The position numbers were made by a program, and so were the translations under genes. A stretch of DNA of 64,000 bases. Source: Yarrowia lipolytica (taxonomy: Eukaryota; Ascomycota; Dipodascomycetes; Dipodascales). Under the pieces are notes generated by a model. It saw only the letters and a list, made by a program, of their open reading frames with translations, ran no database searches and was not told the origin of the DNA. This document shows positions 1 through 64,000 of the stretch, piece after piece. Position 1 is the stretch's first letter. Every line of letters starts with the position of its first letter. The stretch lies in NCBI RefSeq assembly GCF_001761485.1, contig NC_090770.1, positions 2,170,001 to 2,234,000 on the forward strand, in the 5' to 3' direction.

Positions 1-589
1 TGCGCGAGAGAAACTTTTTGAAAGCACGTTTACTGTGTATGCCTTGTCGCCAGATGTTCTTTGTCACCTCCTGTTGTTTATAGGCCCATTTCATCATTCT
101 AAATACAGGCGACCTTTTCGTGTCACGCTTCCCTTTTTTTCAACTCAATCTTGAAAACAGGGTGCTCCCTCAGTTTGTTGAGGATTAGTTAAGACAAAGA
201 TCAGCTAGGGGTTCATTTTCGGTGTTGCGACAATGTTGGGATTCTGGATAATACACTGATACATAGAGGGAAGCTGTGTTTTAAACAAATTCTTGAAAAT
301 ATATGTATGTTCCGATACCAATTTTTCGTAATATCTCCGTTATTGGACTTGCCATTTCACATGCTTTGTTGAAAGTTTGGTTAACTTTTACTTTAGTTCG
401 TTTATTCAAACCCAGCCTTTTCTACAGTGGTATGATCAAGCTACAGTATGGACATACTATGCAGTCATTGTACAAGTACAGCTACAGCAGTGGGAAAGAA
501 GTCATATTGAAGCTACCTTGTTGCGCTCTGCAACCCCGTTTATCTCTAGGCATCATACATTCCACCTCAAATCAATATCATGTTATCAT
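1..589. other. Intergenic sequence at left edge
   Basis: No reading frame here resembles a known protein, and the frames present are short and AT-rich. The part next to 590 is the 3' flank of NUPM. I see no tRNA-like or repeat structure. Confidence 0.5.
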
Positions 590-1106
590 TTACAGAGTAC
601 CGTTCTTCTTAGCCTCGGCGTAAGCTCGAACAGACTTGAAGTCATCAACGGCAGGCTTGATCCAGGGATCCTTCTTGAGGAAAACGGGCTCCTCGTCGGG
701 TCGCAGACCAGGGATCTTCTTCTCGAGGTTCAGCTTGGTGAAAACACACTTGTTGAGCAGAGCCTCGGCCTTTCGGCAGCCACTGAGCTGGTGGTTGTTC
801 TGCTCCAGACACTGCCAGTGGAGTCGGAACTCGTCAAGACAGCTCTTGTTGATGTCCTCAATGACGGAGACGGCACATCGGGTGACTCGTCGGCCCTCCT
901 TGAGACAGTCGATGGCGCCAGAGCCCTGGGACTCTTCTCTGCACAGCATGAAGTCATCGTTGTAGGGCTTGCACTTGGCGCCAATGAAGTAGGATGCAGA
1001 CAGAAGAGGAGCGGAGGTAGCTCCAACCTCGACAACGTCGGGCACGTTGTCGGGCATGTTAGCTTTGTCCTCAAATGGGACCCAGTGGGCGGCAGCTTCT
1101 CGGGGC
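590..1106 (-). CDS. NUPM: Complex I subunit NUPM (PGIV/NDUFA8 type), main exon
   Basis: Accessory subunit of mitochondrial NADH:ubiquinone oxidoreductase, of the intermembrane-space-facing PGIV/NDUFA8 family. The protein shows four CX9C pairs (CKPYNDDFMLC, CLKEGRRVTRC, CLDEFRLHWQC, CRKAEALLNKC), the hallmark of this quadruple-CX9C subunit imported by the Mia40 route. An ATG-started frame begins at 1057, but the frame stays open upstream to an excellent acceptor, CTAACGCAG, ending at 1107. The added residues (PREAAAHWVPFEDKAN) fit the family. The exon starts with a single G before codon CCC, so the upstream exon must supply two bases. One fitting model is AT at 1400-1399 followed by donor GTGAAG, which splits the start codon itself and gives 172 residues. 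The exon-1 position is inference; the main exon is well supported. Confidence 0.88.
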
Positions 1107-1960
1107 CTGCGTTAGTGTCTAATTATGGTATAGATGAGATCGGAGTAAAGACTGAGGGGTTGAAGGGACCTCACTCCAACAAGTAATAAGGAGAATTGAC
1201 TCATGGCAATTGGTGTATCATGATGAGGTTGTTGGGTAAAACATTGTGGTTGTGTCGACAGTAGTGCAGGACGTTCTTGGTGTTTGTGTTTAGTAAATGA
1301 ACTCATGTCTCAAGACGCCAAAATTGATCATCACAGGGTCTAAGAATCACCGTCATCAACCTGTTCTAGTTCCCTGGCAACTCTTGCTCCATCTTCACAT
1401 ATGTCCTTATCGTACCGTGCACCATGTCAAAAATTCCACAACCCCACGAATGGCTCCATAATTCGATATCCTCGGGCACAAAAACCATCCATGTTGATTT
1501 ATTGGCGTTTATCTCCCTTGTCCACAACATTTCGGCTTTTCAAGACTGTCGGAATGCCCGTCATAAAAACGTATCTCGCCATGTTCCATGATCTCAGCCT
1601 ACGGAGACCAACAAAGCCAAGTGGGTCCAATTCCCGGCTCGAAACACCCTCATTTGACTCCCTGGCGTCCCTTATCACCTTCCCCAGGCCCTCCTGGTTT
1701 CCCTGGAATACTCACATTTTGATGTGTTAGCTGATGCTCAAAGGCTTACTACAGTCTACATTTCTCTCACGCAGATTGGTTGATGGTTCCGTCGGCCGGG
1801 TAAGTGGGAGTTGTGGTTACTAAGCTTTGGTTCTGCCACTACGGTATTTCGTGTGTGTTGTGTGTTTGAGGTTTATCACTTTTAGACTTTGTAGTGACGC
1901 CGGGTGCAACTACATTTTTATCTATATTGCGTCTGGGCAAAAAACAGAACCACAGGCATC
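1107..1960. other. NUPM intron plus divergent NUPM/NUP57 promoter region
   Basis: The left part is the inferred NUPM first intron, with CTAACGCAG at its 3' end on the minus strand. The rest lies between two divergent genes and should hold both promoters. Short frames in it have no family resemblance. Confidence 0.5.
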
Positions 1961-3547
1961 ATGTTTGGCAACACCAACCAACAGTCAGGCGGCTTTTCGT
2001 TTGGTCAAAATAACACCAATTCGGCCGGTAACAACAACGCGGGAGGAATGAGCTCGGGATTCAAGTTTGGAGCCGGCTCGGCAGCCACTAGCAACAACAC
2101 CAACTCCTCAGGAGGAGGACTGTTTGGCCAGAACAACAACAACACGTCTGGCAACACGGGCGGTGGATTGTTTGGCCAGAACAATGCCAACACTGGAAAT
2201 ACCGGCACCACCGGCGCCTCTGGCGGTCTGTTTGGTCAGAACAACACCAACACCAACACCAACACCGGAGGAGGCCTGTTTGGAAACAATGTCAATACAA
2301 ACACCAATACCAACACCAACACCGGCGGAGGAGGTCTGTTTGGAAACACCAACAATGCGAACACAAACACAAACACTGGCGGAGGATTGTTTGGTCAGAA
2401 CAACAATAACGCTACTACGAACACCAACACAACTGGAGGCGGACTGTTCGGCCAGAACAACACAAACACAAACACAAACACGGGCGGTGGGCTGTTTGGC
2501 AACAACGCCAATACCAACACAAACACCGGAGGTGGCTTGTTCGGTAACAACAATGCCAACACAAACACAAACACCAACACTGGAGGGCTTTTCGGAAACA
2601 ACAATGCGAACACCAACACTGGAGGAGGGCTCTTTGGCAACAACAACGCCAACAATGCAAACACAAACACAAACACGGGAGGGTTCTTTGGAAACAACAA
2701 TGCAAACAACAACGTGGGCGGTTTTGGTCAACAACAACAGCAGCAGCAGCAACAAGCTGGTTTCGGTCAGTTGACCAAGACCAATCAGCCCTCCGGTCCT
2801 TCTGTTCAGGCCCAGCTGACCCGAATCAAGGACGGATGGGACCCCACCTCCCCCAATTGTGCATTCCAATTCTACTTCTACAACCGAATCCCTCTGGATG
2901 ATATTCCCTACTACCAGATGCCACAAGGTCAGTCTCCTGAGAAGTGGGACAAGGCTGTTGCTGAGCGACCATACAAATCGTCTGTGCCTGTCCTGGCCGT
3001 GGGCTTCACCGATCTGCAGAAGCGAACCAAGCAGCAGGAGCAGCAGGTCGGCGTGTACCGGGTTAGAATGCATGAAGTCAACAACAAGCTTGACGAGCTA
3101 ACCAACAAGCACGATCTTGTGACTACCGTGAAGATTGCCGAGATGCGGGCTCGTCACCAGCGGCTCGTTAACCGAACTGTTGCTCTTGCAGCAGTTACCC
3201 AGGTGCTCCGAAACCGTGGGTATGTCCTCAAGCCCGAGGAGGAGGTGCTGCGAAAGAACCTCGTCCAGCTCAACGACAAGGTCACGGACCCGGCTGTGTT
3301 TGGCCGAATCAACGAGATCTGGGCACGTATGTCTGTTCTTAGAGAGCAGGCACGGCACGCTACCGACTCGCAGTCTAAGAAGGCTCCCGATGGCACCATA
3401 TTGACATGGGAGCGGGACGAGGAGACTTTGGAGCAGTTGGCCAAGATTCTCAAGGACCAGCAGACGGGTATTGCATTCCTTGCCAAGGTGCTCAAGGAGG
3501 ATATGGCTGAGGTTGAGAACAAGATCTCTAGTCTGGAGAAGAAATAA
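1961..3547 (+). CDS. NUP57: FG nucleoporin Nup57 (Nup54 family)
   Basis: Central-channel nucleoporin of the Nsp1-Nup57-Nup49 complex. Residues 1 to about 270 are a low-complexity FG domain built from GLFG or GFFG units spaced by Asn/Thr-rich linkers (NNNANTNTNT and variants), followed by a polyglutamine run. The C-terminal half (about 280-528) is the structured part: a conserved segment containing WDPTSPNCAFQFYFYN and then long charged coiled-coil helices, as in Nup57/Nup54. I chose the ATG at 1961 (MFGNTNQQ) because FG nucleoporins of this group start directly with FG sequence; the frame is open 19 codons further up without an obvious start signal. The FG part is a degenerate DNA minisatellite likely to vary in length between strains. 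Assignment to Nup57 rather than Nup49 rests on the C-terminal segment. Confidence 0.9.
   Translation: MFGNTNQQSGGFSFGQNNTNSAGNNNAGGMSSGFKFGAGSAATSNNTNSSGGGLFGQNNNNTSGNTGGGLFGQNNANTGNTGTTGASGGLFGQNNTNTNTNTGGGLFGNNVNTNTNTNTNTGGGGLFGNTNNANTNTNTGGGLFGQNNNNATTNTNTTGGGLFGQNNTNTNTNTGGGLFGNNANTNTNTGGGLFGNNNANTNTNTNTGGLFGNNNANTNTGGGLFGNNNANNANTNTNTGGFFGNNNANNNVGGFGQQQQQQQQQAGFGQLTKTNQPSGPSVQAQLTRIKDGWDPTSPNCAFQFYFYNRIPLDDIPYYQMPQGQSPEKWDKAVAERPYKSSVPVLAVGFTDLQKRTKQQEQQVGVYRVRMHEVNNKLDELTNKHDLVTTVKIAEMRARHQRLVNRTVALAAVTQVLRNRGYVLKPEEEVLRKNLVQLNDKVTDPAVFGRINEIWARMSVLREQARHATDSQSKKAPDGTILTWERDEETLEQLAKILKDQQTGIAFLAKVLKEDMAEVENKISSLEKK
2100..2720 (+). repeat. Degenerate minisatellite coding the Nup57 FG domain
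   Basis: Repeated units coding GGGLFGNN followed by runs of ACCAAC or ACAAAC (Thr-Asn). More than a dozen unit copies of variable length. Because the repeat has few stops in any frame, it also produces long meaningless frames on the opposite strand. Confidence 0.85.
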
Positions 3548-3684
3548 GAACAGTAGCTGGATCCATGTATGATAGCTACAACTAGACCATATTATAATTT
3601 TATACTGTACAATGTATTTCCCTTTGTCATCCCATGGTGATGCCTAATAATATGTACATGTATTCACACTATATTGAGAGTAGT

Positions 3685-3987
3685 TTAGAATCGACCCTTG
3701 ATGAGCTCGAAAGCAAAGGGAGCTGAGTTAGTAAGGGAGTAGAAGGACAGGCTGTTCGTTGTGACCACCGATTGATATGTCTCATGATTGCTTTTCGCCA
3801 CATAAATAGTGTTGTTCAGTCACATGGAGGGCGGTCGTCTTGTTGTGTTGCCAACTGTGATGTGCCATCAATACTCACCAGTCCACAGACCAATGGCGAG
3901 GTACAGAGCGTTCTGCAGGGTTCGCTGGGTCATGAGGTTGTACTTTCGAATATCTTCGTCGGAAATCTGGGGCTGGCCACCGAACAT
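3685..3987 (-). CDS. TOM5: Tom5, small subunit of the mitochondrial TOM complex (two exons)
   Basis: A 48-residue tail-anchored protein of the outer mitochondrial membrane import pore. Exon 1 runs 3987-3879 and ends in donor GTGAGT. Exon 2 runs 3722-3685 after acceptor CTAACTCAG. Joined in phase they read MFGGQPQISDEDIRKYNL, then TQRTLQNALYLAIGLW, then TAPFAFELIKGRF and stop. This matches the Tom5 plan: an MFG start, a short acidic cytosolic part with S-x-E-E/D, a TL-x-x-A-x-Y start of the membrane helix, and LW-x-x-P near the end of the helix. Yeast Tom5 is 50 residues. The gene is convergent with NUP57 and only 137 bp from its stop. It is too short and too split to be seen as an open frame. 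Confidence 0.88.
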
Positions 3988-4055
3988 TGTTGATTGATTT
4001 GGATATTGATGTAGTCTCGCTGTTGTGAGCTACTTAGTGGTAGAAGTATTTTAAG

Positions 4056-4065
4056 AACCCTAACC
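4056..4065. promoter_or_regulatory. Telomere-like box in the TOM5 promoter
   Basis: AACCCTAACC about 70 bp upstream of the TOM5 ATG. It resembles the C-strand of the Yarrowia telomere repeat (unit GGGTTAGTCA), the known target of the Myb-type protein Tay1. A role here is inference from the recurrence of the box at other promoters. Confidence 0.45.
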
Positions 4066-4462
4066 TGAAGTTTGACTGAGTGGGGGTGGGGGGGGGGGAG
4101 TATGATGACGCTGTTATTTCGTGCTTGGTCGAGATGTGGGCAGCTCTTGAGGCTACAAGTACTGTTTGTTTGGCTATTTGTATCTCTCTTTTACAATTTC
4201 CCTATTTTTGGAGCATTTATGAGAATCCCTTTGGTGTGTGGTCTATGGGTCTTTCTTTGGTGGGTTCGAAGAGTATCGAAAGTTGGGACTTGTCTTACGT
4301 AACGCATCATTTGGATGTGTGATGGTGGAGGTTGTCAAGTGTCTGAAATTACATATAATAAGCTGTAAAGCTGTCATATAAGCAAATAAGTGACTCTGGT
4401 TCGACTGAGGGGTTTTTTGACCGTCGCAAACAACGCACTCGTTCTACACTATCGTCTCCTTT

Positions 4463-4476
4463 CTAACCCTAACCCC
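4463..4476. promoter_or_regulatory. Telomere-like box in the IWS1 promoter/leader
   Basis: CTAACCCTAACCCC, almost two telomeric half-units, about 55 bp upstream of the IWS1 ATG. It could bind Tay1 or act in the 5' leader. Confidence 0.5.
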
Positions 4477-4531
4477 GACATCATGTTTTACTTTGACCAA
4501 CATCCAGCAACGCCATCACCATACCGACACT

Positions 4532-5776
4532 ATGAGTGACACAGAAAAGCCGATCAAGTCTGAGGAGCCCGTCGACGAGGGCGTGGACCGCGTTGACGAG
4601 GAGGAGAATGTTGAGGAACCTGCTGAGGATGTTGGAGAGGCTGCCGAGGAGGCTTCTGAAGCCCCAGAAGAAGCCCCTGCTGAAGCTGCTACTACTACAG
4701 AAGCTGCTCCTGCTGACGACGATGAGGACGACTCGGATCTGTCTGATCTTGATGAGGATGAGATCAAGAACGCCGCTATTGAGGACGACGACGACGACTA
4801 TAACAAGCTGAGCGCCCACCGACGAAAGGTGCAAAGCTCAGGCAAGAAGACGCTCAAGAAGCGAGCCACCAAGGACTCGAGGGCCGCGGACGACGATGAG
4901 GACGAGATCGATCACTCACATATCGATTTGGACCCCAGCATGGCGCGACGACGGGAGATTGAGGCTCGGATCGACGCGGCCATGAAGCCTGCTTCTCAGC
5001 GACGAAAGAAGCTGGGAGAGGACGATATCGAGATGATGCAGGACGAGCGAATCTCCAATCTGCGGGAGAAGATGCGAAACGCGGCCATTGCCGACGCGGA
5101 ATCCAACCGAGAGGGCCAGCCTGCCACACATAAGCTACAGCTGCTTCCCGAGGTCAAGGACGTGTTGCAGAAGCATCATTTGGCCGACTCAATTCTGGAC
5201 AACAACTTGCTGGAGGCTGTACGAATCTGGCTGGAGCCTCTTCCCGATGCCTCTCTTCCTTCATACTCCATCCAGGAGGAACTGTTTGACGCTCTGGTCC
5301 GTCTGCCCATCAAGTCCATTCATCTGCGAGAATCCGGACTCGGAAAGGTGGTCACCTTCTACCGAAAGTCCAAGCAGCCGCAGCTGCGAATCAAGCGTAT
5401 TGCAGACAAGCTTGTGGCAGACTGGACGCGCCCCATCATGGGCCGATCAGACAACTACCGAGAAAAGGTGGTGAGCACACGGTCGTTTGATCCCAGCACA
5501 CAGGAGATTGCGCTGGCTGTGGCTGCCAAGCGAGCCCAGACGCTCAAGGACGGAACTCTGGCCGAAAAGCAGGCAGAGCGACGACGACGAGCCCATATCC
5601 CCTCTGCACAGCCCGCCAACTACCGTGTTGCACCCAAGAGCGAGATCATTCCTCAGAACCGTGGTGGCTCTACTAACGACATGACCTTCAAGCGGCTCAA
5701 GGGCAAGCTGGGCGTCACCAAGACTGGAAAGAAGAAGAGTGGAGTTAGTATCGAGGGTCGGGGTCTCAACGGCTAG
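4532..5776 (+). CDS. IWS1: Transcription elongation factor Iws1/Spn1
   Basis: Nuclear partner of Spt6 acting with elongating RNA polymerase II. The protein has 414 residues from the ATG at 4532 (MSDTEKPIKSEE); an in-frame ATG 13 codons upstream is less likely because the acidic Iws1-type start begins here. Residues 1-100 are very acidic (Glu/Asp/Ala-rich) and disordered. Residues 100-190 are Lys/Arg-rich. About 200-300 form the TFIIS N-terminal (LW) domain, with the conserved stretch from LLPEVKDVLQKHHLADSILD to KSIHLRESGLGKVV. The tail is basic and contains KSGVSIEGRG, typical of the family C-terminus. No intron is needed. Yeast Spn1 has 410 residues, so the length fits. Confidence 0.93.
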   Translation: MSDTEKPIKSEEPVDEGVDRVDEEENVEEPAEDVGEAAEEASEAPEEAPAEAATTTEAAPADDDEDDSDLSDLDEDEIKNAAIEDDDDDYNKLSAHRRKVQSSGKKTLKKRATKDSRAADDDEDEIDHSHIDLDPSMARRREIEARIDAAMKPASQRRKKLGEDDIEMMQDERISNLREKMRNAAIADAESNREGQPATHKLQLLPEVKDVLQKHHLADSILDNNLLEAVRIWLEPLPDASLPSYSIQEELFDALVRLPIKSIHLRESGLGKVVTFYRKSKQPQLRIKRIADKLVADWTRPIMGRSDNYREKVVSTRSFDPSTQEIALAVAAKRAQTLKDGTLAEKQAERRRRAHIPSAQPANYRVAPKSEIIPQNRGGSTNDMTFKRLKGKLGVTKTGKKKSGVSIEGRGLNG

Positions 5777-7092
5777 ATATGGATGAGGGTGCCATGAGGG
5801 CGATGGTCACACTGGCGAGAAGAAATAAAAAGGCCAGTTTATCTATTGTATATTGTTAGTATTGGTGTATTTTAAAATGGAATGAGAACGTATATTCTAA
5901 GTGGTTGAGTGGCTCTTTGCTGTGCTGATAACTCCATATTGGAAGTACAGTAGAGTACTTGTACTGGCACAGTGTGTAATTTTGTCAATACTTTAATACT
6001 TATACGATATGCGAACTTACGTCATCGGAACTGGCCAGTGAAGACCATTATGTCAACCTCCAGACGCTCTGATGTTTCTTGGTACTCTGGAAATATCCCC
6101 AGAATGCTTCTATACATCATCAAAATAGCTCTTGCAAGTGGAGGAGTAGATTACGTAATCACACACACGGGACGGTGTAGTTTGGACACAAAAAGCCGCT
6201 GGACGTGTTTCCTAGGTCAATTGAGATGATATCACATCTTTCCCCAGCGTTTAAAAGCTCTATATCCGTTTCTATGGTGAGATTACTGTAGATTAGTATT
6301 GCCCTCTCTATAAGCCTATTTAAGCGATATCAAGTAAGACAACGCCATGTGGAGGTCCATCAAGATGCTATTCAAGAAGAGATACCGCTTAGTTTATAAG
6401 GGAAACTACTATTATTTTTCCGCGTTAAATATGTTTTCGTTATTTTTGGTAAAAAATATCCATCGTTGCGTGAGTTGGTGACCACTTTCCACTGATAAGC
6501 CTAATAGTTGAGGGTGTCATCGAACAGAGAACAGACAGACATGTAGCATGTTTGAGAGTTCTACGAACGAGATACCACATAAGTAACATAGAAGATTGCC
6601 CTTTATTTGCTGCCTCCATTCGATTACCGCTTTCCTCAGGAAAATACTTCGTTCACAGCGCCAGATTGGTCGGCTTCTTTACCCTACGATGACGCCACCG
6701 TGCACAAGAAAGGCACCTTGTCAGATGGGCATGCTGTAATTGCTGTGGAACCAGAGAGATCTGATACCATTCAGGACGTAAGACATATCAATTTCTGACG
6801 ACAACAATCAACGATGAAAATCAATCAATTGCCCGTCTCAGAACCACCACCGTCCTTCACTCACTCTCGAACTCTCATATAAGCCAGTTGGGAGTCAATA
6901 TTTTCTGCGCAACTTTTCACGATGACCACACGACCGAAAAATGAGGAATAAATTTTTCTCACCGCGATATTTGGTCATTGTAGGGCAACGAAAAATGCCT
7001 TTCCTGGATGTCCAAAATAAGTGATTAATTACTTGTACACATACACACACAGTCTGTTCCAGATACAATGAATATTTTATTTTATGATACAC
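5777..7092. other. Convergent intergenic region between IWS1 and RPS23
   Basis: About 1.3 kb between the 3' ends of two convergent genes, longer than usual for such a gap. Includes AT-rich 3' flanks and short frames (for example 6607-6798) with no recognisable protein. I see no tRNA, repeat or splice structure that makes a gene. Confidence 0.5.
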
Positions 7093-7907
7093 CTAAGATC
7101 GAGGCTTCTCCTTCTTCTCCTTCCAGAGAGCAAGGAGAGAGACACCGGAGACCTTGACAACCTTGAATCGGACACCGGGGATATCTCCCTTAGCCTTACC
7201 CTTTCGACCGAAACCGGCGAGCAGGACCTCGTCGTTCTCGTCGACGAAGTTGAGGCAACCATCGTTAGGCACGAAAGCGGAGACTCGCTTACCGTTCTTG
7301 GTCAGCTGGACTCGGACACACTTTCGGATACCGGAGTTGGGCTGCTTGGCCTCAACACCGATCTTCTCGAGCACAATGCCCTTGGCGTGAGAGGAACCTC
7401 CGAAGGGAGAGGACTTGAAGGCAGTGCCCAAAAGTCGCTTCTTGTAAGAGGCATCAGCCCATCGGCTATGGTTAGTATGGATGCAAAGGGATCGCTTAAA
7501 GCACGGCGTTCACAATGTGATGGTACGTGGCAGATTGGTCAGACGAATACAGCACTTGAACACAGGCAACTAAAAGACACATTCAGTGTCGTCGTGGGAG
7601 AAAAACACATACACAAACACATCATCCATGACACAGAAGAAAAAGGCGCTTGTCGATGACTCCTGTGTCTTGAACTTGTCCATGAACGTTTTCCACCCAC
7701 TCACTGACACACTTCTTTTCGTTTCTTGTGTCACTCTCTTGTTGCCCTTGTATCTTTGTGTCGCTTCCAACTGAACCACCTGTTTCTTTCCCATGGTGAA
7801 TTTGTGTCGCGCATTGTTGTTCGTCTTGTCGATATCACTCACTTGTCTCGTCGGTGGATTCTGAGCTTTCGAGCAGCGTTAAGACCTCTAGGCTTTCCGT
7901 TACCCAT
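7093..7907 (-). CDS. RPS23: 40S ribosomal protein S23 (uS12), two exons
   Basis: Decoding-centre protein of the small ribosomal subunit. Exon 1 (7907-7843) codes [15 protein letters not shown] and then RIHRRD, ending inside an Asn codon before donor GTGAGT. Exon 2 (7465-7093) follows acceptor CTAACCATAG and resumes with [20 protein letters not shown]. The spliced product has 145 residues, exactly the yeast Rps23 length. The universally conserved loop [10 protein letters not shown] is present; its proline is the known hydroxylation site of the family. The intron is 377 nt and sits early in the gene, typical of ribosomal protein genes. Telomere-like boxes lie 145-190 bp upstream of the ATG. Confidence 0.96.
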
Positions 7908-9657
7908 TTTTGATTATGTTCTGTCGAGTTGTAGGAGAGAATAGAAGAAGTTTTCCAAATTCATTATGCTCCCAGCGCCAGTCGGGAAATCCCTAACCTT
8001 GCTGTCGTGTGTTCCTAATTTGGCAGAGTCATCACGTGAAGTGTGACTGCTAACCCTAATGCAGCTTAGTTCCAACGGGAGAACCCTAACCCTACAAATG
8101 GGCAGAGATGAGGAGTATTCAAAGAGTCCGTACAACTGACAAAGACTGGAATTTTTACATTTTTTCAAATGTTAGAGTACATGTACAATTTCGAAGATGT
8201 CTTCCCAGTGAATTTTTCGAAGTTTGATATTTCAAATCCATGTCGACAGGTATTTCGTCAGCTCTCAATACGTAACCACAGCAACCCCACGAAGTTAATC
8301 GAGGTTCACAAGTGCTTGTCAGATGTCTGATAGGGTCATTTGAAACATGTCTTGTCAGTGTGGGACTGACCCAGATACAGCAGTAGCTAGAATATGTACT
8401 TATACATATCATGGGCGAGATACTGGAATATGGATTGTCATGAACGGGCTTTCAATAATATAAAAGGGTTTCAGTTAGCCATAGTGGTACTGGTACGTAC
8501 ATACTAGTCTCACTATCGCAGGGCCACCATGATCAAGAGAATATGCGAGATCAGATGCAACTGAGAGAGAGCGTGTACTTGTATGAGCACCTGTAAGTAC
8601 TGTACACTGTAGATTGAGAAGGTATTGAGTTAGGTTTACCACTGATTGGAGGCCTGAATGAATAGCTACTGATGGTAGATCTTGTGCTCGTACTGTATCT
8701 GCACGTCTGCAGTTTCTCCGATCTTGGTGTGTCAGTTTCACATTACAACGTGTGTGGATAATACCATGTAGGAGGCAACTAGGAATTGATGGAAGGCGCA
8801 CTCATCGTATATTCTTGCAAGTCGAAGGAAGCTGTCTAGATTCAATAGCTCGTGAAATGCCTCGGCTTGTGATGTTTGGCGCTCCTACAGTAATTACAAG
8901 TATGTAGGTACTTAGAGCTCTGTTACGGAAATTCCATATTGGGCAAGGCAGACACTGTGAAGTGGCAAGGTGACCCAATACTTGTATGATATGTGGCGAT
9001 TATTTCTCCAGGACGACTGATTCATATACAATGCCAATCCATTATTGCCTTATTTTCCATGTTCTGGTGCTCACATTGCTCTACTTCAGGTCCACGGTTT
9101 GGTTCTCATAGCAGTACAGTACACCTACAATTTCGCACAAGTGCAGTATGGACTCTCTATCTCTATAGTGAGTCCAATGAACCGCCCCAACGGTGGTGAA
9201 GAAACACATGTTTTGAGAGACCGAAAGGACAAGAGAGGTAATGGGACCTCTCAAGAGGACCAAATGACAGATATTGTTCATTAGAATCAACTACTCATCT
9301 CTATTACCGTTATTGTAGCCGTTGTATCACTCACTATTAGGGTCATCTCAGATACGGTTACGTGTTTTGAGAATGTTCTGGGAGCGATGATACTTGTATT
9401 GTGGCGTGATACCGAGCAGGAGCAATAAATCGTGTTTTTATAGTGTTTGTTTAGTATTCAACATGTCGATATGACACCATTATTAAAAATCGTAGTTACA
9501 CGTGCACACAGTTCGCACTTTTACCTGCAAGTACACTAGGTCCTCGTACATATCACATCACCTACAGTACAAATTTACTTACCTCACTGCCGTGTCTGTG
9601 AAGGTTCATTTATACCTTGCATAATTGGCAATTATTTCCAAACCCAACACACCATAG
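7908..9657. other. Divergent intergenic region RPS23/SNU114
   Basis: About 1.75 kb with no credible coding frame. The RPS23 side carries two telomere-like boxes. The rest is unremarkable sequence with the short words TACAGTA and ACTTGTA that recur in gaps all over this window. Confidence 0.5.
8050..8094. promoter_or_regulatory. Paired telomere-like boxes in the RPS23 promoter
   Basis: CTAACCCTAA at 8050-8059 and AACCCTAACCCTA at 8082-8094, about 145-190 bp upstream of the RPS23 ATG. The first is preceded by TGACTG, close to the full telomere unit TGACTAACCC. In other yeasts ribosomal protein promoters use the telomere-binding factor Rap1; a Tay1-type factor could do so here (inference). Confidence 0.55.
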
Positions 9658-12510
9658 ATGGACGACTACGACGAGTTTGGTAACTACATTGGCGAGGAGG
9701 TGGAAGAGGTTGTGGCCAACGGCGTGGAGGAGGTGCATATCGAGGAGGACCAACGGATCCCCGACAGCGACGATGAAATCGAGGACGACAGCAAGACGGA
9801 AATGGTGCTCAACCCCGACACGGCCCATCTGGCTCTGGAGCCCATGGTGCGAGATATGGAGGTGGAAGGCGGCAACCAGCAGATCACGCTCCACGAAGAC
9901 AAGGTCTACTACCCCAGAATGGAGTCTGTGTACGGTCCTGGAGTGGAAATCGTTCATAACGACAGAGATGGGCAGAGCCTGGAAGAACCCATGGTAGAGC
10001 CTGAAAGAGAGGTCATCAAGGAGGAGGGATTGCCGGAGACCACATACCAGCGCGACTACCAGGTGGCAATGATGTCACAGACGGAGTACATTCGAAACGT
10101 GTCGATTGTGGGCAATCTTCATCATGGAAAGACTGCATTATGCGACATGCTGATTGAAGCGACACACAAGCTGACAGACGAGCATTCGGGCCATATCAAC
10201 GGACACGTGTCCAGATACACAGATACTGCGGCCGTGGAGATCGAGCGAGGCGTCAGCACTAAGACCAACCCCCTGAGTATGCTGTTGGCCGACTCCAAGC
10301 ACAAGTCGCATGCCATGACATTTCTCGACACTCCCGGTCACGTGAATTTCTACGACGAGGTTATTTGTGCTTTGTCCATCACCGAAGGAGCTCTGCTGGT
10401 CGTGGACGTGGTGGAGGGACCTTTGGCAGGTACTAAGGAGGCTATCCGCAACGCATTCAGACACAGTAACACTCTGACTCTCTGCATTAACAAGTTGGAT
10501 CGGCTGATTCTGGATCTACGACTGCCACCGGCCGATGCCTACTACAAGATTGCCAACGTGATCGACGAAATCAACATATTTATTGCCTCCGAATTTGGCG
10601 AGGAGCGGTACTTTGATCCCCTCACCAACGTCATGTTTGCTTCGGCCAAGTTCCGATTTGTGTTCACTCTGGAGTCCATGGCACGCAAGGTGACCCCCAA
10701 CTATACCGCGCTGACGAAGCGGCTGTGGGGAAACGTGTTCTACAACCCCGAAACCAGCGCATTTTCTACACAAGCATCTTCCACGGCCAAACGAGCCTTC
10801 GTGTACTTCGTACTGGAGCCTCTGTACAAGGTTTTTTCTACCTGTCTTGGAGAAGAGCCTGAGAAGGCTGTTAATATGCTCAGTTCTCTGAAGCTGCCCA
10901 AACATTCTCAGAAACTGGACGCAGAAGACCTTATCAGAACGGCATGCATCGCCTTCTTTGAGACCTACTCTCCATTGGTCGACATTCTAACACGATACAT
11001 CCCGGCACCAAAGGTGGGCGAGGAGAAGGAAGAGGCCGAGAAACCTACAGTTGTCAAGGTGGCCAAATTAATTGCATCAGCCGACAGAGAATCGTTCTAT
11101 GCGTTGTCTAGAATCGTTTCTGGCTCCGTGCGACTGGGCCAGAAGGTTAAGGTGTTGGGTGCCCATTATGTGCCCAACGAGGACGAAGAAGATTGCGCGG
11201 ATGCAACTATCACAGACCTGTTTGTGTCCCAAACAAGATACAAGTATACTGTGGTCTCTGCGCCTGTGGGCAACATTGTTCTGATTGGAGGTATCGATAA
11301 AACTATCATCAAGAATGCCACAGTGACCACAGACAAGTCCATCTTCCCCTTTTCTCCTCTACAGTTTACTCCTCCAGTTTTCAAGATTTCAATTGAGCCC
11401 GTGAACCCTTCAGAGCTCCCCAAGATGCTTGATTCTCTGAGAAAGTGTCAAAAGTCCTATCCCCTGCTTCAAACTAAGGTGGAGGAGTCCGGAGAGCATG
11501 TCATATTGGGCTCAGGAGAGCTTTACGTGGACTGCGTTATGCATGATATGAGACTGGTGTTTGCTCGTGACCTTAATGTTAAGGTGTCTGACCCCACAAC
11601 CCGGTTCTGCGAGACTTGTGTGGAGTCCAGTGCTATCAAAACATACGCAGAGACCCCCAACAAAAAGTCCAAAATCACAATCATCGCCGAGCCTCTGGAA
11701 GAAGACGTATCAAAGACCATATCTCTGGGCCAAATCACACCTACAGACAAGCAGGGCTTTGCAAAGCTCGGATACGATGCTCTAGCGTCTAGAAACGTCT
11801 GGGCATTTGGTCCTACAGAGACCAGTCCTAACCTGCTTCTTAACGACACGATTCCTGGTGAAGTCAACAAACAGCTTCTCAATTCTGTGAAGGACAGTGT
11901 TGTTCAGGGTTTCATGTGGGCTACTCGAGAAGGTCCTCTGTGCGAAGAGCCTCTTAGAGACGTCAAATTTAAGGTGATGGATCTTGATTTGGCTGACAAG
12001 GCCATTTTCCGAGGCGCTGGCCAGATCATTCCCACTACCAGACGTGCATGTTACTCCAGTTACTTGCTGGCTGGGCCTAGACTTATGGAGCCCATCTACT
12101 CTGTCCACGTGACCTGTCCTCATGCTGCTGTCAAGGTTGTTCTTGAGGTTCTAGAGAAGCGCCGAGGTCATCTCACTTCTGACACTCCTATTGGTGGCAC
12201 TACTCTCTACGAGGTTATGGGCTACGTTCCTGTCATGGACTCGTTTGGTCTTGAAACCGACATCCGAGTGGCTACACAGGGTCAGGCTCTTGTTTCTCTC
12301 ATCTTCAACGACTGGCAGGTTGTTCCTGGAGATCCTCTGGACAGAAGCATTAAGCTTCCTTCTCTTCAGGCCATGAGCGGCACTTCTCTTGCTCGAGACT
12401 TTGTGGTCAAGACTAGACGACATAAGGGCTTGTCGGACGATCCTACCGTCACCAAGTACCTCGATGACTCGTTGCTGAAGACTCTTACAGAGAGTGGCCT
12501 GTTGGGATAA
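9658..12510 (+). CDS. SNU114: U5 snRNP GTPase Snu114 (EFTUD2)
   Basis: EF-2-like spliceosomal GTPase that controls Brr2 and U4/U6 unwinding. 950 residues, intronless. It opens with the acidic Snu114 N-terminal domain (MDDYDEFGNYIGEE) that EF-2 lacks. The GTPase motifs are intact: P-loop GNLHHGKT at 152-159, DTPGH from about 224 and NKLD from about 278. The EF-2-type domains II-V follow, including the region with GGTTLYEVMGYVPVMDSFG near the end and a C-terminal RRHKGLSDDPTVTKYLDD. Length agrees with yeast and human orthologues (1008 and 972). It is convergent with the BTB gene, with only 47 bp between the stops. Confidence 0.96.
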   Translation: MDDYDEFGNYIGEEVEEVVANGVEEVHIEEDQRIPDSDDEIEDDSKTEMVLNPDTAHLALEPMVRDMEVEGGNQQITLHEDKVYYPRMESVYGPGVEIVHNDRDGQSLEEPMVEPEREVIKEEGLPETTYQRDYQVAMMSQTEYIRNVSIVGNLHHGKTALCDMLIEATHKLTDEHSGHINGHVSRYTDTAAVEIERGVSTKTNPLSMLLADSKHKSHAMTFLDTPGHVNFYDEVICALSITEGALLVVDVVEGPLAGTKEAIRNAFRHSNTLTLCINKLDRLILDLRLPPADAYYKIANVIDEINIFIASEFGEERYFDPLTNVMFASAKFRFVFTLESMARKVTPNYTALTKRLWGNVFYNPETSAFSTQASSTAKRAFVYFVLEPLYKVFSTCLGEEPEKAVNMLSSLKLPKHSQKLDAEDLIRTACIAFFETYSPLVDILTRYIPAPKVGEEKEEAEKPTVVKVAKLIASADRESFYALSRIVSGSVRLGQKVKVLGAHYVPNEDEEDCADATITDLFVSQTRYKYTVVSAPVGNIVLIGGIDKTIIKNATVTTDKSIFPFSPLQFTPPVFKISIEPVNPSELPKMLDSLRKCQKSYPLLQTKVEESGEHVILGSGELYVDCVMHDMRLVFARDLNVKVSDPTTRFCETCVESSAIKTYAETPNKKSKITIIAEPLEEDVSKTISLGQITPTDKQGFAKLGYDALASRNVWAFGPTETSPNLLLNDTIPGEVNKQLLNSVKDSVVQGFMWATREGPLCEEPLRDVKFKVMDLDLADKAIFRGAGQIIPTTRRACYSSYLLAGPRLMEPIYSVHVTCPHAAVKVVLEVLEKRRGHLTSDTPIGGTTLYEVMGYVPVMDSFGLETDIRVATQGQALVSLIFNDWQVVPGDPLDRSIKLPSLQAMSGTSLARDFVVKTRRHKGLSDDPTVTKYLDDSLLKTLTESGLLG

Positions 12511-12557
12511 GTATATAGATTGTATTATAGGTTACATAAATTAAATTAATCATTATA

Positions 12558-14076
12558 TCATATACTATTGCGACCCACGCTAGTTATTGGAGCCAAGCTA
12601 ATGGTCTGTCCACGGCTGAAGGCGTATTTTGGTTGTTCGTCGGCGAATTCAGGCTTTGAGCGTCGGACATGTCGTAGCAGCTCAGCCATTTCTGGCTTTG
12701 TGAGTCCTTCGAGATCTTGGCAGGAGGACACCTCTTCCACATGACGAGTGTAGAACGCCGCACATCTGTCCAGGAGAAAGCTGTTGTCGCAAGTGTAGGC
12801 AGCTTTCCACAGCTGACACATGAGCACGGGGTTCAATTTGATGAATGAAATTTTGTAGTTGACAAACTCGTGCAATTGTTGAACCTGATATACCTCGGCA
12901 AACATCATGAGTTTGAGCAGAGTATCGAAGTCGTCAATGTGGGGGTCAACACCGTAGATACAGTCCACCATGGCTTTGACCCACGTATGGGGATGCTGTG
13001 AGAGACTCAAGCTTCTGTTCTGTTGGTTTTCAATTGTCGAATCTCGGTCACATATGAGTTTGAAGTGAGGCCATCGAGCTTTCAAAATCAGAGAATGGAC
13101 GGGCACTTCTCCTGATTCAGATGCAATGACAAAGTCGCAAGTGGAAGGGTCATCCAGAGCCTCTTGAATGATTTCACACTGCTCAAACAGAGCCGGATAC
13201 TCAAACACGTCGTTTTCTTCTTCTTCTTCTTCTTCTTCTTCCTCTTTATTGATAGCTTCTGCGTCCATAATTCCGAAATCAAAAGTGCCTTCTGAATTGG
13301 GCCGTTCAGGAATCTGTTCCAGTTGTTCCTTGATCTGCCGTGGAGTATGTATGGGTGAATCGGAGTTGGGTGTAGCTGGAAGAGGTGAATCAGGTGGAGG
13401 TGCAAACATTTCTGGTTGAGGTGCGAACATCTCTTCTTGAGTGGTAGCAGGTGAAATGAGAGACAAGTCCGAGGAGAACGTTGACGGTTCACTTCCGGAA
13501 GAATTCTCCTTTTCATCCTGGGTTTCTGTAGACGTTCTTGGAGAGTCTCTAATCACATTGAGTGTTCTTGGAGTGTCGTAGATGTCTCTGAGCTCATTGA
13601 TACGCTTGACAGTCTTGAAAAAGGCCTGTGGACTAGCTGCATACGCGTCCCTGTCTCCATGTGGGCTTGATACTGAGATCTTCGTCCAGCTGGAGCGTAT
13701 TGAGATGGATTCCTCGCTTTTTTGGCGGCTCCAGGGTCTCTGTGAGCACCAAAAAGGCTCTGTCTGCCATGCGTGTCATTTCTTCACTAATGGTGAACTT
13801 GATCCTTCCCGCCATGATATGCACATATTGCGACTTTGGAGACAATAGAGTAGGGGCGAAGTTGTCGATCACAATATAACACTGGTCATTGAGATAGCCC
13901 ATATGGACTTCCTTCAGCTCATCCTTGCATGACACCACATCTGTCAAAACCACATCTCCCAGACTGAATGTTCTGATGGCCGGGTCCGTGGTGGGTTCTT
14001 CTGCCAGGGTCTCTTCCTCTTCGGGGGGCGGCGAGTCTGGCGTTTGCGTCGTAGACTTTTTCAGTGAAAACTTCAT
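12558..14076 (-). CDS. BTB/POZ-domain protein, reading frame broken once
   Basis: Two frames on the minus strand appear to form one gene. The first runs from ATG 14076 (MKFSLKKSTTQ) through a disordered Pro/Glu stretch and a compact domain to a stop at 13633. The second is open from before 13690 through AAYAASPQ-like sequence and FFKTVKRINELRDIYDTP to 12558. It has a Ser/Pro-rich linker, an acidic Glu run and then a BTB domain starting CDFVIASESGEVPVHSLILKA. The two differ by a single-base shift around 13640-13670, where a GGG run lies; the second frame has no suitable ATG before its conserved part. No GTGAGT/CTAAC intron fits. This may be a sequencing error, a strain-specific frameshift or true decay. 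The function of the first domain is not recognised; BTB proteins often serve as Cul3 adaptors or scaffolds. Confidence 0.6.
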
Positions 14077-15623
14077 GGCGACTGTACAGTGAAGATTGGT
14101 AAAATATTTCGCAACATGTCTCCTCTCTCCTCTACCTCCGAAAGTCCTGTATATATGTATCCTCTCCCCACTTAGCTCAACACTAGACATTGCTTGATCT
14201 GGAACGAGTACAATTGTATTAAAGTTTCAAAATGTCTCACCCACTAGCCGTAACGTGACTCGTCCAGACACCAACCACATACGCAGTCAGGCACAGCCTC
14301 GTACTTTTGCTCGTACTGGTGCACATGAGCGGGGTAAGTTTGCGATTTGTGGGAACATGTAGCCATGCTACAGCGTATTTATGGCACGTATAAAGTCATG
14401 ACGGGGCTGGTAACATTCTCAGCGGCTCGTATACACGCCACAAGACGTTCCCCCTTTTTTTCTAGCACCTCAAGACGCTCTAATGTTGTCATCCCCAACG
14501 TGAAAATTATGCATGGCGCAGACCATCTGCTGCTGTGCGCTGCACTGGGGTCCAAGTGGGTACCTTCATTGTTATCCCAATAACCTTCCGTCAAGTCATA
14601 CATTCGCAAGTGGCAGGGTGTCACCGATAAGGGAGGGTGCCAGCACGGGTAAGCACAAGTACGAGAAGCTCTCTGTATGTCAACCTGTCGATTACAGATT
14701 CAACCTCTTCTAATGCGATGCACTTGTATCACGGATTCTCGACTCTCTGGCCCTAATTAGTGCGCTCTTAATAGCCACGGCGCCGCGTCTTAGAGTAGAA
14801 TGGATCCAAGCCCTCATCTCATTGTTTGCCGTCATAAATCAGTTTCTCCGATAATAAAAAACTTGGACATACTGTATATACTGCAACCTGTGTGACCTGT
14901 CAGTCTGGACAACAACCGAACGAAGATTTTCTTTGCTTCCCCACATGCCTGTTTGACATTCACACACTTGTCTGACAGTCTGGTCAAGACACTTTGCTTA
15001 TTTTCGGACAATGTTTCTCAACAATGAAACTTAGGCCCTCACATATACAGTCCCGTCGCTTCTCAAGTGTGGAAAAGGCTGGTAGTCTGGCTACTGGGCC
15101 GTATTTTAGGTACCCGGAAGATTTTGACCTACGAGTAGCGCACAAGTACGACTTCAAGTATCGGAGAGTAGCCTACATACTGTAGTCAGAGAGTCTCATT
15201 CCACACTAACGGGGTGTGCGCAGGAGGCCAGAATCTGAAAGATATTAATAGCCACAGGAGATGGTCAATGAAATGACCATTTTTCATACGGCAACACATC
15301 ATGCAACTTCAAGATCCACAGATCACCCATCGACACTTCCCATATGCGACAAGGGCGCTTGTCTATCACAGATATAGCCAGTAGCACGGGGTCACATCGT
15401 CACAACGCCATGTGTCACCATAAACCATCGAATCAGAGAACCACTAGATGAATCTGATAGTCCGTGCCTTTGTTACCACCAGCCCCCTCTCTCTGCTGAA
15501 CTTGACAACAACGAATTGCACAAAATTACAAGCCTGAAGAGTTCCGAAATTAATGAGAATAAATAATAATGTTTCATAGAGCGCTTGTACGGCGGTCGAA
15601 GCGAGCACAAAAGACCAGGCCCA
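14077..15623. other. Intergenic region upstream of the BTB gene
   Basis: About 1.5 kb. Short frames only; nothing matches a known RNA or protein. Should contain the BTB gene promoter and the 3' flank of the membrane protein gene at 15624. Confidence 0.45.
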
Positions 15624-17090
15624 TTAAACCATGGATTTCTCGCAACCTCCGGCATCTGTGTTTTCTGGCGAAGATGCCTTCACATACTCTGCCCAGCAAA
15701 TAATCACAGAGAAAAGGGATAGTGCCAAGACAACAATACCCTTGAAATAGGAAATAAAATACACCTGGGCTACGCCAGTACCAATCTGGATACTGGCGAC
15801 CCCCAGAAAAAGCAGCAGAGCGTCCTGATGGCCGATGTCCCCCTCGTGGTTCTCATCTAGGATGCAGAGTGGAGCAAAACAAAATAGCATCTGGAAAAAT
15901 CCTGCCATTATATTAAGCATGACCACATTGTCTGGCTCTAAAACCAGGTCTAGCACATGCTTGGTCCAAATGTCGATGGTCAATAGCCCGGCAATAATGC
16001 ATACTGTGCTAGCAATGTATCTTAGTGGCGTCTCACGGACTTTGGAGTCACGTTCTGGAAGATCCATTTCGCTGTAGATGCAGATTGTGGTCACCGAAAG
16101 CATAGCGTGAATAATACCGTGGTGGTAGCTCTGGTTCATCATGTACACCGACACCAACCAGGACCAGAGCACAGTATGAACCATATGAACTATCTTGTCG
16201 CTGTATCTGGTTGCCGACATGGCATTGACGGTCAAAGATAGAAACACCGCCAAGTAGACCGTCAGGAACTCTCTTGGCTGGGACTCATTCAGGGCCACAC
16301 CCAATGTAGCTAGTCCACAAATAAAACATAGAAAGGCCAAGGTATCATGGGTAGATTTCTTTTCGCCCAGGGTATTGTACTTCGAGTAGTCAATGGTGAG
16401 CTCTGCAGCAATTGCCATGAAAACAAGATGAAGGCCACCAGCAGGTCCCTGAGAAGTGCACATGAGGTACAGCGAAGACAGTATGATGACGAGGAGGGCG
16501 AGAATGCGAGAGATTATGGTAGGTCTAACTGTAAGAAAGTACATTATTCCACAGTTGAGCACAATCAGCATAACATGCGCGCATCCAATCTGTGTCCACA
16601 GGGGCACAGCACAGGCCATGTAGCAGAACACGAGAGCTGCAGCTTGATAGGAGTCCTCAGTCGAGCAGGGGCCTTCTTGGTCGTCGTGGATATCGACAAT
16701 GTGTGCCTTGTAATAACAGACGGTACCTGCTGTCGAGAGTGAGAGAAAGACATGGCCAAGCAGGGGATCACACAGTGTCATAATAATGGTAGCGATGAGA
16801 GCGTTGACACACGACACAGCGAGGCAGAAGGCTGCTCGCGATCTCCAAGACAACGTGACTACCCGTGTCATGACGATGGTTGTGGGAAAGAACCCCAGAC
16901 AGCAGACGATCCGTGTAGGGTTGGCCTGTATGTCGTTTGTGTCCATCAATGAGTATGCTGCAACCATGAAGGCGAGGGTCGAGAAAGCTGCAGAGGCAGC
17001 TAGTAGAGCGGTGTTGTTTCTAGAGGGGCTTGGTGTAGGGACGCCCACATCGCGTGGGTGATTATATGGGAACTTGTTGTGAAGCGACAT
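15624..17090 (-). CDS. Polytopic membrane protein of unknown function
   Basis: 488 residues from ATG 17090 (MSLHNKFPYNHP). A short Pro/Ser/Asn-rich cytosolic start is followed by roughly a dozen hydrophobic segments of about 20 residues (for example TALLAASAAFSTLAFMVAAY and ILALLVIILSSLYLM) with short loops. One acidic loop (DIHDDQEGPCSTED) lies about a third of the way along. Charged residues are scarce within the helices. I do not recognise a transporter signature such as MFS, APC or SWEET motifs, nor an enzyme motif. Codon use matches neighbouring genes, so it is probably a real host gene, perhaps lineage-restricted. Confidence 0.7.
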   Translation of the reverse strand: MSLHNKFPYNHPRDVGVPTPSPSRNNTALLAASAAFSTLAFMVAAYSLMDTNDIQANPTRIVCCLGFFPTTIVMTRVVTLSWRSRAAFCLAVSCVNALIATIIMTLCDPLLGHVFLSLSTAGTVCYYKAHIVDIHDDQEGPCSTEDSYQAAALVFCYMACAVPLWTQIGCAHVMLIVLNCGIMYFLTVRPTIISRILALLVIILSSLYLMCTSQGPAGGLHLVFMAIAAELTIDYSKYNTLGEKKSTHDTLAFLCFICGLATLGVALNESQPREFLTVYLAVFLSLTVNAMSATRYSDKIVHMVHTVLWSWLVSVYMMNQSYHHGIIHAMLSVTTICIYSEMDLPERDSKVRETPLRYIASTVCIIAGLLTIDIWTKHVLDLVLEPDNVVMLNIMAGFFQMLFCFAPLCILDENHEGDIGHQDALLLFLGVASIQIGTGVAQVYFISYFKGIVVLALSLFSVIICWAEYVKASSPENTDAGGCEKSMV

Positions 17091-18423
17091 TTGTAGAAGA
17101 GCGGCGTCGTGTAGATGATGACAAGAGTGTGGGTTTTAAGTGTCGACGGACTCCAACCTTATGTTTTGGGGTGCGTGAGCTCGCAGATTTATGCGAGCTT
17201 TATTGTCTCCACTACAACTACTCGACTTCAGTCGCTCCATGTTACATTCTCACCGTCTGATGGCGGTCAAGGGTTTAACACCTAAACGGATAAAAAGCTG
17301 GACATGGTTTTGTAAACGCGATTATTTTCAGCACTATCGATGATGATAGAGTGTTAGAGTGGACTCGATTGATCGACCAGTAGCCCCACACCAACTTTAA
17401 CCGTATATTTCCTTGCATTGTTTTCTGCTATCAGACGAGAGCACCCAAGGCGGCTAGATATCCACATCCCAACCACTCTCATATACAGCACAGTACAGTA
17501 CTGTACTTCCATCACGTACCCGTAACTTTGTTTGACAAGTCTGAGACATAAAGGTGGCTCTCAGCTAACCGCATCCAGATGACAGCTGGTTTTTCTTGTT
17601 CATTGGACTAAGCTCGACTGCGTCTCATCTGCGCCACATGCCAAATAGAATGTGAGGTTAATGCAGAGACTGATCTCTAAACTTGACGACCCATTCAACG
17701 AGCTGACAATGAACAGACGGTAGGAGAGTTGTAGAGAACATTAATATTGGATGGACCAAGGAGATGGAGAGTATCGTTATTACTATGAATTCCAGTGTTT
17801 ATCATGATGGGCTAGGATATACTACTGGTCGCTGTTGCAATTCCGATTTGTACTTGTAATTGCTAGATACGGACATGTCTGCTTTCGGCAAGATAAGTAC
17901 AGTGGACTGCATTTGCTACTAATGAGATATCTGTAGAAACGCCAGAGTCACACCGTACAACACTCGTGCATGTATCTCCGTAAGGAGCAATATGCGTGGA
18001 TATTCAGGTCCTTCTTTGCATATTAATCATATGTCGCCCTTTTTTTTTGGCACCTCACCATGTCATGACTCTATGTTTTTTGGCAACTGACCTTTGGACC
18101 AGATCTACTGGACACATATTTTCGGTTCAAAGCGCTACAAGTAGTTCGTGCAAGACGGCGTATTCCCTTTTGGGCGGCGTGTCTTTACTACAATATCCTA
18201 CAGTAGATAATACGAAGTACTTGAACTACTTTACGATAATGTACTTGTCATTACCACAGTACTTAGACGAGTCAGCCATTGCTGTTCAAGTATGTACTAT
18301 ACGCATCAAAATACCCCCACGCCCATCGTCGATTGTATGTCATAGTATCGTATTAAGAGTTAGAGTGTCCACCAACATGAAGAGATATTGGAGTAACTTG
18401 AAGTTAAGACTTAGCTAATCCAT
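17091..18423. other. Intergenic region, no gene seen
   Basis: 1.3 kb with stops in all frames. Contains a perfect 16-bp palindrome (AGTACAGT and its complement) at 17492-17507 and several ACTTGTA words. No RNA gene recognised. Confidence 0.5.
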
Positions 18424-18516
18424 CTACTTGGAGTGGGTGCAGCAAGAGCACGAAGATCCAGCACAAGAAGAAGAGCAAGAAGTGCAAGACTTGTCACAAG
18501 AAGAGCAGCCGGCCAT
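18424..18516 (-). CDS. Metallothionein, 30 residues
   Basis: A tiny Cys-rich frame: MAGCSSCDKSCTSC, then SSSCAGSSCSCCTHSK and stop. It has nine cysteines in 30 residues, arranged as C-x2-C, C-x3-C and a closing C-x-CC, with almost only Ser, Gly, Thr and Lys between, no aromatics and no hydrophobic core. This is the make-up of fungal metallothioneins, which bind copper(I), zinc or cadmium in the cytosol; Yarrowia is known to carry several such genes. A TATA element lies about 105 bp upstream. I did not find a clear copper-regulator (ACE1/CRF1-type) site by eye. The gene is too short to stand out as an open frame, and the overlapping longer frame in another phase is its shadow. Confidence 0.82.
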   Translation of the reverse strand: MAGCSSCDKSCTSCSSSCAGSSCSCCTHSK

Positions 18517-19040
18517 TGTTGAATAGATTGAGATGTTGTTGCGAGTAGCGGAGGTAGTTGTAGTTGTTTTGTCGAGATGACTTGTGGAGAGCACAATTGG
18601 AGTGGCAGTACGTCTCCCTTATATACTCCTCACAAGTGACCATCTATGAAGATAACCAGTTAGATTACCGCCCGGCCGTTATCGTATGCATTGCTGGCCT
18701 CAGTAGCATCGGACGTAAGGGTACACAGTATGTACTCGTACATCCAACAACGTCACTCTCACTGCTTTCCTCCGTCTGTTTAATTACATGTTGGTGAAGC
18801 TAATCTGTCGCTACGCCCAAAAATTATATGCACACATAGACTCCTGTGCCTGGCATGTGGAGCCACTGTATAGTTGAGTGACAAGCAACGTGTGTAGAGA
18901 AGAGGGATACACTGTTTAGAGGGGGAAAAACTCGCCAGTACAACATTGCTGGCGGTCTATTACGATAAAATACTGACATACAAATACATTTCTAGAAATA
19001 CACGATAGTCCACGGAGAACTTGATAAGCTCGCCTCGCCA
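18517..19040. other. Metallothionein promoter and HOS3 3' flank
   Basis: Non-coding by inspection apart from the TATA element listed separately. Confidence 0.45.
18619..18625 (-). promoter_or_regulatory. TATA box of the metallothionein gene
   Basis: TATATAA on the minus strand, about 105 bp upstream of the metallothionein ATG, a usual distance for an inducible yeast promoter. Confidence 0.55.
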
Positions 19041-21077
19041 TTAAGTTTGATTAGCTGCTCTAGGCCGGCGAGTACGGGTCGAAGGAGGAGGTGGCAACCC
19101 TACGTCAGGCCAGAGCAATTTGCCCATTCGCAATGAGTCCAAAATATTATCGCCCTTGCGTGTCCGCGATTCTTTGTTGCGGCACACCTTTTCAGCGTCC
19201 CGCGCTGTAGCCTGAGAACCGATATCCGCGTTCCACTCTCTCCCCAAAAGACCCGTTAGGTGGCTCCATACTCCGGTCGATAGAGCTGCGTCAGAGTAGC
19301 CTCCTTCGAGTAAAGAGAGAAGCTTGCCCTTGTAATAAGACGCCAGTGCGGCCGAGTCCTTGGAAAAGCGGTGGTAGAACTCCACAGGCACGTTCACCGA
19401 GTGTCGCTGCATGCCCTTACCTTCATGCTCGGATGCATCAAAGCCAGCTGATAGCACCACCAAGGGCTTAAACTCGCGCCCTGCCTCCCGAGCCTCACGC
19501 TGGGCCCTGAAAAAGAACTCGTTGGCCTTTTCGAATAGCACACAGTACTTTCTGTAGAGCTGCCAAAACTCCTCTTCGGTTTCGTACGGCTCAAGATGGA
19601 CGTTCCAAATGGCTAGACCATGGCCCATGAGACAAGTAGACGCATTTCTAAGGGCATCTGGAGTGGCATAGCCTAGCTCTGTAGGGAAACTGTTGATGTC
19701 ATGCACACTAAAATACCCAATGGTGGGAGACGGATAGGAGTGCTTCTTCTCGGGCTCAGGGGTGTGTTCGGGCGTGGTGTCTGCACCCACGTTCACCTGC
19801 GACCAACAAATGTCTTGTGACCCATCTCCGTGGTGCAGATCAAAATCAAGGATGACTGCATGTGTCACGCCGTATTGCTTAGCAGCATATTGGATGGCCA
19901 CATGGGCATTGTTGATTAGACAGAACCCGGAAGGGTCGCAGGCGTGACAATGGTGCCCTGGCGGTCTAATGTTAACAAACGCCTGCGAAAAAGTGCTTGT
20001 CTTTCCCTCGGGAGGTGGTGTGTCGCCAATTGAGAGTTTCTGGAGAGTTTCGGAGACATCTGAATCATACAGTGCGTCCACACCACGCTCAACTGCACCT
20101 ACCACGCCCTTTAGAGCAGTCAGTGTCTCAGGGGACAAATAGATGTCACCCTCGGGCCAACCAGGAGGCAGTTCCAATTGGCCAGCTTCAAGCTTGTCCT
20201 TTGATTCCAGACACAGCTTCTCCAGCAAGTTGATATACTCAACGCCATGGACAGCTGTCACATGCTCACTGGACAAATTAGCCTGTCTGACAGACTCTTC
20301 AATCTCAAACTTGCCCGGGTTGTTTGCGATAGCCGCGCCAACACCTAGAGATGTAGCCTTGAGCCGCTCGGGTCGTTCCACCAACGAGTCCTTGTATTTT
20401 TTTCCCATCCATGAACGACCAAAAGTGTGTTTGTACGATAGGGGAGATTGAACAATTAGCGTCTGGGCAGTTCCCGAGAAGCACCCAGGATATATCTTGT
20501 CAATTGCAATCTTGAATGACGTCACAGCGTCGTAATCATCTGAGGAGGTGGCCACAATCTTGTGAACAGGTGTCTCAGGGACAACTGCAGGGGTTTCTGT
20601 TTTCAAGGGAGTGGCTTCAGGGGTGGCCAACTTGAGCGGAGTTGCTTCAGGAGTATTTCTGTGACTGACATGAGGGGTCTGAAATTGTGTGGAAGGTATG
20701 GCTGGACTTGAGTGTCGTGAAGAATGGCCCGAATGAGGTGCTGAGGGAGGTACTGAAGACACAGTACCAGAGGCACCCATGTCGAACAGAGCTGGGTCGA
20801 TAGCTGCTCCATCCTCCAGTCCAGGCTCCTGCTTGATATATCCGTTATATCGCTGTCCATGAGACATGTCTTCACCTCCTGGGGCGGATCGTGTATGCGG
20901 CGTGTAATAGGCGCTTGGTGTTTGGGGTGGCTCTTGTTTCACAACTTGGGGGGTATAAGGCTGCTGGGTGTGAGATTGTTGCTGAAAATTCTTGTCCCAC
21001 GGTTTGGGGATTCGATGGTTTCCATTTGGCTGTTGACTGCCGTTTTCAGGTGTCTGTTGCCGCTCCTGATACTCCAT
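19041..21077 (-). CDS. HOS3: Histone deacetylase, Hos3 type
   Basis: Zinc-dependent class II-like lysine deacetylase. 678 residues from ATG 21077 (MEYQERQQTPENG). The frame is open 77 codons further up, but that part looks like leader sequence. Residues 1 to about 240 are Pro/Gln/Ser-rich and disordered. The catalytic domain then shows RPPGHHCHACDPSGFCLIN near residue 370, with the paired active-site histidines, the zinc ligands in ILDFDLHHGDGSQD near 410, SAGFDASEHE and the late LLEGGYS motif. The CHAC-DPSGFCLIN version and the inserted Pro-rich loops favour Hos3 over Rpd3/Hda1. The catalytic residues look intact. The disordered N-terminal part has several TPEATPLK-like repeats. Confidence 0.9.
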   Translation of the reverse strand: MEYQERQQTPENGSQQPNGNHRIPKPWDKNFQQQSHTQQPYTPQVVKQEPPQTPSAYYTPHTRSAPGGEDMSHGQRYNGYIKQEPGLEDGAAIDPALFDMGASGTVSSVPPSAPHSGHSSRHSSPAIPSTQFQTPHVSHRNTPEATPLKLATPEATPLKTETPAVVPETPVHKIVATSSDDYDAVTSFKIAIDKIYPGCFSGTAQTLIVQSPLSYKHTFGRSWMGKKYKDSLVERPERLKATSLGVGAAIANNPGKFEIEESVRQANLSSEHVTAVHGVEYINLLEKLCLESKDKLEAGQLELPPGWPEGDIYLSPETLTALKGVVGAVERGVDALYDSDVSETLQKLSIGDTPPPEGKTSTFSQAFVNIRPPGHHCHACDPSGFCLINNAHVAIQYAAKQYGVTHAVILDFDLHHGDGSQDICWSQVNVGADTTPEHTPEPEKKHSYPSPTIGYFSVHDINSFPTELGYATPDALRNASTCLMGHGLAIWNVHLEPYETEEEFWQLYRKYCVLFEKANEFFFRAQREAREAGREFKPLVVLSAGFDASEHEGKGMQRHSVNVPVEFYHRFSKDSAALASYYKGKLLSLLEGGYSDAALSTGVWSHLTGLLGREWNADIGSQATARDAEKVCRNKESRTRKGDNILDSLRMGKLLWPDVGLPPPPSTRTRRPRAANQT

Positions 21078-21889
21078 CTTGGTTGTTGTTTTGGTGGAGT
21101 GCAGATGTAACGCGTCATGTGTGGACTTAATCTGAACCGTATATTTGAGACATGAGATAGGGTGTTTACTGAAACGGAGAGTGTTCATGTGACCAGAAAA
21201 GGGATTGAGGACACATTTGGACTTTGAAAACTTCATAGACAAATACTTCTTGACACCCTGACTGATGGCTTCTCCACATGTATGTATTGTACCTGTAGCC
21301 CACCTCATCTCCTACCAAGCTTGGCTAAACGAGAGCTTTAGTCTATAGACAATCAGCCTCAACGGCTGGACATCAGGTTTTGAGAGGTACAAATCACAGT
21401 TTGTTTTTTGCTAAAATTGTTCAAGAGTACCACGTGTAATCTCTCACTTGTTCCTGTCACAAAAATACCCCTAGTTACGTATCCCTCAATTCTGGTATTC
21501 GTATTTGTATTTCTCAAGTCATGTGTGAAGGAACTTAATTTAAGAAAGGGGCTGGTATACGGATATGCACTACGTTCGAGTGTGTACTTCTTTACCACAC
21601 CGTCCAAGGGCAAGTACAGCACCACCATATATAAGGATGCAGCATATACAATACACACGTTTATTTTGATCACGCACCCATTTATCTATCATATATCACC
21701 CTCCCACCATGTTACAAATGGGGTATGTCACCAACGGTTTAGCGCGTTTTGAACCCTGGCCTTGGTGAGGAAACTCAATTGGGGTTACCCTGCCGAGAGC
21801 TGGGGTAATTTGCCAGCGCCACTTATCCCAACTCGCCGACGAAAATCGAACCTCGTACTTCCACACCACACAACACCACACACTCAACC
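21078..21889. other. Divergent promoter region HOS3/YRA1
   Basis: About 0.8 kb, non-coding by inspection. Includes a TATATAAG element 255 bp upstream of YRA1 and pyrimidine-rich sequence just before the YRA1 start. Confidence 0.5.
21628..21635 (+). promoter_or_regulatory. Candidate TATA box of YRA1
   Basis: TATATAAG, 255 bp upstream of the YRA1 ATG. If used, it implies a leader of roughly 200 nt. Confidence 0.4.
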
Positions 21890-23624
21890 ATGTCCAACCT
21901 CGACCAGTCCCTCGACGAGATCATCTCCGCTGCCCCCAAGCGATCCAACCGAAAGAACCGACGAGGAGCAAGCGCTGCTGGAAACGGTGGAGTCCAGAAG
22001 GCCACCCCTGCCGCCCCCAAGGCTGGTACCCCCAAGAACAAGCAGCAGAAGCAGCAGCAGCAGAAGAAGGTCGCTGCTATTGTCAACCCCATTGACGAGG
22101 CCAAGAAGCTCGCCAGCAAGGTCATTATTTCCAACCTGCCCCAGGACATTGGCGAGGACGCCATTCGAGTATGTTAAACCGAAGATACACACACGCGACA
22201 CTGCTAGAGTGATGCGTGGAGTGGACTCAGTTGCACCTGCAGCCTCAAGGCGCACACAGCAACATCAACGGAGCTGATACCGATTCGTGAACGCTTTCTT
22301 CGAAAGTCAGTAGCAAGGGAAGTTGCCATTTTTGTGATGGCAGCACCTCATTCAACAGTAGCCAGTATTTCTGCTCTGCAAAATTCTTGGTGAAGAGTAA
22401 CCGAATTTCCTTCTTTTTAGGAATAAGGTGAAGAGTAGCCAGACGCTTCCCAGTGAAGAATGTGGTGAAGTGATACGCGGTTTCGGGAGCAGATCTGGAT
22501 CGTCCTCGGACTGATTCCTGCGCTCACGGCCATGCTTATATGGCCAACCGACATTCCGAGAACTGAAACTGAACGGCCTTTTCAAAAACAGCTGCTAGAG
22601 AGCTGAGAGCGGTGGGTTTTGCTTGTTGTCATAATGGAGAGAAAGATCGAAAGCACTCATTGCTAATGTGACACGAGCCGGATTGAAAGCTGATGATCAA
22701 AGACCTGCGCATATTCCTTGCCTTGTCTTTGCAGCTGTGCGAGGGAAGAAAAATCCATGTCCAGTTTCAGAAGTCAGCCCCTGGAGGCTGGCAAACCTGT
22801 TGCAAATTGCTTGTCGCAGGTTGTCCCTATTACTGGGATTTCTCAGGAATGAAAGTCTGCACCAGCCTGGCTGGGTCAGAGTTAAAGCCGCCAGTAAGAC
22901 ATTGTATAATCCTTGTCAGATTCCTCTGACACTCATTTATGCTCTGCTTTGCTCCCCATTTTCGGATCAGTTCCGTTGTGATTCACGTGATTCCTTAAGA
23001 ACTCGTGCTGACCATTAGGACTACTTCAAGACTGAGATCGGACCCATTTCCGCCTGCACCATGGTCTACAACAAGGGTGGACACCCTGCCGGAATCGTCA
23101 ATGTCACCTTCAAGCGACAAGGTGATGCTGCCAAGGCCGCCGACAAGTTCAACGGTACTTCCATCGACCGTGGAAAGCGATACATGAAGGTGAGCAGCTA
23201 GACATAACAGAGGAGGATCAAGAGAATCAAGAGGAGGGAAATGCCGGCGACAGTGACGACAAATTACGACCATGACACCATCAAATTGACACTCTGCCTT
23301 ATTTGGACAGGCAGATGTTACTCTGGAGGAGGAATACCATTGATTGCCGTCTACTGCGTGCCGATAATTGCTTGAGACGAAGCGATTTGGATACTAACAC
23401 AGGTTGAGTTGGTTTACGACCCTTCCAAGACCCCTCTGTCTGCCCGACTCCAGCCCAAGCCCGAGCCTGCTCCCGCCAAGGCCACCGTCAACGCTGCCGC
23501 CAAGGCCAAGCAGCAGCAGCAGCAGCAGCAGAAGAAGAAGGCCACTAAGCCCAAGCCCAAGAAGGCCCCCAAGAAGACTGTGGAGCAGCTCGATGCCGAG
23601 ATGGCTGACTACTTCCAGGATTAA
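21890..23624 (+). CDS. YRA1: mRNA export factor Yra1 (ALY/REF), three exons
   Basis: Nuclear RNA-binding adaptor that joins TREX (Sub2/UAP56) and passes mRNA to Mex67. Exons are 21890-22168, 23019-23189 and 23403-23624, giving 223 residues (yeast 226). The N-terminal UAP56-binding motif is LDQSLDEIISAA. A basic Ala/Gln/Lys stretch follows. The RRM starts at KVIISNLPQDIGEDAIR, continues in exon 2 with DYFKTEIGPISAC and ends in exon 3 with VELVYDP. A Lys/Ala/Gln region and a second UAP56-binding helix, LDAEMADYFQD, close the protein. All exon joins are in phase. Intron 2 is ordinary (GTGAGC, CTAACACAG). Intron 1 is 850 nt with donor GTATGT and CTGAC in place of CTAAC, suggesting inefficient, regulated splicing. 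Confidence 0.95.
22169..23018 (+). promoter_or_regulatory. Long, weakly spliced first intron of YRA1
   Basis: 850 nt, lying after codon 93. Donor GTATGT and 3' end GCTGACCATTAG both differ from the GTGAGT and CTAACNNAG seen in the other introns here. The intron meets an in-frame stop at once (GTA TGT TAA), so unspliced RNA codes a truncated protein. In Saccharomyces the YRA1 intron is also very long, follows about 285 nt of coding sequence, has a non-consensus branch site and mediates autoregulation. A like role here is inference. Confidence 0.75.
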
Positions 23625-24513
23625 ATAGAATTTAATTGATGTATATTAGCTTTTTAATACTGGTCTTGAGTGTTCTGTGTTATGATAATTCCCCCTCAAG
23701 TGGATTCTATATCCTATGGTTGACCAATTGTACGTACTGTAGCTACTTGTACTGCATTGTAGTATTGTATGTGCTGTGTCACTCGTCTTTTGTACAATGT
23801 GTCATGGCGGCAGCCGTCAGAGAAGGATCTGCCGTAATATACAGAAGCAGTTAATCACGCCGAAACAGAGACTAAAAGTTCAGTACTGGCGAGGCGACCC
23901 CCTGTCATGGACTCCAAACCCTGTGCCTTGTTTCTGTATAGATAGCTACTGTACTTGTAGACGCTAATTATTTCCAATCATAAATTCGAAACATCGCCAT
24001 TCGCTCGTAGTATGATAGACTAACGGCCCTACCCCCAAACGATAGACAAATACACGAGTCTATGAAAACACTGCCTAATTAGAACGCGAAAAGGGGCATG
24101 CACAAACCTACTGGTACAGTATTGTATCATACTAAAAGCCCCATGATTATTAGTGCTCTAACGTGTAAGCCGGGTAGCCGAACCCCGTACTATTTTAGAC
24201 CCCGTTTCGGACAGAGTACAGGCCCATCAGTCTCGGCGTCCGTGCACTGTATACAACTTCTGACACATTTCCCCTCTGTGCTCGTGTTTGACAGCTCGTC
24301 CCCACCTCCTCGCACGGTCTCTTAACTCTCTTCGGTCTTGCGTATTTGCGCGTCTGCAAAAGGTTACTTTCCCCTGAGTACACTCAACTTGTTCCGCTAT
24401 ACGAAATTAAAGTTGGCCCCCTGTCGTTTACTTGTACATCAACCACACACATACAAGCCCAACACCTTACATCAGGATCTCTGGCCAGACCGCATCACCA
24501 CCTGGAGGACACC
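23625..24513. other. Intergenic region YRA1/AFI1
   Basis: About 0.9 kb. AT-rich YRA1 3' flank with clustered GTACTGTA and ACTTGTA words (23725-23770), then the AFI1 promoter. No gene recognised. Confidence 0.5.
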
Positions 24514-26382
24514 ATGCAGACGCTGAATCCGTTGCTCCACATCGAGTATGTCCTGGCGGCCGAGTTCGACATCGACGCAGGCCCTGTGGTCAAGTACCAA
24601 TACCCCGACACGCTTCCTGGCGACGAGCAACTCATGGCGGAGCTCATGCTGCCAGATCAGAGCCACGTGCGCAACCAGGACTGGACGATATTCTTTCTGC
24701 ACGACGAAAACGGGCTGCTCAAGTACCGCCCCAACGACAAGGGCGACATGTTCTACGTGCTCAACCTCGTCAATACCAAGTTCGATAAGGACGTGCGACG
24801 AGGCGCTATCGTCAAGAGTATGTGTCTGATTACGCGTTACCCCTACTTTCAGATCTTCAAGCCCGTGCTAATTCTCGCTCTGGACGAGTACTTTGACGCG
24901 CCGTCGCTCGACTGTCTCAAAAAGCTCTACAACAGCATCAACAGCATGAGTGTGGACCGCATGCCCTCCTTCTCGGCGTCAGAAAAACTGCTGCTGGCGG
25001 TTTCTGAGGACCATTCGCTGTTTGCCGAACGGTTTGGCGAGGAGGAGACGGCATCTATCGTCGACGAGAAAAACGCTCCTATTGATCCCAAAAGAAACTC
25101 GTCAGGGGAGAAACCCACATACTACATTGATCTCAAAAACAGAGGCCATCGGCTGGTAAGCACAGGAACGGTGCGAGATACACACTACTTTGACTCGTCG
25201 TTACAATACGGAGCCATGAAGATCCCCGTTAAGGTGCCAACGGCCATTTTCCCCGAAACGGTAGGCGACTTTTCGCTCATCCGACTGCTCAGAACCCTGC
25301 AAAGTGTCAAGGGTCCGTTCAAATCGGTCCACCCGCAACTAACTATCTTTGGGCCCACCACGCCACCGGTGATTGTGCTTATCAACGCGCTTCTGACCCA
25401 GAAACGGGTGCTCTTCATCGGATACAATACCCCTTCGGGCGATGTCGCCGACCACGTGCTGGCAGCCTGTTTCCTTGCATCTGGCGGAGGCATTCTGCGT
25501 GGGTTCACACGGTATGCTTTCCCTTACACAGATCTGTCAAAGGTGGACGATCTGCTAGAAACACCAGGTTTCATTGCTGGTGCCAAGAACCCTGCATTTA
25601 CCCACCACCCCACTTGGTACGATGTGGTTGTGGACATTGAAAACTTCACAATGGACATTTCCCCAGCAATCAGTTCTCCTGTGCCCAAGGAGAAAGACTC
25701 TAAGGGCACTAACCCTCTATTTGCAACGATATCTCAGGACGATATGATTTTCACAGACCAGATTAAACGTATGTTGACGGAACATTACGGTGAGTCGTCG
25801 ATTCGACACCGGTGCAGAAACTACCTGATTCGGTTTGTGCGAATCGCCATCTCTTACGAAGAGTACAAGTACAAACAGTCACAATTATGGCCTCGAAAGG
25901 CCCCGGAAAAGGACGCAGGGCACGGGTATGTGTGGAACTCGGGGACACGGCGTCTCTTGGACTTTCAAAACCTAGAGCCCGTTATTGAGGGCTGGCGTCA
26001 GAGTAGATCTTATAAGCTGGCTGCGGAGGACGAGCAGGAGAGACTAACCAACCCGGAAGCTCTGACCTTGGACGTGGAGCACTGTCTGGACAAGCTCAAG
26101 ATACAAACTCTCAACAACTCCGAGAGTGCAGCTATCTACACACTTTTGCATACACATGTGTCTGGGTATGACGACATCAACACCTTGTTGGTACATGCCA
26201 TTGACAACAATCTTTTCGAGGTTGCACTGGGGTTGGTTCACCGGTTCCCTGCTGCACGGGAGGCCACCTGTGAGCTCCTCGAGCGAATCAGAGCCCATCC
26301 TGCTGGTAAGCGGTTCTTTGATCGAATCAACCCTTTCCTTAAGGTGACCTTCTTCCGGATTATCGAAGACAAACGAAGCTGA
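24514..26382 (+). CDS. AFI1: Afi1-like DENN/SPA-domain protein (Arf3 pathway, polarity)
   Basis: 622 residues from ATG 24514 (MQTLNPLLHIEYVL); the frame runs 56 codons further up without typical protein sequence. The start EYVLAAEFDIDAGPVVKYQYP is the hallmark opening of the Arf3-interacting (Mesa/Afi1) N-terminal domain. It is followed by a downstream DENN-like 'stabilization of polarity axis' region: FSLIRLLRTL, then TPPVIVLINALLTQKRVLFIGYN, DHVLAACFLASGGGILRGFTRYAFPY. In Saccharomyces, Afi1 binds the small GTPase Arf3 and marks the polarity axis at the cell cortex; here this could relate to budding or the yeast-hypha switch. No transmembrane segment. The human relatives are DENN-domain GEFs; whether this protein has exchange activity is unknown. 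Confidence 0.8.
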   Translation: MQTLNPLLHIEYVLAAEFDIDAGPVVKYQYPDTLPGDEQLMAELMLPDQSHVRNQDWTIFFLHDENGLLKYRPNDKGDMFYVLNLVNTKFDKDVRRGAIVKSMCLITRYPYFQIFKPVLILALDEYFDAPSLDCLKKLYNSINSMSVDRMPSFSASEKLLLAVSEDHSLFAERFGEEETASIVDEKNAPIDPKRNSSGEKPTYYIDLKNRGHRLVSTGTVRDTHYFDSSLQYGAMKIPVKVPTAIFPETVGDFSLIRLLRTLQSVKGPFKSVHPQLTIFGPTTPPVIVLINALLTQKRVLFIGYNTPSGDVADHVLAACFLASGGGILRGFTRYAFPYTDLSKVDDLLETPGFIAGAKNPAFTHHPTWYDVVVDIENFTMDISPAISSPVPKEKDSKGTNPLFATISQDDMIFTDQIKRMLTEHYGESSIRHRCRNYLIRFVRIAISYEEYKYKQSQLWPRKAPEKDAGHGYVWNSGTRRLLDFQNLEPVIEGWRQSRSYKLAAEDEQERLTNPEALTLDVEHCLDKLKIQTLNNSESAAIYTLLHTHVSGYDDINTLLVHAIDNNLFEVALGLVHRFPAAREATCELLERIRAHPAGKRFFDRINPFLKVTFFRIIEDKRS

Positions 26383-26459
26383 GGATAGATGACACTTACA
26401 CACCAACAGTCATACACACCAACAGTCAGACACACCGACAGACACCGACAGACAGACGG

Positions 26460-26498
<39 letters not shown>

Positions 26499-26507
26499 TA
26501 CACACGC

Positions 26508-26549
<42 letters not shown>

Positions 26550-27012
26550 TTTCTAATGTCGCAACCTCTTCAGGTTATCTCGCACAGTTTTAATATCAAA
26601 CGCGGGTATGTAATTGTATGTAATCTAGTATTTATTTTCCATATGAATTGATGTGTAACTGCTTGTAGCTACTTGCACGAGTGCACTTCTACAATTACTG
26701 TACAGTATGTACCTTGGAATATGCCAACATCAATGCACATCCCAATTGAAGGCAAACGAACCTTGACCACGTGTAAGAGAGAAACGTGTTACGACGCGTC
26801 GATGGAAGTATGAGAGATACAATTGACAATCAAGTCAGCAGTAATACTCCTTGTAAACACGGCGACAGTTGCTAAATAAAATCAGAATGTCTCAAATCTA
26901 ATCAGAGGTCACACATACCCCGTTCGTTGGGGGAGACATTATTCCCAACCTTGATACGAGGTCGTCCATTTTCCACTGCATGTGAACCAACGTTATTACA
27001 AGTAGCTACACC
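26383..27012. other. Intergenic region AFI1/GPI14 with microsatellites
   Basis: Holds the two simple repeats listed separately and otherwise no gene. Confidence 0.5.
26430..26547. repeat. Adjoining (ACAG)n and (CT)n microsatellites
   Basis: An ACAG/ACGG tetranucleotide array to about 26499 and then an uninterrupted CT run at 26511-26547 (over 18 units). It begins about 50 bp past the AFI1 stop, so it is probably transcribed in the 3' UTR. A likely length-polymorphic marker. Confidence 0.95.
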
Positions 27013-28233
27013 ATGTCTCTGCTCACAACGAAGAACGTGCTGCTGGCAGCCATTGCCCTGCGGGTCGTGTTTTTCTACTATGGCCTCTACCAGGACGCCA
27101 CCATGGCCCTGCGGTACACAGATATCGACTACTACGTCTTCACCGACGCTGCAAGGTTCATGGCCAACGGACTGAGCCCATACGAACGAGAAACATACCG
27201 ATACACGCCTCTGCTGGCATGGCTGCTCCAGCCCACGACGCTCTGGTTCTCCTTTGGCAAGGCGGTGTTTGCTGCAGGCGACATTGTTGCTGGATACGCG
27301 ATCATTCGCGTCCTGAAGATGCAGGGGGTGTCTGACAAGAAGGCCGCTCTGTATAGCACAGTGTGGCTGCTGAACCCCATGGTAGCCACAATTAGCACCC
27401 GAGGCTCCTCCGAGGGTCTTTTGGGCGCGCTCATCGCTCTTCTATTGTGGGCAGTCTATGCCAAACAGTGGGTTGTGGCTGGTTTCATAGCCGGCTTCTC
27501 GGTCCACTTTAAGATCTACCCCATCATCTACATCCCCACAATCATCTGGGCCATGAACGACACCAATGTGAAGACCAACGGTGGCAAGCGAGTGTCTCTT
27601 GTCGAACAGGCCTTCAACTTCTTCACCAAGGAACGTCTCCTGTTTGGTTTCAGCGCAGCTCTCACATTCATCGCTTTGTTCTCTGCATGCTACCATTACT
27701 ACGGCCATGAATTCCTCCAGCACACATACCTACACCACCTGTCGCGAACCGACCACAGACACAACTTTTCACCCTACTCCACCCTGTTATACATGGTGTC
27801 TTCTAAGGCTGGACAGGCTGCTGAAGAACAGGCCCTGTTGCCCCCTCCTCAAACGTGGGCCTTTGTGCCCCAGCTGCTGCTGTCAGGAATCATTCTGCCA
27901 CTCAGCCTGGCCAAGATCTCCATGGTCAAAACCATGTTTCTGCAGACCTTTGTGTTTGTGACCTTCAACAAGGTGTGCACCTCGCAATACTTTATGTGGT
28001 ACATTGTTCTGCTGCCCTTTTACTTCAAGGACTCCAAACTCATGTCCCCTGGTCGCAAGGTGGTGTCTATCACCTTCGCAGTTCTCTGGGTCGTTGCTCA
28101 GGCTCTGTGGATCCAGCAGGGCTATGCTCTGGAGTTTTTGGGTCGGTCCACCTTCATGCAGTTGTGCTATGCCACTCTGGGCTTCTTTGTGGTCAACTGT
28201 TTTGGCATTGTGTTGCTGGTTGGAGATTTGTAA
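27013..28233 (+). CDS. GPI14: GPI mannosyltransferase 1 (Gpi14/PIG-M)
   Basis: ER enzyme that adds the first alpha-1,4-mannose, from dolichol-phosphate mannose, to the GPI-anchor precursor. 406 residues, as in the family (yeast 403). The N-terminal helix is followed by the luminal catalytic motif DID (residues 37-39) within RYTDIDYYVFTDAARF, then SPYERETYRYTPLLAWLL, both diagnostic of PIG-M. About ten further hydrophobic helices follow; WLLNPMVATISTRGSSEG and HFKIYPIIYIPTI are conserved blocks, and FNKVCTSQYFMWYIVLLP sits near the end. Partner Pbn1 (PIG-X) is not in this window. Convergent with the carrier gene downstream, 140 bp apart. Confidence 0.95.
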   Translation: MSLLTTKNVLLAAIALRVVFFYYGLYQDATMALRYTDIDYYVFTDAARFMANGLSPYERETYRYTPLLAWLLQPTTLWFSFGKAVFAAGDIVAGYAIIRVLKMQGVSDKKAALYSTVWLLNPMVATISTRGSSEGLLGALIALLLWAVYAKQWVVAGFIAGFSVHFKIYPIIYIPTIIWAMNDTNVKTNGGKRVSLVEQAFNFFTKERLLFGFSAALTFIALFSACYHYYGHEFLQHTYLHHLSRTDHRHNFSPYSTLLYMVSSKAGQAAEEQALLPPPQTWAFVPQLLLSGIILPLSLAKISMVKTMFLQTFVFVTFNKVCTSQYFMWYIVLLPFYFKDSKLMSPGRKVVSITFAVLWVVAQALWIQQGYALEFLGRSTFMQLCYATLGFFVVNCFGIVLLVGDL

Positions 28234-28373
28234 TATAAACACACAAGTACATAGATAACGAATGACTTTATATCGTTTCACAGTTGCATTATATTTTATT
28301 CTATTTGGTTTTGATCCTTGCCTACGCCGTGGTCATCAAATCTATCTTACTCTAAACACGACAGGGATATCAC

Positions 28374-29273
28374 TTACTTTCGGAAGCTTCGCAGAATAGC
28401 CAGGAAGATGATGGCAAAGTGGAAAAGCTGCTCCTTGAAGAAGAAAAGGAAGGCGGAGGTGAGCACGGACTGCACCACCTTGGTGTCCAGACCCTTGTAC
28501 AGACCGGCAATGCCCTCGTCGTTGATGATCTTTTTAATTCCGGACAGGAAGTTGAGCTGCTGGCCGTCCTTCTGCTTGACCTGCATTCGAGACTTGAGGG
28601 TGATGTAAGGATAAGTGACGGTGGTGGCCACAAGCTTGCCCAGGGCGCCGTAGAGGAAGGCGTCGATGGAGGTGAACTTTCGTCGCTTCTCCACTCGGTT
28701 CTTCAGCTGCTCGAAAATGGTGTACTGGAGAATGGGGTTGATGACAAGCACCAGGGCGGGAGCAATGCCGGAGAAGAAGGTCTTGAGGCCGTCCTTGGAG
28801 GCAATCTCCTTGATGGTGGCGAGAGTGCCCTGCTTCTTCTCGGACACAGTCATTCGGGTGTTGACGACCCAGATGGGGTTGGTCAGAACGACGGTGGCGG
28901 ATCCAGCAACGGCACCGGCGAGCATGGACTCACCAGTGGTCAGGTTCATGCTGGCAGCTCCAGCAGCGGCCTTGGAGAGCTGGAAGATGGTTCGTGACGA
29001 CTCGTAGAAGTAGTAGTAGACGAAGTTGGTGACGGAGATACCGAACAGAGCCGAGTCCAGACCGGAGTACAGACCAGCGATACCCTCTCGCTTGACGATC
29101 TTCCGGGCGGCAGCCAGGGCAGACAGCGTCTCAGCTTTGGAGTCCTTCTTGGTTCGCATGGACTCGGTCTGGGCTCGGGTGGACAGAGTGATGAGAGGGT
29201 AGGTGACGACCATTGAGAGGGCTCCTCCTCCGGCGCCGGCAAGGGCGTGAGCGACGTTATCGTTTTCGGCCAT
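28374..29273 (-). CDS. Peroxisomal carrier of the PMP47/SLC25A17 type
   Basis: 299 residues, six-helix mitochondrial-carrier fold. The three signature repeats read YPLITLSTRAQ, NPIWVVNTRM and YPYITLKSRMQ. The replacement of PX[D/E]XX[K/R] by YPLxTLxTRAQ and NPxWVVNTR is the mark of the peroxisomal PMP47/PMP34 branch, not of inner-membrane carriers. Such proteins exchange ATP/AMP, CoA or NAD across the peroxisomal membrane and support medium-chain acyl-CoA synthesis and beta-oxidation, important in an alkane- and lipid-eating yeast. Codon use is strongly biased (CGA, GTC, CTC), suggesting high expression. It could be the Ant1 functional equivalent; I leave the symbol blank because several paralogues exist in fungi. 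Confidence 0.85.
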   Translation of the reverse strand: MAENDNVAHALAGAGGGALSMVVTYPLITLSTRAQTESMRTKKDSKAETLSALAAARKIVKREGIAGLYSGLDSALFGISVTNFVYYYFYESSRTIFQLSKAAAGAASMNLTTGESMLAGAVAGSATVVLTNPIWVVNTRMTVSEKKQGTLATIKEIASKDGLKTFFSGIAPALVLVINPILQYTIFEQLKNRVEKRRKFTSIDAFLYGALGKLVATTVTYPYITLKSRMQVKQKDGQQLNFLSGIKKIINDEGIAGLYKGLDTKVVQSVLTSAFLFFFKEQLFHFAIIFLAILRSFRK

Positions 29274-30821
29274 GATGGTGGTGTGTGTGTTTCTGTTTTG
29301 CTGGTGCTGTACCTGGTAAGTATCTACTTTGTACGTGCTGAGAGGGAGCTTTATTCTGATGACCCAAATTAGGTCTCCCCGAACTCACAACCTAACGTAA
29401 CGTGTGTGCCAACGTTATCCGGGTTGCAGACTGTGCAGGAAACGAAACAGCACAGAAGAATCATTACAGTTGACTGAAACAAGAGGGGGGCAAATTGCGG
29501 GGCAGTCACGTGATAGCTACCAACCCGCAGGCCGTAGAACCGCTTTGTATCTGATCCGCCCACCACATGGCCTCGTCGATGTACTGCTATCCACCATCAC
29601 TTGCTCCCCAGATCTACTCCTATGCACTTGCAAACAGAACCCTGACTTACCCCTTCTTCCCCACACACTGCATGCATGAACGTGATAATCTTCAACTTTA
29701 CCAAGGCACAGCCAAGTTAGCCGAGGTCCGTACCAGCAGTAGCCAACCAGAACAAATATAACGCGCCGGTTCCCCCTTATGTGTGTCTCTACCCCCTCTT
29801 CTCCACACCTCCTAAATTGTTATGTGGAAGATATTACATTGCGGTGAGACAGGGGTCACGTAGAGAGTCCAACACCCAATCCACCACTAATTACTGTTCT
29901 CTGGTGAACTATCGTCCTCCACCTCATCTATTGGGAGCAAAACAACATGATGCACTTCACCTGCAAAATTCCACTAAAACCAGCTACTGTACAAATATCG
30001 GAATGAGACGTGCTTGCCGCGTTCCAGAAACCAACCATGTGCCAAGCGTGGAGTGCACGGTGTATAGTTTGTTTGTTGGTATACCTCGGTTGGCCTTTGA
30101 TCTAGTGTCATTTGACCTATACTGTACCTTCCGAAAGAGGACTATTGATGACTCGTAACTGTATGTACTGGTGCGATACAGGATACAGTTGACAGCTCGG
30201 CCGTTATGGTGGTAGCCTTCTCCTGTTCTGGACCCAGTTCCCCAGATCAGCATACAGAGATGCGTGCTGTACAACTACCGGTACAAACAGAAAGGCGATC
30301 ACAGGTGAGTGAAATTTGGCGAACAGAAACGCGTAGTACTTGTACTCGCACCGTACTTGTAGCTACAATACTCGTAATTCGCCATAACCACAGCCTGTCA
30401 CTCGGTACATGCTTCACTCAGCCGTACGGACGCACTTTTCGATTAAGCCTATCTGCCGCTTGTGCCGATTGAGACCTGGATTAGGGTAGAAGATAATAGC
30501 ACTGTCGCTGGCGTGGGCCCGACGTTTTTCTGGTAAGGATAAGGAGAGATTTTGATTTGTTCATTTTCTCTTTTTCATCAGCTAATGTCAACAACTCTCT
30601 ATGACGAAACCTGAGAGGCATCAAGGGGTCGTGCTCATTTTAACTCGCTAAGGTAAAATGTGGACCGCCTTATTAATTACTCGACACCTTCAACAACACC
30701 TTTAACTGAAATTTGTTGGTTTCATAACTAAACCTAGTTGGCTTTCCAACACTTCAGTTGGCGTTGTTGAGTAGTGCAGGCGCCCCATCAGACTCCACTT
30801 CCCATACACCACCACCACAAG
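29274..30821. other. Divergent promoter region, peroxisomal carrier / PEX39-like gene
   Basis: About 1.55 kb with no credible gene. Contains clustered ACTTGTA/GTACTTG words near 30340-30370 and an ATTAGGGTAG box near 30480. Confidence 0.5.
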
Positions 30822-31232
30822 ATGCAAACGATTGAAACATATAATTTCGACAGTGATCCCGAGTTCAACAACGGCCTGAACGTCCTGCTGGCCAATGCCG
30901 GCACCACCCTCGAAGAGGAAAACAAAAAGGAGCAGGAGAGCGGACACAAGTCGGAGCTCATCATCAAGGCCAAGGAATTCTATCTCAACAGAATCAACAG
31001 CAGACAGCAGCAGCAAGGAACCACTCAGACAGAAGCAGCAGCATCTGGAGAGCCCACAATTACATACAGCGACCCGCCGCTGACAAAGCAGCTGTCTTAC
31101 GAGGAGCTGGTAGACCTCATCTCATCAGGAAAGGAAGTTCCGGGTATCCGGCAAATCCCCGACACGGTGCTGGGCCATGATGCATCTTCTGCTGCCACCA
31201 CAGACCGACCCAAGAAGCCCTGGGAGAAGTAA
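30822..31232 (+). CDS. PEX39: KPWE-domain protein, candidate Pex39 (PTS2 import helper)
   Basis: 136 residues from ATG 30822 (MQTIETYNFDSDPEF); 16 upstream codons of the open frame are leader. The N-terminal half is predicted helical and charged (LLIKAKEFYLNRINSRQQQQ-like). The C-terminal half carries LSYEELVDLISSGKEVPGIRQIP, then DTVL, a low-complexity spacer and the final RPKKPWEK. The helix followed by PGIxxIP and a terminal KPWE motif is the recently described KPWE domain shared by Pex39 and Pex13, shown in yeast and human cells to assist Pex7/PTS2 cargo import. In Yarrowia the PTS2 co-receptor is Pex20. The assignment rests on motif recognition, not on a search. No membrane segment or targeting signal is visible. 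Confidence 0.75.
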   Translation: MQTIETYNFDSDPEFNNGLNVLLANAGTTLEEENKKEQESGHKSELIIKAKEFYLNRINSRQQQQGTTQTEAAASGEPTITYSDPPLTKQLSYEELVDLISSGKEVPGIRQIPDTVLGHDASSAATTDRPKKPWEK

Positions 31233-31339
31233 ACTAACTGCTTGCACATTTGACAAGGGCTATAATGATTTTGTTAAGGGCTATATACATATTCTATATC
31301 TGATTTTTTATTGTTACACGCGATCTCTCCAGAGACCCG

Positions 31340-32293
31340 TTACTGGAGAATTCGCATAGTGGCCTCAAATACAACTAGTGCAATGGCGTTTGTAGGGAAA
31401 GACCGAATGAACGAAGGCATGAATCCTCGGAAGTAGCCTCTCCATCCCCATCGTTTGTACACGCTCTTGCATGCTGACCACCAGGTAGGGTACTTGGGGT
31501 TGATAACTGTGTCTGTCATGATCTGCTGCTTGACCACGTCGAAAGGGAAAGCAGTGACCCAGAAAATGGTGGCGGAGAAACCACCGGCCCAGAAGTTGAT
31601 AGTGGGCAAACCCATGTCTGTGCGCTTCTTCAGCTGCTTAGTGATCAGATCGTAGGATCCCCACCAGAAGAAAAAGTTGGTTCTGAACAGCATGGTAGAA
31701 AACAGACCCTTGTAAAGACCGGGAAGACCTCCCTGGGAAAGCAATTGCTTGGCACAGTTGATGGGGCCAGTGTAAAGCTTGGTCTTTGCGTCGTATTGGA
31801 CCTGAAGTCGGGCCTTGATGTGTTCAATGGGAGCTGCAACAAAGGACACAGTCCAACCAGCCCCGATACCTGCAATACCGCAACCAATGGTCGGCAGTTC
31901 GTAGTAGTCCTGGTAAACAGTGTCCTTGAGACATCTCTTGTAGTTGTGGTAAGAACCCAGCATGACGGAATCCATGATCATCCATCCTACCAGAGGAGGA
32001 GTAGCTCCCTTGTAGAGACCCCTGATTCCCTCGTTTCGCACAGTCTTAATCAGACAGTCAATGGGCCCCTTGAACTTTCCATCAGGCGCCGTTTGCATTC
32101 GCACCTTGATCGTATCGAAGGGGTGACCCGTCACCAGCTTGGACACACCTGAAAACACACCCGCAACGAAAGACATGTACTTGGGCGGCGGCTTGCACTC
32201 TGTGGGCATGTCTTTTGCAAGCGCACGGAGCTCGGCGTCGTGGATTTCCTCCTTGACATGTTGAATTTCCTGCTTGACTTTTTCGGAAACCAT
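31340..32293 (-). CDS. Mitochondrial carrier (SLC25 family, substrate unclear)
   Basis: 317 residues. A charged 35-residue N-terminal extension (VKQEIQHVKEEIHDAELRAL) precedes six membrane helices in three repeats with intact signatures HPFDTIKVRMQ, APIEHIKARLQ and FPFDVVKQQIM. The overall pattern (GHPFDTIKVRMQT, GLYKGATPPLVGW) places it near the carnitine/acylcarnitine and basic amino acid branch (SLC25A20/29/45, yeast Crc1/Ymc-like), but the contact-point residues were not checked well enough to name a substrate. It is convergent with the PEX39-like gene and divergent from EMC6. Confidence 0.85.
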   Translation of the reverse strand: MVSEKVKQEIQHVKEEIHDAELRALAKDMPTECKPPPKYMSFVAGVFSGVSKLVTGHPFDTIKVRMQTAPDGKFKGPIDCLIKTVRNEGIRGLYKGATPPLVGWMIMDSVMLGSYHNYKRCLKDTVYQDYYELPTIGCGIAGIGAGWTVSFVAAPIEHIKARLQVQYDAKTKLYTGPINCAKQLLSQGGLPGLYKGLFSTMLFRTNFFFWWGSYDLITKQLKKRTDMGLPTINFWAGGFSATIFWVTAFPFDVVKQQIMTDTVINPKYPTWWSACKSVYKRWGWRGYFRGFMPSFIRSFPTNAIALVVFEATMRILQ

Positions 32294-32670
32294 GGCGACA
32301 GCAAGTAGTCAAGTTTTGCGATCTCTCTTGGTTCAGATTCGAGATGACTCTCACTTAGTGTCGGAAGTTTATCAATGTTATAGTTGCGATATCCCGATGT
32401 CGCTGAAACTCGCTGACTTTGAGTGAAGTGAGTGGAGGGATGGGAATGAGCAATATAGCAGCCTGTTTTTGGTCTGTTTCAAGTCTCCAACTGATCGGAA
32501 CTTTCTTTGTGGGTCCCGTGACTCAAATCAGACTGCGCTTGTGCAAAAATTATTCTCTTGATTACTAATCCAATATCACTGCTGGCAGGTCTGCAACACA
32601 TGCACAACAACGTGCAGTTGGTACAAGTATTAACTAAGCGAAGAACATCACCCCGACGCCGAACATACAA
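32294..32670. other. Divergent promoter region carrier/EMC6
   Basis: 377 bp between two start codons. No coding potential seen. Confidence 0.5.
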
Positions 32671-33101
32671 ATGAACGCTCCACCACAGCAGGCCGATACC
32701 TCCACCGATGACTGGGCCGCCAACCCTCTGGCCGGCCAGAGCATTGCTGAGAACACCAAGGTGAGTACACCCGGACACCTATCAAGCCATTGACACCCAT
32801 CAGAACCATCAGCCACCAGCAATCACTACTAACACAGTCAATCCAGTACGTCCGAAGCGTGAGCTCACTAGCTATTGGCGTTGGTGCCGGAATCCTCCAT
32901 CTCGAGTCGTACTATGGCTTCCTCTTCTACGCCATTGCATCCACAATTGTCAGCATTCTCCTCTACACAGTGTCCTCGACAGGCAACCCTGGTCGATATT
33001 TCGTCTATCCCGTGAAACAGCTGTTTGTCGACGACATCTTCGCCGGTCTGTCGTCATTCCTCCTGATGTGGACCCTCTTTTATGAGCTCGTTGATGCTTA
33101 G
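32671..33101 (+). CDS. EMC6: ER membrane complex subunit Emc6, two exons
   Basis: Core membrane subunit of the EMC insertase, which inserts tail-anchored and multi-pass proteins in the ER. Exon 1 (32671-32760) codes MNAPPQQADTSTDDWAANPL and ends in AENTK before GTGAGT. Exon 2 (32838-33101) follows acceptor CTAACACAG and starts SIQYVRSVSSLAIGVGAGIL. The product has 117 residues; the family is about 110. It has three hydrophobic segments: LAIGVGAGILHL, FLFYAIASTIVSILLY and FAGLSSFLLMWTLFYELV. The blocks N-x-x-x-I-x-Y-x-R-S at the start of helix 1 and the final FLLMWTLFYxLV are typical of Emc6. The intron is only 77 nt. Confidence 0.92.
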
Positions 33102-33349
33102 ATAGACAAACCACTCGATTGTGATGTTCGCAATGTCACCACTCGGAAAATATAAAGAGCCACGGTGTCAATGATGTTCATGCGCTGTCATTCTTTGCAC
33201 CGTCTCCAATAAGTTATTTGTTATAAACAATACACCTCTATTTAATCGTTCTTGCCCAGTTGTGTGTCTCTTCCTCTGTACATACAGTTGGATAGCGGAA
33301 GTAACGGAGGCCTGCTCGTCTATATGGATGATCTATAATTTACACAAGG
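33102..33349. other. EMC6 3' flank
   Basis: Short AT-rich gap between the EMC6 stop and the rhomboid pseudogene; nothing else seen. Confidence 0.45.
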
Positions 33350-34324
33350 GTAAAAGGTACTGGGCTATTGCTTCTTTTGCTCCCTTTGCTCTCGTATCTA
33401 GGATCGTATCTGGTTAACAGGCCATGGAACCAATAAGAGCCACCATGCGTCAATAGACGGGGAAATGGAGAAGAAATTAAAGAGGTCATTAGGGAAGACG
33501 GAACAGAAAACACCAACAACGGAGAAGATGGCTCCGGAGGCACCAAGAGACATTGTGGCTCGACCGAGGAAGGGACTGCACGAACATGTTGTGCAAGAAG
33601 ATACAACAGAGATCATGTACATTTGGCAAAACCAGAAAGATTCCATGGTCATAATAACAGGCACGCCAAACTGATAGAGAACAAGCATGTTGACGAAGAA
33701 ACACCCGAACTCCTGGGGGGAGAAGACGGGTCCAATAAGCTGAGCAGGTCGGAAACCGGGGCCGGTCTTGAGAAGCATGTTCTCGAACATGAGTCGGATG
33801 ATCCAGGGATTAGAGAGCTTTCACAACATGAAGAAGGCGGTATTGACACCGATGATGGCAGAGATCACCCAGTCGGGCCGCTGCGCAAGCCGTCTAATGG
33901 GAGTGTACTCGAATAACAGAGGGAAGGCAAAGTGGAAGACAACGAAGGTGTTGATAGAGATGGCCAGAGCTTTGGCCAAAAATGTACTTGGTGGGATCAC
34001 CTCCTGAGTAAATCCTTCGGGCACCATCGCCGTAAGCAAAGTTGGTGAAAGGTCGAGCAGTGAAGACGCCCTTTGTGTTGTATGCACACGTCTTTGTATC
34101 GTTATTGAGCGAATTAGTTTTCCGCTGGTCTCATTCAGTCTGTCCGCAATGCCGCTTCGCTTGCCAAGTCACTGCTTCTGTCGGAACATGGTGTTGATCT
34201 GGCCAGGGGTAGGACCGACCACATTCTTGACAATGTGGTTGGAGGTGGGACCCAGAGTCTGAGTACTCTTCCAGAAACCAGGAGTCAGTCTCCCCAGAAC
34301 AATGCTGCCTCTGAAAAAGTTCAT
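33350..34324 (-). pseudogene. Decayed copy of a mitochondrial rhomboid protease (Pcp1/PARL type)
   Basis: Rhomboid-like peptide pieces lie in order but in different frames. From ATG 34324: MNFFRGSIVLGRLTPGFW and onward to an in-frame TGA after codon 51. Then comes a piece with LAKALAISINTFVVFHF and WVISAIIGVNTAFFML, followed by FRPAQLIGPVFSPQEFG, FFVNMLVLYQFG and ATMSLGASGAIFSVVG. Last is a piece beginning IDAWW and running out of frame. GASG, the catalytic serine motif, is still readable, but the histidine expected in HxxFxH before N-M is gone (SPQEFGCFF). At least three breaks are needed to explain the frames. A functional paralogue presumably lies elsewhere. The order and density of matches make a chance hit unlikely. 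It is a host gene remnant, probably a duplicate released from selection. Confidence 0.8.
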
Positions 34325-34691
34325 GGTGGACAGTTGTGATGAGCACTGGTTGGAGCAACATCCATCTCCTCGACTTCTCCAAGCCTACGTACGAAAATGC
34401 AGTAGCAGGCAGGTTGGCTTACAAATCGAGAGATAGGAGAGTGCATTGAAGAACTAAGGATATATATAAGAAGACATCCTTCTTATATACAGTAACTACT
34501 GTATATACGTGGGGTGATAATAATACAGGTTGGGAACTGATACGAGGATATGGGGGGAAGCAAAAGCAAAAACCACAGATGAGTAGTGTAAGTGACTTTT
34601 CTTTGTAAGTCCTGTTGTAGCTACAAGTACTTGTAACATAGCCCCGTTGTTGAGTCCATTGACAAGCGCATTAAAATCCTATTAAATGTTT
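34325..34691. other. Gap with hairpin and short palindromes, YPP1 3' flank
   Basis: Holds an 11-bp perfect stem (34463-34473 with 34479-34489, 5-nt loop), immediately followed by TACAGTA-ac-TACTGTA. Also present is a perfect 14-bp palindrome TACAAGTACTTGTA at 34622-34635. No gene. Confidence 0.6.
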
Positions 34692-37632
34692 CTAGATACA
34701 GACGGAGTAGTTTCGAACGGGTCGTGCCTCCTCATACTTTACACTCTGCCACAGAGCGTCCCGAATACACTCCATGTTGCCCTGAATCTCATAAGCTCGA
34801 GACAGCAGCCACCAGGCCTCAGCACAGTCAAATCCGTTGCCGGTTCGAGTTACAGACTCAAGCACGGAGGTGACACGAGCCAGAGCAGCTCGTTCGTCTC
34901 TGTCAGAAATGAACAGCGAAGTGGTGGGCTTCTCGATCTTCTTTTCTGTAGCAAGAGCCTGAGTAGGCTTCTTCGCAATGGAGGGGGTAGCAGGAGTCAC
35001 AGCTCCACTGAAACCGTTCTCAGTGCCTCCGTTGATAGACTCATCAAGTTCAGGCTTCTTGGGCTCAATGTTGCTAGCCTGGTCGTCAGGATCTATCGCA
35101 TCAATGATAACGTTGGACAGGGCAATAGCACTTGCCAGAGAGTCAGGTCGAGTGTCCAGAGCGTTCTCCACCTCGTCAAGAGCCTGCTGCGGTCGCAATG
35201 CCACCTTCATGAGCAGAGAGAGCTGGATTCGCGTAGAGGCAGTGGGCCCATCAACTGACTCGGCCTGCACGATGGCCTGCTCACTTTCGTGGACGAGACC
35301 GGCACGTCGATAAATGGCAGCAGCCCACAACCAAAGAATTCGGTGGAGTAATGTGGGGAAGCCAGCAGGCACAGATGAGCTGCCAGCAGAGGTAGGAGCA
35401 ACTGGAGCACTATGTTGATGACCATTTTGGTGAGCGGCAGCAGCAGGCTCTTCCTTCTTCTTTCGTCGCAACACCTTGGAGAACCGTCTACCGGTGGAAG
35501 AAGAGCTCTGGTGTGTAGGCGACACGGAGGGGGCAGTGGCCTGGGTAGCAGTAGAAGGCTTCTGTTTGTGTCCAGGGGTAGGAGCAGCTCCAAAGTAAGC
35601 TCCGAACAGAGCAAACACGTCCTTGAGCAGAGGCAGAATTGCATCGAGACCCTGGTCGGCCTCTCGAATCGCAATCTCGGTCATCTTGAGCTCAATGAGC
35701 TTCTCCTTGAGAGAGTTGGAAGAGGGAGAAGAGAATCGGTCCAGAGTTCCAACAGCCACCTGGATAGCAGCCTGGTAGTCTCCAACGGCAGACAGAAGCA
35801 GAGCAAGCAGATGCCACGACTCAACATGGTCCAGGTTGACAGCCAGCGAGTTTCGCAGCACTTCAATGGCAGGCACGGTTTGACGAGTCTTGGCAAGCAG
35901 ATATGCGTAGTCAAATGCCGGCTCGGCAGCCGGGAGACCCTGAACAGCTCGCTGGAAGGATTTGCAGGCCAGAGCCACGTGCTTTTCTCGGTCCTCAGTC
36001 TCGGTGGCGGCGGACAGGGCGTACAGGGAGTAGGCTCGGCCAATAGCGTAGTCAGCTCGTCCGTATGCTCGCTGCGAGTGCTGCGATCTGTGGTGAAATG
36101 CGGGAGACAGCCACTCCAACAGCCTGTCGGCAGTCTTCTTAGCAGCGTTTCCATCCTTGTAAACGTTAGTCTGGATTCTGAGCGCATCACTGAAGGCCTC
36201 GATAATGGAGAAATCGTCAATGTCCTCATGGGCGCCGGCCTCATTTTTGATTCGGGCGTGCTCCTCGTAGTCCATGAAGACCTCGAAAGAAGCAAGAGCC
36301 TCTCTGTCGTGTCCAAGAGCTGCGAGAATGGCCACCAGCGATCGCATGAGCACTCGCGAGTGGTATGTCTTCTCGATGCCTCGTCTCACCGATTCGAGCA
36401 TCTTGAGAGTGCTGACAGGGTCTCCAATAACTCGGCCGGTTGTGGGGTTGAACTGGTTGGACACTCGCCAATTGGCAACAAGCATATCTGTGTAGCCCTC
36501 GATGGCGGCGTTGGAGTCGGTGGCCTTGGGGATACCTCCGGAGGTTGTGGACTGGGAGTCTAGCAGCTTCTCAAAGTTCTGTAGAGTTTCCTTGGACTCC
36601 TTGGCCAGCTCAGGGTTGGGGCCCGACTCTCGCTGGATACCATTGAGGATCAGCAGATGGGTGTGAAGCTGGTTTAACTGTCGCTGGTGCAGATCGCCGG
36701 CTGACAGCTTGGTCGAAAGTTTGCTCTTGGACAACATATCTGTGATTCGGCCGTACGATCTGAGCGAGTCCAGGGCCCAGTCCTGGTTGGCGGGCAGCTG
36801 GGACGCGCACAGGATCGAGTTTCGGTAGTAAAGCCGCTCAGCCCACACCAGCGCCTCAGGGGAGTTTCCAATTGAGTCGTTGATGAGATGTGACGTGGAG
36901 GCGTAGACGGAGATGGCCTGGTCAATTTCACCGAGCACCTCAAAGGCAGTTCCCAGAATGGCGGCCCGTCTCACAAGTCCAATATCTGTGTAGTGGTATC
37001 GGAAAGAGGGAATGGCGTCGATTTCGCTAATGTCGTTAAGCAACTGCACAACCTCCTTGGGTTCTCGGAGCAACAAGTCTGTGTGTGCGAGAGCCAGATT
37101 GTAGAAGAATGTTTCCTCAGTGTCAAAGTTGGAGGTGTCGACATTCTGGAGGGTGGTTTGAATGGCCTGGAGCTTCTCGACGGGGATTGCCGATGTGGGA
37201 GACAGGTAGTCGGACACGTTGTAGTCGAGGAACAGGGTCACCAGGTTAGTGTCTTCCAGAGCCACTGTAGCAATTCCTGTGTTAGAGTCGTGAGAGCGAA
37301 CTTGTGCATATACCTCAGTTGTACCTCAGTTGTGTCTCAAGTGACGTGTGGTGTTTTTGGCCGGTTGTGTGTGTGTGTTGCTTGTAGATTTCCGTCGTTT
37401 GGGGTCTTGTAGATTCACTTGTCGTCTGTTTCTGTATTCTCATACTCACCTCCATATTCCGGACATTCGTGGTGGATCTTTTGGACCAGCGAGGGCACCA
37501 GGGTCAGGTTTCCGAGGGTCCGGGCCTCGTCGAGCTGCGACACGAGCTGGTTCTTGGGCTGCTGGGTTAGCATTGGCGGTTGTCGTCGTTGGAAACAGTC
37601 GAGATACTCACAATCGAAGGCATATCGGTCAT
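34692..37632 (-). CDS. YPP1: Ypp1 (TTC7-like), scaffold of the Stt4 PI4-kinase complex, three exons
   Basis: Plasma-membrane TPR protein that with Efr3 recruits the PI 4-kinase Stt4 and is involved in endocytic cargo transport. The main exon (37276-34692) has no ATG at its conserved start (LEDTNLVTLFLDYNVSDYLS). Two short upstream exons were found. Exon 1 (37632-37612) codes MTDMPSI and ends in GTGAGT. Exon 2 (37561-37450) follows CTAACCCAG, reads QPKNQLVSQLDEARTLGNL through HHECPEYGG and ends in GTGAGT. Exon 3 follows CTAACACAG. All joins are in phase, giving 905 residues. The body is a helical TPR solenoid; a Ser/Pro/Ala-rich insert with a basic KVLRRKKKEE patch lies about two-thirds along. 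The end LLSRAYEIQGNMECIRDALW is typical of TTC7/Ypp1. Confidence 0.88.
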
Positions 37633-38756
37633 GGTCGGAGGAGGAGGGAATGCTGTTCTTTACTGGCCACTTTGAGTTTGGGACCGCAGAACGCAACAAG
37701 GGGCGCGCGGGGATCTGGCGTGAAAAAGCTGAGATGCGATGAAGGCTTCGAACGCAGTTCACGTGCTAGCCGGGATGAGCCAATACCTGCATCCGGGGCG
37801 TATTGTCGGCAACCCAGCATTATAAGGCCATTTTTGTGCGCAATATTTGCCTGTAACCACACGCTTCTCTTTACAGTCCGACATCACCGTGGCCCTCTCC
37901 CCCGGTCCATAGTACAGTAATTTAAAAATGGAGCGAATCACCCCTCGACCTAGGACCCTAATGGGTAACAGAGTTCAACAAAAGGGCTTGGGCTCTACAC
38001 TGTGCGCCCCACCCTTGCAAGCCTGAAATAATTAGCAGATAGACTTAATTAGCGAACAAGCATATAGACACATTCCCACAAGGGCACGGGACATGTGGGG
38101 AAGCCGTGTGTCTCAGGTGCCACAGCAGACAACCCAATGAAATGGCGTACACGTCCTAAGCGAGACAAGACCCGAGACGCAAAGTCCAGCCCCTTGTGGC
38201 AGGGATCGACATGTCTAGCATCCCCACATTTTTTAAACGTCGGAAGCTATTACGCGCTCGCTACTGGTCCCTCCCGGATATACAGCTCACTCATGTGAAA
38301 AGGTCCATCATGCACGAATACGACACATTTTGCCTATTAGAAGGATAAGACGCTATATTGAGACCAGACAAGGTGAGACCTGCACTAATGGACACTGACC
38401 CCTGTAAGCCCAACAAAACCCAGAGTCCACCCACACACTGTCATACGCTCGTACATCTTGAACACACCGAACTTGTACTCTATCATTGCTCATTGTACTC
38501 TATGGGAGCTACTTGTATAAGGATGGTTTATGATAGTGGGGACCAAGTTTCGAGTCTGGTGGCTGTACAAGTACGAGTACGAGTACACTCAACTCGAATG
38601 GACAACCATTATACCGTTCGTGTACTGCAGCAGTAGCCCCAACACCATCCACCCACCATGCCATACCTCCATTCTGTTGATGTTTGCACTGGTATGTACT
38701 ACTCGTACAGACAGTAGTCGCCTGCCGTACGAATACCTGTAGCTTCGTGAAAGATG
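37633..38756. other. Intergenic region YPP1/MOG1
   Basis: 1.1 kb. YPP1 promoter, then unassigned sequence with GTACAAGTAC/GAGTAC word clusters near 38565-38600. No gene recognised. Confidence 0.5.
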
Positions 38757-39251
38757 CTAACCAAACAGATTCCAGTCGTTAACCTTGAAGGACTTGGCAA
38801 TCTCCTTCAGCCGTTCATAGCCCTCCTGGGCCCGCTCGCCCTTGAGAACATTGTAGCTGATGACAATGTCGGTGGAAACCTTCTCCAGTCTGATGAGCGC
38901 CACGCAGATGGTCACCTTGGTCAGCTCCTCGGACTCCTTGCCCCATTTCTTGGTCTCCTGTTCTCCCAGACAGGTCCAGATGGGGTACTCGGTCCCCTGG
39001 AGCTGTTCCGAGGTCACGATCCGCGATTCGCCGCCGTTAATGGCCACAATCTCGCCAAAATGGGTCTTGATTGCGGTGTCGTCTGCATCCGAAATCTTCT
39101 CGAGAATATCGAAAATCAGCGACTCCTCAGCGGGTCCATCGTCGACAAAAACCTCCTGGGTGTCGGGCACCTGACGGAATTGACTGGCGTCGGCAAACGA
39201 TGTGGGCACCAGGGCCGTTAGAGCCCCTCCAAACAGTTCTTTGGTGTTCAT
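38757..39251 (-). CDS. MOG1: Ran-binding nuclear import factor Mog1
   Basis: Small protein that binds Ran/Gsp1 and stimulates nucleotide release to keep nuclear import running. 164 residues. Family marks are the N-terminal ELFGGALTALVPTSFADASQFRQVPDTQEVF, with the invariant P-x-x-F-x-D-x-S-x-x-R-x-V-P-D-x-Q-E-V-x, and the following acidic DDGPAEESLIFDILE. The C-terminal beta strands include VTICVALIRLEKVSTDIVISYN. Yeast Mog1 has 218 and human 186 residues, so the protein is compact but complete. Confidence 0.93.
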   Translation of the reverse strand: MNTKELFGGALTALVPTSFADASQFRQVPDTQEVFVDDGPAEESLIFDILEKISDADDTAIKTHFGEIVAINGGESRIVTSEQLQGTEYPIWTCLGEQETKKWGKESEELTKVTICVALIRLEKVSTDIVISYNVLKGERAQEGYERLKEIAKSFKVNDWNLFG

Positions 39252-39690
39252 GATTTTTTTTGTTGTTAAGGCGGAAGAGATTAACTCAAAATCTCACCTT
39301 ACATGCAGTCCAGTGCGATACAGAGAGACCAGGTGCCCGGCCTGCATTGAGCATAAAAAACAAATAAGCAATTGGAGGGTGGGCTAGCCACAGTGCCAGG
39401 AACCCGTTTCGGGATGTGGGGAAACCCGTGGGGCAATTTGCGAGGAGCAACCCTCTGGAATATTATTTGCACCAAAGACACAATTATGATCGTATCAACA
39501 GGCACCACCCCGAGTACACGTAATGCCTCACCCCACCTGTGAGTAATTGGTTCATGCATTTGACGTGTTTAGTTAACAATCTATAGCTAGCTACTTGTTG
39601 CACCGTAGCTGGTCGCCACCTTACCTTGTGCTTTGTGGCAAGACCCCCATGCTCTCTGTGGGGAACATCTCACTCTACCAATTCCATCAA
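39252..39690. other. MOG1 promoter region
   Basis: 439 bp, no coding potential seen. Confidence 0.45.
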
Positions 39691-40482
39691 TCAAAGAGCA
39701 GAACTCGTGATCCCCTCATACTTGTCGCCGCATTTAGCAAACTCAACCCCACTGGTCTCAGTGTACTGATCTCCGTGGATGTAAAAGTAGCACTTGTCCT
39801 GATCACGCTCATAGAAGGTGACCACTGCGTCCTTGTCAATCGCATGCAACCGGGAATACTTTTCGAAATGCTTGGAGTCAAAGCAGTCGACCCTGGAAAC
39901 AATCTTCCTGGAGGGCACGGAAATGATCACAGTACAACTTCCCTTCAGCTCGTAAGACACCCGGAGATCCTCTCCCTCAACCTTGAGAACGGCATGCAGA
40001 ATACTGCCTCCTTGTTCAATTTTTTCAGGTGTATCTGAAAAGATGGGTCCCCGGTTCTTTTCGTTATTGAGATTCACATCAGCCAGAATATCCCGCTCCT
40101 TCTTGCCATCATTGGCAAAGAAAATGCGGTACCAGTAATACCCAATAAAGAGTAGCGCAAGGTTGAAACAGCCCAATCTGTACAACTTCACCAGTGTGCC
40201 AATAAGTCGCTTGTGGGTGTATCGCTTGAGAACAGACTTATTGCTCCACCACAGAATCGAAAACAGTTGCTGGAAATTGGCCAGTGTGAATCCTCCCACA
40301 GCCATGGACAGAAACAGCCGCTCTTCTCCAGACAACCGCTTGAACCACTTTCCAAGTGAGATCTTTCTCTTTTTCAGGGGTGGGAAACGCACCGTGGTTC
40401 CTGTGCCTTGAACTTGTCCCTCTGTGACCAGATCGCGCGTGATCACAGACAACAACGAGAACTTCAAGTAATTGTCGTCCAT
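39691..40482 (-). CDS. Two-span membrane protein of unknown function
   Basis: 263 residues from ATG 40482 (MDDNYLKFSLLSVIT); the 58 upstream codons of the open frame look like leader. A basic patch (PPLKKRKISLGKWFKRL) precedes a first hydrophobic segment, LFLSMAVGGFTLANFQQLF. A basic hinge (KRYTHKRLIGTLVKLYRLG) is followed by a second segment, FNLALLFIGYYWYRIFF. The remaining 140 residues form a soluble beta-rich domain ending in YIHGDQYTETSGVEFAKCGD. Two helices joined by a basic loop recall small ER or mitochondrial membrane proteins, but I do not recognise the family. The promoter holds the 30-bp palindrome and is shared with the divergent gene at 41045. Confidence 0.65.
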   Translation of the reverse strand: MDDNYLKFSLLSVITRDLVTEGQVQGTGTTVRFPPLKKRKISLGKWFKRLSGEERLFLSMAVGGFTLANFQQLFSILWWSNKSVLKRYTHKRLIGTLVKLYRLGCFNLALLFIGYYWYRIFFANDGKKERDILADVNLNNEKNRGPIFSDTPEKIEQGGSILHAVLKVEGEDLRVSYELKGSCTVIISVPSRKIVSRVDCFDSKHFEKYSRLHAIDKDAVVTFYERDQDKCYFYIHGDQYTETSGVEFAKCGDKYEGITSSAL

Positions 40483-41044
40483 GGCGTATGTGTATGAGTA
40501 TGTGTGTGTGTGGTTGTTAAAGAGAAGTTGGTTGAGTTGTGATCCAAGGTTTAGTGTCGATGCTTCAGGGGTGTCTGTTTGGTGATACGCTAACAACCGA
40601 ACTTGTGTGGGTACACGGTACGAGAACTCCTGGCCGTGGTCAAAATACGAGTACAAGTACTGTACCGGTACAGTACTTGTATTTTATGCTGTTTGTGTAT
40701 GCAATCCCACCTGTATTCTGCTGCAGTTCACTGCGTTTTTCGTGCAGAAAAGTGGGGTATGCCATTATCACGTGTGGATTTTTCTTCGGTATGTTTCAGA
40801 ATCTAAGAATCCAATTTTGGGGACTACTTGTAGTAGTTCACGTGACTTACAAGGTGCATCATGCCTATTTTCTTCGGTCGACTTCTCAACTCCATACACC
40901 ATTTCTCATACTCTTGCTTATCGCAGATCACTCATCCGCACCAGAGCATGCGGCACTGAAAAGCCACCCTACTCTGTGCCGTATCAAAAGTTAAATGTGT
41001 CGTGTGCGTTATCTTTTTCATCTACAGAGCACACGGCGCACACC
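40483..41044. other. Divergent promoter with 30-bp palindrome
   Basis: Between two divergent unknown genes. The palindrome at 40652-40681 is listed separately; the rest is non-coding. Confidence 0.55.
40652..40681. repeat. Perfect 30-bp palindrome
   Basis: The half-site TACAAGTACTGTACC is followed directly by its exact complement, with the centre between 40666 and 40667. It lies 170 bp from one start codon and 364 bp from the other. Such length without spacer or mismatch is not expected by chance in 64 kb. It may be a binding site for a dimeric factor or a dispersed palindromic element. Confidence 0.8.
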
Positions 41045-42670
41045 ATGAAACGAGCTCTTGCTGCTGTTGCCCTGACGGCATTAGCGGTGGTTTTGATTCG
41101 AAACAGTCATAGTGGCGACTTCACCACCATACTCACGCGCTCAGAGTCTCTATCGGATGCGCCACCATTGAGACAATCGGAATTTTCCCCTCCAGCGTTT
41201 AATGAGTCAACCTACATTTTCAACGCTGTCCACAACCAGCTACGGCACGTTGGAAATGCTATGGCTCCTAATGGAATGACGTTTACCCCGGGATTCGTGC
41301 CTCCGGGAACCGTTCTATATCACGGCATGAACAGAAAGGAACTTCCGCAGGACCTTGACTGGTTCGCCTTTGACCCAGAGTATTCCTTCACAATGTGTTG
41401 CAACATCGGGCATGCCTTTGGTAATCCCCATATTACAACTGCCCAGGTGGTGGAACCGCTCAAGATTGTATACATTGACGGTGCCAGTGCGTCTCTGTCC
41501 TCCGATCTGGGGACCATGGACTCTCAGGGTTTTCTTCTAGACGATCCCATCGACACCTGGAATGACTACACTGAGTTTGCACGAGGTGATCGTCTGTGCA
41601 GACTTTTCAAGGAAAATGGCTTTAAGCTGGATGGTTTTGTGCGTATGAACACGGGCTTTGAGCTCCTAATGTGCAACATGACCAACCCCAAGGTGGAGTA
41701 TGTCATGAACAATGCCATTGCGGTCAGTGAGGAGGAAGGTACCGCTGGCCTGATGAAGCGAAGTAGCTTTGAAGTTGGTCAGACTTTCTTGTCGAGAGAC
41801 AGATTTGGCAATCTGCTGGTTCGTCCCTCTCGAGAATTCAACTTCTTTGATTATGACTGGGTCAAGAGCATGGAACGTACTCATTCCAGTGCAGGGGAAG
41901 AGCGGGTGGAGCTTGATTATCGGGGACTGGTGACCATTTACGGCATGGAGGGCAGCCGAGACATCGATTTTCCAAAAAATGTGTCTCAGCATCGACTGCT
42001 CACGGGTTCTGAGGCTCTGAGACAGGAGCTAAGGTCGCAGCTTTGGGAGGCAGACAAACACACAAGAACCTACGATCCGTACAGAATCAATTGGAGAACG
42101 GTGACGGACAACCTTGTGTACAAGATGGCGCCTATTTTGGCTCAGATTAAAAATGGGCAGCTGGAGGCTGGGACCAGCTCTTTGAACGATACGTCCAAGC
42201 ATCTTGGTGGTATCACGTCCATGTTACGACTGAGATTTGAGGGTGATGAAGAGCTCGCTAACAGTACAAGACATGATGTTGATGCTCAGGTTGAACGATG
42301 TGCCAAAACATACGCTTCTGACTTCCATAAGTACGACGTCACGCCTTTTGAGGAAAAAGTGAGGTTCGCCATCAGACTTGTTTCCACTGCAGTGTGTTCT
42401 GTAATCATGGAAACTGCAGATTGGGCAAACAAGGTACAGACTCGTGTCGGCAACGTTTCTGAAGAGCTTCCATCTAAGTTGCATGCTGACGTTTCGGATC
42501 TGATATCTGATCTCAACTGGTCCTATTTTGTTTCTTGTACTCATCGGTGCAAGGACAACGAGGTCTGCTATCTCCCCACCTGGCCCCATGGAGGTCGAGA
42601 GCCCCATATTCCGGCAGAGCCTCTTCAGTGTAGAACCATTGAGGATCTCAGGAAGAGTAGAGGGCTGTAG
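41045..42670 (+). CDS. Signal-anchored or secreted fungal protein of unknown function
   Basis: 541 residues from ATG 41045 (MKRALAAVALTALAVVLIRN): a short basic start and one hydrophobic helix, so a signal peptide or type II anchor. The rest is luminal/extracellular with several N-x-S/T sites (for example FNESTY, LNDTSK, GNVSEE) and paired cysteines (TMCCNIGH; SCTHRCKDNEVCYLP near the end). The block PGTVLYHGMNRKELPQDLDW and following FAFDPEYSF resembles a pattern common in fungal secreted proteins and, loosely, the first strands of ADP-ribosyltransferase-like folds (Y-H-G followed by F-x-F-x-P). That similarity is suggestive only. The upstream part of the open frame (from 40607) is promoter, including the palindrome. 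Intronless. Confidence 0.7.
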   Translation: MKRALAAVALTALAVVLIRNSHSGDFTTILTRSESLSDAPPLRQSEFSPPAFNESTYIFNAVHNQLRHVGNAMAPNGMTFTPGFVPPGTVLYHGMNRKELPQDLDWFAFDPEYSFTMCCNIGHAFGNPHITTAQVVEPLKIVYIDGASASLSSDLGTMDSQGFLLDDPIDTWNDYTEFARGDRLCRLFKENGFKLDGFVRMNTGFELLMCNMTNPKVEYVMNNAIAVSEEEGTAGLMKRSSFEVGQTFLSRDRFGNLLVRPSREFNFFDYDWVKSMERTHSSAGEERVELDYRGLVTIYGMEGSRDIDFPKNVSQHRLLTGSEALRQELRSQLWEADKHTRTYDPYRINWRTVTDNLVYKMAPILAQIKNGQLEAGTSSLNDTSKHLGGITSMLRLRFEGDEELANSTRHDVDAQVERCAKTYASDFHKYDVTPFEEKVRFAIRLVSTAVCSVIMETADWANKVQTRVGNVSEELPSKLHADVSDLISDLNWSYFVSCTHRCKDNEVCYLPTWPHGGREPHIPAEPLQCRTIEDLRKSRGL

Positions 42671-42859
42671 GTTGTGTTTTATAGCAATAATTATTTTCTG
42701 ATTTATGCTGTTTGTCAAGTATCTTTCAAGTAATTATGTTGATTCTCTTATATTCTTCACTTTGTTGGTTATCTCTCCTATACAATTTAGATTCGCGCGC
42801 ATGCAGACAGACAGACGTTATCGTCATGAAACTTCCACCTCCCCACACACCAAATCACC

Positions 42860-43471
42860 ATGGCAGCACTCATCATTGTGGACTTGCAAAATGACTTTCT
42901 TCCTGGAGGCTCTCTTGCTGTAGTCGACGGAAATGACATCATACCCATTGTTCAGAAACTCGCTGACTCTGGCAAGTACAAATTTGTGGTGGCCACCAAA
43001 GACAGTCATCCCCAAGACCACACATCGTTCGCCGCCAACCATGGAGCTGAGCCGTTCACCTCAATCACATTCAAGCACCCTAACTCAGACAAACAGGTAG
43101 ACCATACCGTGTGGCCTGTTCATTGTGTGGAGGGTACTTCTGGGGCAGATTACCCTCCTTCATTCGACTCGTCCAATGTGCAGGCTCTTGTTCGAAAGGG
43201 ATACTTGCAGGACAGAGAGTATTATTCTGGATTTGAGGACGTTTGGGGCATCCACAAGACAGAGCTTCATGACCTGTTGCAGCAAAATGGCGTTACGGAG
43301 GTTGACGTGGTGGGACTTGCATTTGATTATTGTGTGTTCAATACAGCTAAAGACGCTGCCAAACGCGGCTATAAAACCACAGTCATTAGGGAAGCCACCA
43401 AACCTGTGGATCCTTCTTCTGAAAAAAAGATTGTTGCTAGTCTTGAAGAGGCTGGGGTTCATGTCGTCTGA
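42860..43471 (+). CDS. PNC1: Nicotinamidase Pnc1
   Basis: Hydrolyses nicotinamide to nicotinate and ammonia in the NAD+ salvage pathway, thereby relieving nicotinamide inhibition of sirtuins. 203 residues of the isochorismatase-like fold. The catalytic triad is visible as Asp8 (IIVDLQNDF), Lys113 (VRKGY) and Cys158 (AFDYCVFNTAKDA). The metal ligands are Asp48 and His50 (TKDSH) and His88 (WPVHCV). The cis-peptide-type VxGLAxDxC block precedes the cysteine as usual. Length fits the family (yeast 216). Nothing suggests loss of function. Confidence 0.96.
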   Translation: MAALIIVDLQNDFLPGGSLAVVDGNDIIPIVQKLADSGKYKFVVATKDSHPQDHTSFAANHGAEPFTSITFKHPNSDKQVDHTVWPVHCVEGTSGADYPPSFDSSNVQALVRKGYLQDREYYSGFEDVWGIHKTELHDLLQQNGVTEVDVVGLAFDYCVFNTAKDAAKRGYKTTVIREATKPVDPSSEKKIVASLEEAGVHVV

Positions 43472-43697
43472 TCCACAACCCAAACCGACTGGTGATACTG
43501 CTGCCAGTACAATACTCGCACTCCGATTGACTGCTCAAATATGCAATGTACAGTACACTGTGTGTATTTTCGTCTCTACATTCTCTTTATGACGGGTCTT
43601 TTGGGGCTCACTTTCTACAGTATATCCTAACACTTTTGTCTCTTTTTTACACAACACATACCATACAACTCTCAACACAAGACTCTGTTTGTTTATC

Positions 43698-45464
43698 ATG
43701 GACGCCCTATACACTGCCTTCAACTCTGGAAAGCTGGAACCCTTCGTCCAATCTGTGTATAGAGATGGAACCATCGACCTCTACGCCAACAGTGAAGCCA
43801 TCTGTCTGTTCTCAGGGAGAGAAAATGAGCCTTACCTAGACAGCTTTTTGGGTGGTATCTGTCTTCGATACAGCTGCAACCGGCTGATCAACGAAGGACC
43901 GTGGGAAGACCGTCTGGAAGCTGCCAAGCAGATGGTCCAGATCCTCACTCGTCACTATAAGACGCCCATTATCGACTCCAGTGTTCTGCTGAGCATGCAC
44001 TCCGTGTTCGATACCATGGTCTCTCTGGGTGAGGAATGTTGCGTCTCTTCAGGCTCAATCGACTTTGTGCGCTTCGGAAGAGTCTTCCATGGCATCACGC
44101 TGGTCTACATTTTCATATCCGAGCTCAACCAGGCATTAATTTCTATTCCTGACTTTCTGATCCAACGTTGGGGAGCACTCAACCTACGGGCCAACGCCCT
44201 AGGCATTTCTGTCCAACCCAAGACCATGACCAAAGTTCTAGACGAGTCTCGAGGTCTTGTTTTGGGCATGCCTGTGTCCAATGGAGATTCTGCTACTGCC
44301 CATTACCTACTTTCGCGATTCGGAAAGATCTCCCAGATACTGACAGGACTCCAACAGTCTCCAAAAATCAGCCTTGGTGAGATATTGAGCTTCTGTGCGT
44401 CAGAACCTGACCTGCAGTTCCTCTCTCTCATGCTTGTTCGTCAAGACTACTACGAAGAGCTTGTCGAGCTGCTGGAGAACCCTGATGAGGAGATTGTGGG
44501 CATGACGACCATTCTTATGGTTCGTGTTGGTCTCACAATCAGATTCATTGACCCTGAGGAGGAGCTGCCAAGCCATCCATGTGTCCCACGATACTCCACG
44601 GGTTCTCTCACCCAACAGATGGAGTTTGTGTTCCAGATTTTGGACCGTCCAGACCTCTTGTCGGCCAAAATGAACTCTTCTAACCCCCATCACACCTGGA
44701 TGGGTGCTCTGTCTGCAGTGGTGACTGAGTGGATCGCCGCTGATAAACCTGAGGAGGTGTACGGAGCGAACAAGAAGTTCTATGAGCTTGATCCCCCTGT
44801 ATCACTCATTTTTGCGCTGTGTAGACTCCTCTACCTCGTTTGTGAGATGAATGGGGCTGGAAATAAGGATCTTGTCATCGGTAACATTCTCTCCTATGTC
44901 TCTCCTCCATCTCCGCTTCTACCCTCCAAGGTAGAGCCTATCAAGTTGGAAGACAGGTACCTTCCTTTCCAGCTGGGCGAGTTCGAGGGCACCACGATGG
45001 CTACCCGGGAGAGAAACCACGTGATTCTCTCTTTAATTGGGGTCATTAGACTCCAGATTGAATACACATACTCTTTTATTCGCGAAGAGATTGACAAAGA
45101 TCTGATTAGAGTGCTCTTTTCTGGACTCCTGGCAGCCTATTCCAACTGCGTTATCCACGAGGAAACGTCTTCTATCGAGCTTATCATGTCCACTTTCAAC
45201 GGTTGCATCCAGGTCTTCCCGTCTGGAGGTCTGATTCTTGTGGAACTACTGGCTGAGCTTTCGCAGCAGTCTCTACGGTTTGTTGGGGTATTTGCCACCG
45301 TGTTCAGCAGGTTCTATGACAAGAAGTACTTTTACGGGTGCGAGTTTTACTTCAATGACTTCCTTAGACGTTGGGGAGACACGCCGTCTTTTGATATCAC
45401 ACAGCTGCGTTCCAAGTTCACTTCTTCCTTGGAAGATAGAGCCACTGTTTCTGGAAGTACTTAG
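43698..45464 (+). CDS. Helical protein of unknown function
   Basis: 588 residues from ATG 43698 (MDALYTAFNSGKLEPF). The sequence is rich in amphipathic helices with a HEAT/ARM-like feel (for example EILSFCASEPDLQFLSLMLV and YYEELVELLENPDEEIVG) and has no signal peptide or membrane span. Hydrophobic-rich helices such as LIFALCRLLYLVCEM and ISIELIMSTFNGCIQVFP occur in the second half. A short Ser/Thr tail closes it. I do not recognise the family; a subunit of a large nuclear assembly such as Mediator is possible but unsupported. Codon use is like its neighbours, so I take it as a real gene. Confidence 0.65.
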   Translation: MDALYTAFNSGKLEPFVQSVYRDGTIDLYANSEAICLFSGRENEPYLDSFLGGICLRYSCNRLINEGPWEDRLEAAKQMVQILTRHYKTPIIDSSVLLSMHSVFDTMVSLGEECCVSSGSIDFVRFGRVFHGITLVYIFISELNQALISIPDFLIQRWGALNLRANALGISVQPKTMTKVLDESRGLVLGMPVSNGDSATAHYLLSRFGKISQILTGLQQSPKISLGEILSFCASEPDLQFLSLMLVRQDYYEELVELLENPDEEIVGMTTILMVRVGLTIRFIDPEEELPSHPCVPRYSTGSLTQQMEFVFQILDRPDLLSAKMNSSNPHHTWMGALSAVVTEWIAADKPEEVYGANKKFYELDPPVSLIFALCRLLYLVCEMNGAGNKDLVIGNILSYVSPPSPLLPSKVEPIKLEDRYLPFQLGEFEGTTMATRERNHVILSLIGVIRLQIEYTYSFIREEIDKDLIRVLFSGLLAAYSNCVIHEETSSIELIMSTFNGCIQVFPSGGLILVELLAELSQQSLRFVGVFATVFSRFYDKKYFYGCEFYFNDFLRRWGDTPSFDITQLRSKFTSSLEDRATVSGST

Positions 45465-45701
45465 TTACGGTCTTGCAGTATATTCTCTTCTTTTCCTATC
45501 ATTACCATTTGTCAATAAATATATGCCGTTCAAGATCGATCTTGTAGCTAGTTTACGTAATCATTTTCACTTGAGAAGCCTATTTCAGTAACCTGGTTTA
45601 GGGCTCAAATATGCATGGTGAGCCTATTTGAAATTTTTTGGCAGTAATCTGCAGAGGGACACAAAAGTTCCAAGGTATATCACTGACGCATCAACACCAC
45701 A

Positions 45702-47786
45702 ATGGTCCTTCGATCTACACCTGGAGCCGTTTCTGTGTACCAGATTTCTGGTACAAACTCTTCCAGATCACTGCCAGAATGGCTGGCCAAGAAGCGAAAG
45801 AAGTCTCTCAAGAACGATGCCGAGTACTCCAACCGAATCGAGCTGATTCAGGATTTCGAATTTGCTGAGGCTTCCAACAAAATTGAGGTGACTCGAGATG
45901 GAGGATATTGCATGGCCACCGGTACTTATAAGCCTCAGATCCATGTCTACGACTTTGAGGATCTCTCTCTCAAGTTTGAGCGACACACTGACGCTGAGAA
46001 TGTTGACTTCAAGATTATCTCCGACGACTGGACCAAGAGTGTGCATCTGCAAAACGACCGATCTATTGAATTCCAAGGACAGGGCGGAATCCTGACGAAA
46101 TCACGAATCCCAAAGTTTGGACGAGCGCTGGCTTACAACGACGAAAACTGCGACCTGTATGTTGGAGCTGCAGGAAACGAGGTATACAGACTGAACCTGG
46201 ACCAGGGTCGGTTTATGGCTCCCTTTGAGCTCAGCAGTGCCGGTGTCAACTGTCTGGACGTTAACCAGGCCCACGGTCTCCTGGGTTTCGGTACTGATGC
46301 TGGTATTGTCGAATTTTGGGATCCTCGAAGTAGGAGCAGAGTGGGTATGCTGGATGTGGGCGCTCCCGGACTGGGTGGCGGTGCCACAGCTCTCAAGTTC
46401 AGAAACGACGGTCTGAACGTGGGTATCGGTAACGCTGACGGTATTGTTCGTCTCTTTGATCTGCGAGCGCCGGAGCCCTATGTCACCAAGGACCAGGGAT
46501 ACGGTTTTGGCATCAAGAAGGTGCTGTGGGTCAACGACGACCATGTGCTGTCTGCCGACAAGCGAGTCGCCAAGATCTGGGACCGACGAACCGGAGACGC
46601 CTACACCTCCATTGAGCCCACTGTGGACATTAACGACGTGGCACACATCCCCGGTTCCGGTATGTTCATGTTCGCCAACGAGGGTATTCCTATGCATACT
46701 TACTACATCCCCAATCTGGGACCTGCGCCCAAGTGGTGTTCATTCCTGGAAAACGTCACCGAAGAGCTGGAGGAGAAGCCCAGCACTTCTGTATACGACA
46801 ACTACAAGTTTGTCACCAAGCGAGAGCTGGCGGCACTCAACATTTCACACCTCATTGGCTCGGCCGTGGTCAAGTCGTATATGCATGGTTACTTCATTGA
46901 CCAGCGGCTCTACGAGCAGGCCAAGCTCATCTCCAACCCTTTTGCTTACAAGGAGCACCGAGAGCGGGAGATCCGAAAGACTCTGGAGAAGGAGCGGGAG
47001 TCGCGTATCCGAACCTCTGGAACTGGAGCCATTGCATCCCGTGTCAAGGTTAACAGGGCTCTTGCTGAGAGACTATTGGCTGAGTCTGAGGCCGAGGTCA
47101 CTAACAAGAAGAAGGTGTCTGCCAAGGAGACTTCCAAGGCTGCTCTTTCCGACGATCGATTCGCTGGCATTTTCGAGAACCCCGATTTCGAGGTCGACGA
47201 GAATGCTGCAGAGTTCAAGCAGCTCAACCCTTCGCACAAGAAGGTCAAGGGCCAGCAGTATGGTGAGGCACCTCTGCGAACTACTGCCCGACCCCTTACT
47301 GCTGCTGAGGAGGAGGCCATGGAGGAGAATAACGGCTACTCGTCCGATGAGCACGTGGAGGCTACTGATGAGGAGCCCGACTCTGAGGATGAGCGAAAGG
47401 CCGCCAAGAAGAAGGCTCTGGCAGAGAAGCGGGCTGAGAAGAAGGCTGCTGAGCGTGCAGCCTTCCAGGCCAAGCGTGCTGACAATATCAAGATGACTAC
47501 GGGCTCTGAGGCTGCTCGAGAGGAGATTCCCGATGACGACTTTGCTGACCGAGTGGCTGATCTCGAGGCTGAGGAGGACCGGCACGTCATGAAGAACGTC
47601 AAGATGTCCAAGGGCGCTGGAGGAGCCGTGGAGATGACTTTTGTGCCTCAGGGAAGAGGCAAAAAGGGTCGTGGTCCTCGACCCAAGCGAGATGGAGATG
47701 AAGAGGAGGCACGGGACACTGGAAAGAGCAGACAGGAGTATGATGGTCGACGACGGGCTGGCAAGAACGCCTTCCGAGGTATGTAA
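45702..47786 (+). CDS. ENP2: Nucleolar WD-repeat protein Enp2 (NOL10), 18S rRNA maturation
   Basis: Component of the 90S/SSU processome required for early cleavage of pre-rRNA and 40S assembly. 694 residues. The N-terminal part has the conserved VYQISGTNSSRSLPEWLAKKRKKSLK, followed by RIELIQDFEFAEASNKIEVTRDGGY. A seven-bladed WD-like domain follows (to about residue 370), then the Enp2-specific YDNYKFVTKRELAALNISHLIGS-type segment. The C-terminal third is highly charged (Lys/Glu/Ala) and includes the NUC153 motif around DDRFAGIFENPDFEVDENA. The very end is basic (GRRRAGKNAFRGM), which fits nucleolar targeting. Length matches yeast Enp2 (707). Confidence 0.95.
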   Translation: MVLRSTPGAVSVYQISGTNSSRSLPEWLAKKRKKSLKNDAEYSNRIELIQDFEFAEASNKIEVTRDGGYCMATGTYKPQIHVYDFEDLSLKFERHTDAENVDFKIISDDWTKSVHLQNDRSIEFQGQGGILTKSRIPKFGRALAYNDENCDLYVGAAGNEVYRLNLDQGRFMAPFELSSAGVNCLDVNQAHGLLGFGTDAGIVEFWDPRSRSRVGMLDVGAPGLGGGATALKFRNDGLNVGIGNADGIVRLFDLRAPEPYVTKDQGYGFGIKKVLWVNDDHVLSADKRVAKIWDRRTGDAYTSIEPTVDINDVAHIPGSGMFMFANEGIPMHTYYIPNLGPAPKWCSFLENVTEELEEKPSTSVYDNYKFVTKRELAALNISHLIGSAVVKSYMHGYFIDQRLYEQAKLISNPFAYKEHREREIRKTLEKERESRIRTSGTGAIASRVKVNRALAERLLAESEAEVTNKKKVSAKETSKAALSDDRFAGIFENPDFEVDENAAEFKQLNPSHKKVKGQQYGEAPLRTTARPLTAAEEEAMEENNGYSSDEHVEATDEEPDSEDERKAAKKKALAEKRAEKKAAERAAFQAKRADNIKMTTGSEAAREEIPDDDFADRVADLEAEEDRHVMKNVKMSKGAGGAVEMTFVPQGRGKKGRGPRPKRDGDEEEARDTGKSRQEYDGRRRAGKNAFRGM

Positions 47787-49167
47787 GAAATGCATAATTA
47801 GTATAGAAGCGAAAGGATTCAAAGTATTAGTTCGAGAGATTATGTAGATGATGTAATGAATGCAGTACGAGTGTATACAACTGAGATACCGGTACTGTAC
47901 TTGTACTGTAGCTACTCGAAAGACGCAGGAAGACACCGATGCAAACGCTTATTCCTACTCGTACTCGTACTATGATAGCACTGAAAACTGTATCAATTTG
48001 TCGTAACCGTGCCGAATGGCTTGCCGCACCATTTATTATCTCGCCGCACACCATTATCATGCTCCAGATCCTGTCACGCTCCACTTCCCGTAACTACCAG
48101 TATGTGTACATTCCTCTGCGGCTCCCCGTCCACCGACCGCAGATAAGATGTATGGCCACTCACCGGCTAATGAAATCGGTAGTTTGCTCATGCTGCCTTG
48201 CGGAAAAAAATGGTGAACACTAAACGGAGACTCCCTTTTGATAATAAGGTGTTTGGCGTATAGAGATACGGGTTTTGAAGTATAAGAGAGAAGAAGTGTA
48301 GGTTGCTGTATTTGGATCTCCCCAAGTCTAGTCGTATCACATCTGACTGTCCATGACGTGCTCTACAGCCATTTCTTCGTAGCTCTTCTTTCTATGCGGC
48401 TCTTGTTGAGTTTCAACGGGCCCCGCATGTACACTCCAGCCAAACTCAACTGTTGTGTATACTGTAGGTATGGTATGGTATGAAAGAACCGCCTGAGAGA
48501 GGTCTCGGGTTCCCATGCACGTGACGCCGCAACACAACGGTTGCGTTTAAGTTGGTGTCTTAAGTTTGGGCCCGAGTGGGGAAGGTCCTACGGGGCCACA
48601 TAGCGGTTGGATGGCTTAGTAGTGGTGTGTCATCCTCCGGACCACTGATTTCTGCGCGCCCAGAAACGTCAGCAGCACACCACCCGCTTGTCGGCATGAT
48701 TGCGAATAAACAAGTTAAGAGTTTCATTTAACGGAGCGAGGGCTGCTGAATGCACAGGAGGATAACGCAATGCTGCGCACACATTTTCGGCACGCAACCT
48801 AGCAGCAACTGTTGAGACTGCTGTGAGTGGGTCTGTTTAAGGGTTTGTGTGTGTGCCGGCTGCATGGGGTTAGGTAGGCCAGTGTGATTCAGCCTATACA
48901 CCCGCGCCACACACGTAAAACTGCATCTCTATCTTCTTGGAGACAACGGGAAGCTGTCAACCTCAACTTGTTTGTCGGCCTTGCGGCGCTTCTTTTAGCC
49001 CTGGCCTTATAAGGTAAAATAGGGTTGGGCAAGCGGCTGGAATTACTCCGCGCCGCACGGACCTTTAGGGCCTTCGGCAGCAGTTTGGAGAAAGCAAAAG
49101 CCCAGAGCACACGAGTGTGGTTTGCACTTGTTTTGATTTTGGTCTGAAAAAGTCCCTATAACCCTAC
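47787..49167. other. Intergenic region ENP2/zinc-finger gene
   Basis: 1.4 kb. Contains the ENP2 3' flank with TACCGGTA/ACTTGTACTGTA words near 47885-47915, and GGGGTTAGG and GGGTTGGG telomere-like words at 48871-49030. No gene recognised. Confidence 0.5.
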
Positions 49168-50898
49168 ATGTCTGCTCAGGACGAACGCTCACGCATCCCC
49201 CCAATTTCCTCCCAGGCCGATTCCGCCCTTCTCAATCCGCCTCACTCTGCTCTTCAACAACAACAATCGTCTTCCAACGGCACCAGTAACCAACCAGACT
49301 CGTCAACCATGACGGACACACGAGGCCCGTTGATGACGCAGGAAGCCCGCGATCGCGAGACCCAAAACAGCCTGAAACCACATCCGCAGTCGCAGTCGCT
49401 CTTCAACAAACCCCAGATCGCACCTGTGCTCACTGAAGCTGCCTCAGGCTTGCGCCCCGACACCAACATCAACAGTAATAACAACAACGCCTCGTCGCAT
49501 ACTTCTCATACGACATCGCTCTTGTCAGCAGCAGCATCAGCTCGAGGGCCCGATGGATTGATCGCGCACATCAGAAATGCTGCACCCCCAACAGCGGCCA
49601 TAGAGTCCTCGCCATACTACTCTTACCCCCAACCACATTCTCATATGAAGAACCATCCGCATCAGCAGCCTCCCGCAGCTCCAGGTATCTTCCCCCAGCA
49701 TCCCCAGCATTCACCACCCCACCCACAAGCCCATCCTCACCAGCACCAGCCTCCAGCACCATACGGTTATGCCCCTGGGCGTCTGCCTCCTCCAGGAATG
49801 CGACCCCCCGCCATGGGCTACTACCCGTACTACCCGTACTCGGCCGATTTGCAGCGAATGCCTCCAGTCGACCAGGGAGACGCCTCACACCCCAAGCTGC
49901 CACGTATTAACGTCGACCCTCGTGTAAACTCGCCTGAACAACGACCCTACCCCGACTACGCGCAGCAGCAACCTCAACAGCACGCGCCTCTGCAGACCAG
50001 CAACAATAACAATCGCGCGCCTCCAGAGCAGGCGTCCACAGCTTCCGACTTTGGTGGCGACAGACCGCCACCTAAAAAGCGAGGCAGAAAACGAATTGAG
50101 GTCGCCGAGGTGCTGGCTAACAACGACCTGAGCCACTGCTCGCCTCTGGGAGAAAAGGAACTCGAGGCCGACCATCGAAAACACAAACGGCCCTCAAGAC
50201 CTCAGGCTGCAGAAACCACTACCGGAGAACGGCAGTACCCATGCACCTTCCCAGGATGTGAATGGTCATTTGTGCGAATTTCCGACCAACGACGCCACCT
50301 GAGATCGCACCAGGAGCCGCTGTTTGTGTGTCCCTTCTACGCCGAAGACAACTCATGCCACAGAAACGGAGGCTCTTTCACACGATCAGATGTGCTCAAA
50401 CGACATCTGCGGCTGGTCCACTTTGTGCAATTCAAACAGAGTGACTCGGGCTGGTGTAGATACTGTGAGAAGATCTTCCCATCACACAAATTCTTCCTCG
50501 ACCATTGCGACACCTGTGCAGTCAACAACAAGAGAAAAACACGAAAAGGAGCACCAGACCACGACGCGGACTACAACCAGAACAAGTCTGAGCAGGCGCA
50601 AAGCCATCAGCAACCACAGCAGCAATTGCAGCTCACACAGCCCCATCAGTCTACTCATGCCCACATGCCTCCCCCCCAGGACGTGTCTCACAACGAAATT
50701 GAAGCCGACCAAGAGCCCGAGGCTGATCTCGAATTGCTCAGTACCGCCTCCAGTATGTTGGCCAAGGAGCCTGGAGAGCTTCCTGTTCTTGCATCGCATT
50801 TGAAGGGCCAGGAGGACTCGGATCGACACCAGAAACGAAAAGGCCGATCCTCCAAGAGTTCCCTGTCGGGAACCATTCAAGCAGGACATCATCTGTAA
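49168..50898 (+). CDS. C2H2 zinc-finger transcription factor
   Basis: 576 residues. The first 300 are disordered, rich in Pro, Gln, His, Ser and Asn (HPHQQPPAAPGIFPQHPQ-like), as in activator domains. A basic PPKKRGRKRIEVAEV motif (AT-hook or nuclear signal) precedes three zinc fingers. The first is YPCTFPGCEWSFVRISDQRRHLRSH. The second is FVCPFYAEDNSCHRNGGSFTRSDVLKRHLRLVH with a long Cys spacing. The third, weaker finger is CRYCEKIFPSHKFFLDHCDTC. The paired fingers with the SFTRSDVLKRHL block are a fungal type; I cannot name the orthologue. The tail is acidic and Gln-rich. The promoter carries an AACCCTAC word just before the ATG. Confidence 0.85.
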   Translation: MSAQDERSRIPPISSQADSALLNPPHSALQQQQSSSNGTSNQPDSSTMTDTRGPLMTQEARDRETQNSLKPHPQSQSLFNKPQIAPVLTEAASGLRPDTNINSNNNNASSHTSHTTSLLSAAASARGPDGLIAHIRNAAPPTAAIESSPYYSYPQPHSHMKNHPHQQPPAAPGIFPQHPQHSPPHPQAHPHQHQPPAPYGYAPGRLPPPGMRPPAMGYYPYYPYSADLQRMPPVDQGDASHPKLPRINVDPRVNSPEQRPYPDYAQQQPQQHAPLQTSNNNNRAPPEQASTASDFGGDRPPPKKRGRKRIEVAEVLANNDLSHCSPLGEKELEADHRKHKRPSRPQAAETTTGERQYPCTFPGCEWSFVRISDQRRHLRSHQEPLFVCPFYAEDNSCHRNGGSFTRSDVLKRHLRLVHFVQFKQSDSGWCRYCEKIFPSHKFFLDHCDTCAVNNKRKTRKGAPDHDADYNQNKSEQAQSHQQPQQQLQLTQPHQSTHAHMPPPQDVSHNEIEADQEPEADLELLSTASSMLAKEPGELPVLASHLKGQEDSDRHQKRKGRSSKSSLSGTIQAGHHL

Positions 50899-51155
50899 AT
50901 TATTGTATTATTTATCTTACACGGAATTGTAAGGACATTCGTTTTGCATAAATATCCACAGTACATACTGTAGCATTTATATACACTTGTGGTGGCTACT
51001 GTAGAAGATTATCGTGATCGTTCTTTACTATTGCTCCACTTGTTTCGTAGCTTTCTAGCTACTACTGTACATCACTTTACACTTCTATTCATTACTCTCT
51101 ATATATGACTACAAGTAGAGATTATTTGTACCAAGGCTATGTATGTGCTGTACCC
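50899..51155. other. Convergent gap zinc-finger gene/ALO1
   Basis: AT-rich 3' flanks only. Confidence 0.4.
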
Positions 51156-52736
51156 TTAAAGCAAACCATTTCTATCCATCCACACCTTTCCTGAAAGAAA
51201 CACTCCTGTGGGATCGTACTTTTCTCGCAACGACTTCCACTGCTTGAGATCATCTCCATACCACTCATCAATGATGGGCTTGAGACCAAGCATCTTGCCG
51301 TCCTCGCTCTCGTTATCCTTGAGCTCGGCCGTCTCGGGACCCAAAAAGTTTTTGGCCCAGTGAGGCTTTCCTCCAGCCTCGGCCACAATGCCCTCAAAGT
51401 CACGGTACCACTTGCCCACAGGGGAGTTGACTCCAAAGGGTCTGTACATGGTGGCGTTGATGTAGAGGGTGAGGTTGGAGTTCGTCACATGGCCATGAGG
51501 AGAGGCATAAGGCCGGTCTCGAGGATTGATGTCCAAAAGAGGTCGCAGAGTGTTGCCGGTGATGGCTCCTCGTCGCGAAGCAGAAAACTCCTGAGTGTTG
51601 GGCTCCACGTTTCGGTCGCCACTGTCGGGCACAGACATGTTGGAGCATCGCACCTCCACGGGGGAATGCACATAATAAATATTGTCCTTGGCGGCAGCTT
51701 CAATTTTGGCTCGCAGAGCTCGCAGGACATCGGGGCCATTGTCCAGAGGCATGCCCCACTCGTTAACAAATTGGGAGAAGAGACAGTCCATGTTGAGACC
51801 CTCGACAGAGCCCTGCACGGCCTCCGAGCCGGTTCCGGAACCCAGAGTGTCCTCCATGCCGTACTGCCTGGAGAAGATGAACCGCTCGACCGAAGGGGTA
51901 AGCGAGGGCCACAGTCGTACCGAGACCCACAGCAGAGTCTCGTAAAAGAGCCGGCCGAGCCAGGTGCCGTACCAGGAAGGTCGAGGGGCGGACAGCGGCA
52001 ACTCTGACTTGGAAGCTCGCCACAGAATGCATCGCTCTGCGTACGGGAACCACCACACCCGGATATACTCCGAGGCAGTCCACAGGTTGTCCCACTCACG
52101 GATCAGAGTCTCAAAGGTGATGACATGCTGGGTGGAGTGGATGGTGTATGCCGGCACGGTTCGGAGAGTGGCGTAGACGATGATTCCTAGCTTTCCAAGA
52201 GAAAGGAGTGCAGCTCGGAAAAGAGTAGGGTTCTCATCGGGTGAGCACGTGAGCAGCTCACCGGAGGCGATCATGATGGTCAGTGACACGATTTGCTGGG
52301 AAACCAGACCGTGGTAGGCCGACGAACCGTGGGTTCCTGTACTGATGATTCCGGCCACAGATTGGTCTGAAATGGAGCCCAGGTTCTGCATGGCCAGTCC
52401 CTTTCGCTTGAGTACCTCGTTGAGCTGATGGATGCGAATACCGGCCTCGACAGTAACGTCAGTGTAGAGACCCGAGGTGTGGGGCTTGAAGGACACGGCC
52501 TTGCTAAGCTTGTCGAGGTTGACGAGCCATTGGGAGGTCATGGTGAGGTCCGAGGGTGAGTGAGCTGAGCCCACCACCATGATTGTCTTTCCCAGGTCTC
52601 GTGCTCGTGTCACAATGGCCTGGAGCTCTTCTATGCTTGCGGGCTGGAAGTACAGCGATGGACGGGACCAGAAGGTCCCTGCCCAGGTCTTATGCGAATG
52701 AAACCGCTTAGCAGTCGTGCTGTTTCGCAGTGACAT
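51156..52736 (-). CDS. ALO1: D-arabinono-1,4-lactone oxidase
   Basis: Last enzyme of D-erythroascorbate synthesis: oxidises D-arabinono-1,4-lactone with O2, giving H2O2; flavoprotein of the mitochondrial outer membrane. 526 residues, exactly the usual size (yeast 526). The vanillyl-alcohol-oxidase-type FAD domain begins with SRPSLYFQPASIEELQAIV and contains VVGSAHSPSDL; His59 in it is the expected site of covalent flavin attachment. QNLGSISDQSVAGIISTGTHGSSAYHG is the second conserved block. The ALO C-terminal domain includes EYIRVWWFPYAERCILWRAS and ends in the family-typical KYDPTGVFLSGKVWMDRNGL. The sequence is strongly codon-biased. Confidence 0.96.
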   Translation of the reverse strand: MSLRNSTTAKRFHSHKTWAGTFWSRPSLYFQPASIEELQAIVTRARDLGKTIMVVGSAHSPSDLTMTSQWLVNLDKLSKAVSFKPHTSGLYTDVTVEAGIRIHQLNEVLKRKGLAMQNLGSISDQSVAGIISTGTHGSSAYHGLVSQQIVSLTIMIASGELLTCSPDENPTLFRAALLSLGKLGIIVYATLRTVPAYTIHSTQHVITFETLIREWDNLWTASEYIRVWWFPYAERCILWRASKSELPLSAPRPSWYGTWLGRLFYETLLWVSVRLWPSLTPSVERFIFSRQYGMEDTLGSGTGSEAVQGSVEGLNMDCLFSQFVNEWGMPLDNGPDVLRALRAKIEAAAKDNIYYVHSPVEVRCSNMSVPDSGDRNVEPNTQEFSASRRGAITGNTLRPLLDINPRDRPYASPHGHVTNSNLTLYINATMYRPFGVNSPVGKWYRDFEGIVAEAGGKPHWAKNFLGPETAELKDNESEDGKMLGLKPIIDEWYGDDLKQWKSLREKYDPTGVFLSGKVWMDRNGLL

Positions 52737-53530
52737 GGTTGGTGTAGGTCAGTGTACTTGTAGGGTGACGGATATGACAGAACTTGTGTCTGATTGTGTG
52801 TTGTTTGTTGTCAAGTGTGTCAGCGATGGCGGCAAGAATGTGTTATCAGTCGTATCTTGCGCTCTTTTTTGCACTCCGCTGCTCTCTCTGTCTGACAAAA
52901 GACCTGTTCTGATCCTGACAGTGGTTTGTACCGTGGTAGGAACGCTTTTTGGCTTTTCGTGAACAGTTGAAATTTACCATTCAAATAAGGTTCCGGTGTC
53001 CGTGTTCGCCATGCAAAAAAAAAAAAAAATGGGTGCACACATGAGGACTCCCAGCCGCAGCGTACGGGGTCGAGAGATGAGCTGTTGCTGCGGCTTATAG
53101 TGCAAATAGTTTGTGACCACTTTGGGAGTTGATGTTTCGCTGCTTGGCTGTATTTATATATGTCCATCGCCTCACAATCTGACTCTCTCACCCCCTTATC
53201 TCCGCACACGTCAAAATGGCCCAAAACCAACCGGACCCAAACACGCCACCCAATGGCCCAATGGCCTGTTTCCTCGCCCCAGTCAGAAGCTAAGCTTACC
53301 AACCGGGTCCGTTTAGGCACCGAGTCCAGACTAGTGCGGATTTGGCCTGATTAGTAAATAAACCGCTCACAGACGGACCCTACAAAATACGTGCAGTTTG
53401 ATCCCATCCCATTTTTACGACGTGCTTTTGAAATATCAAGCCGCATCACTGTGCACGTTACCTGTATGAGAGATAGAGTGTCGACTACTACATACTGTAG
53501 ACAGATCAACTTGACCAGAAACGAGACACT
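52737..53530. other. Divergent gap ALO1/unknown gene
   Basis: About 0.8 kb, non-coding. Contains an uninterrupted 15-A run at 53015-53029. Confidence 0.5.
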
Positions 53531-54844
53531 ATGGAAGAACCCCGGATAGCACGAATCCGCAAAAAGAAATCACGACACACCAACTATTACAAAAACGCTG
53601 AAAAGTATGTGAGATGGGCCGAGGAGCGAGAACAGCGAGAACGCGAGTATATGTTGTCTCGACCTCCACCTGAACTAGAGGAATACGACAGCACCCCCAT
53701 AAGACCCTACAAGATTGTGAAAACGACGCGCTGGCAAGAACTGCCTCCTTGTGAAGCGGAAGATTTTCAGAAAAACGGTAATTCGCACTGCGCAACCCAG
53801 CAGTACACAAACGACACGGGCGCCCCGTCATTACGTCAGCAGAGCGCGACGTGTTTGGCTAGACAGGCGCGTTTTCTAACCGAGGGTCTATTGAAGGACG
53901 TTCGCAACGCGACAGTATGGAAATCGGTATGGGAAGCTGTTCTCTATGGGCAGAACGACTCTCTTAACGTGTTTCTGGTGTTTGCAACTGAGTTACAAAA
54001 GCATTCTGATTTCCCCTGCCATTACAACGGTCTGTTGCATCCTACAAAAACCCTTACAGATCGATGTGCCTCTCTGAGAGCGCTGCTGCTGCGTGGTAAA
54101 AGCCGGCATCGAATCGAGTCTGTGGCCCAAGCACTGACTGTGGGAGACGTCTCTTACCTGGAATTGGGCGTCAAGCATATCCGCAACGAACTCATCTTAA
54201 ACTACACACGTGATGATCTGTATGAACATGCACAAAACGCCTTGACACGCTTGAAGAGCCTGACCGTGCTGGATATCCGATATGTCGATATCAGCGATGC
54301 TACACTGTCCTTGTGGAAGAATGCTCTTGTTCGAGGAGATTGGCCTGAGCTGAAGGTCCTTCTGCTTGGCCATTCCAATGCTGATAAAGTGGCCCCTCTA
54401 ATGGAAATCCCGCAATTGTGGTATGTCGGATACCGTGGGGATCGTCTCTGCCATCGCAATTGGTTCACGTGCAAGAATGACATCAAGAAGGATGACGTGC
54501 CCGATCGATTGCAAAAGATCATCAGGTGTGCTCAGAATCACCCCTCCTCGTGGCTTCTCTCAAGTTTAAAGGAACTGAACAATGAGAGCCAGCGTGGAAA
54601 GCTCATCCTCGAGGTTAACTTCTCAATGACATCATGGGATCTGGAAGAGCTTCGAAAACGTCCAGCTGACTATGTACATTGTGTCCGAATGAGGAAGAGC
54701 GAAGAGAAGGCTCTGAACCCACCATCGACGGCCGTAAAGACGGAGCCCAAGCCCTTGTATCGTCAGGTGGCTCGTAAGCGACGAGTAGATGCTGCAGTAA
54801 GTGGATTTTTTGGCCAGGTTGGGCCCAAGCGTCCCTGTCCCTGA
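53531..54844 (+). CDS. Protein of unknown function with LRR-like middle
   Basis: 437 residues from ATG 53531 (MEEPRIARIRKKKSRH). A basic, charged start (NAEKYVRWAEEREQREREYM) is followed by a globular middle containing leucine-rich-like strands: LTRLKSLTVLDIRYVDISDATLSLWKNAL and WPELKVLLLGHSNADKVAPL. These have the spacing of one or two leucine-rich repeats, as seen in F-box/LRR proteins, though no F-box is evident. A basic tail carries KRRVDAAVSGFFGQVGPKRP, a possible short binding motif. I find no known orthologue by memory; it may be a lineage-specific Yarrowia family. Intronless, with codon use less biased than ALO1 or PHO84. Confidence 0.6.
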   Translation: MEEPRIARIRKKKSRHTNYYKNAEKYVRWAEEREQREREYMLSRPPPELEEYDSTPIRPYKIVKTTRWQELPPCEAEDFQKNGNSHCATQQYTNDTGAPSLRQQSATCLARQARFLTEGLLKDVRNATVWKSVWEAVLYGQNDSLNVFLVFATELQKHSDFPCHYNGLLHPTKTLTDRCASLRALLLRGKSRHRIESVAQALTVGDVSYLELGVKHIRNELILNYTRDDLYEHAQNALTRLKSLTVLDIRYVDISDATLSLWKNALVRGDWPELKVLLLGHSNADKVAPLMEIPQLWYVGYRGDRLCHRNWFTCKNDIKKDDVPDRLQKIIRCAQNHPSSWLLSSLKELNNESQRGKLILEVNFSMTSWDLEELRKRPADYVHCVRMRKSEEKALNPPSTAVKTEPKPLYRQVARKRRVDAAVSGFFGQVGPKRPCP

Positions 54845-55724
54845 GCAATTATCGTAGACAACCTACAGACATCGACTGCCCACATCGACACAACTTTACG
54901 GTCGGCACAAAGACACAGACAATCGTCTAGTGATTATTTAACAGCAATCAACACACGTTTCACATCAGTTGATTGCGAAACGAAACATTAGATAAATATA
55001 TTTATTGCATTTTTCTCTTTTTTTGACGTTTATTTTGGGTAATTATTTCCGTTGGTGTTCCTCTCGATCTTCTTGCTCCCATTCATCATGCGACGGATCT
55101 CACGCAAGGGCGTCGGACCGGAGCCCAGAGTGTGTGAGCCATTTTAGGTTCGGGCGGTACTCCCACTCGACTTTGTGATTAGAACGCAGTTTTAGTTTGA
55201 CTTTGCGATAGGCCCCTACCAAGGGACGAACTGATTTATACCAGGAGCATATCGAGATTTTAGTTAAGCAGCTAGCTGAATCTCTCTCAAGGCCAAAATA
55301 GCACGGCATTCACATTCTGTAAGGCTCATTGACTTCCGCTAGGGAAAATAAGAATAGCGTGCGGACAGCCTTGCGATGAGAAGAGGTCGCGTGCCGCGGA
55401 TGGGGCCACATACTCTCTCTGTGCCGTTCCATGTCGGCCGTATTGAAGGGGGCGTTTTCTGTGCATGGCATTACGTGTGATCAGGAGGATGCACCGAGTC
55501 GCCCAAAGCTACCCTCTATGGCGCTTGGCTGCAGGACTTGGCGGATTTAGAGTTGTATATCATCATGCACCACAGCGATATTGTGCTCAAAAATTAACGG
55601 GAGACAATTTACTGTAAATGACGCAAAAGCTCAACTACAGGTCAACAATCAATAACAAAAATCACTTAGTGCAATATATCTATATGATGGAATTAATTTT
55701 TTTGGAATAAATATGAAAGTGCGA
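54845..55724. other. Gap upstream of PHO84 3' end, possible coding remnant
   Basis: Mostly non-coding. On the minus strand, a frame ending at 55056-55058 reads SGPTPLREIRRMMNGSKK and then IERNTNGNNYPK stop. An adjoining frame upstream reads KLKLRSNHKVEWEYRPNLKW. They look like protein sequence but do not join, and no family is recognised. Confidence 0.35.
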
Positions 55725-57452
55725 TTAGACAGACTTCTCGTTGTCGTTGAAGTCGGAGACATCCTCAGCCTGGTCCTCCACAGGGGGTCGCCACTGGACC
55801 TCACCGTGCAGCTCCTCAGCAAGATCCTCAAGGGTTCGTCGCTTGGTCTCGGGAATCAGGAAAGAAGTACCGATACCGAGCAGCATGAAGAGGGCGAAGA
55901 TCTCCATGACGTGGTTGAGCCAACATCCCTTGGGCTTTCCGTCTCGGTCACAGTTGTGGTTGACCAGAGTACCAATAACGACCTGGGCAATGATGGCACC
56001 GACCTTACCGGAAGCAGCAGAGATACCGTGAGCGGAAGATCGGTATCGGGTGGGGTAGCACTCTCCGGGGACAATGAAGGTGGTCACGTTGGGACCAAAG
56101 TTCTCAAAGAGCTGACACAGAATGTAACAGGCGAGCAGACCTCCCTCTCCAATCTTGTCGTAACCGAAACCAATAATACAGAAGAGAGCAGTCAGGATGG
56201 TGAAACCTCCAATCTGGATGGGCTTTCGGCCAATGAAGTCGACGGTGACAACAGAGAGCCAGTATCCGGGGATGGCACCGGCACAGATAAGAATCAGGTT
56301 ACCGACGGAGTTCTTCATGAGGGTGGAGTACAGGTTGTCACCCTTATCGAAACCAATGGTGTGCAGAATGGTGGAGTTGTTAAGACCCAGTCCGTAGAAG
56401 GCAACATCGAGCAGGAACCAAGAACCGGCAGTACCAAGCAGAATCTTTCCGTGCTTCCACTGGGAGAAATGTCGGAAGAAGTCGCCGGCAGAGGCAACGG
56501 GGGGGTTGTAAGCGTTCTGCTGGGTCTGGAGCTCCTCAGCCTGGGCCTTGAGAGCCTCAATCTCCTCGGGGGAGGCGTTTCCGTGCTCGCCAGAAGTGTA
56601 CTTGTCAATGTCAGCCTGAGCCTTCTCAATGTCTCGAGAAACGTCAAAGGTGTATCGGGGGGTCTCGGGAATGGTCAGTCGGAAGTACAGAGCGCACATG
56701 GCGGGGACACAACCCCATCCGACAAGGATTCGCCAAGACTTATCGAGAGCCTGCTGACAGTCAAAGCCACAGTCGTTGGCGCCGTGGTAGGGCTCAAGAG
56801 AGTTCTTGAAGCCAGCAACACAACAGATGGCGACGATGGAGCCCATGAGCTGGCCCCAGCCCTGGTTGGCGAAGACAGCACCCATCATGGCTCCTCGCCA
56901 CTTGGTGGTAGCGAACTCAGAAGTGATAATGGAAGACAGAGGATAGTCACCTCCGATACCGATACCCATGACAATTCGCCAGAAGGTGAGGACGGCAACG
57001 AAGGAGATGGCCTGAGAGTGGCCAGTCATACACTGAGCAATGGTAGCACCGATCATGAGAATCAGCTCAACACCGTAGATCTTCTTTCGGCCGACAACAT
57101 CAGCAAGAATACCGAAACCAAGCTGACCGATGACGGTACCGACAGAAGTGGAGACCTTGAGCAGGGTGTTCGTGGAGTCGGGAATGTGACCATCGTGGCC
57201 AGTTCCCTGGCCCCAGTAAACGTAGGACATCATGGTGATACCCAGGTTGATGGCGAAGATATCGTAAGAGTCTGTCATGAAACCGATACCGGCAACCATG
57301 ATGGCTCGGATGTGGTACCATCCGAAAGAAGCGGAGTCAATCTTCTCCAGCGCGAGTCGTCGTCGCTCATTGGGGTCCTCAATGTGAGCGAAGTCGTTCA
57401 CGAAGTTGTGGAAAGCGGCGTTACCACCGGCAGTCTTGTTCTGAGCGTCCAT
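55725..57452 (-). CDS. PHO84: High-affinity phosphate:H+ symporter, Pho84 type
   Basis: Plasma-membrane major-facilitator transporter of inorganic phosphate. 575 residues (yeast 587), twelve hydrophobic helices split by a cytosolic loop (about 290-330) rich in Glu/Ala/Gln. Conserved blocks: GFMTDSYDIFAINLGITMM in helix 1, LADVVGRKKIYGVEL in the A-loop, MGIGIGGDYPLSSIITSEF in helix 4 (with the phosphate-porter Asp-Tyr-Pro) and FIGRKPIQIGGF in the second half. Strongly biased codons point to high expression. A TATATAAA box lies about 60 bp upstream of the ATG, and a CACGTG (Pho4-type core) is found about 830 bp upstream; its relevance is uncertain. The opposite strand carries a nearly full-length stop-free frame, an effect of codon bias. 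Confidence 0.95.
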   Translation of the reverse strand: MDAQNKTAGGNAAFHNFVNDFAHIEDPNERRRLALEKIDSASFGWYHIRAIMVAGIGFMTDSYDIFAINLGITMMSYVYWGQGTGHDGHIPDSTNTLLKVSTSVGTVIGQLGFGILADVVGRKKIYGVELILMIGATIAQCMTGHSQAISFVAVLTFWRIVMGIGIGGDYPLSSIITSEFATTKWRGAMMGAVFANQGWGQLMGSIVAICCVAGFKNSLEPYHGANDCGFDCQQALDKSWRILVGWGCVPAMCALYFRLTIPETPRYTFDVSRDIEKAQADIDKYTSGEHGNASPEEIEALKAQAEELQTQQNAYNPPVASAGDFFRHFSQWKHGKILLGTAGSWFLLDVAFYGLGLNNSTILHTIGFDKGDNLYSTLMKNSVGNLILICAGAIPGYWLSVVTVDFIGRKPIQIGGFTILTALFCIIGFGYDKIGEGGLLACYILCQLFENFGPNVTTFIVPGECYPTRYRSSAHGISAASGKVGAIIAQVVIGTLVNHNCDRDGKPKGCWLNHVMEIFALFMLLGIGTSFLIPETKRRTLEDLAEELHGEVQWRPPVEDQAEDVSDFNDNEKSV

Positions 57453-57510
57453 TGAATGCCTGAGAGTGGGGTCGATAGCGATGAGGAATTGAGCTGGGAA
57501 GCGCAGGTGG

Positions 57511-57518
57511 TTTATATA
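57511..57518 (-). promoter_or_regulatory. TATA box of PHO84
   Basis: TATATAAA on the minus strand, about 60 bp upstream of the PHO84 ATG. Confidence 0.6.
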
Positions 57519-59162
57519 TGCACTGGAGCGTGCACAGGTGGTCTTTTTTTCCCTTTTTCCTCTGTTCCGATGAGTACCAAAACTCTGTTTAATTTTTTAC
57601 CGTTTTGGGTTAGCTCTAATTATTCTTGGTCCCCAATACAGTTCTGGAACACCTAAATTTTCAAAAAGTGGTAAAACACAAAACCATAGTTAGCTGGGCC
57701 ATAGCTCTCTCAGCACTACACTACACAGGCACTCTCAACCCAACCGTGCGTCTCCCAAGTAGTTTGGGAGAAGTTGGAAAAGACGAGTCCCATATCGACC
57801 ATTTCAGTGGCTATCTCCAGTTTAATATCGCAATGCTTGGCCCCGATATTCGCGCTTCTTGGCAATGTGAGTGGATCTTCCCGCTAGCGTGCCTGTCTTA
57901 TCTACTTGTTTGCGCTTGGCCCTTCTAACCCTGGGAGAGCCACTTACTATAGCACCACCCCTCCACCATTAAGTTTGATCACACACGGTAGGCGAGGCCA
58001 CCACTGGCTTAACTGACTGCCTGACTGTGGGGACAAAACTCTGGCAGACAGCTGATATTTGCAGGCTATCTGTCTTGTAGGAGAGGTTCAGTGGTATAGA
58101 CAAGTGCCAATACGACAATTTAAGGACCCTACAGCGCCAAGTCAGGCCTGAGAAGAGCTCGGCAACGTTGGTTCATTGTCTTGGGATCGTTTAGAAGGAT
58201 CAAAAGACCCGCCAAGCCTTCAAATCGATGGCCTCCGCTTCTTTTCACCACCGTCAAGTAATAGTCAAGGTCGCTAGCCACGTGTGTCGCACAATAAACT
58301 TCTGCCTGTCATTGGCACTACGTCTTTGTACTCCGTATCTATTCGCGCTATATTGATGTCGGGGGGCTGATGACGTCCGAGTAGTCCGGCTCCCGAACAT
58401 CTATGCCTTGGCACCCCCAGAAAACCAATTCCCAGGCCGCGATTGAAGCACCTATACCATATACATGGTCGTGTGCAAGAAACCGGTGATGGTTTCAGGG
58501 TATTACGTTAAGGACCGCTCTAGTGTGGACTCTGATGGACTTTTGCCTCGATCTTGCTCCATACTAAGGCTTATGGGCCCCAGGGTTAGAGTGGCCCAAC
58601 TAAGCGTTAAAAACATGTGGTAACTAGTGTTCAACCTACAATTTCTCACTATCGATATACTGACGGCGTGCCCCCACCATGGTGGTGAAACGGTTTACTT
58701 AGTCGTGCTGGTAATATGCGCTCCAGCTGCCAGTGTCCCTTGTCTCCTACATCGATAGCCAACCCTATTTCGTCCAATGAGAGACAGTACAGGACCCACG
58801 GGTTTCTAAGTTGGGTCTGTGACTCTATTTGACATTATCATATGCATAGTCTTTCTTTGTCCGTTACATATTCTTTGTTCCAATCTTTCGGTTAAAATTT
58901 TCTACACGTACGTCACGTCTAATCCCAGTTTTCAACCAATCACAGACCTGCCCTCCCCCACGTTCACGATTGATAGGAGACGCAATGAGGAACGGTCAAA
59001 TCTAAACCCTGCGGGCTTTCACTTAGCCGTAGACTCAAGGTGTCGTAACTATCCATGGCTTTCGAACTGTGAAAAATTTTAGCAGTTGTCAGCCTCATGG
59101 CGGAAAAAATCAATCGATCATTGACTACGGTTGGTGCGTTTTATCCTCTTGACACTATTGCC

Positions 59163-59214
59163 AAGGCGGTCCCCGGTCGTGTGAGCTCTTGCCACATTTA
59201 GTTGAGACCGCCTT
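59163..59214. other. Inverted repeat, 9-bp perfect stem
   Basis: AAGGCGGTC and GACCGCCTT separated by 34 nt. GC-rich arms in an otherwise plain region. Could fold as a stem in RNA; no known RNA family recognised. Confidence 0.4.
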
Positions 59215-62200
59215 AAATACGCACTACGTAGAAAAGGGAGATCTTGTGCTCCTACTGGAGCGGGTGGTATAAAAATTTGCGTGGTGCATCCCGCCTCTTG
59301 GCGTCCCAGTACCAGACCACGTTTTGCCCACAACTGGGGACCCAAACCCTCAGCACAGATTGGCAGATATTGCAAATCTTATGGGCTTCAAACACACGGC
59401 TTTGAATGTTCTTTATGTTCCCCAAACGGAAATTTACTCTGGCTCACACCCTCTGGCCCAAACCCCTAATCCCAGCCAAATCCAAATTTGCAACCGCCGC
59501 CCAGCCTGAAAGTAATCGTATATAGGGTTTGGAAAGCCAAAAGCAAACAAGGGAGCACGAGCCTCCTAACCACTCATGGGACAGAAATATGACGACAAGC
59601 CATCTCAGACACTAATGTAGATCGAGAAGGGCTCCGAAACGGCACCGAAGGATGTTCAAATGGCCAGAAATGGACTGTTAATTGGCCGAAATCTCCAATG
59701 GTGTACAAACAGCCATTCATCGACTTCTGCCTTACCTACACAATCTTGATTAGGTTGGAACGAGGGGATATCGTGGCTATGATATCGACCATGCACTTGC
59801 ATCCGCCAAATCCGACCTAAAAGTACAGTAGTGGAAATTCACGTAGCTTCGTCCTTGAATTCAATAGCTGAAAACTTTTCCCCAAGACACCAATTGTACA
59901 TTGGCCTTCGCCAGGCGCGGACAGAATGAACAGGTACGCTGCGTGGAACATGTACGTTTTGTCTACAATGAATGTGTACAAGGGGTCCAAGTTAACCGGA
60001 CTGGCTATATCACGACCCCTGCACTCACAATACACAATCTCCCCACGTGCGTCACAGCCGCCGAAGCTTGAGCATTGTGGGGATACGTGGCTCGTGTTTC
60101 CACATGTCATGTATCAGAAACTGCTCCGTCAGACGTCACATTCCAGTCAAAAATCGATTGCACAATACATAATCTATTAGTCTCCGCATTAGCGGCAGTT
60201 CACTGCACCCGTGAACAGGACACTAGTGTACGCTGTACCATTAGGAGCGCCAGAAATGGAAAGAGCTCGTTCGATCAGTATTTGAAAGTAAGTTTATATC
60301 TGAGTAACAAGAACGACATGCTCGCGTGAGCTTTTTCTGGTGGAAGGATGTGCACTAACGGGTTACAGTAGTTCAACATCAACCGGTGCACTAAACCGCG
60401 CACCACTCAATCTGCAACTAACATGGTTGGAGCCATTATCATGGGCCATTTCGACGGGTTTTGATTGGCTTAATAGATGACAGAGTGTTGTAGCAATGCT
60501 CAGATTCTCCCTCCAACGAGGTCGAACTATGCCCACCTTTTCAACCAAGGTTCCCTTGTAAGTTGGAGATGCCAAGACCCAGAGGAATAGGGTATCTTTC
60601 GGATGCTTAACCGACATATCGTACAGCATAGTCGCATGGACTGTGGGCGATCTGAGTCTCGCCACGCCCTTTTTGCTCGTCGGGGGCCGTCTGATTAGGC
60701 TACAGAAGCAAACAATTTTCTTCACTATTGTAGCTCGTAACTCAATCCGACTTTCATCTCATCTCCGGACCATAGATCCCAACCGGTGACAAGGAGACCC
60801 AACTACCAACACTGGACTGAGAGTCATTTTAACGGCCCATTGTCAGTCAGGAACCAAATAAAGAGTTAGTTATATCTCGCCCTGCGCTTATTAGACTTCT
60901 TTCACAAGCACCGTAGCTGAAACCTCTCAACGTACCCGTGTCTCGTGGAGCCTTGGCTAAAGAACCTTGAACCAATAAACATATCGCCAAGAGACGCTGA
61001 CCAGCTCTTGTGCCATTGCTCGGATTTACCACAGCTGGACCGCAGGATGTTGCACCACTATCGAGCTATTCCTGCAAGAAGAAAAAAATCATACTACTGC
61101 CAGTTTCCTTCTCTTAGCGTTGTTTTGAACCTGATATCCGAGACGGTGTGGTGCTATGAGACGCAGTAGTGGGATGATACAGGGAAAAGATGCTACTTGT
61201 AGCTTGGCTGCTATAATCATAGGCTACATTGACTGGGCGGTTCAGGATCCTTCGAAACGGGCCACTGACGCTTAGCCCTCAACACAGTCATCCGTAATCG
61301 CCTTTTAGGTCGTGGTTAAGGTCGCACCTTGAGCTATTTAGCCATTAGCAATTCTGACAGCATTGAAAAAGTCGCCAAATACACCCTTTTCCGGGATAGA
61401 ATTCCGTCCCAGAGCTGGCCGTATCGTCTTTGTGTCTTAGTCTCAACTGACCAGAGACAAAGCCGTTGGGCCACTCACTAGCGGAAGACTGTTTGTATGC
61501 TACAAGCACAACATAACACCCACAAGGCATGCTGTGGAGACAGTTGAGTAAGAATTACGAGCCTGGCTGAGGGCTTTTTTTTCCCCTTACAGTAATGTTG
61601 CTCCGTTCAAAAAGACTCGCCCAGTTGCAATTTTTACAATACCCCTCGCCCAACCCCTGGAAACTTTCCATGCCCCCAACGTAGTCCACAAGTGTCTTGC
61701 AAAACCGCAACGGCCCAACGTGCTCTTTTTGCTCTCAAAAATAAAGGGAGGGGTATTGTTTTGGTTGCTACTCTCTCAGTAACCGGTATCAAAACTTGTG
61801 CTGCCTTGCTAAGCCCGAGTTAATCATCTGTGTCAATGATCTCTATGTCCATCCATTTCGCGATGCTGTACCTCTTGGGTGTTTCAGATGGTGCATGTGT
61901 TTTGACTGCCCTGCTTGTCTTCATCTACTGTATTGCAATGTCTCGATGACGTCACAGAGACCATAGCCTCCGACGTGGAGCTTGTAGCATTGTCATAACC
62001 TCTCGACCTCATGCCTACCGTCGAATGTATAGCTACATTCCCAACGTCGTTGTATTATCATACACCCATTGTTCTAACCGCGATACGCAGGCTTGGCCAT
62101 GGTGCGTACTTGTACTTATACCGATCGGCTGTACCCATCATAGTAAACACGAGCCGTGTCAACATCATCATAACATAGTAACGAGGAAGTTTACACATAC

Positions 62201-62652
62201 CATCCCCCCAACCAATGTCTTGGATGACTATGATATATCGAAGCTGTTTATGTCACAGTCACACTCCCATACTTCCTTCTACCCGTAGCTCACGCGCTAT
62301 CATGTCACGTAACATGGTTGAGATGGAGGACAGTGGTGAAGGAGCATCATAGCCACAGAGTTGTCGTACTTCAAGTACAGTACAGTAGGGACGTTATAAC
62401 TGATCTAGTTATGTTGTATTCGGTACCGGTTGCTGCTGTATGGATCTGTTCAAGCCACATATATCGTCTCGGTCTCGGTGGTGCACTCACTCTCACATGG
62501 GTCTCACATTAGACATGATTCACCATCCGATTTCTACAGTATTGGAAAGTACAGTGATTAGAAGGGCTATCAATTACAGCGCGTTCTACAGTCAGTCACA
62601 AGGGTTTGTATTAAATTTGATTTTTGGTATTAAGAGATATTAGTTAGCTTGT

Positions 62653-63507
62653 CTATTCAGAGAGTCGTCGGTAGACTCGAAGCTCCGCCTGTAGCGACTC
62701 ATTTTGGTTCATGAGTTCGGCCACGAGAGCCTCGAGCTCCTGGATCTTCTCATTCTTCTTTGCTCGTGATCGCCGTGCAGCCTCGGTGTTTCGAGCCCGT
62801 CGAATAGCCGAGGAGTCTGACGCGTCAGACACGACAATAGGAGCCTGGGCCACAGGCGACAACTTCTTGGACGAGAAGTTGGGCGAGGGCTTGGACACCT
62901 TGTTGTTGTTGTTGACCACAATGGCTGAACGTCGCTCGGTAGAGTGGAACGTTCGGATCATAAGCGGAGGCGACTGCGTCACCGAAGACGAGGCCGGGGT
63001 TTCAGCCTGGCTGGTGGGAGCCTCAAACAGAGGCGACCAGTCCTGGGGGTCTTCAAGAGGCCCGTTGAAAATGGCGTCGCCGGCGGTTTTCTGGTCGCCG
63101 AAGTCATAAGAATAATCGAGGTTGGACGAGGAGCACACGGACTCGCTCTTTGAAAAAACGGAATCGGGGGAAACAGTCAGGGATGGCGGGGCATCAAACA
63201 GGTTGCAGAAATCGGAGAGGTCGTCGCAACCTAGGTTACTGACGAACCCCGATGAGCTGGGCCCGCTCGGGTTGTGATGGGGCGTAGAAGTAACACATTT
63301 CGGTTCTTGGGGGGTGGTGGATTCCTTGTTGTACTGAGGAATCAAAAAACTAGCGTTAAGCGGGTTGCTGTTGCTAGTTGTGGTGTTGTTGAGGTTAGAG
63401 TACAAAAGACTGGAGTGGTCTACTTGTTGGTTAGTCTCTAACGGCTGTTGCTTGTGTCGGAAGTTTGAAGTGAAGGGAGTTAAGAAAGTCTTACTCTGAG
63501 TACTCAA
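62653..63507 (-). CDS. GCN4: bZIP activator Gcn4/CpcA type, 5' end unresolved
   Basis: Master activator of amino acid biosynthesis genes. The C-terminal bZIP domain begins SSAIRRARNTEAARRSRAKK, with the Gcn4 basic-region signature NTEAARRSRA, followed by a short leucine zipper (IQELEALVAELMNQ onward). Upstream is the acidic/aromatic activation segment DPQDWSPLFEAP, matching the WTSLFD motif of yeast Gcn4. The frame is open from about 63513 but has no ATG before the middle of the protein, so translation must start in an upstream exon or at a non-AUG codon. One phase-compatible splice joins MAHVIK (ATG 63856, donor GTGCGA at 63837) to an acceptor CTAACCAACAAG ending at 63423; its sites are weak and this is only a candidate. 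The stated 5' limit is therefore provisional. Confidence 0.85.
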   Translation of the reverse strand: MSTQSKTFLTPFTSNFRHKQQPLETNQQVDHSSLLYSNLNNTTTSNSNPLNASFLIPQYNKESTTPQEPKCVTSTPHHNPSGPSSSGFVSNLGCDDLSDFCNLFDAPPSLTVSPDSVFSKSESVCSSSNLDYSYDFGDQKTAGDAIFNGPLEDPQDWSPLFEAPTSQAETPASSSVTQSPPLMIRTFHSTERRSAIVVNNNNKVSKPSPNFSSKKLSPVAQAPIVVSDASDSSAIRRARNTEAARRSRAKKNEKIQELEALVAELMNQNESLQAELRVYRRLSE

Positions 63508-64000
63508 AACCTAACGAGCGGTAGCTGGGGGAGTCGAAGGCGAGGTGGTGTTCCGTTCGCTCGACTCTGTGACTGCCTAGTTTGGATAAACTGGCAGACC
63601 AGGCGGGGTGGGCGCTTGTGGTGTCTGTGGTCGAGAACTGCAAGGGGAGGGTCGTGGGTAGGTGACGCTCCGATTGGTTCTGTGGTCTTTTCTTTCTCTG
63701 TAAGGCTGGGCTATGTGGAAGTGCCTGGCGATTTACCCTTTTGCGGTTGTTGCCGGAAGTCGGTTGGATAACTTCTTGGGGTAGTTTTGAGGGAAAGAAT
63801 GTAGTTTGGTTTTGTGAGCAAGGTGGAGATGTCGCACTTTTTATAACATGAGCCATGCGGTTGAAGGTGCCGTGTCTGTCCCTAACTAGAAGGTTCCTTG
63901 CCCTCTTTTCCGTTTACAGTTTGTTGCCCTAGCCCTGACTGGTCATAGTCACACCAAACTCAAAATTGGCTTCCCCGAATAACTCTAAGCGAGGATGTTC
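63508..64000. promoter_or_regulatory. GCN4 leader and promoter region
   Basis: On the minus strand, TATAAAAAG lies at 63837-63845. ATGs at 63856 and 63849 sit right next to it; the second opens a two-codon frame (ATG TTA TAA). From there to about 63300 the sense strand has no ATG at all. A 121-codon frame from 63856 ends just inside the GCN4 frame. Gcn4 genes in other fungi are controlled by upstream frames, so the arrangement deserves care. Confidence 0.5.

Follow-up and report, generated by a model that had tools for sequence, protein, structure and literature searches.

The first intron of YALI0A20867g, the Yarrowia lipolytica YRA1 homologue, is probably the orthologue of the regulated YRA1 intron of Saccharomyces cerevisiae, combining weak splicing and an NMD output with a likely role in negative feedback. 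The splicing half of this control looks conserved, and the decay half differs from that of S. cerevisiae. The preliminary description offered the Yarrowia intron as a new inference. The observation has been known since 2010, when its length and branch site appeared in print (PMC2911113). The present analysis confirms and sharpens that report, adding the exact homology of the intron junction, an off-consensus donor, an EDC3-type gene in the genome and a structured 3' part of the intron.

Structure and identity of the gene

The window, the whole analysed stretch of 64,000 nt at positions 2170001-2234000 of the first contig, contains a three-exon gene with the following features.

21890..22168, plus strand: YRA1 exon 1, 279 nt or 93 codons from the ATG at 21890, with the N-terminal box and the start of the RRM
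22169..23018, plus strand: YRA1 intron 1, 850 nt, phase 0, assayed by RT-PCR and northern blot in PMC2911113
22169..22174, plus strand: 5' splice site GTATGT of intron 1, a 2.2% class in Y. lipolytica (PMC13309789)
22175..22177, plus strand: in-frame TAA, reached by translation if intron 1 is retained, with a 95-aa product
22749..23018, plus strand: predicted unusually structured 3' part of intron 1, from single-sequence folding
23006..23012, plus strand: branch site TGCTGAC of intron 1, from the sequence and also in PMC2911113
23016..23018, plus strand: 3' splice site TAG of intron 1, from the sequence
23019..23189, plus strand: YRA1 exon 2, from the gene model
23190..23402, plus strand: YRA1 intron 2, 213 nt, GTGAGC...ACTAACACAG, with a consensus branch site
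23403..23624, plus strand: YRA1 exon 3, with the C-terminal box VEQLDAEMADYFQD and a weak FoP_duplication match below the cut-off

Translation of the three-exon model yields a spliced product of 223 aa. A domain profile search places RRM_1 at residues 78-143 (E 9.2e-13) and finds FoP_duplication at the C-terminus below threshold (17.8 bits against a cut-off of 24.6). In an alignment with S. cerevisiae Yra1, the NLDQSLDEIIS segment and VEQLDAEMADYFQD correspond to its N- and C-terminal Sub2-binding boxes. The protein has the make-up of a YRA1/REF export adaptor, an RRM with Sub2-binding boxes at both ends. Solved REF/ALY chains match it (8srr_C, E 3.5e-8), and the top structure match is 6r5k_D, a poly(A)-binding protein with several RRMs (E 1.2e-8). 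Its closest homologue is an 'mRNA export protein' of Yarrowia sp. C11, with 90% identity. The gene is the Y. lipolytica YRA1 homologue.

A DNA search with intron 1 across the 20.5-Mb, six-contig assembly gives a single match, intron 1 itself. The genome also contains a second REF/ALY-type gene at contig 6, 1128573 (locus 1171-1671), which has an RRM and FoP_duplication above the cut-off. In the alignment, its coding sequence continues without an intron across the YRA1 junction.

Position of intron 1 in the coding sequence

By protein alignment, intron 1 is located at the same codon junction as the S. cerevisiae YRA1 intron, so that 850 nt of intron occupy the corresponding coding position. R93 of the Yarrowia protein and R95 of S. 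cerevisiae Yra1 share alignment column 106 and are followed by DYF and EFF, respectively. Of the S. cerevisiae sequence used in this alignment, the last 30 residues were matched to the solved chain 5sup_G. The alignment at the junction comprises 10 of the 30 homologues. P0012 (Debaryomyces fabryi, 143 aa) starts with about nine unrelated-looking residues and is alignable from the junction onward, while P0025 and P0030 lack the N-terminal part and start just after the junction. These three of the 30 homologues look like gene models with a first exon missed behind a long intron at the junction.

The boundaries of the S. cerevisiae YRA1 intron are 285/1052, and the stop codon ends at 1447 (PMC2864733). 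The intron is thus 766 nt long and follows 95 codons, in agreement with the 766 nt after about 285 coding bases given in the preliminary description.

Splice signals

Three properties set intron 1 apart: its length, its branch site and its donor. It starts with GTATGTTAAACC and ends with CGTGCTGACCATTAG. The gene model reproduces exactly the preliminary picture of an 850-nt intron after 279 coding bases, with a GTATGT donor, a CTGAC-type branch site and an immediate stop. That account called the intron non-consensus, which holds for the branch site; the donor is off-consensus as well, a point it left unsaid.

More than 92% of Y. lipolytica introns contain the CTAAC motif (PMC2911113), whereas the branch site of intron 1 is TGCTGAC. 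A scan of all 850 nt of intron 1 finds neither CTAAC nor GTGAG. Among canonical introns of the species, the donor is GTGAGT in 73.0% and GTATGT in 2.2% (PMC13309789). Splicing efficiency is lower for introns of 100-300 nt and for those above 700 nt than for others (PMC13309789). The 2010 gene models include 61 introns longer than 700 nt, and the size figure of that study is based on 1,083 coding introns (PMC2911113).

The sole site in intron 1 that lies within one change of ACTAAC and has A at position 5 is AGTAAC, which ends 617 nt before the 3' end. The branch-site rule of PMC13309789 (ACTAAC, at most one change, A at position 5) would overlook TGCTGAC and allow only AGTAAC.

Intron 2 ends in CTAACACAG and has a consensus branch site. 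Two minus-strand introns of the window, 37277-37449 and 7466-7612 (147 nt), end in CTAACACAG and CTAACCATAG, respectively. All three fit the earlier statement that the other introns here end in CTAACNN(N)AG. The two minus-strand introns lend this rule weak support, because they are 2 of 17 candidates from a window scan that required a consensus-type end. Intron 7466-7612, whose host gene resembles that of ribosomal protein RPS23, also has the rare GTATGT donor, yet a consensus ACTAACCATAG end. The donor alone is therefore not diagnostic.

The best U1 duplex is -4.4 kcal/mol for intron 1, where it is out of register, versus -8.8 kcal/mol for intron 2. The predicted U2 duplex is -4.5 kcal/mol for TGCTGAC, where the branch A is not bulged, and -4.6 kcal/mol for a consensus site in the same flanks. 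Since TGCTGAC pairs no more weakly than the consensus, U2 pairing energy gives no support for weakness. The weakness of the intron 1 signals is judged solely from published frequencies.

Retention of intron 1 and NMD

If intron 1 is retained, translation stops at the TAA at 22175-22177, the third codon of the intron, leaving more than 1 kb of RNA 3' of the stop. Retention thus introduces the premature stop expected when it is coupled to NMD. Retention of intron 2 would stop translation after 153 codons.

The accessible text of PMC2911113 (Mekouar 2010) names YALI0A20867g and describes its 850-bp first intron and TGCTGAC. RT-PCR in that study confirmed splicing of intron 1, and the retained form was not seen. 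On a northern blot, the retained form was present in upf1, upf2 and the double mutant, and absent from wild type and xrn1. Its authors concluded that the transcript is inefficiently spliced and that the unspliced RNA is an NMD target. A legend of the same paper states that intron 1 is 'efficiently spliced out' in wild-type PO1d, and the two statements must be read together. Efficient constitutive splicing had been named beforehand as an outcome that would speak against shared control, and this legend goes half of the way to it. In a later q-RT-PCR analysis, YRA1 retention was 27-fold higher in upf1-delta and 0.58 in y14-delta (PMC6351623, 2019). The retained form in the upf1 and upf2 mutants, together with the 27-fold increase, supports weak splicing of intron 1 with a decay output.

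Such an output does not by itself imply regulation. Intron 1 might be merely leaky, its weak signals and length causing a constant splicing failure that NMD clears. In PMC6351623, 634 introns were examined; retention differed significantly in upf1-delta for 41 and was higher in 40 of them, and the affected introns showed no evident relation to length or transcript features. Retention of SUB2 rose 47-fold, compared with 27-fold for YRA1. The 2010 authors speculated on spliceosome recruitment or assembly for first introns generally, and wild-type splicing was termed efficient (PMC2911113).

A SUB2-like gene is found in the region of contig 1, 1127466. Its model has a putative 618-nt 5'UTR intron (locus 580-1197) that ends just 5' of the ATG, and a 59-nt coding intron (locus 1446-1504) with a GTAAGT donor, TCTAACACAG and a consensus TCTAAC branch site. 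The tentative assignment of the gene to SUB2 relies on its length and DECD box. The assayed SUB2 intron could be either of the two. Because this model carries a coding intron with a consensus branch site and SUB2 retention rises so strongly, NMD sensitivity alone is no proof of regulation.

Against a leaky intron, PMC2911113, citing Preker and Guthrie 2006, states that a long intron occurs in every hemiascomycete YRA1 homologue and that its branch site is divergent in nearly all of the species. The YRA1 intron was the only retained one for which the 2010 authors remarked on a degenerate branch site (PMC2911113). In S. cerevisiae, moreover, removal of the intron leads to overexpression of Yra1. 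An unregulated, leaky intron appears on the whole unlikely, and it stays a serious rival because 40 of the 41 changed introns rise in upf1-delta and SUB2 increases 47-fold.

Decay of the unspliced RNA

In S. cerevisiae, modules A and B of the YRA1 intron direct Edc3 decay, while modules C, D and E repress translation and shield the RNA from NMD; the translational repression elements map to nt 672 to 1052 from the AUG (PMC2864733). Inactivation of Mtr2 makes the YRA1 pre-mRNA an NMD substrate (PMC2864733). The Yarrowia retained RNA behaves like this NMD default.

The same mechanism in Yarrowia would involve export of the unspliced RNA, a translational block by intron elements together with Mex67-Mtr2, and Edc3 decapping. 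The genome does contain an EDC3-type gene: a reading frame at contig 4, 1755705 has FDF and YjeF_N above the cut-off, and an N-terminal Lsm-type domain was not hit in the protein at E 0.1. The absence of such a gene thus does not explain the difference in decay. The structured 3' part of intron 1 would also accord with this mechanism, given the location of the S. cerevisiae repression elements. However, the retained Yarrowia RNA rises in upf1 and upf2 and not in xrn1, whereas the S. cerevisiae pre-mRNA evades NMD. The literature examined yielded no Yarrowia edc3 mutant. The mechanism is largely refuted for Yarrowia and must be regarded as very improbable there. The 2010 authors also considered the S. 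cerevisiae export and Edc3 decay mechanism probably not conserved in Yarrowia (PMC2911113).

These results divide the preliminary description's proposal of a control shared with Yarrowia. The long intron, the poor branch site, the homologous position and an unspliced RNA that is made and destroyed all stand. The decay route probably does not carry over.

Predicted structure of intron 1

Intron 1 RNA is predicted to fold unusually strongly, mainly towards its 3' end, as judged from a single sequence. The sense fold reaches -288.7 kcal/mol, whereas its shuffles average -257.0 kcal/mol (z -3.99), and 0 of 100 shuffles are as stable. A separate fold run gives z -3.76 on 20 shuffles, and the reverse complement has z -1.33. 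For comparison, 16 random 850-nt plus-strand segments of the window range from z -2.09 to +3.74 (25 shuffles each). A further 28 folds of 600-nt segments range from z -1.82 to +1.41 (30 shuffles each); these are both strands of the first 14 of 31 window segments crudely ORF-tested as non-coding. The putative 618-nt SUB2 5'UTR intron and YRA1 intron 2 have z -1.01 and -1.67, respectively. The fold controls consist of window segments and these two introns.

Within intron 1, the 600-nt pieces 22419-23018, 22294-22893 and 22169-22768 have z -3.42 (0 of 60 shuffles as stable), -2.13 and -1.04. The best of nine 300-nt segments is 22749-23048 (z -3.47), and its neighbours have z -1.30 and -0.35.

Sequestration of the branch site was considered and dropped. 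In the lone intron, the branch site pairs with nt 52-62 (eight of nine pairs with P 0.73-0.94 and the last with 0.52), but when the intron is folded within three larger contexts, every pair falls to P 0.1 or below.

Rfam gives no match at the gathering threshold within the window. In the accessible text of PMC4937481, the S. cerevisiae YRA1 intron is among those with predicted structure, found in Saccharomycetaceae, and multiple compensatory changes support only the RPS13 intron.

A different job for intron 1, for example as a structured RNA element or the host of another RNA with weak splicing as a by-product, would agree with the strand-specific stability of its fold, but is a remote prospect given the lack of an Rfam match in the window, the single match to the genome by DNA search, the weak evidence that single-sequence folding provides and the instability of the branch-site helix to context.

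Proposed control of YRA1

Regulated splicing of intron 1 with an NMD output is favoured by the gene model, the junction, retention in NMD mutants, the 2.2% donor, the inefficiency of introns longer than 700 nt and the precedent of S. cerevisiae. With 850 nt separating two weak signals, the donor and the branch site, intron 1 may be excised slowly or incompletely, and inefficient splicing of this intron has also been proposed in print (PMC2911113). The unspliced RNA would be exported and translated, would meet a stop after 95 codons and would be subject to Upf1/Upf2-dependent NMD. Splicing of intron 1 would in this way set the amount of full-length Yra1 that can be made.

By analogy with S. cerevisiae, where high Yra1 inhibits splicing of its own pre-mRNA, the most likely purpose would be negative feedback: excess Yra1 would slow removal of its own intron and divert the RNA to NMD. 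In the literature searched, largely without subscription papers, no Yarrowia experiment varying Yra1 level was found, and the accessible parts of PMC13322074 and PMC10897858 contain nothing bearing on Yarrowia YRA1. Counting against the proposal are the description of wild type as efficiently spliced, NMD-sensitive retention that is not special to YRA1, the occurrence of GTATGT in another window intron, and U2 pairing of TGCTGAC no weaker than the consensus.

A broader and rather doubtful scenario is that the weak YRA1 intron was an ancestral dosage switch of budding yeasts, perhaps of wider fungi. Its original output would have been NMD, as in Yarrowia and apparently Cryptococcus, and Saccharomyces would have added the translation-hiding and Edc3 elements. 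The sensing half would have been kept and the decay half rewired, and the structured 3' part in Yarrowia could be the site where Yra1 or a partner acts. This ancestral-NMD reading was not found stated in the literature examined, which was largely without subscription papers. If feedback does operate in Yarrowia, distant yeasts would limit a shared export factor through one and the same intron, the disposal pathway having been exchanged, a clean case for how a control loop outlives the replacement of one of its halves.

Comparison with known systems

The intron described here is identical to that of Y. lipolytica YALI0A20867g in print, with 850 bp, TGCTGAC and accumulation in NMD mutants (PMC2911113, PMC6351623). 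Like S. cerevisiae YRA1 (YDR381W), the Yarrowia gene has a long intron at the same codon junction, a poor branch site and a stop if the intron is retained, and dosage control as in S. cerevisiae may be expected by analogy. Unlike S. cerevisiae YRA1, it possesses a second intron, and the donor of intron 1 is rare for its species. The branch site of S. cerevisiae YRA1 is GACTAAC, and that of Yarrowia is changed at a different base. The S. cerevisiae pre-mRNA evades NMD and takes the Edc3 route through five intron modules (PMC2864733), whereas the retained Yarrowia RNA builds up in mutants defective in NMD, but not in xrn1 (PMC2911113).

In Cryptococcus neoformans, retention in YRA1 (CNG03240) is raised by UPF1 deletion; the accessible text of PMC5006051 does not identify the intron. 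Such upf1-responsive retention would fit an older NMD output. The splicing-autoregulated yeast genes RPL30, RPL22 and RPL7B resemble the control proposed here in that the protein limits splicing of its own RNA, and differ from it in their proteins and introns.
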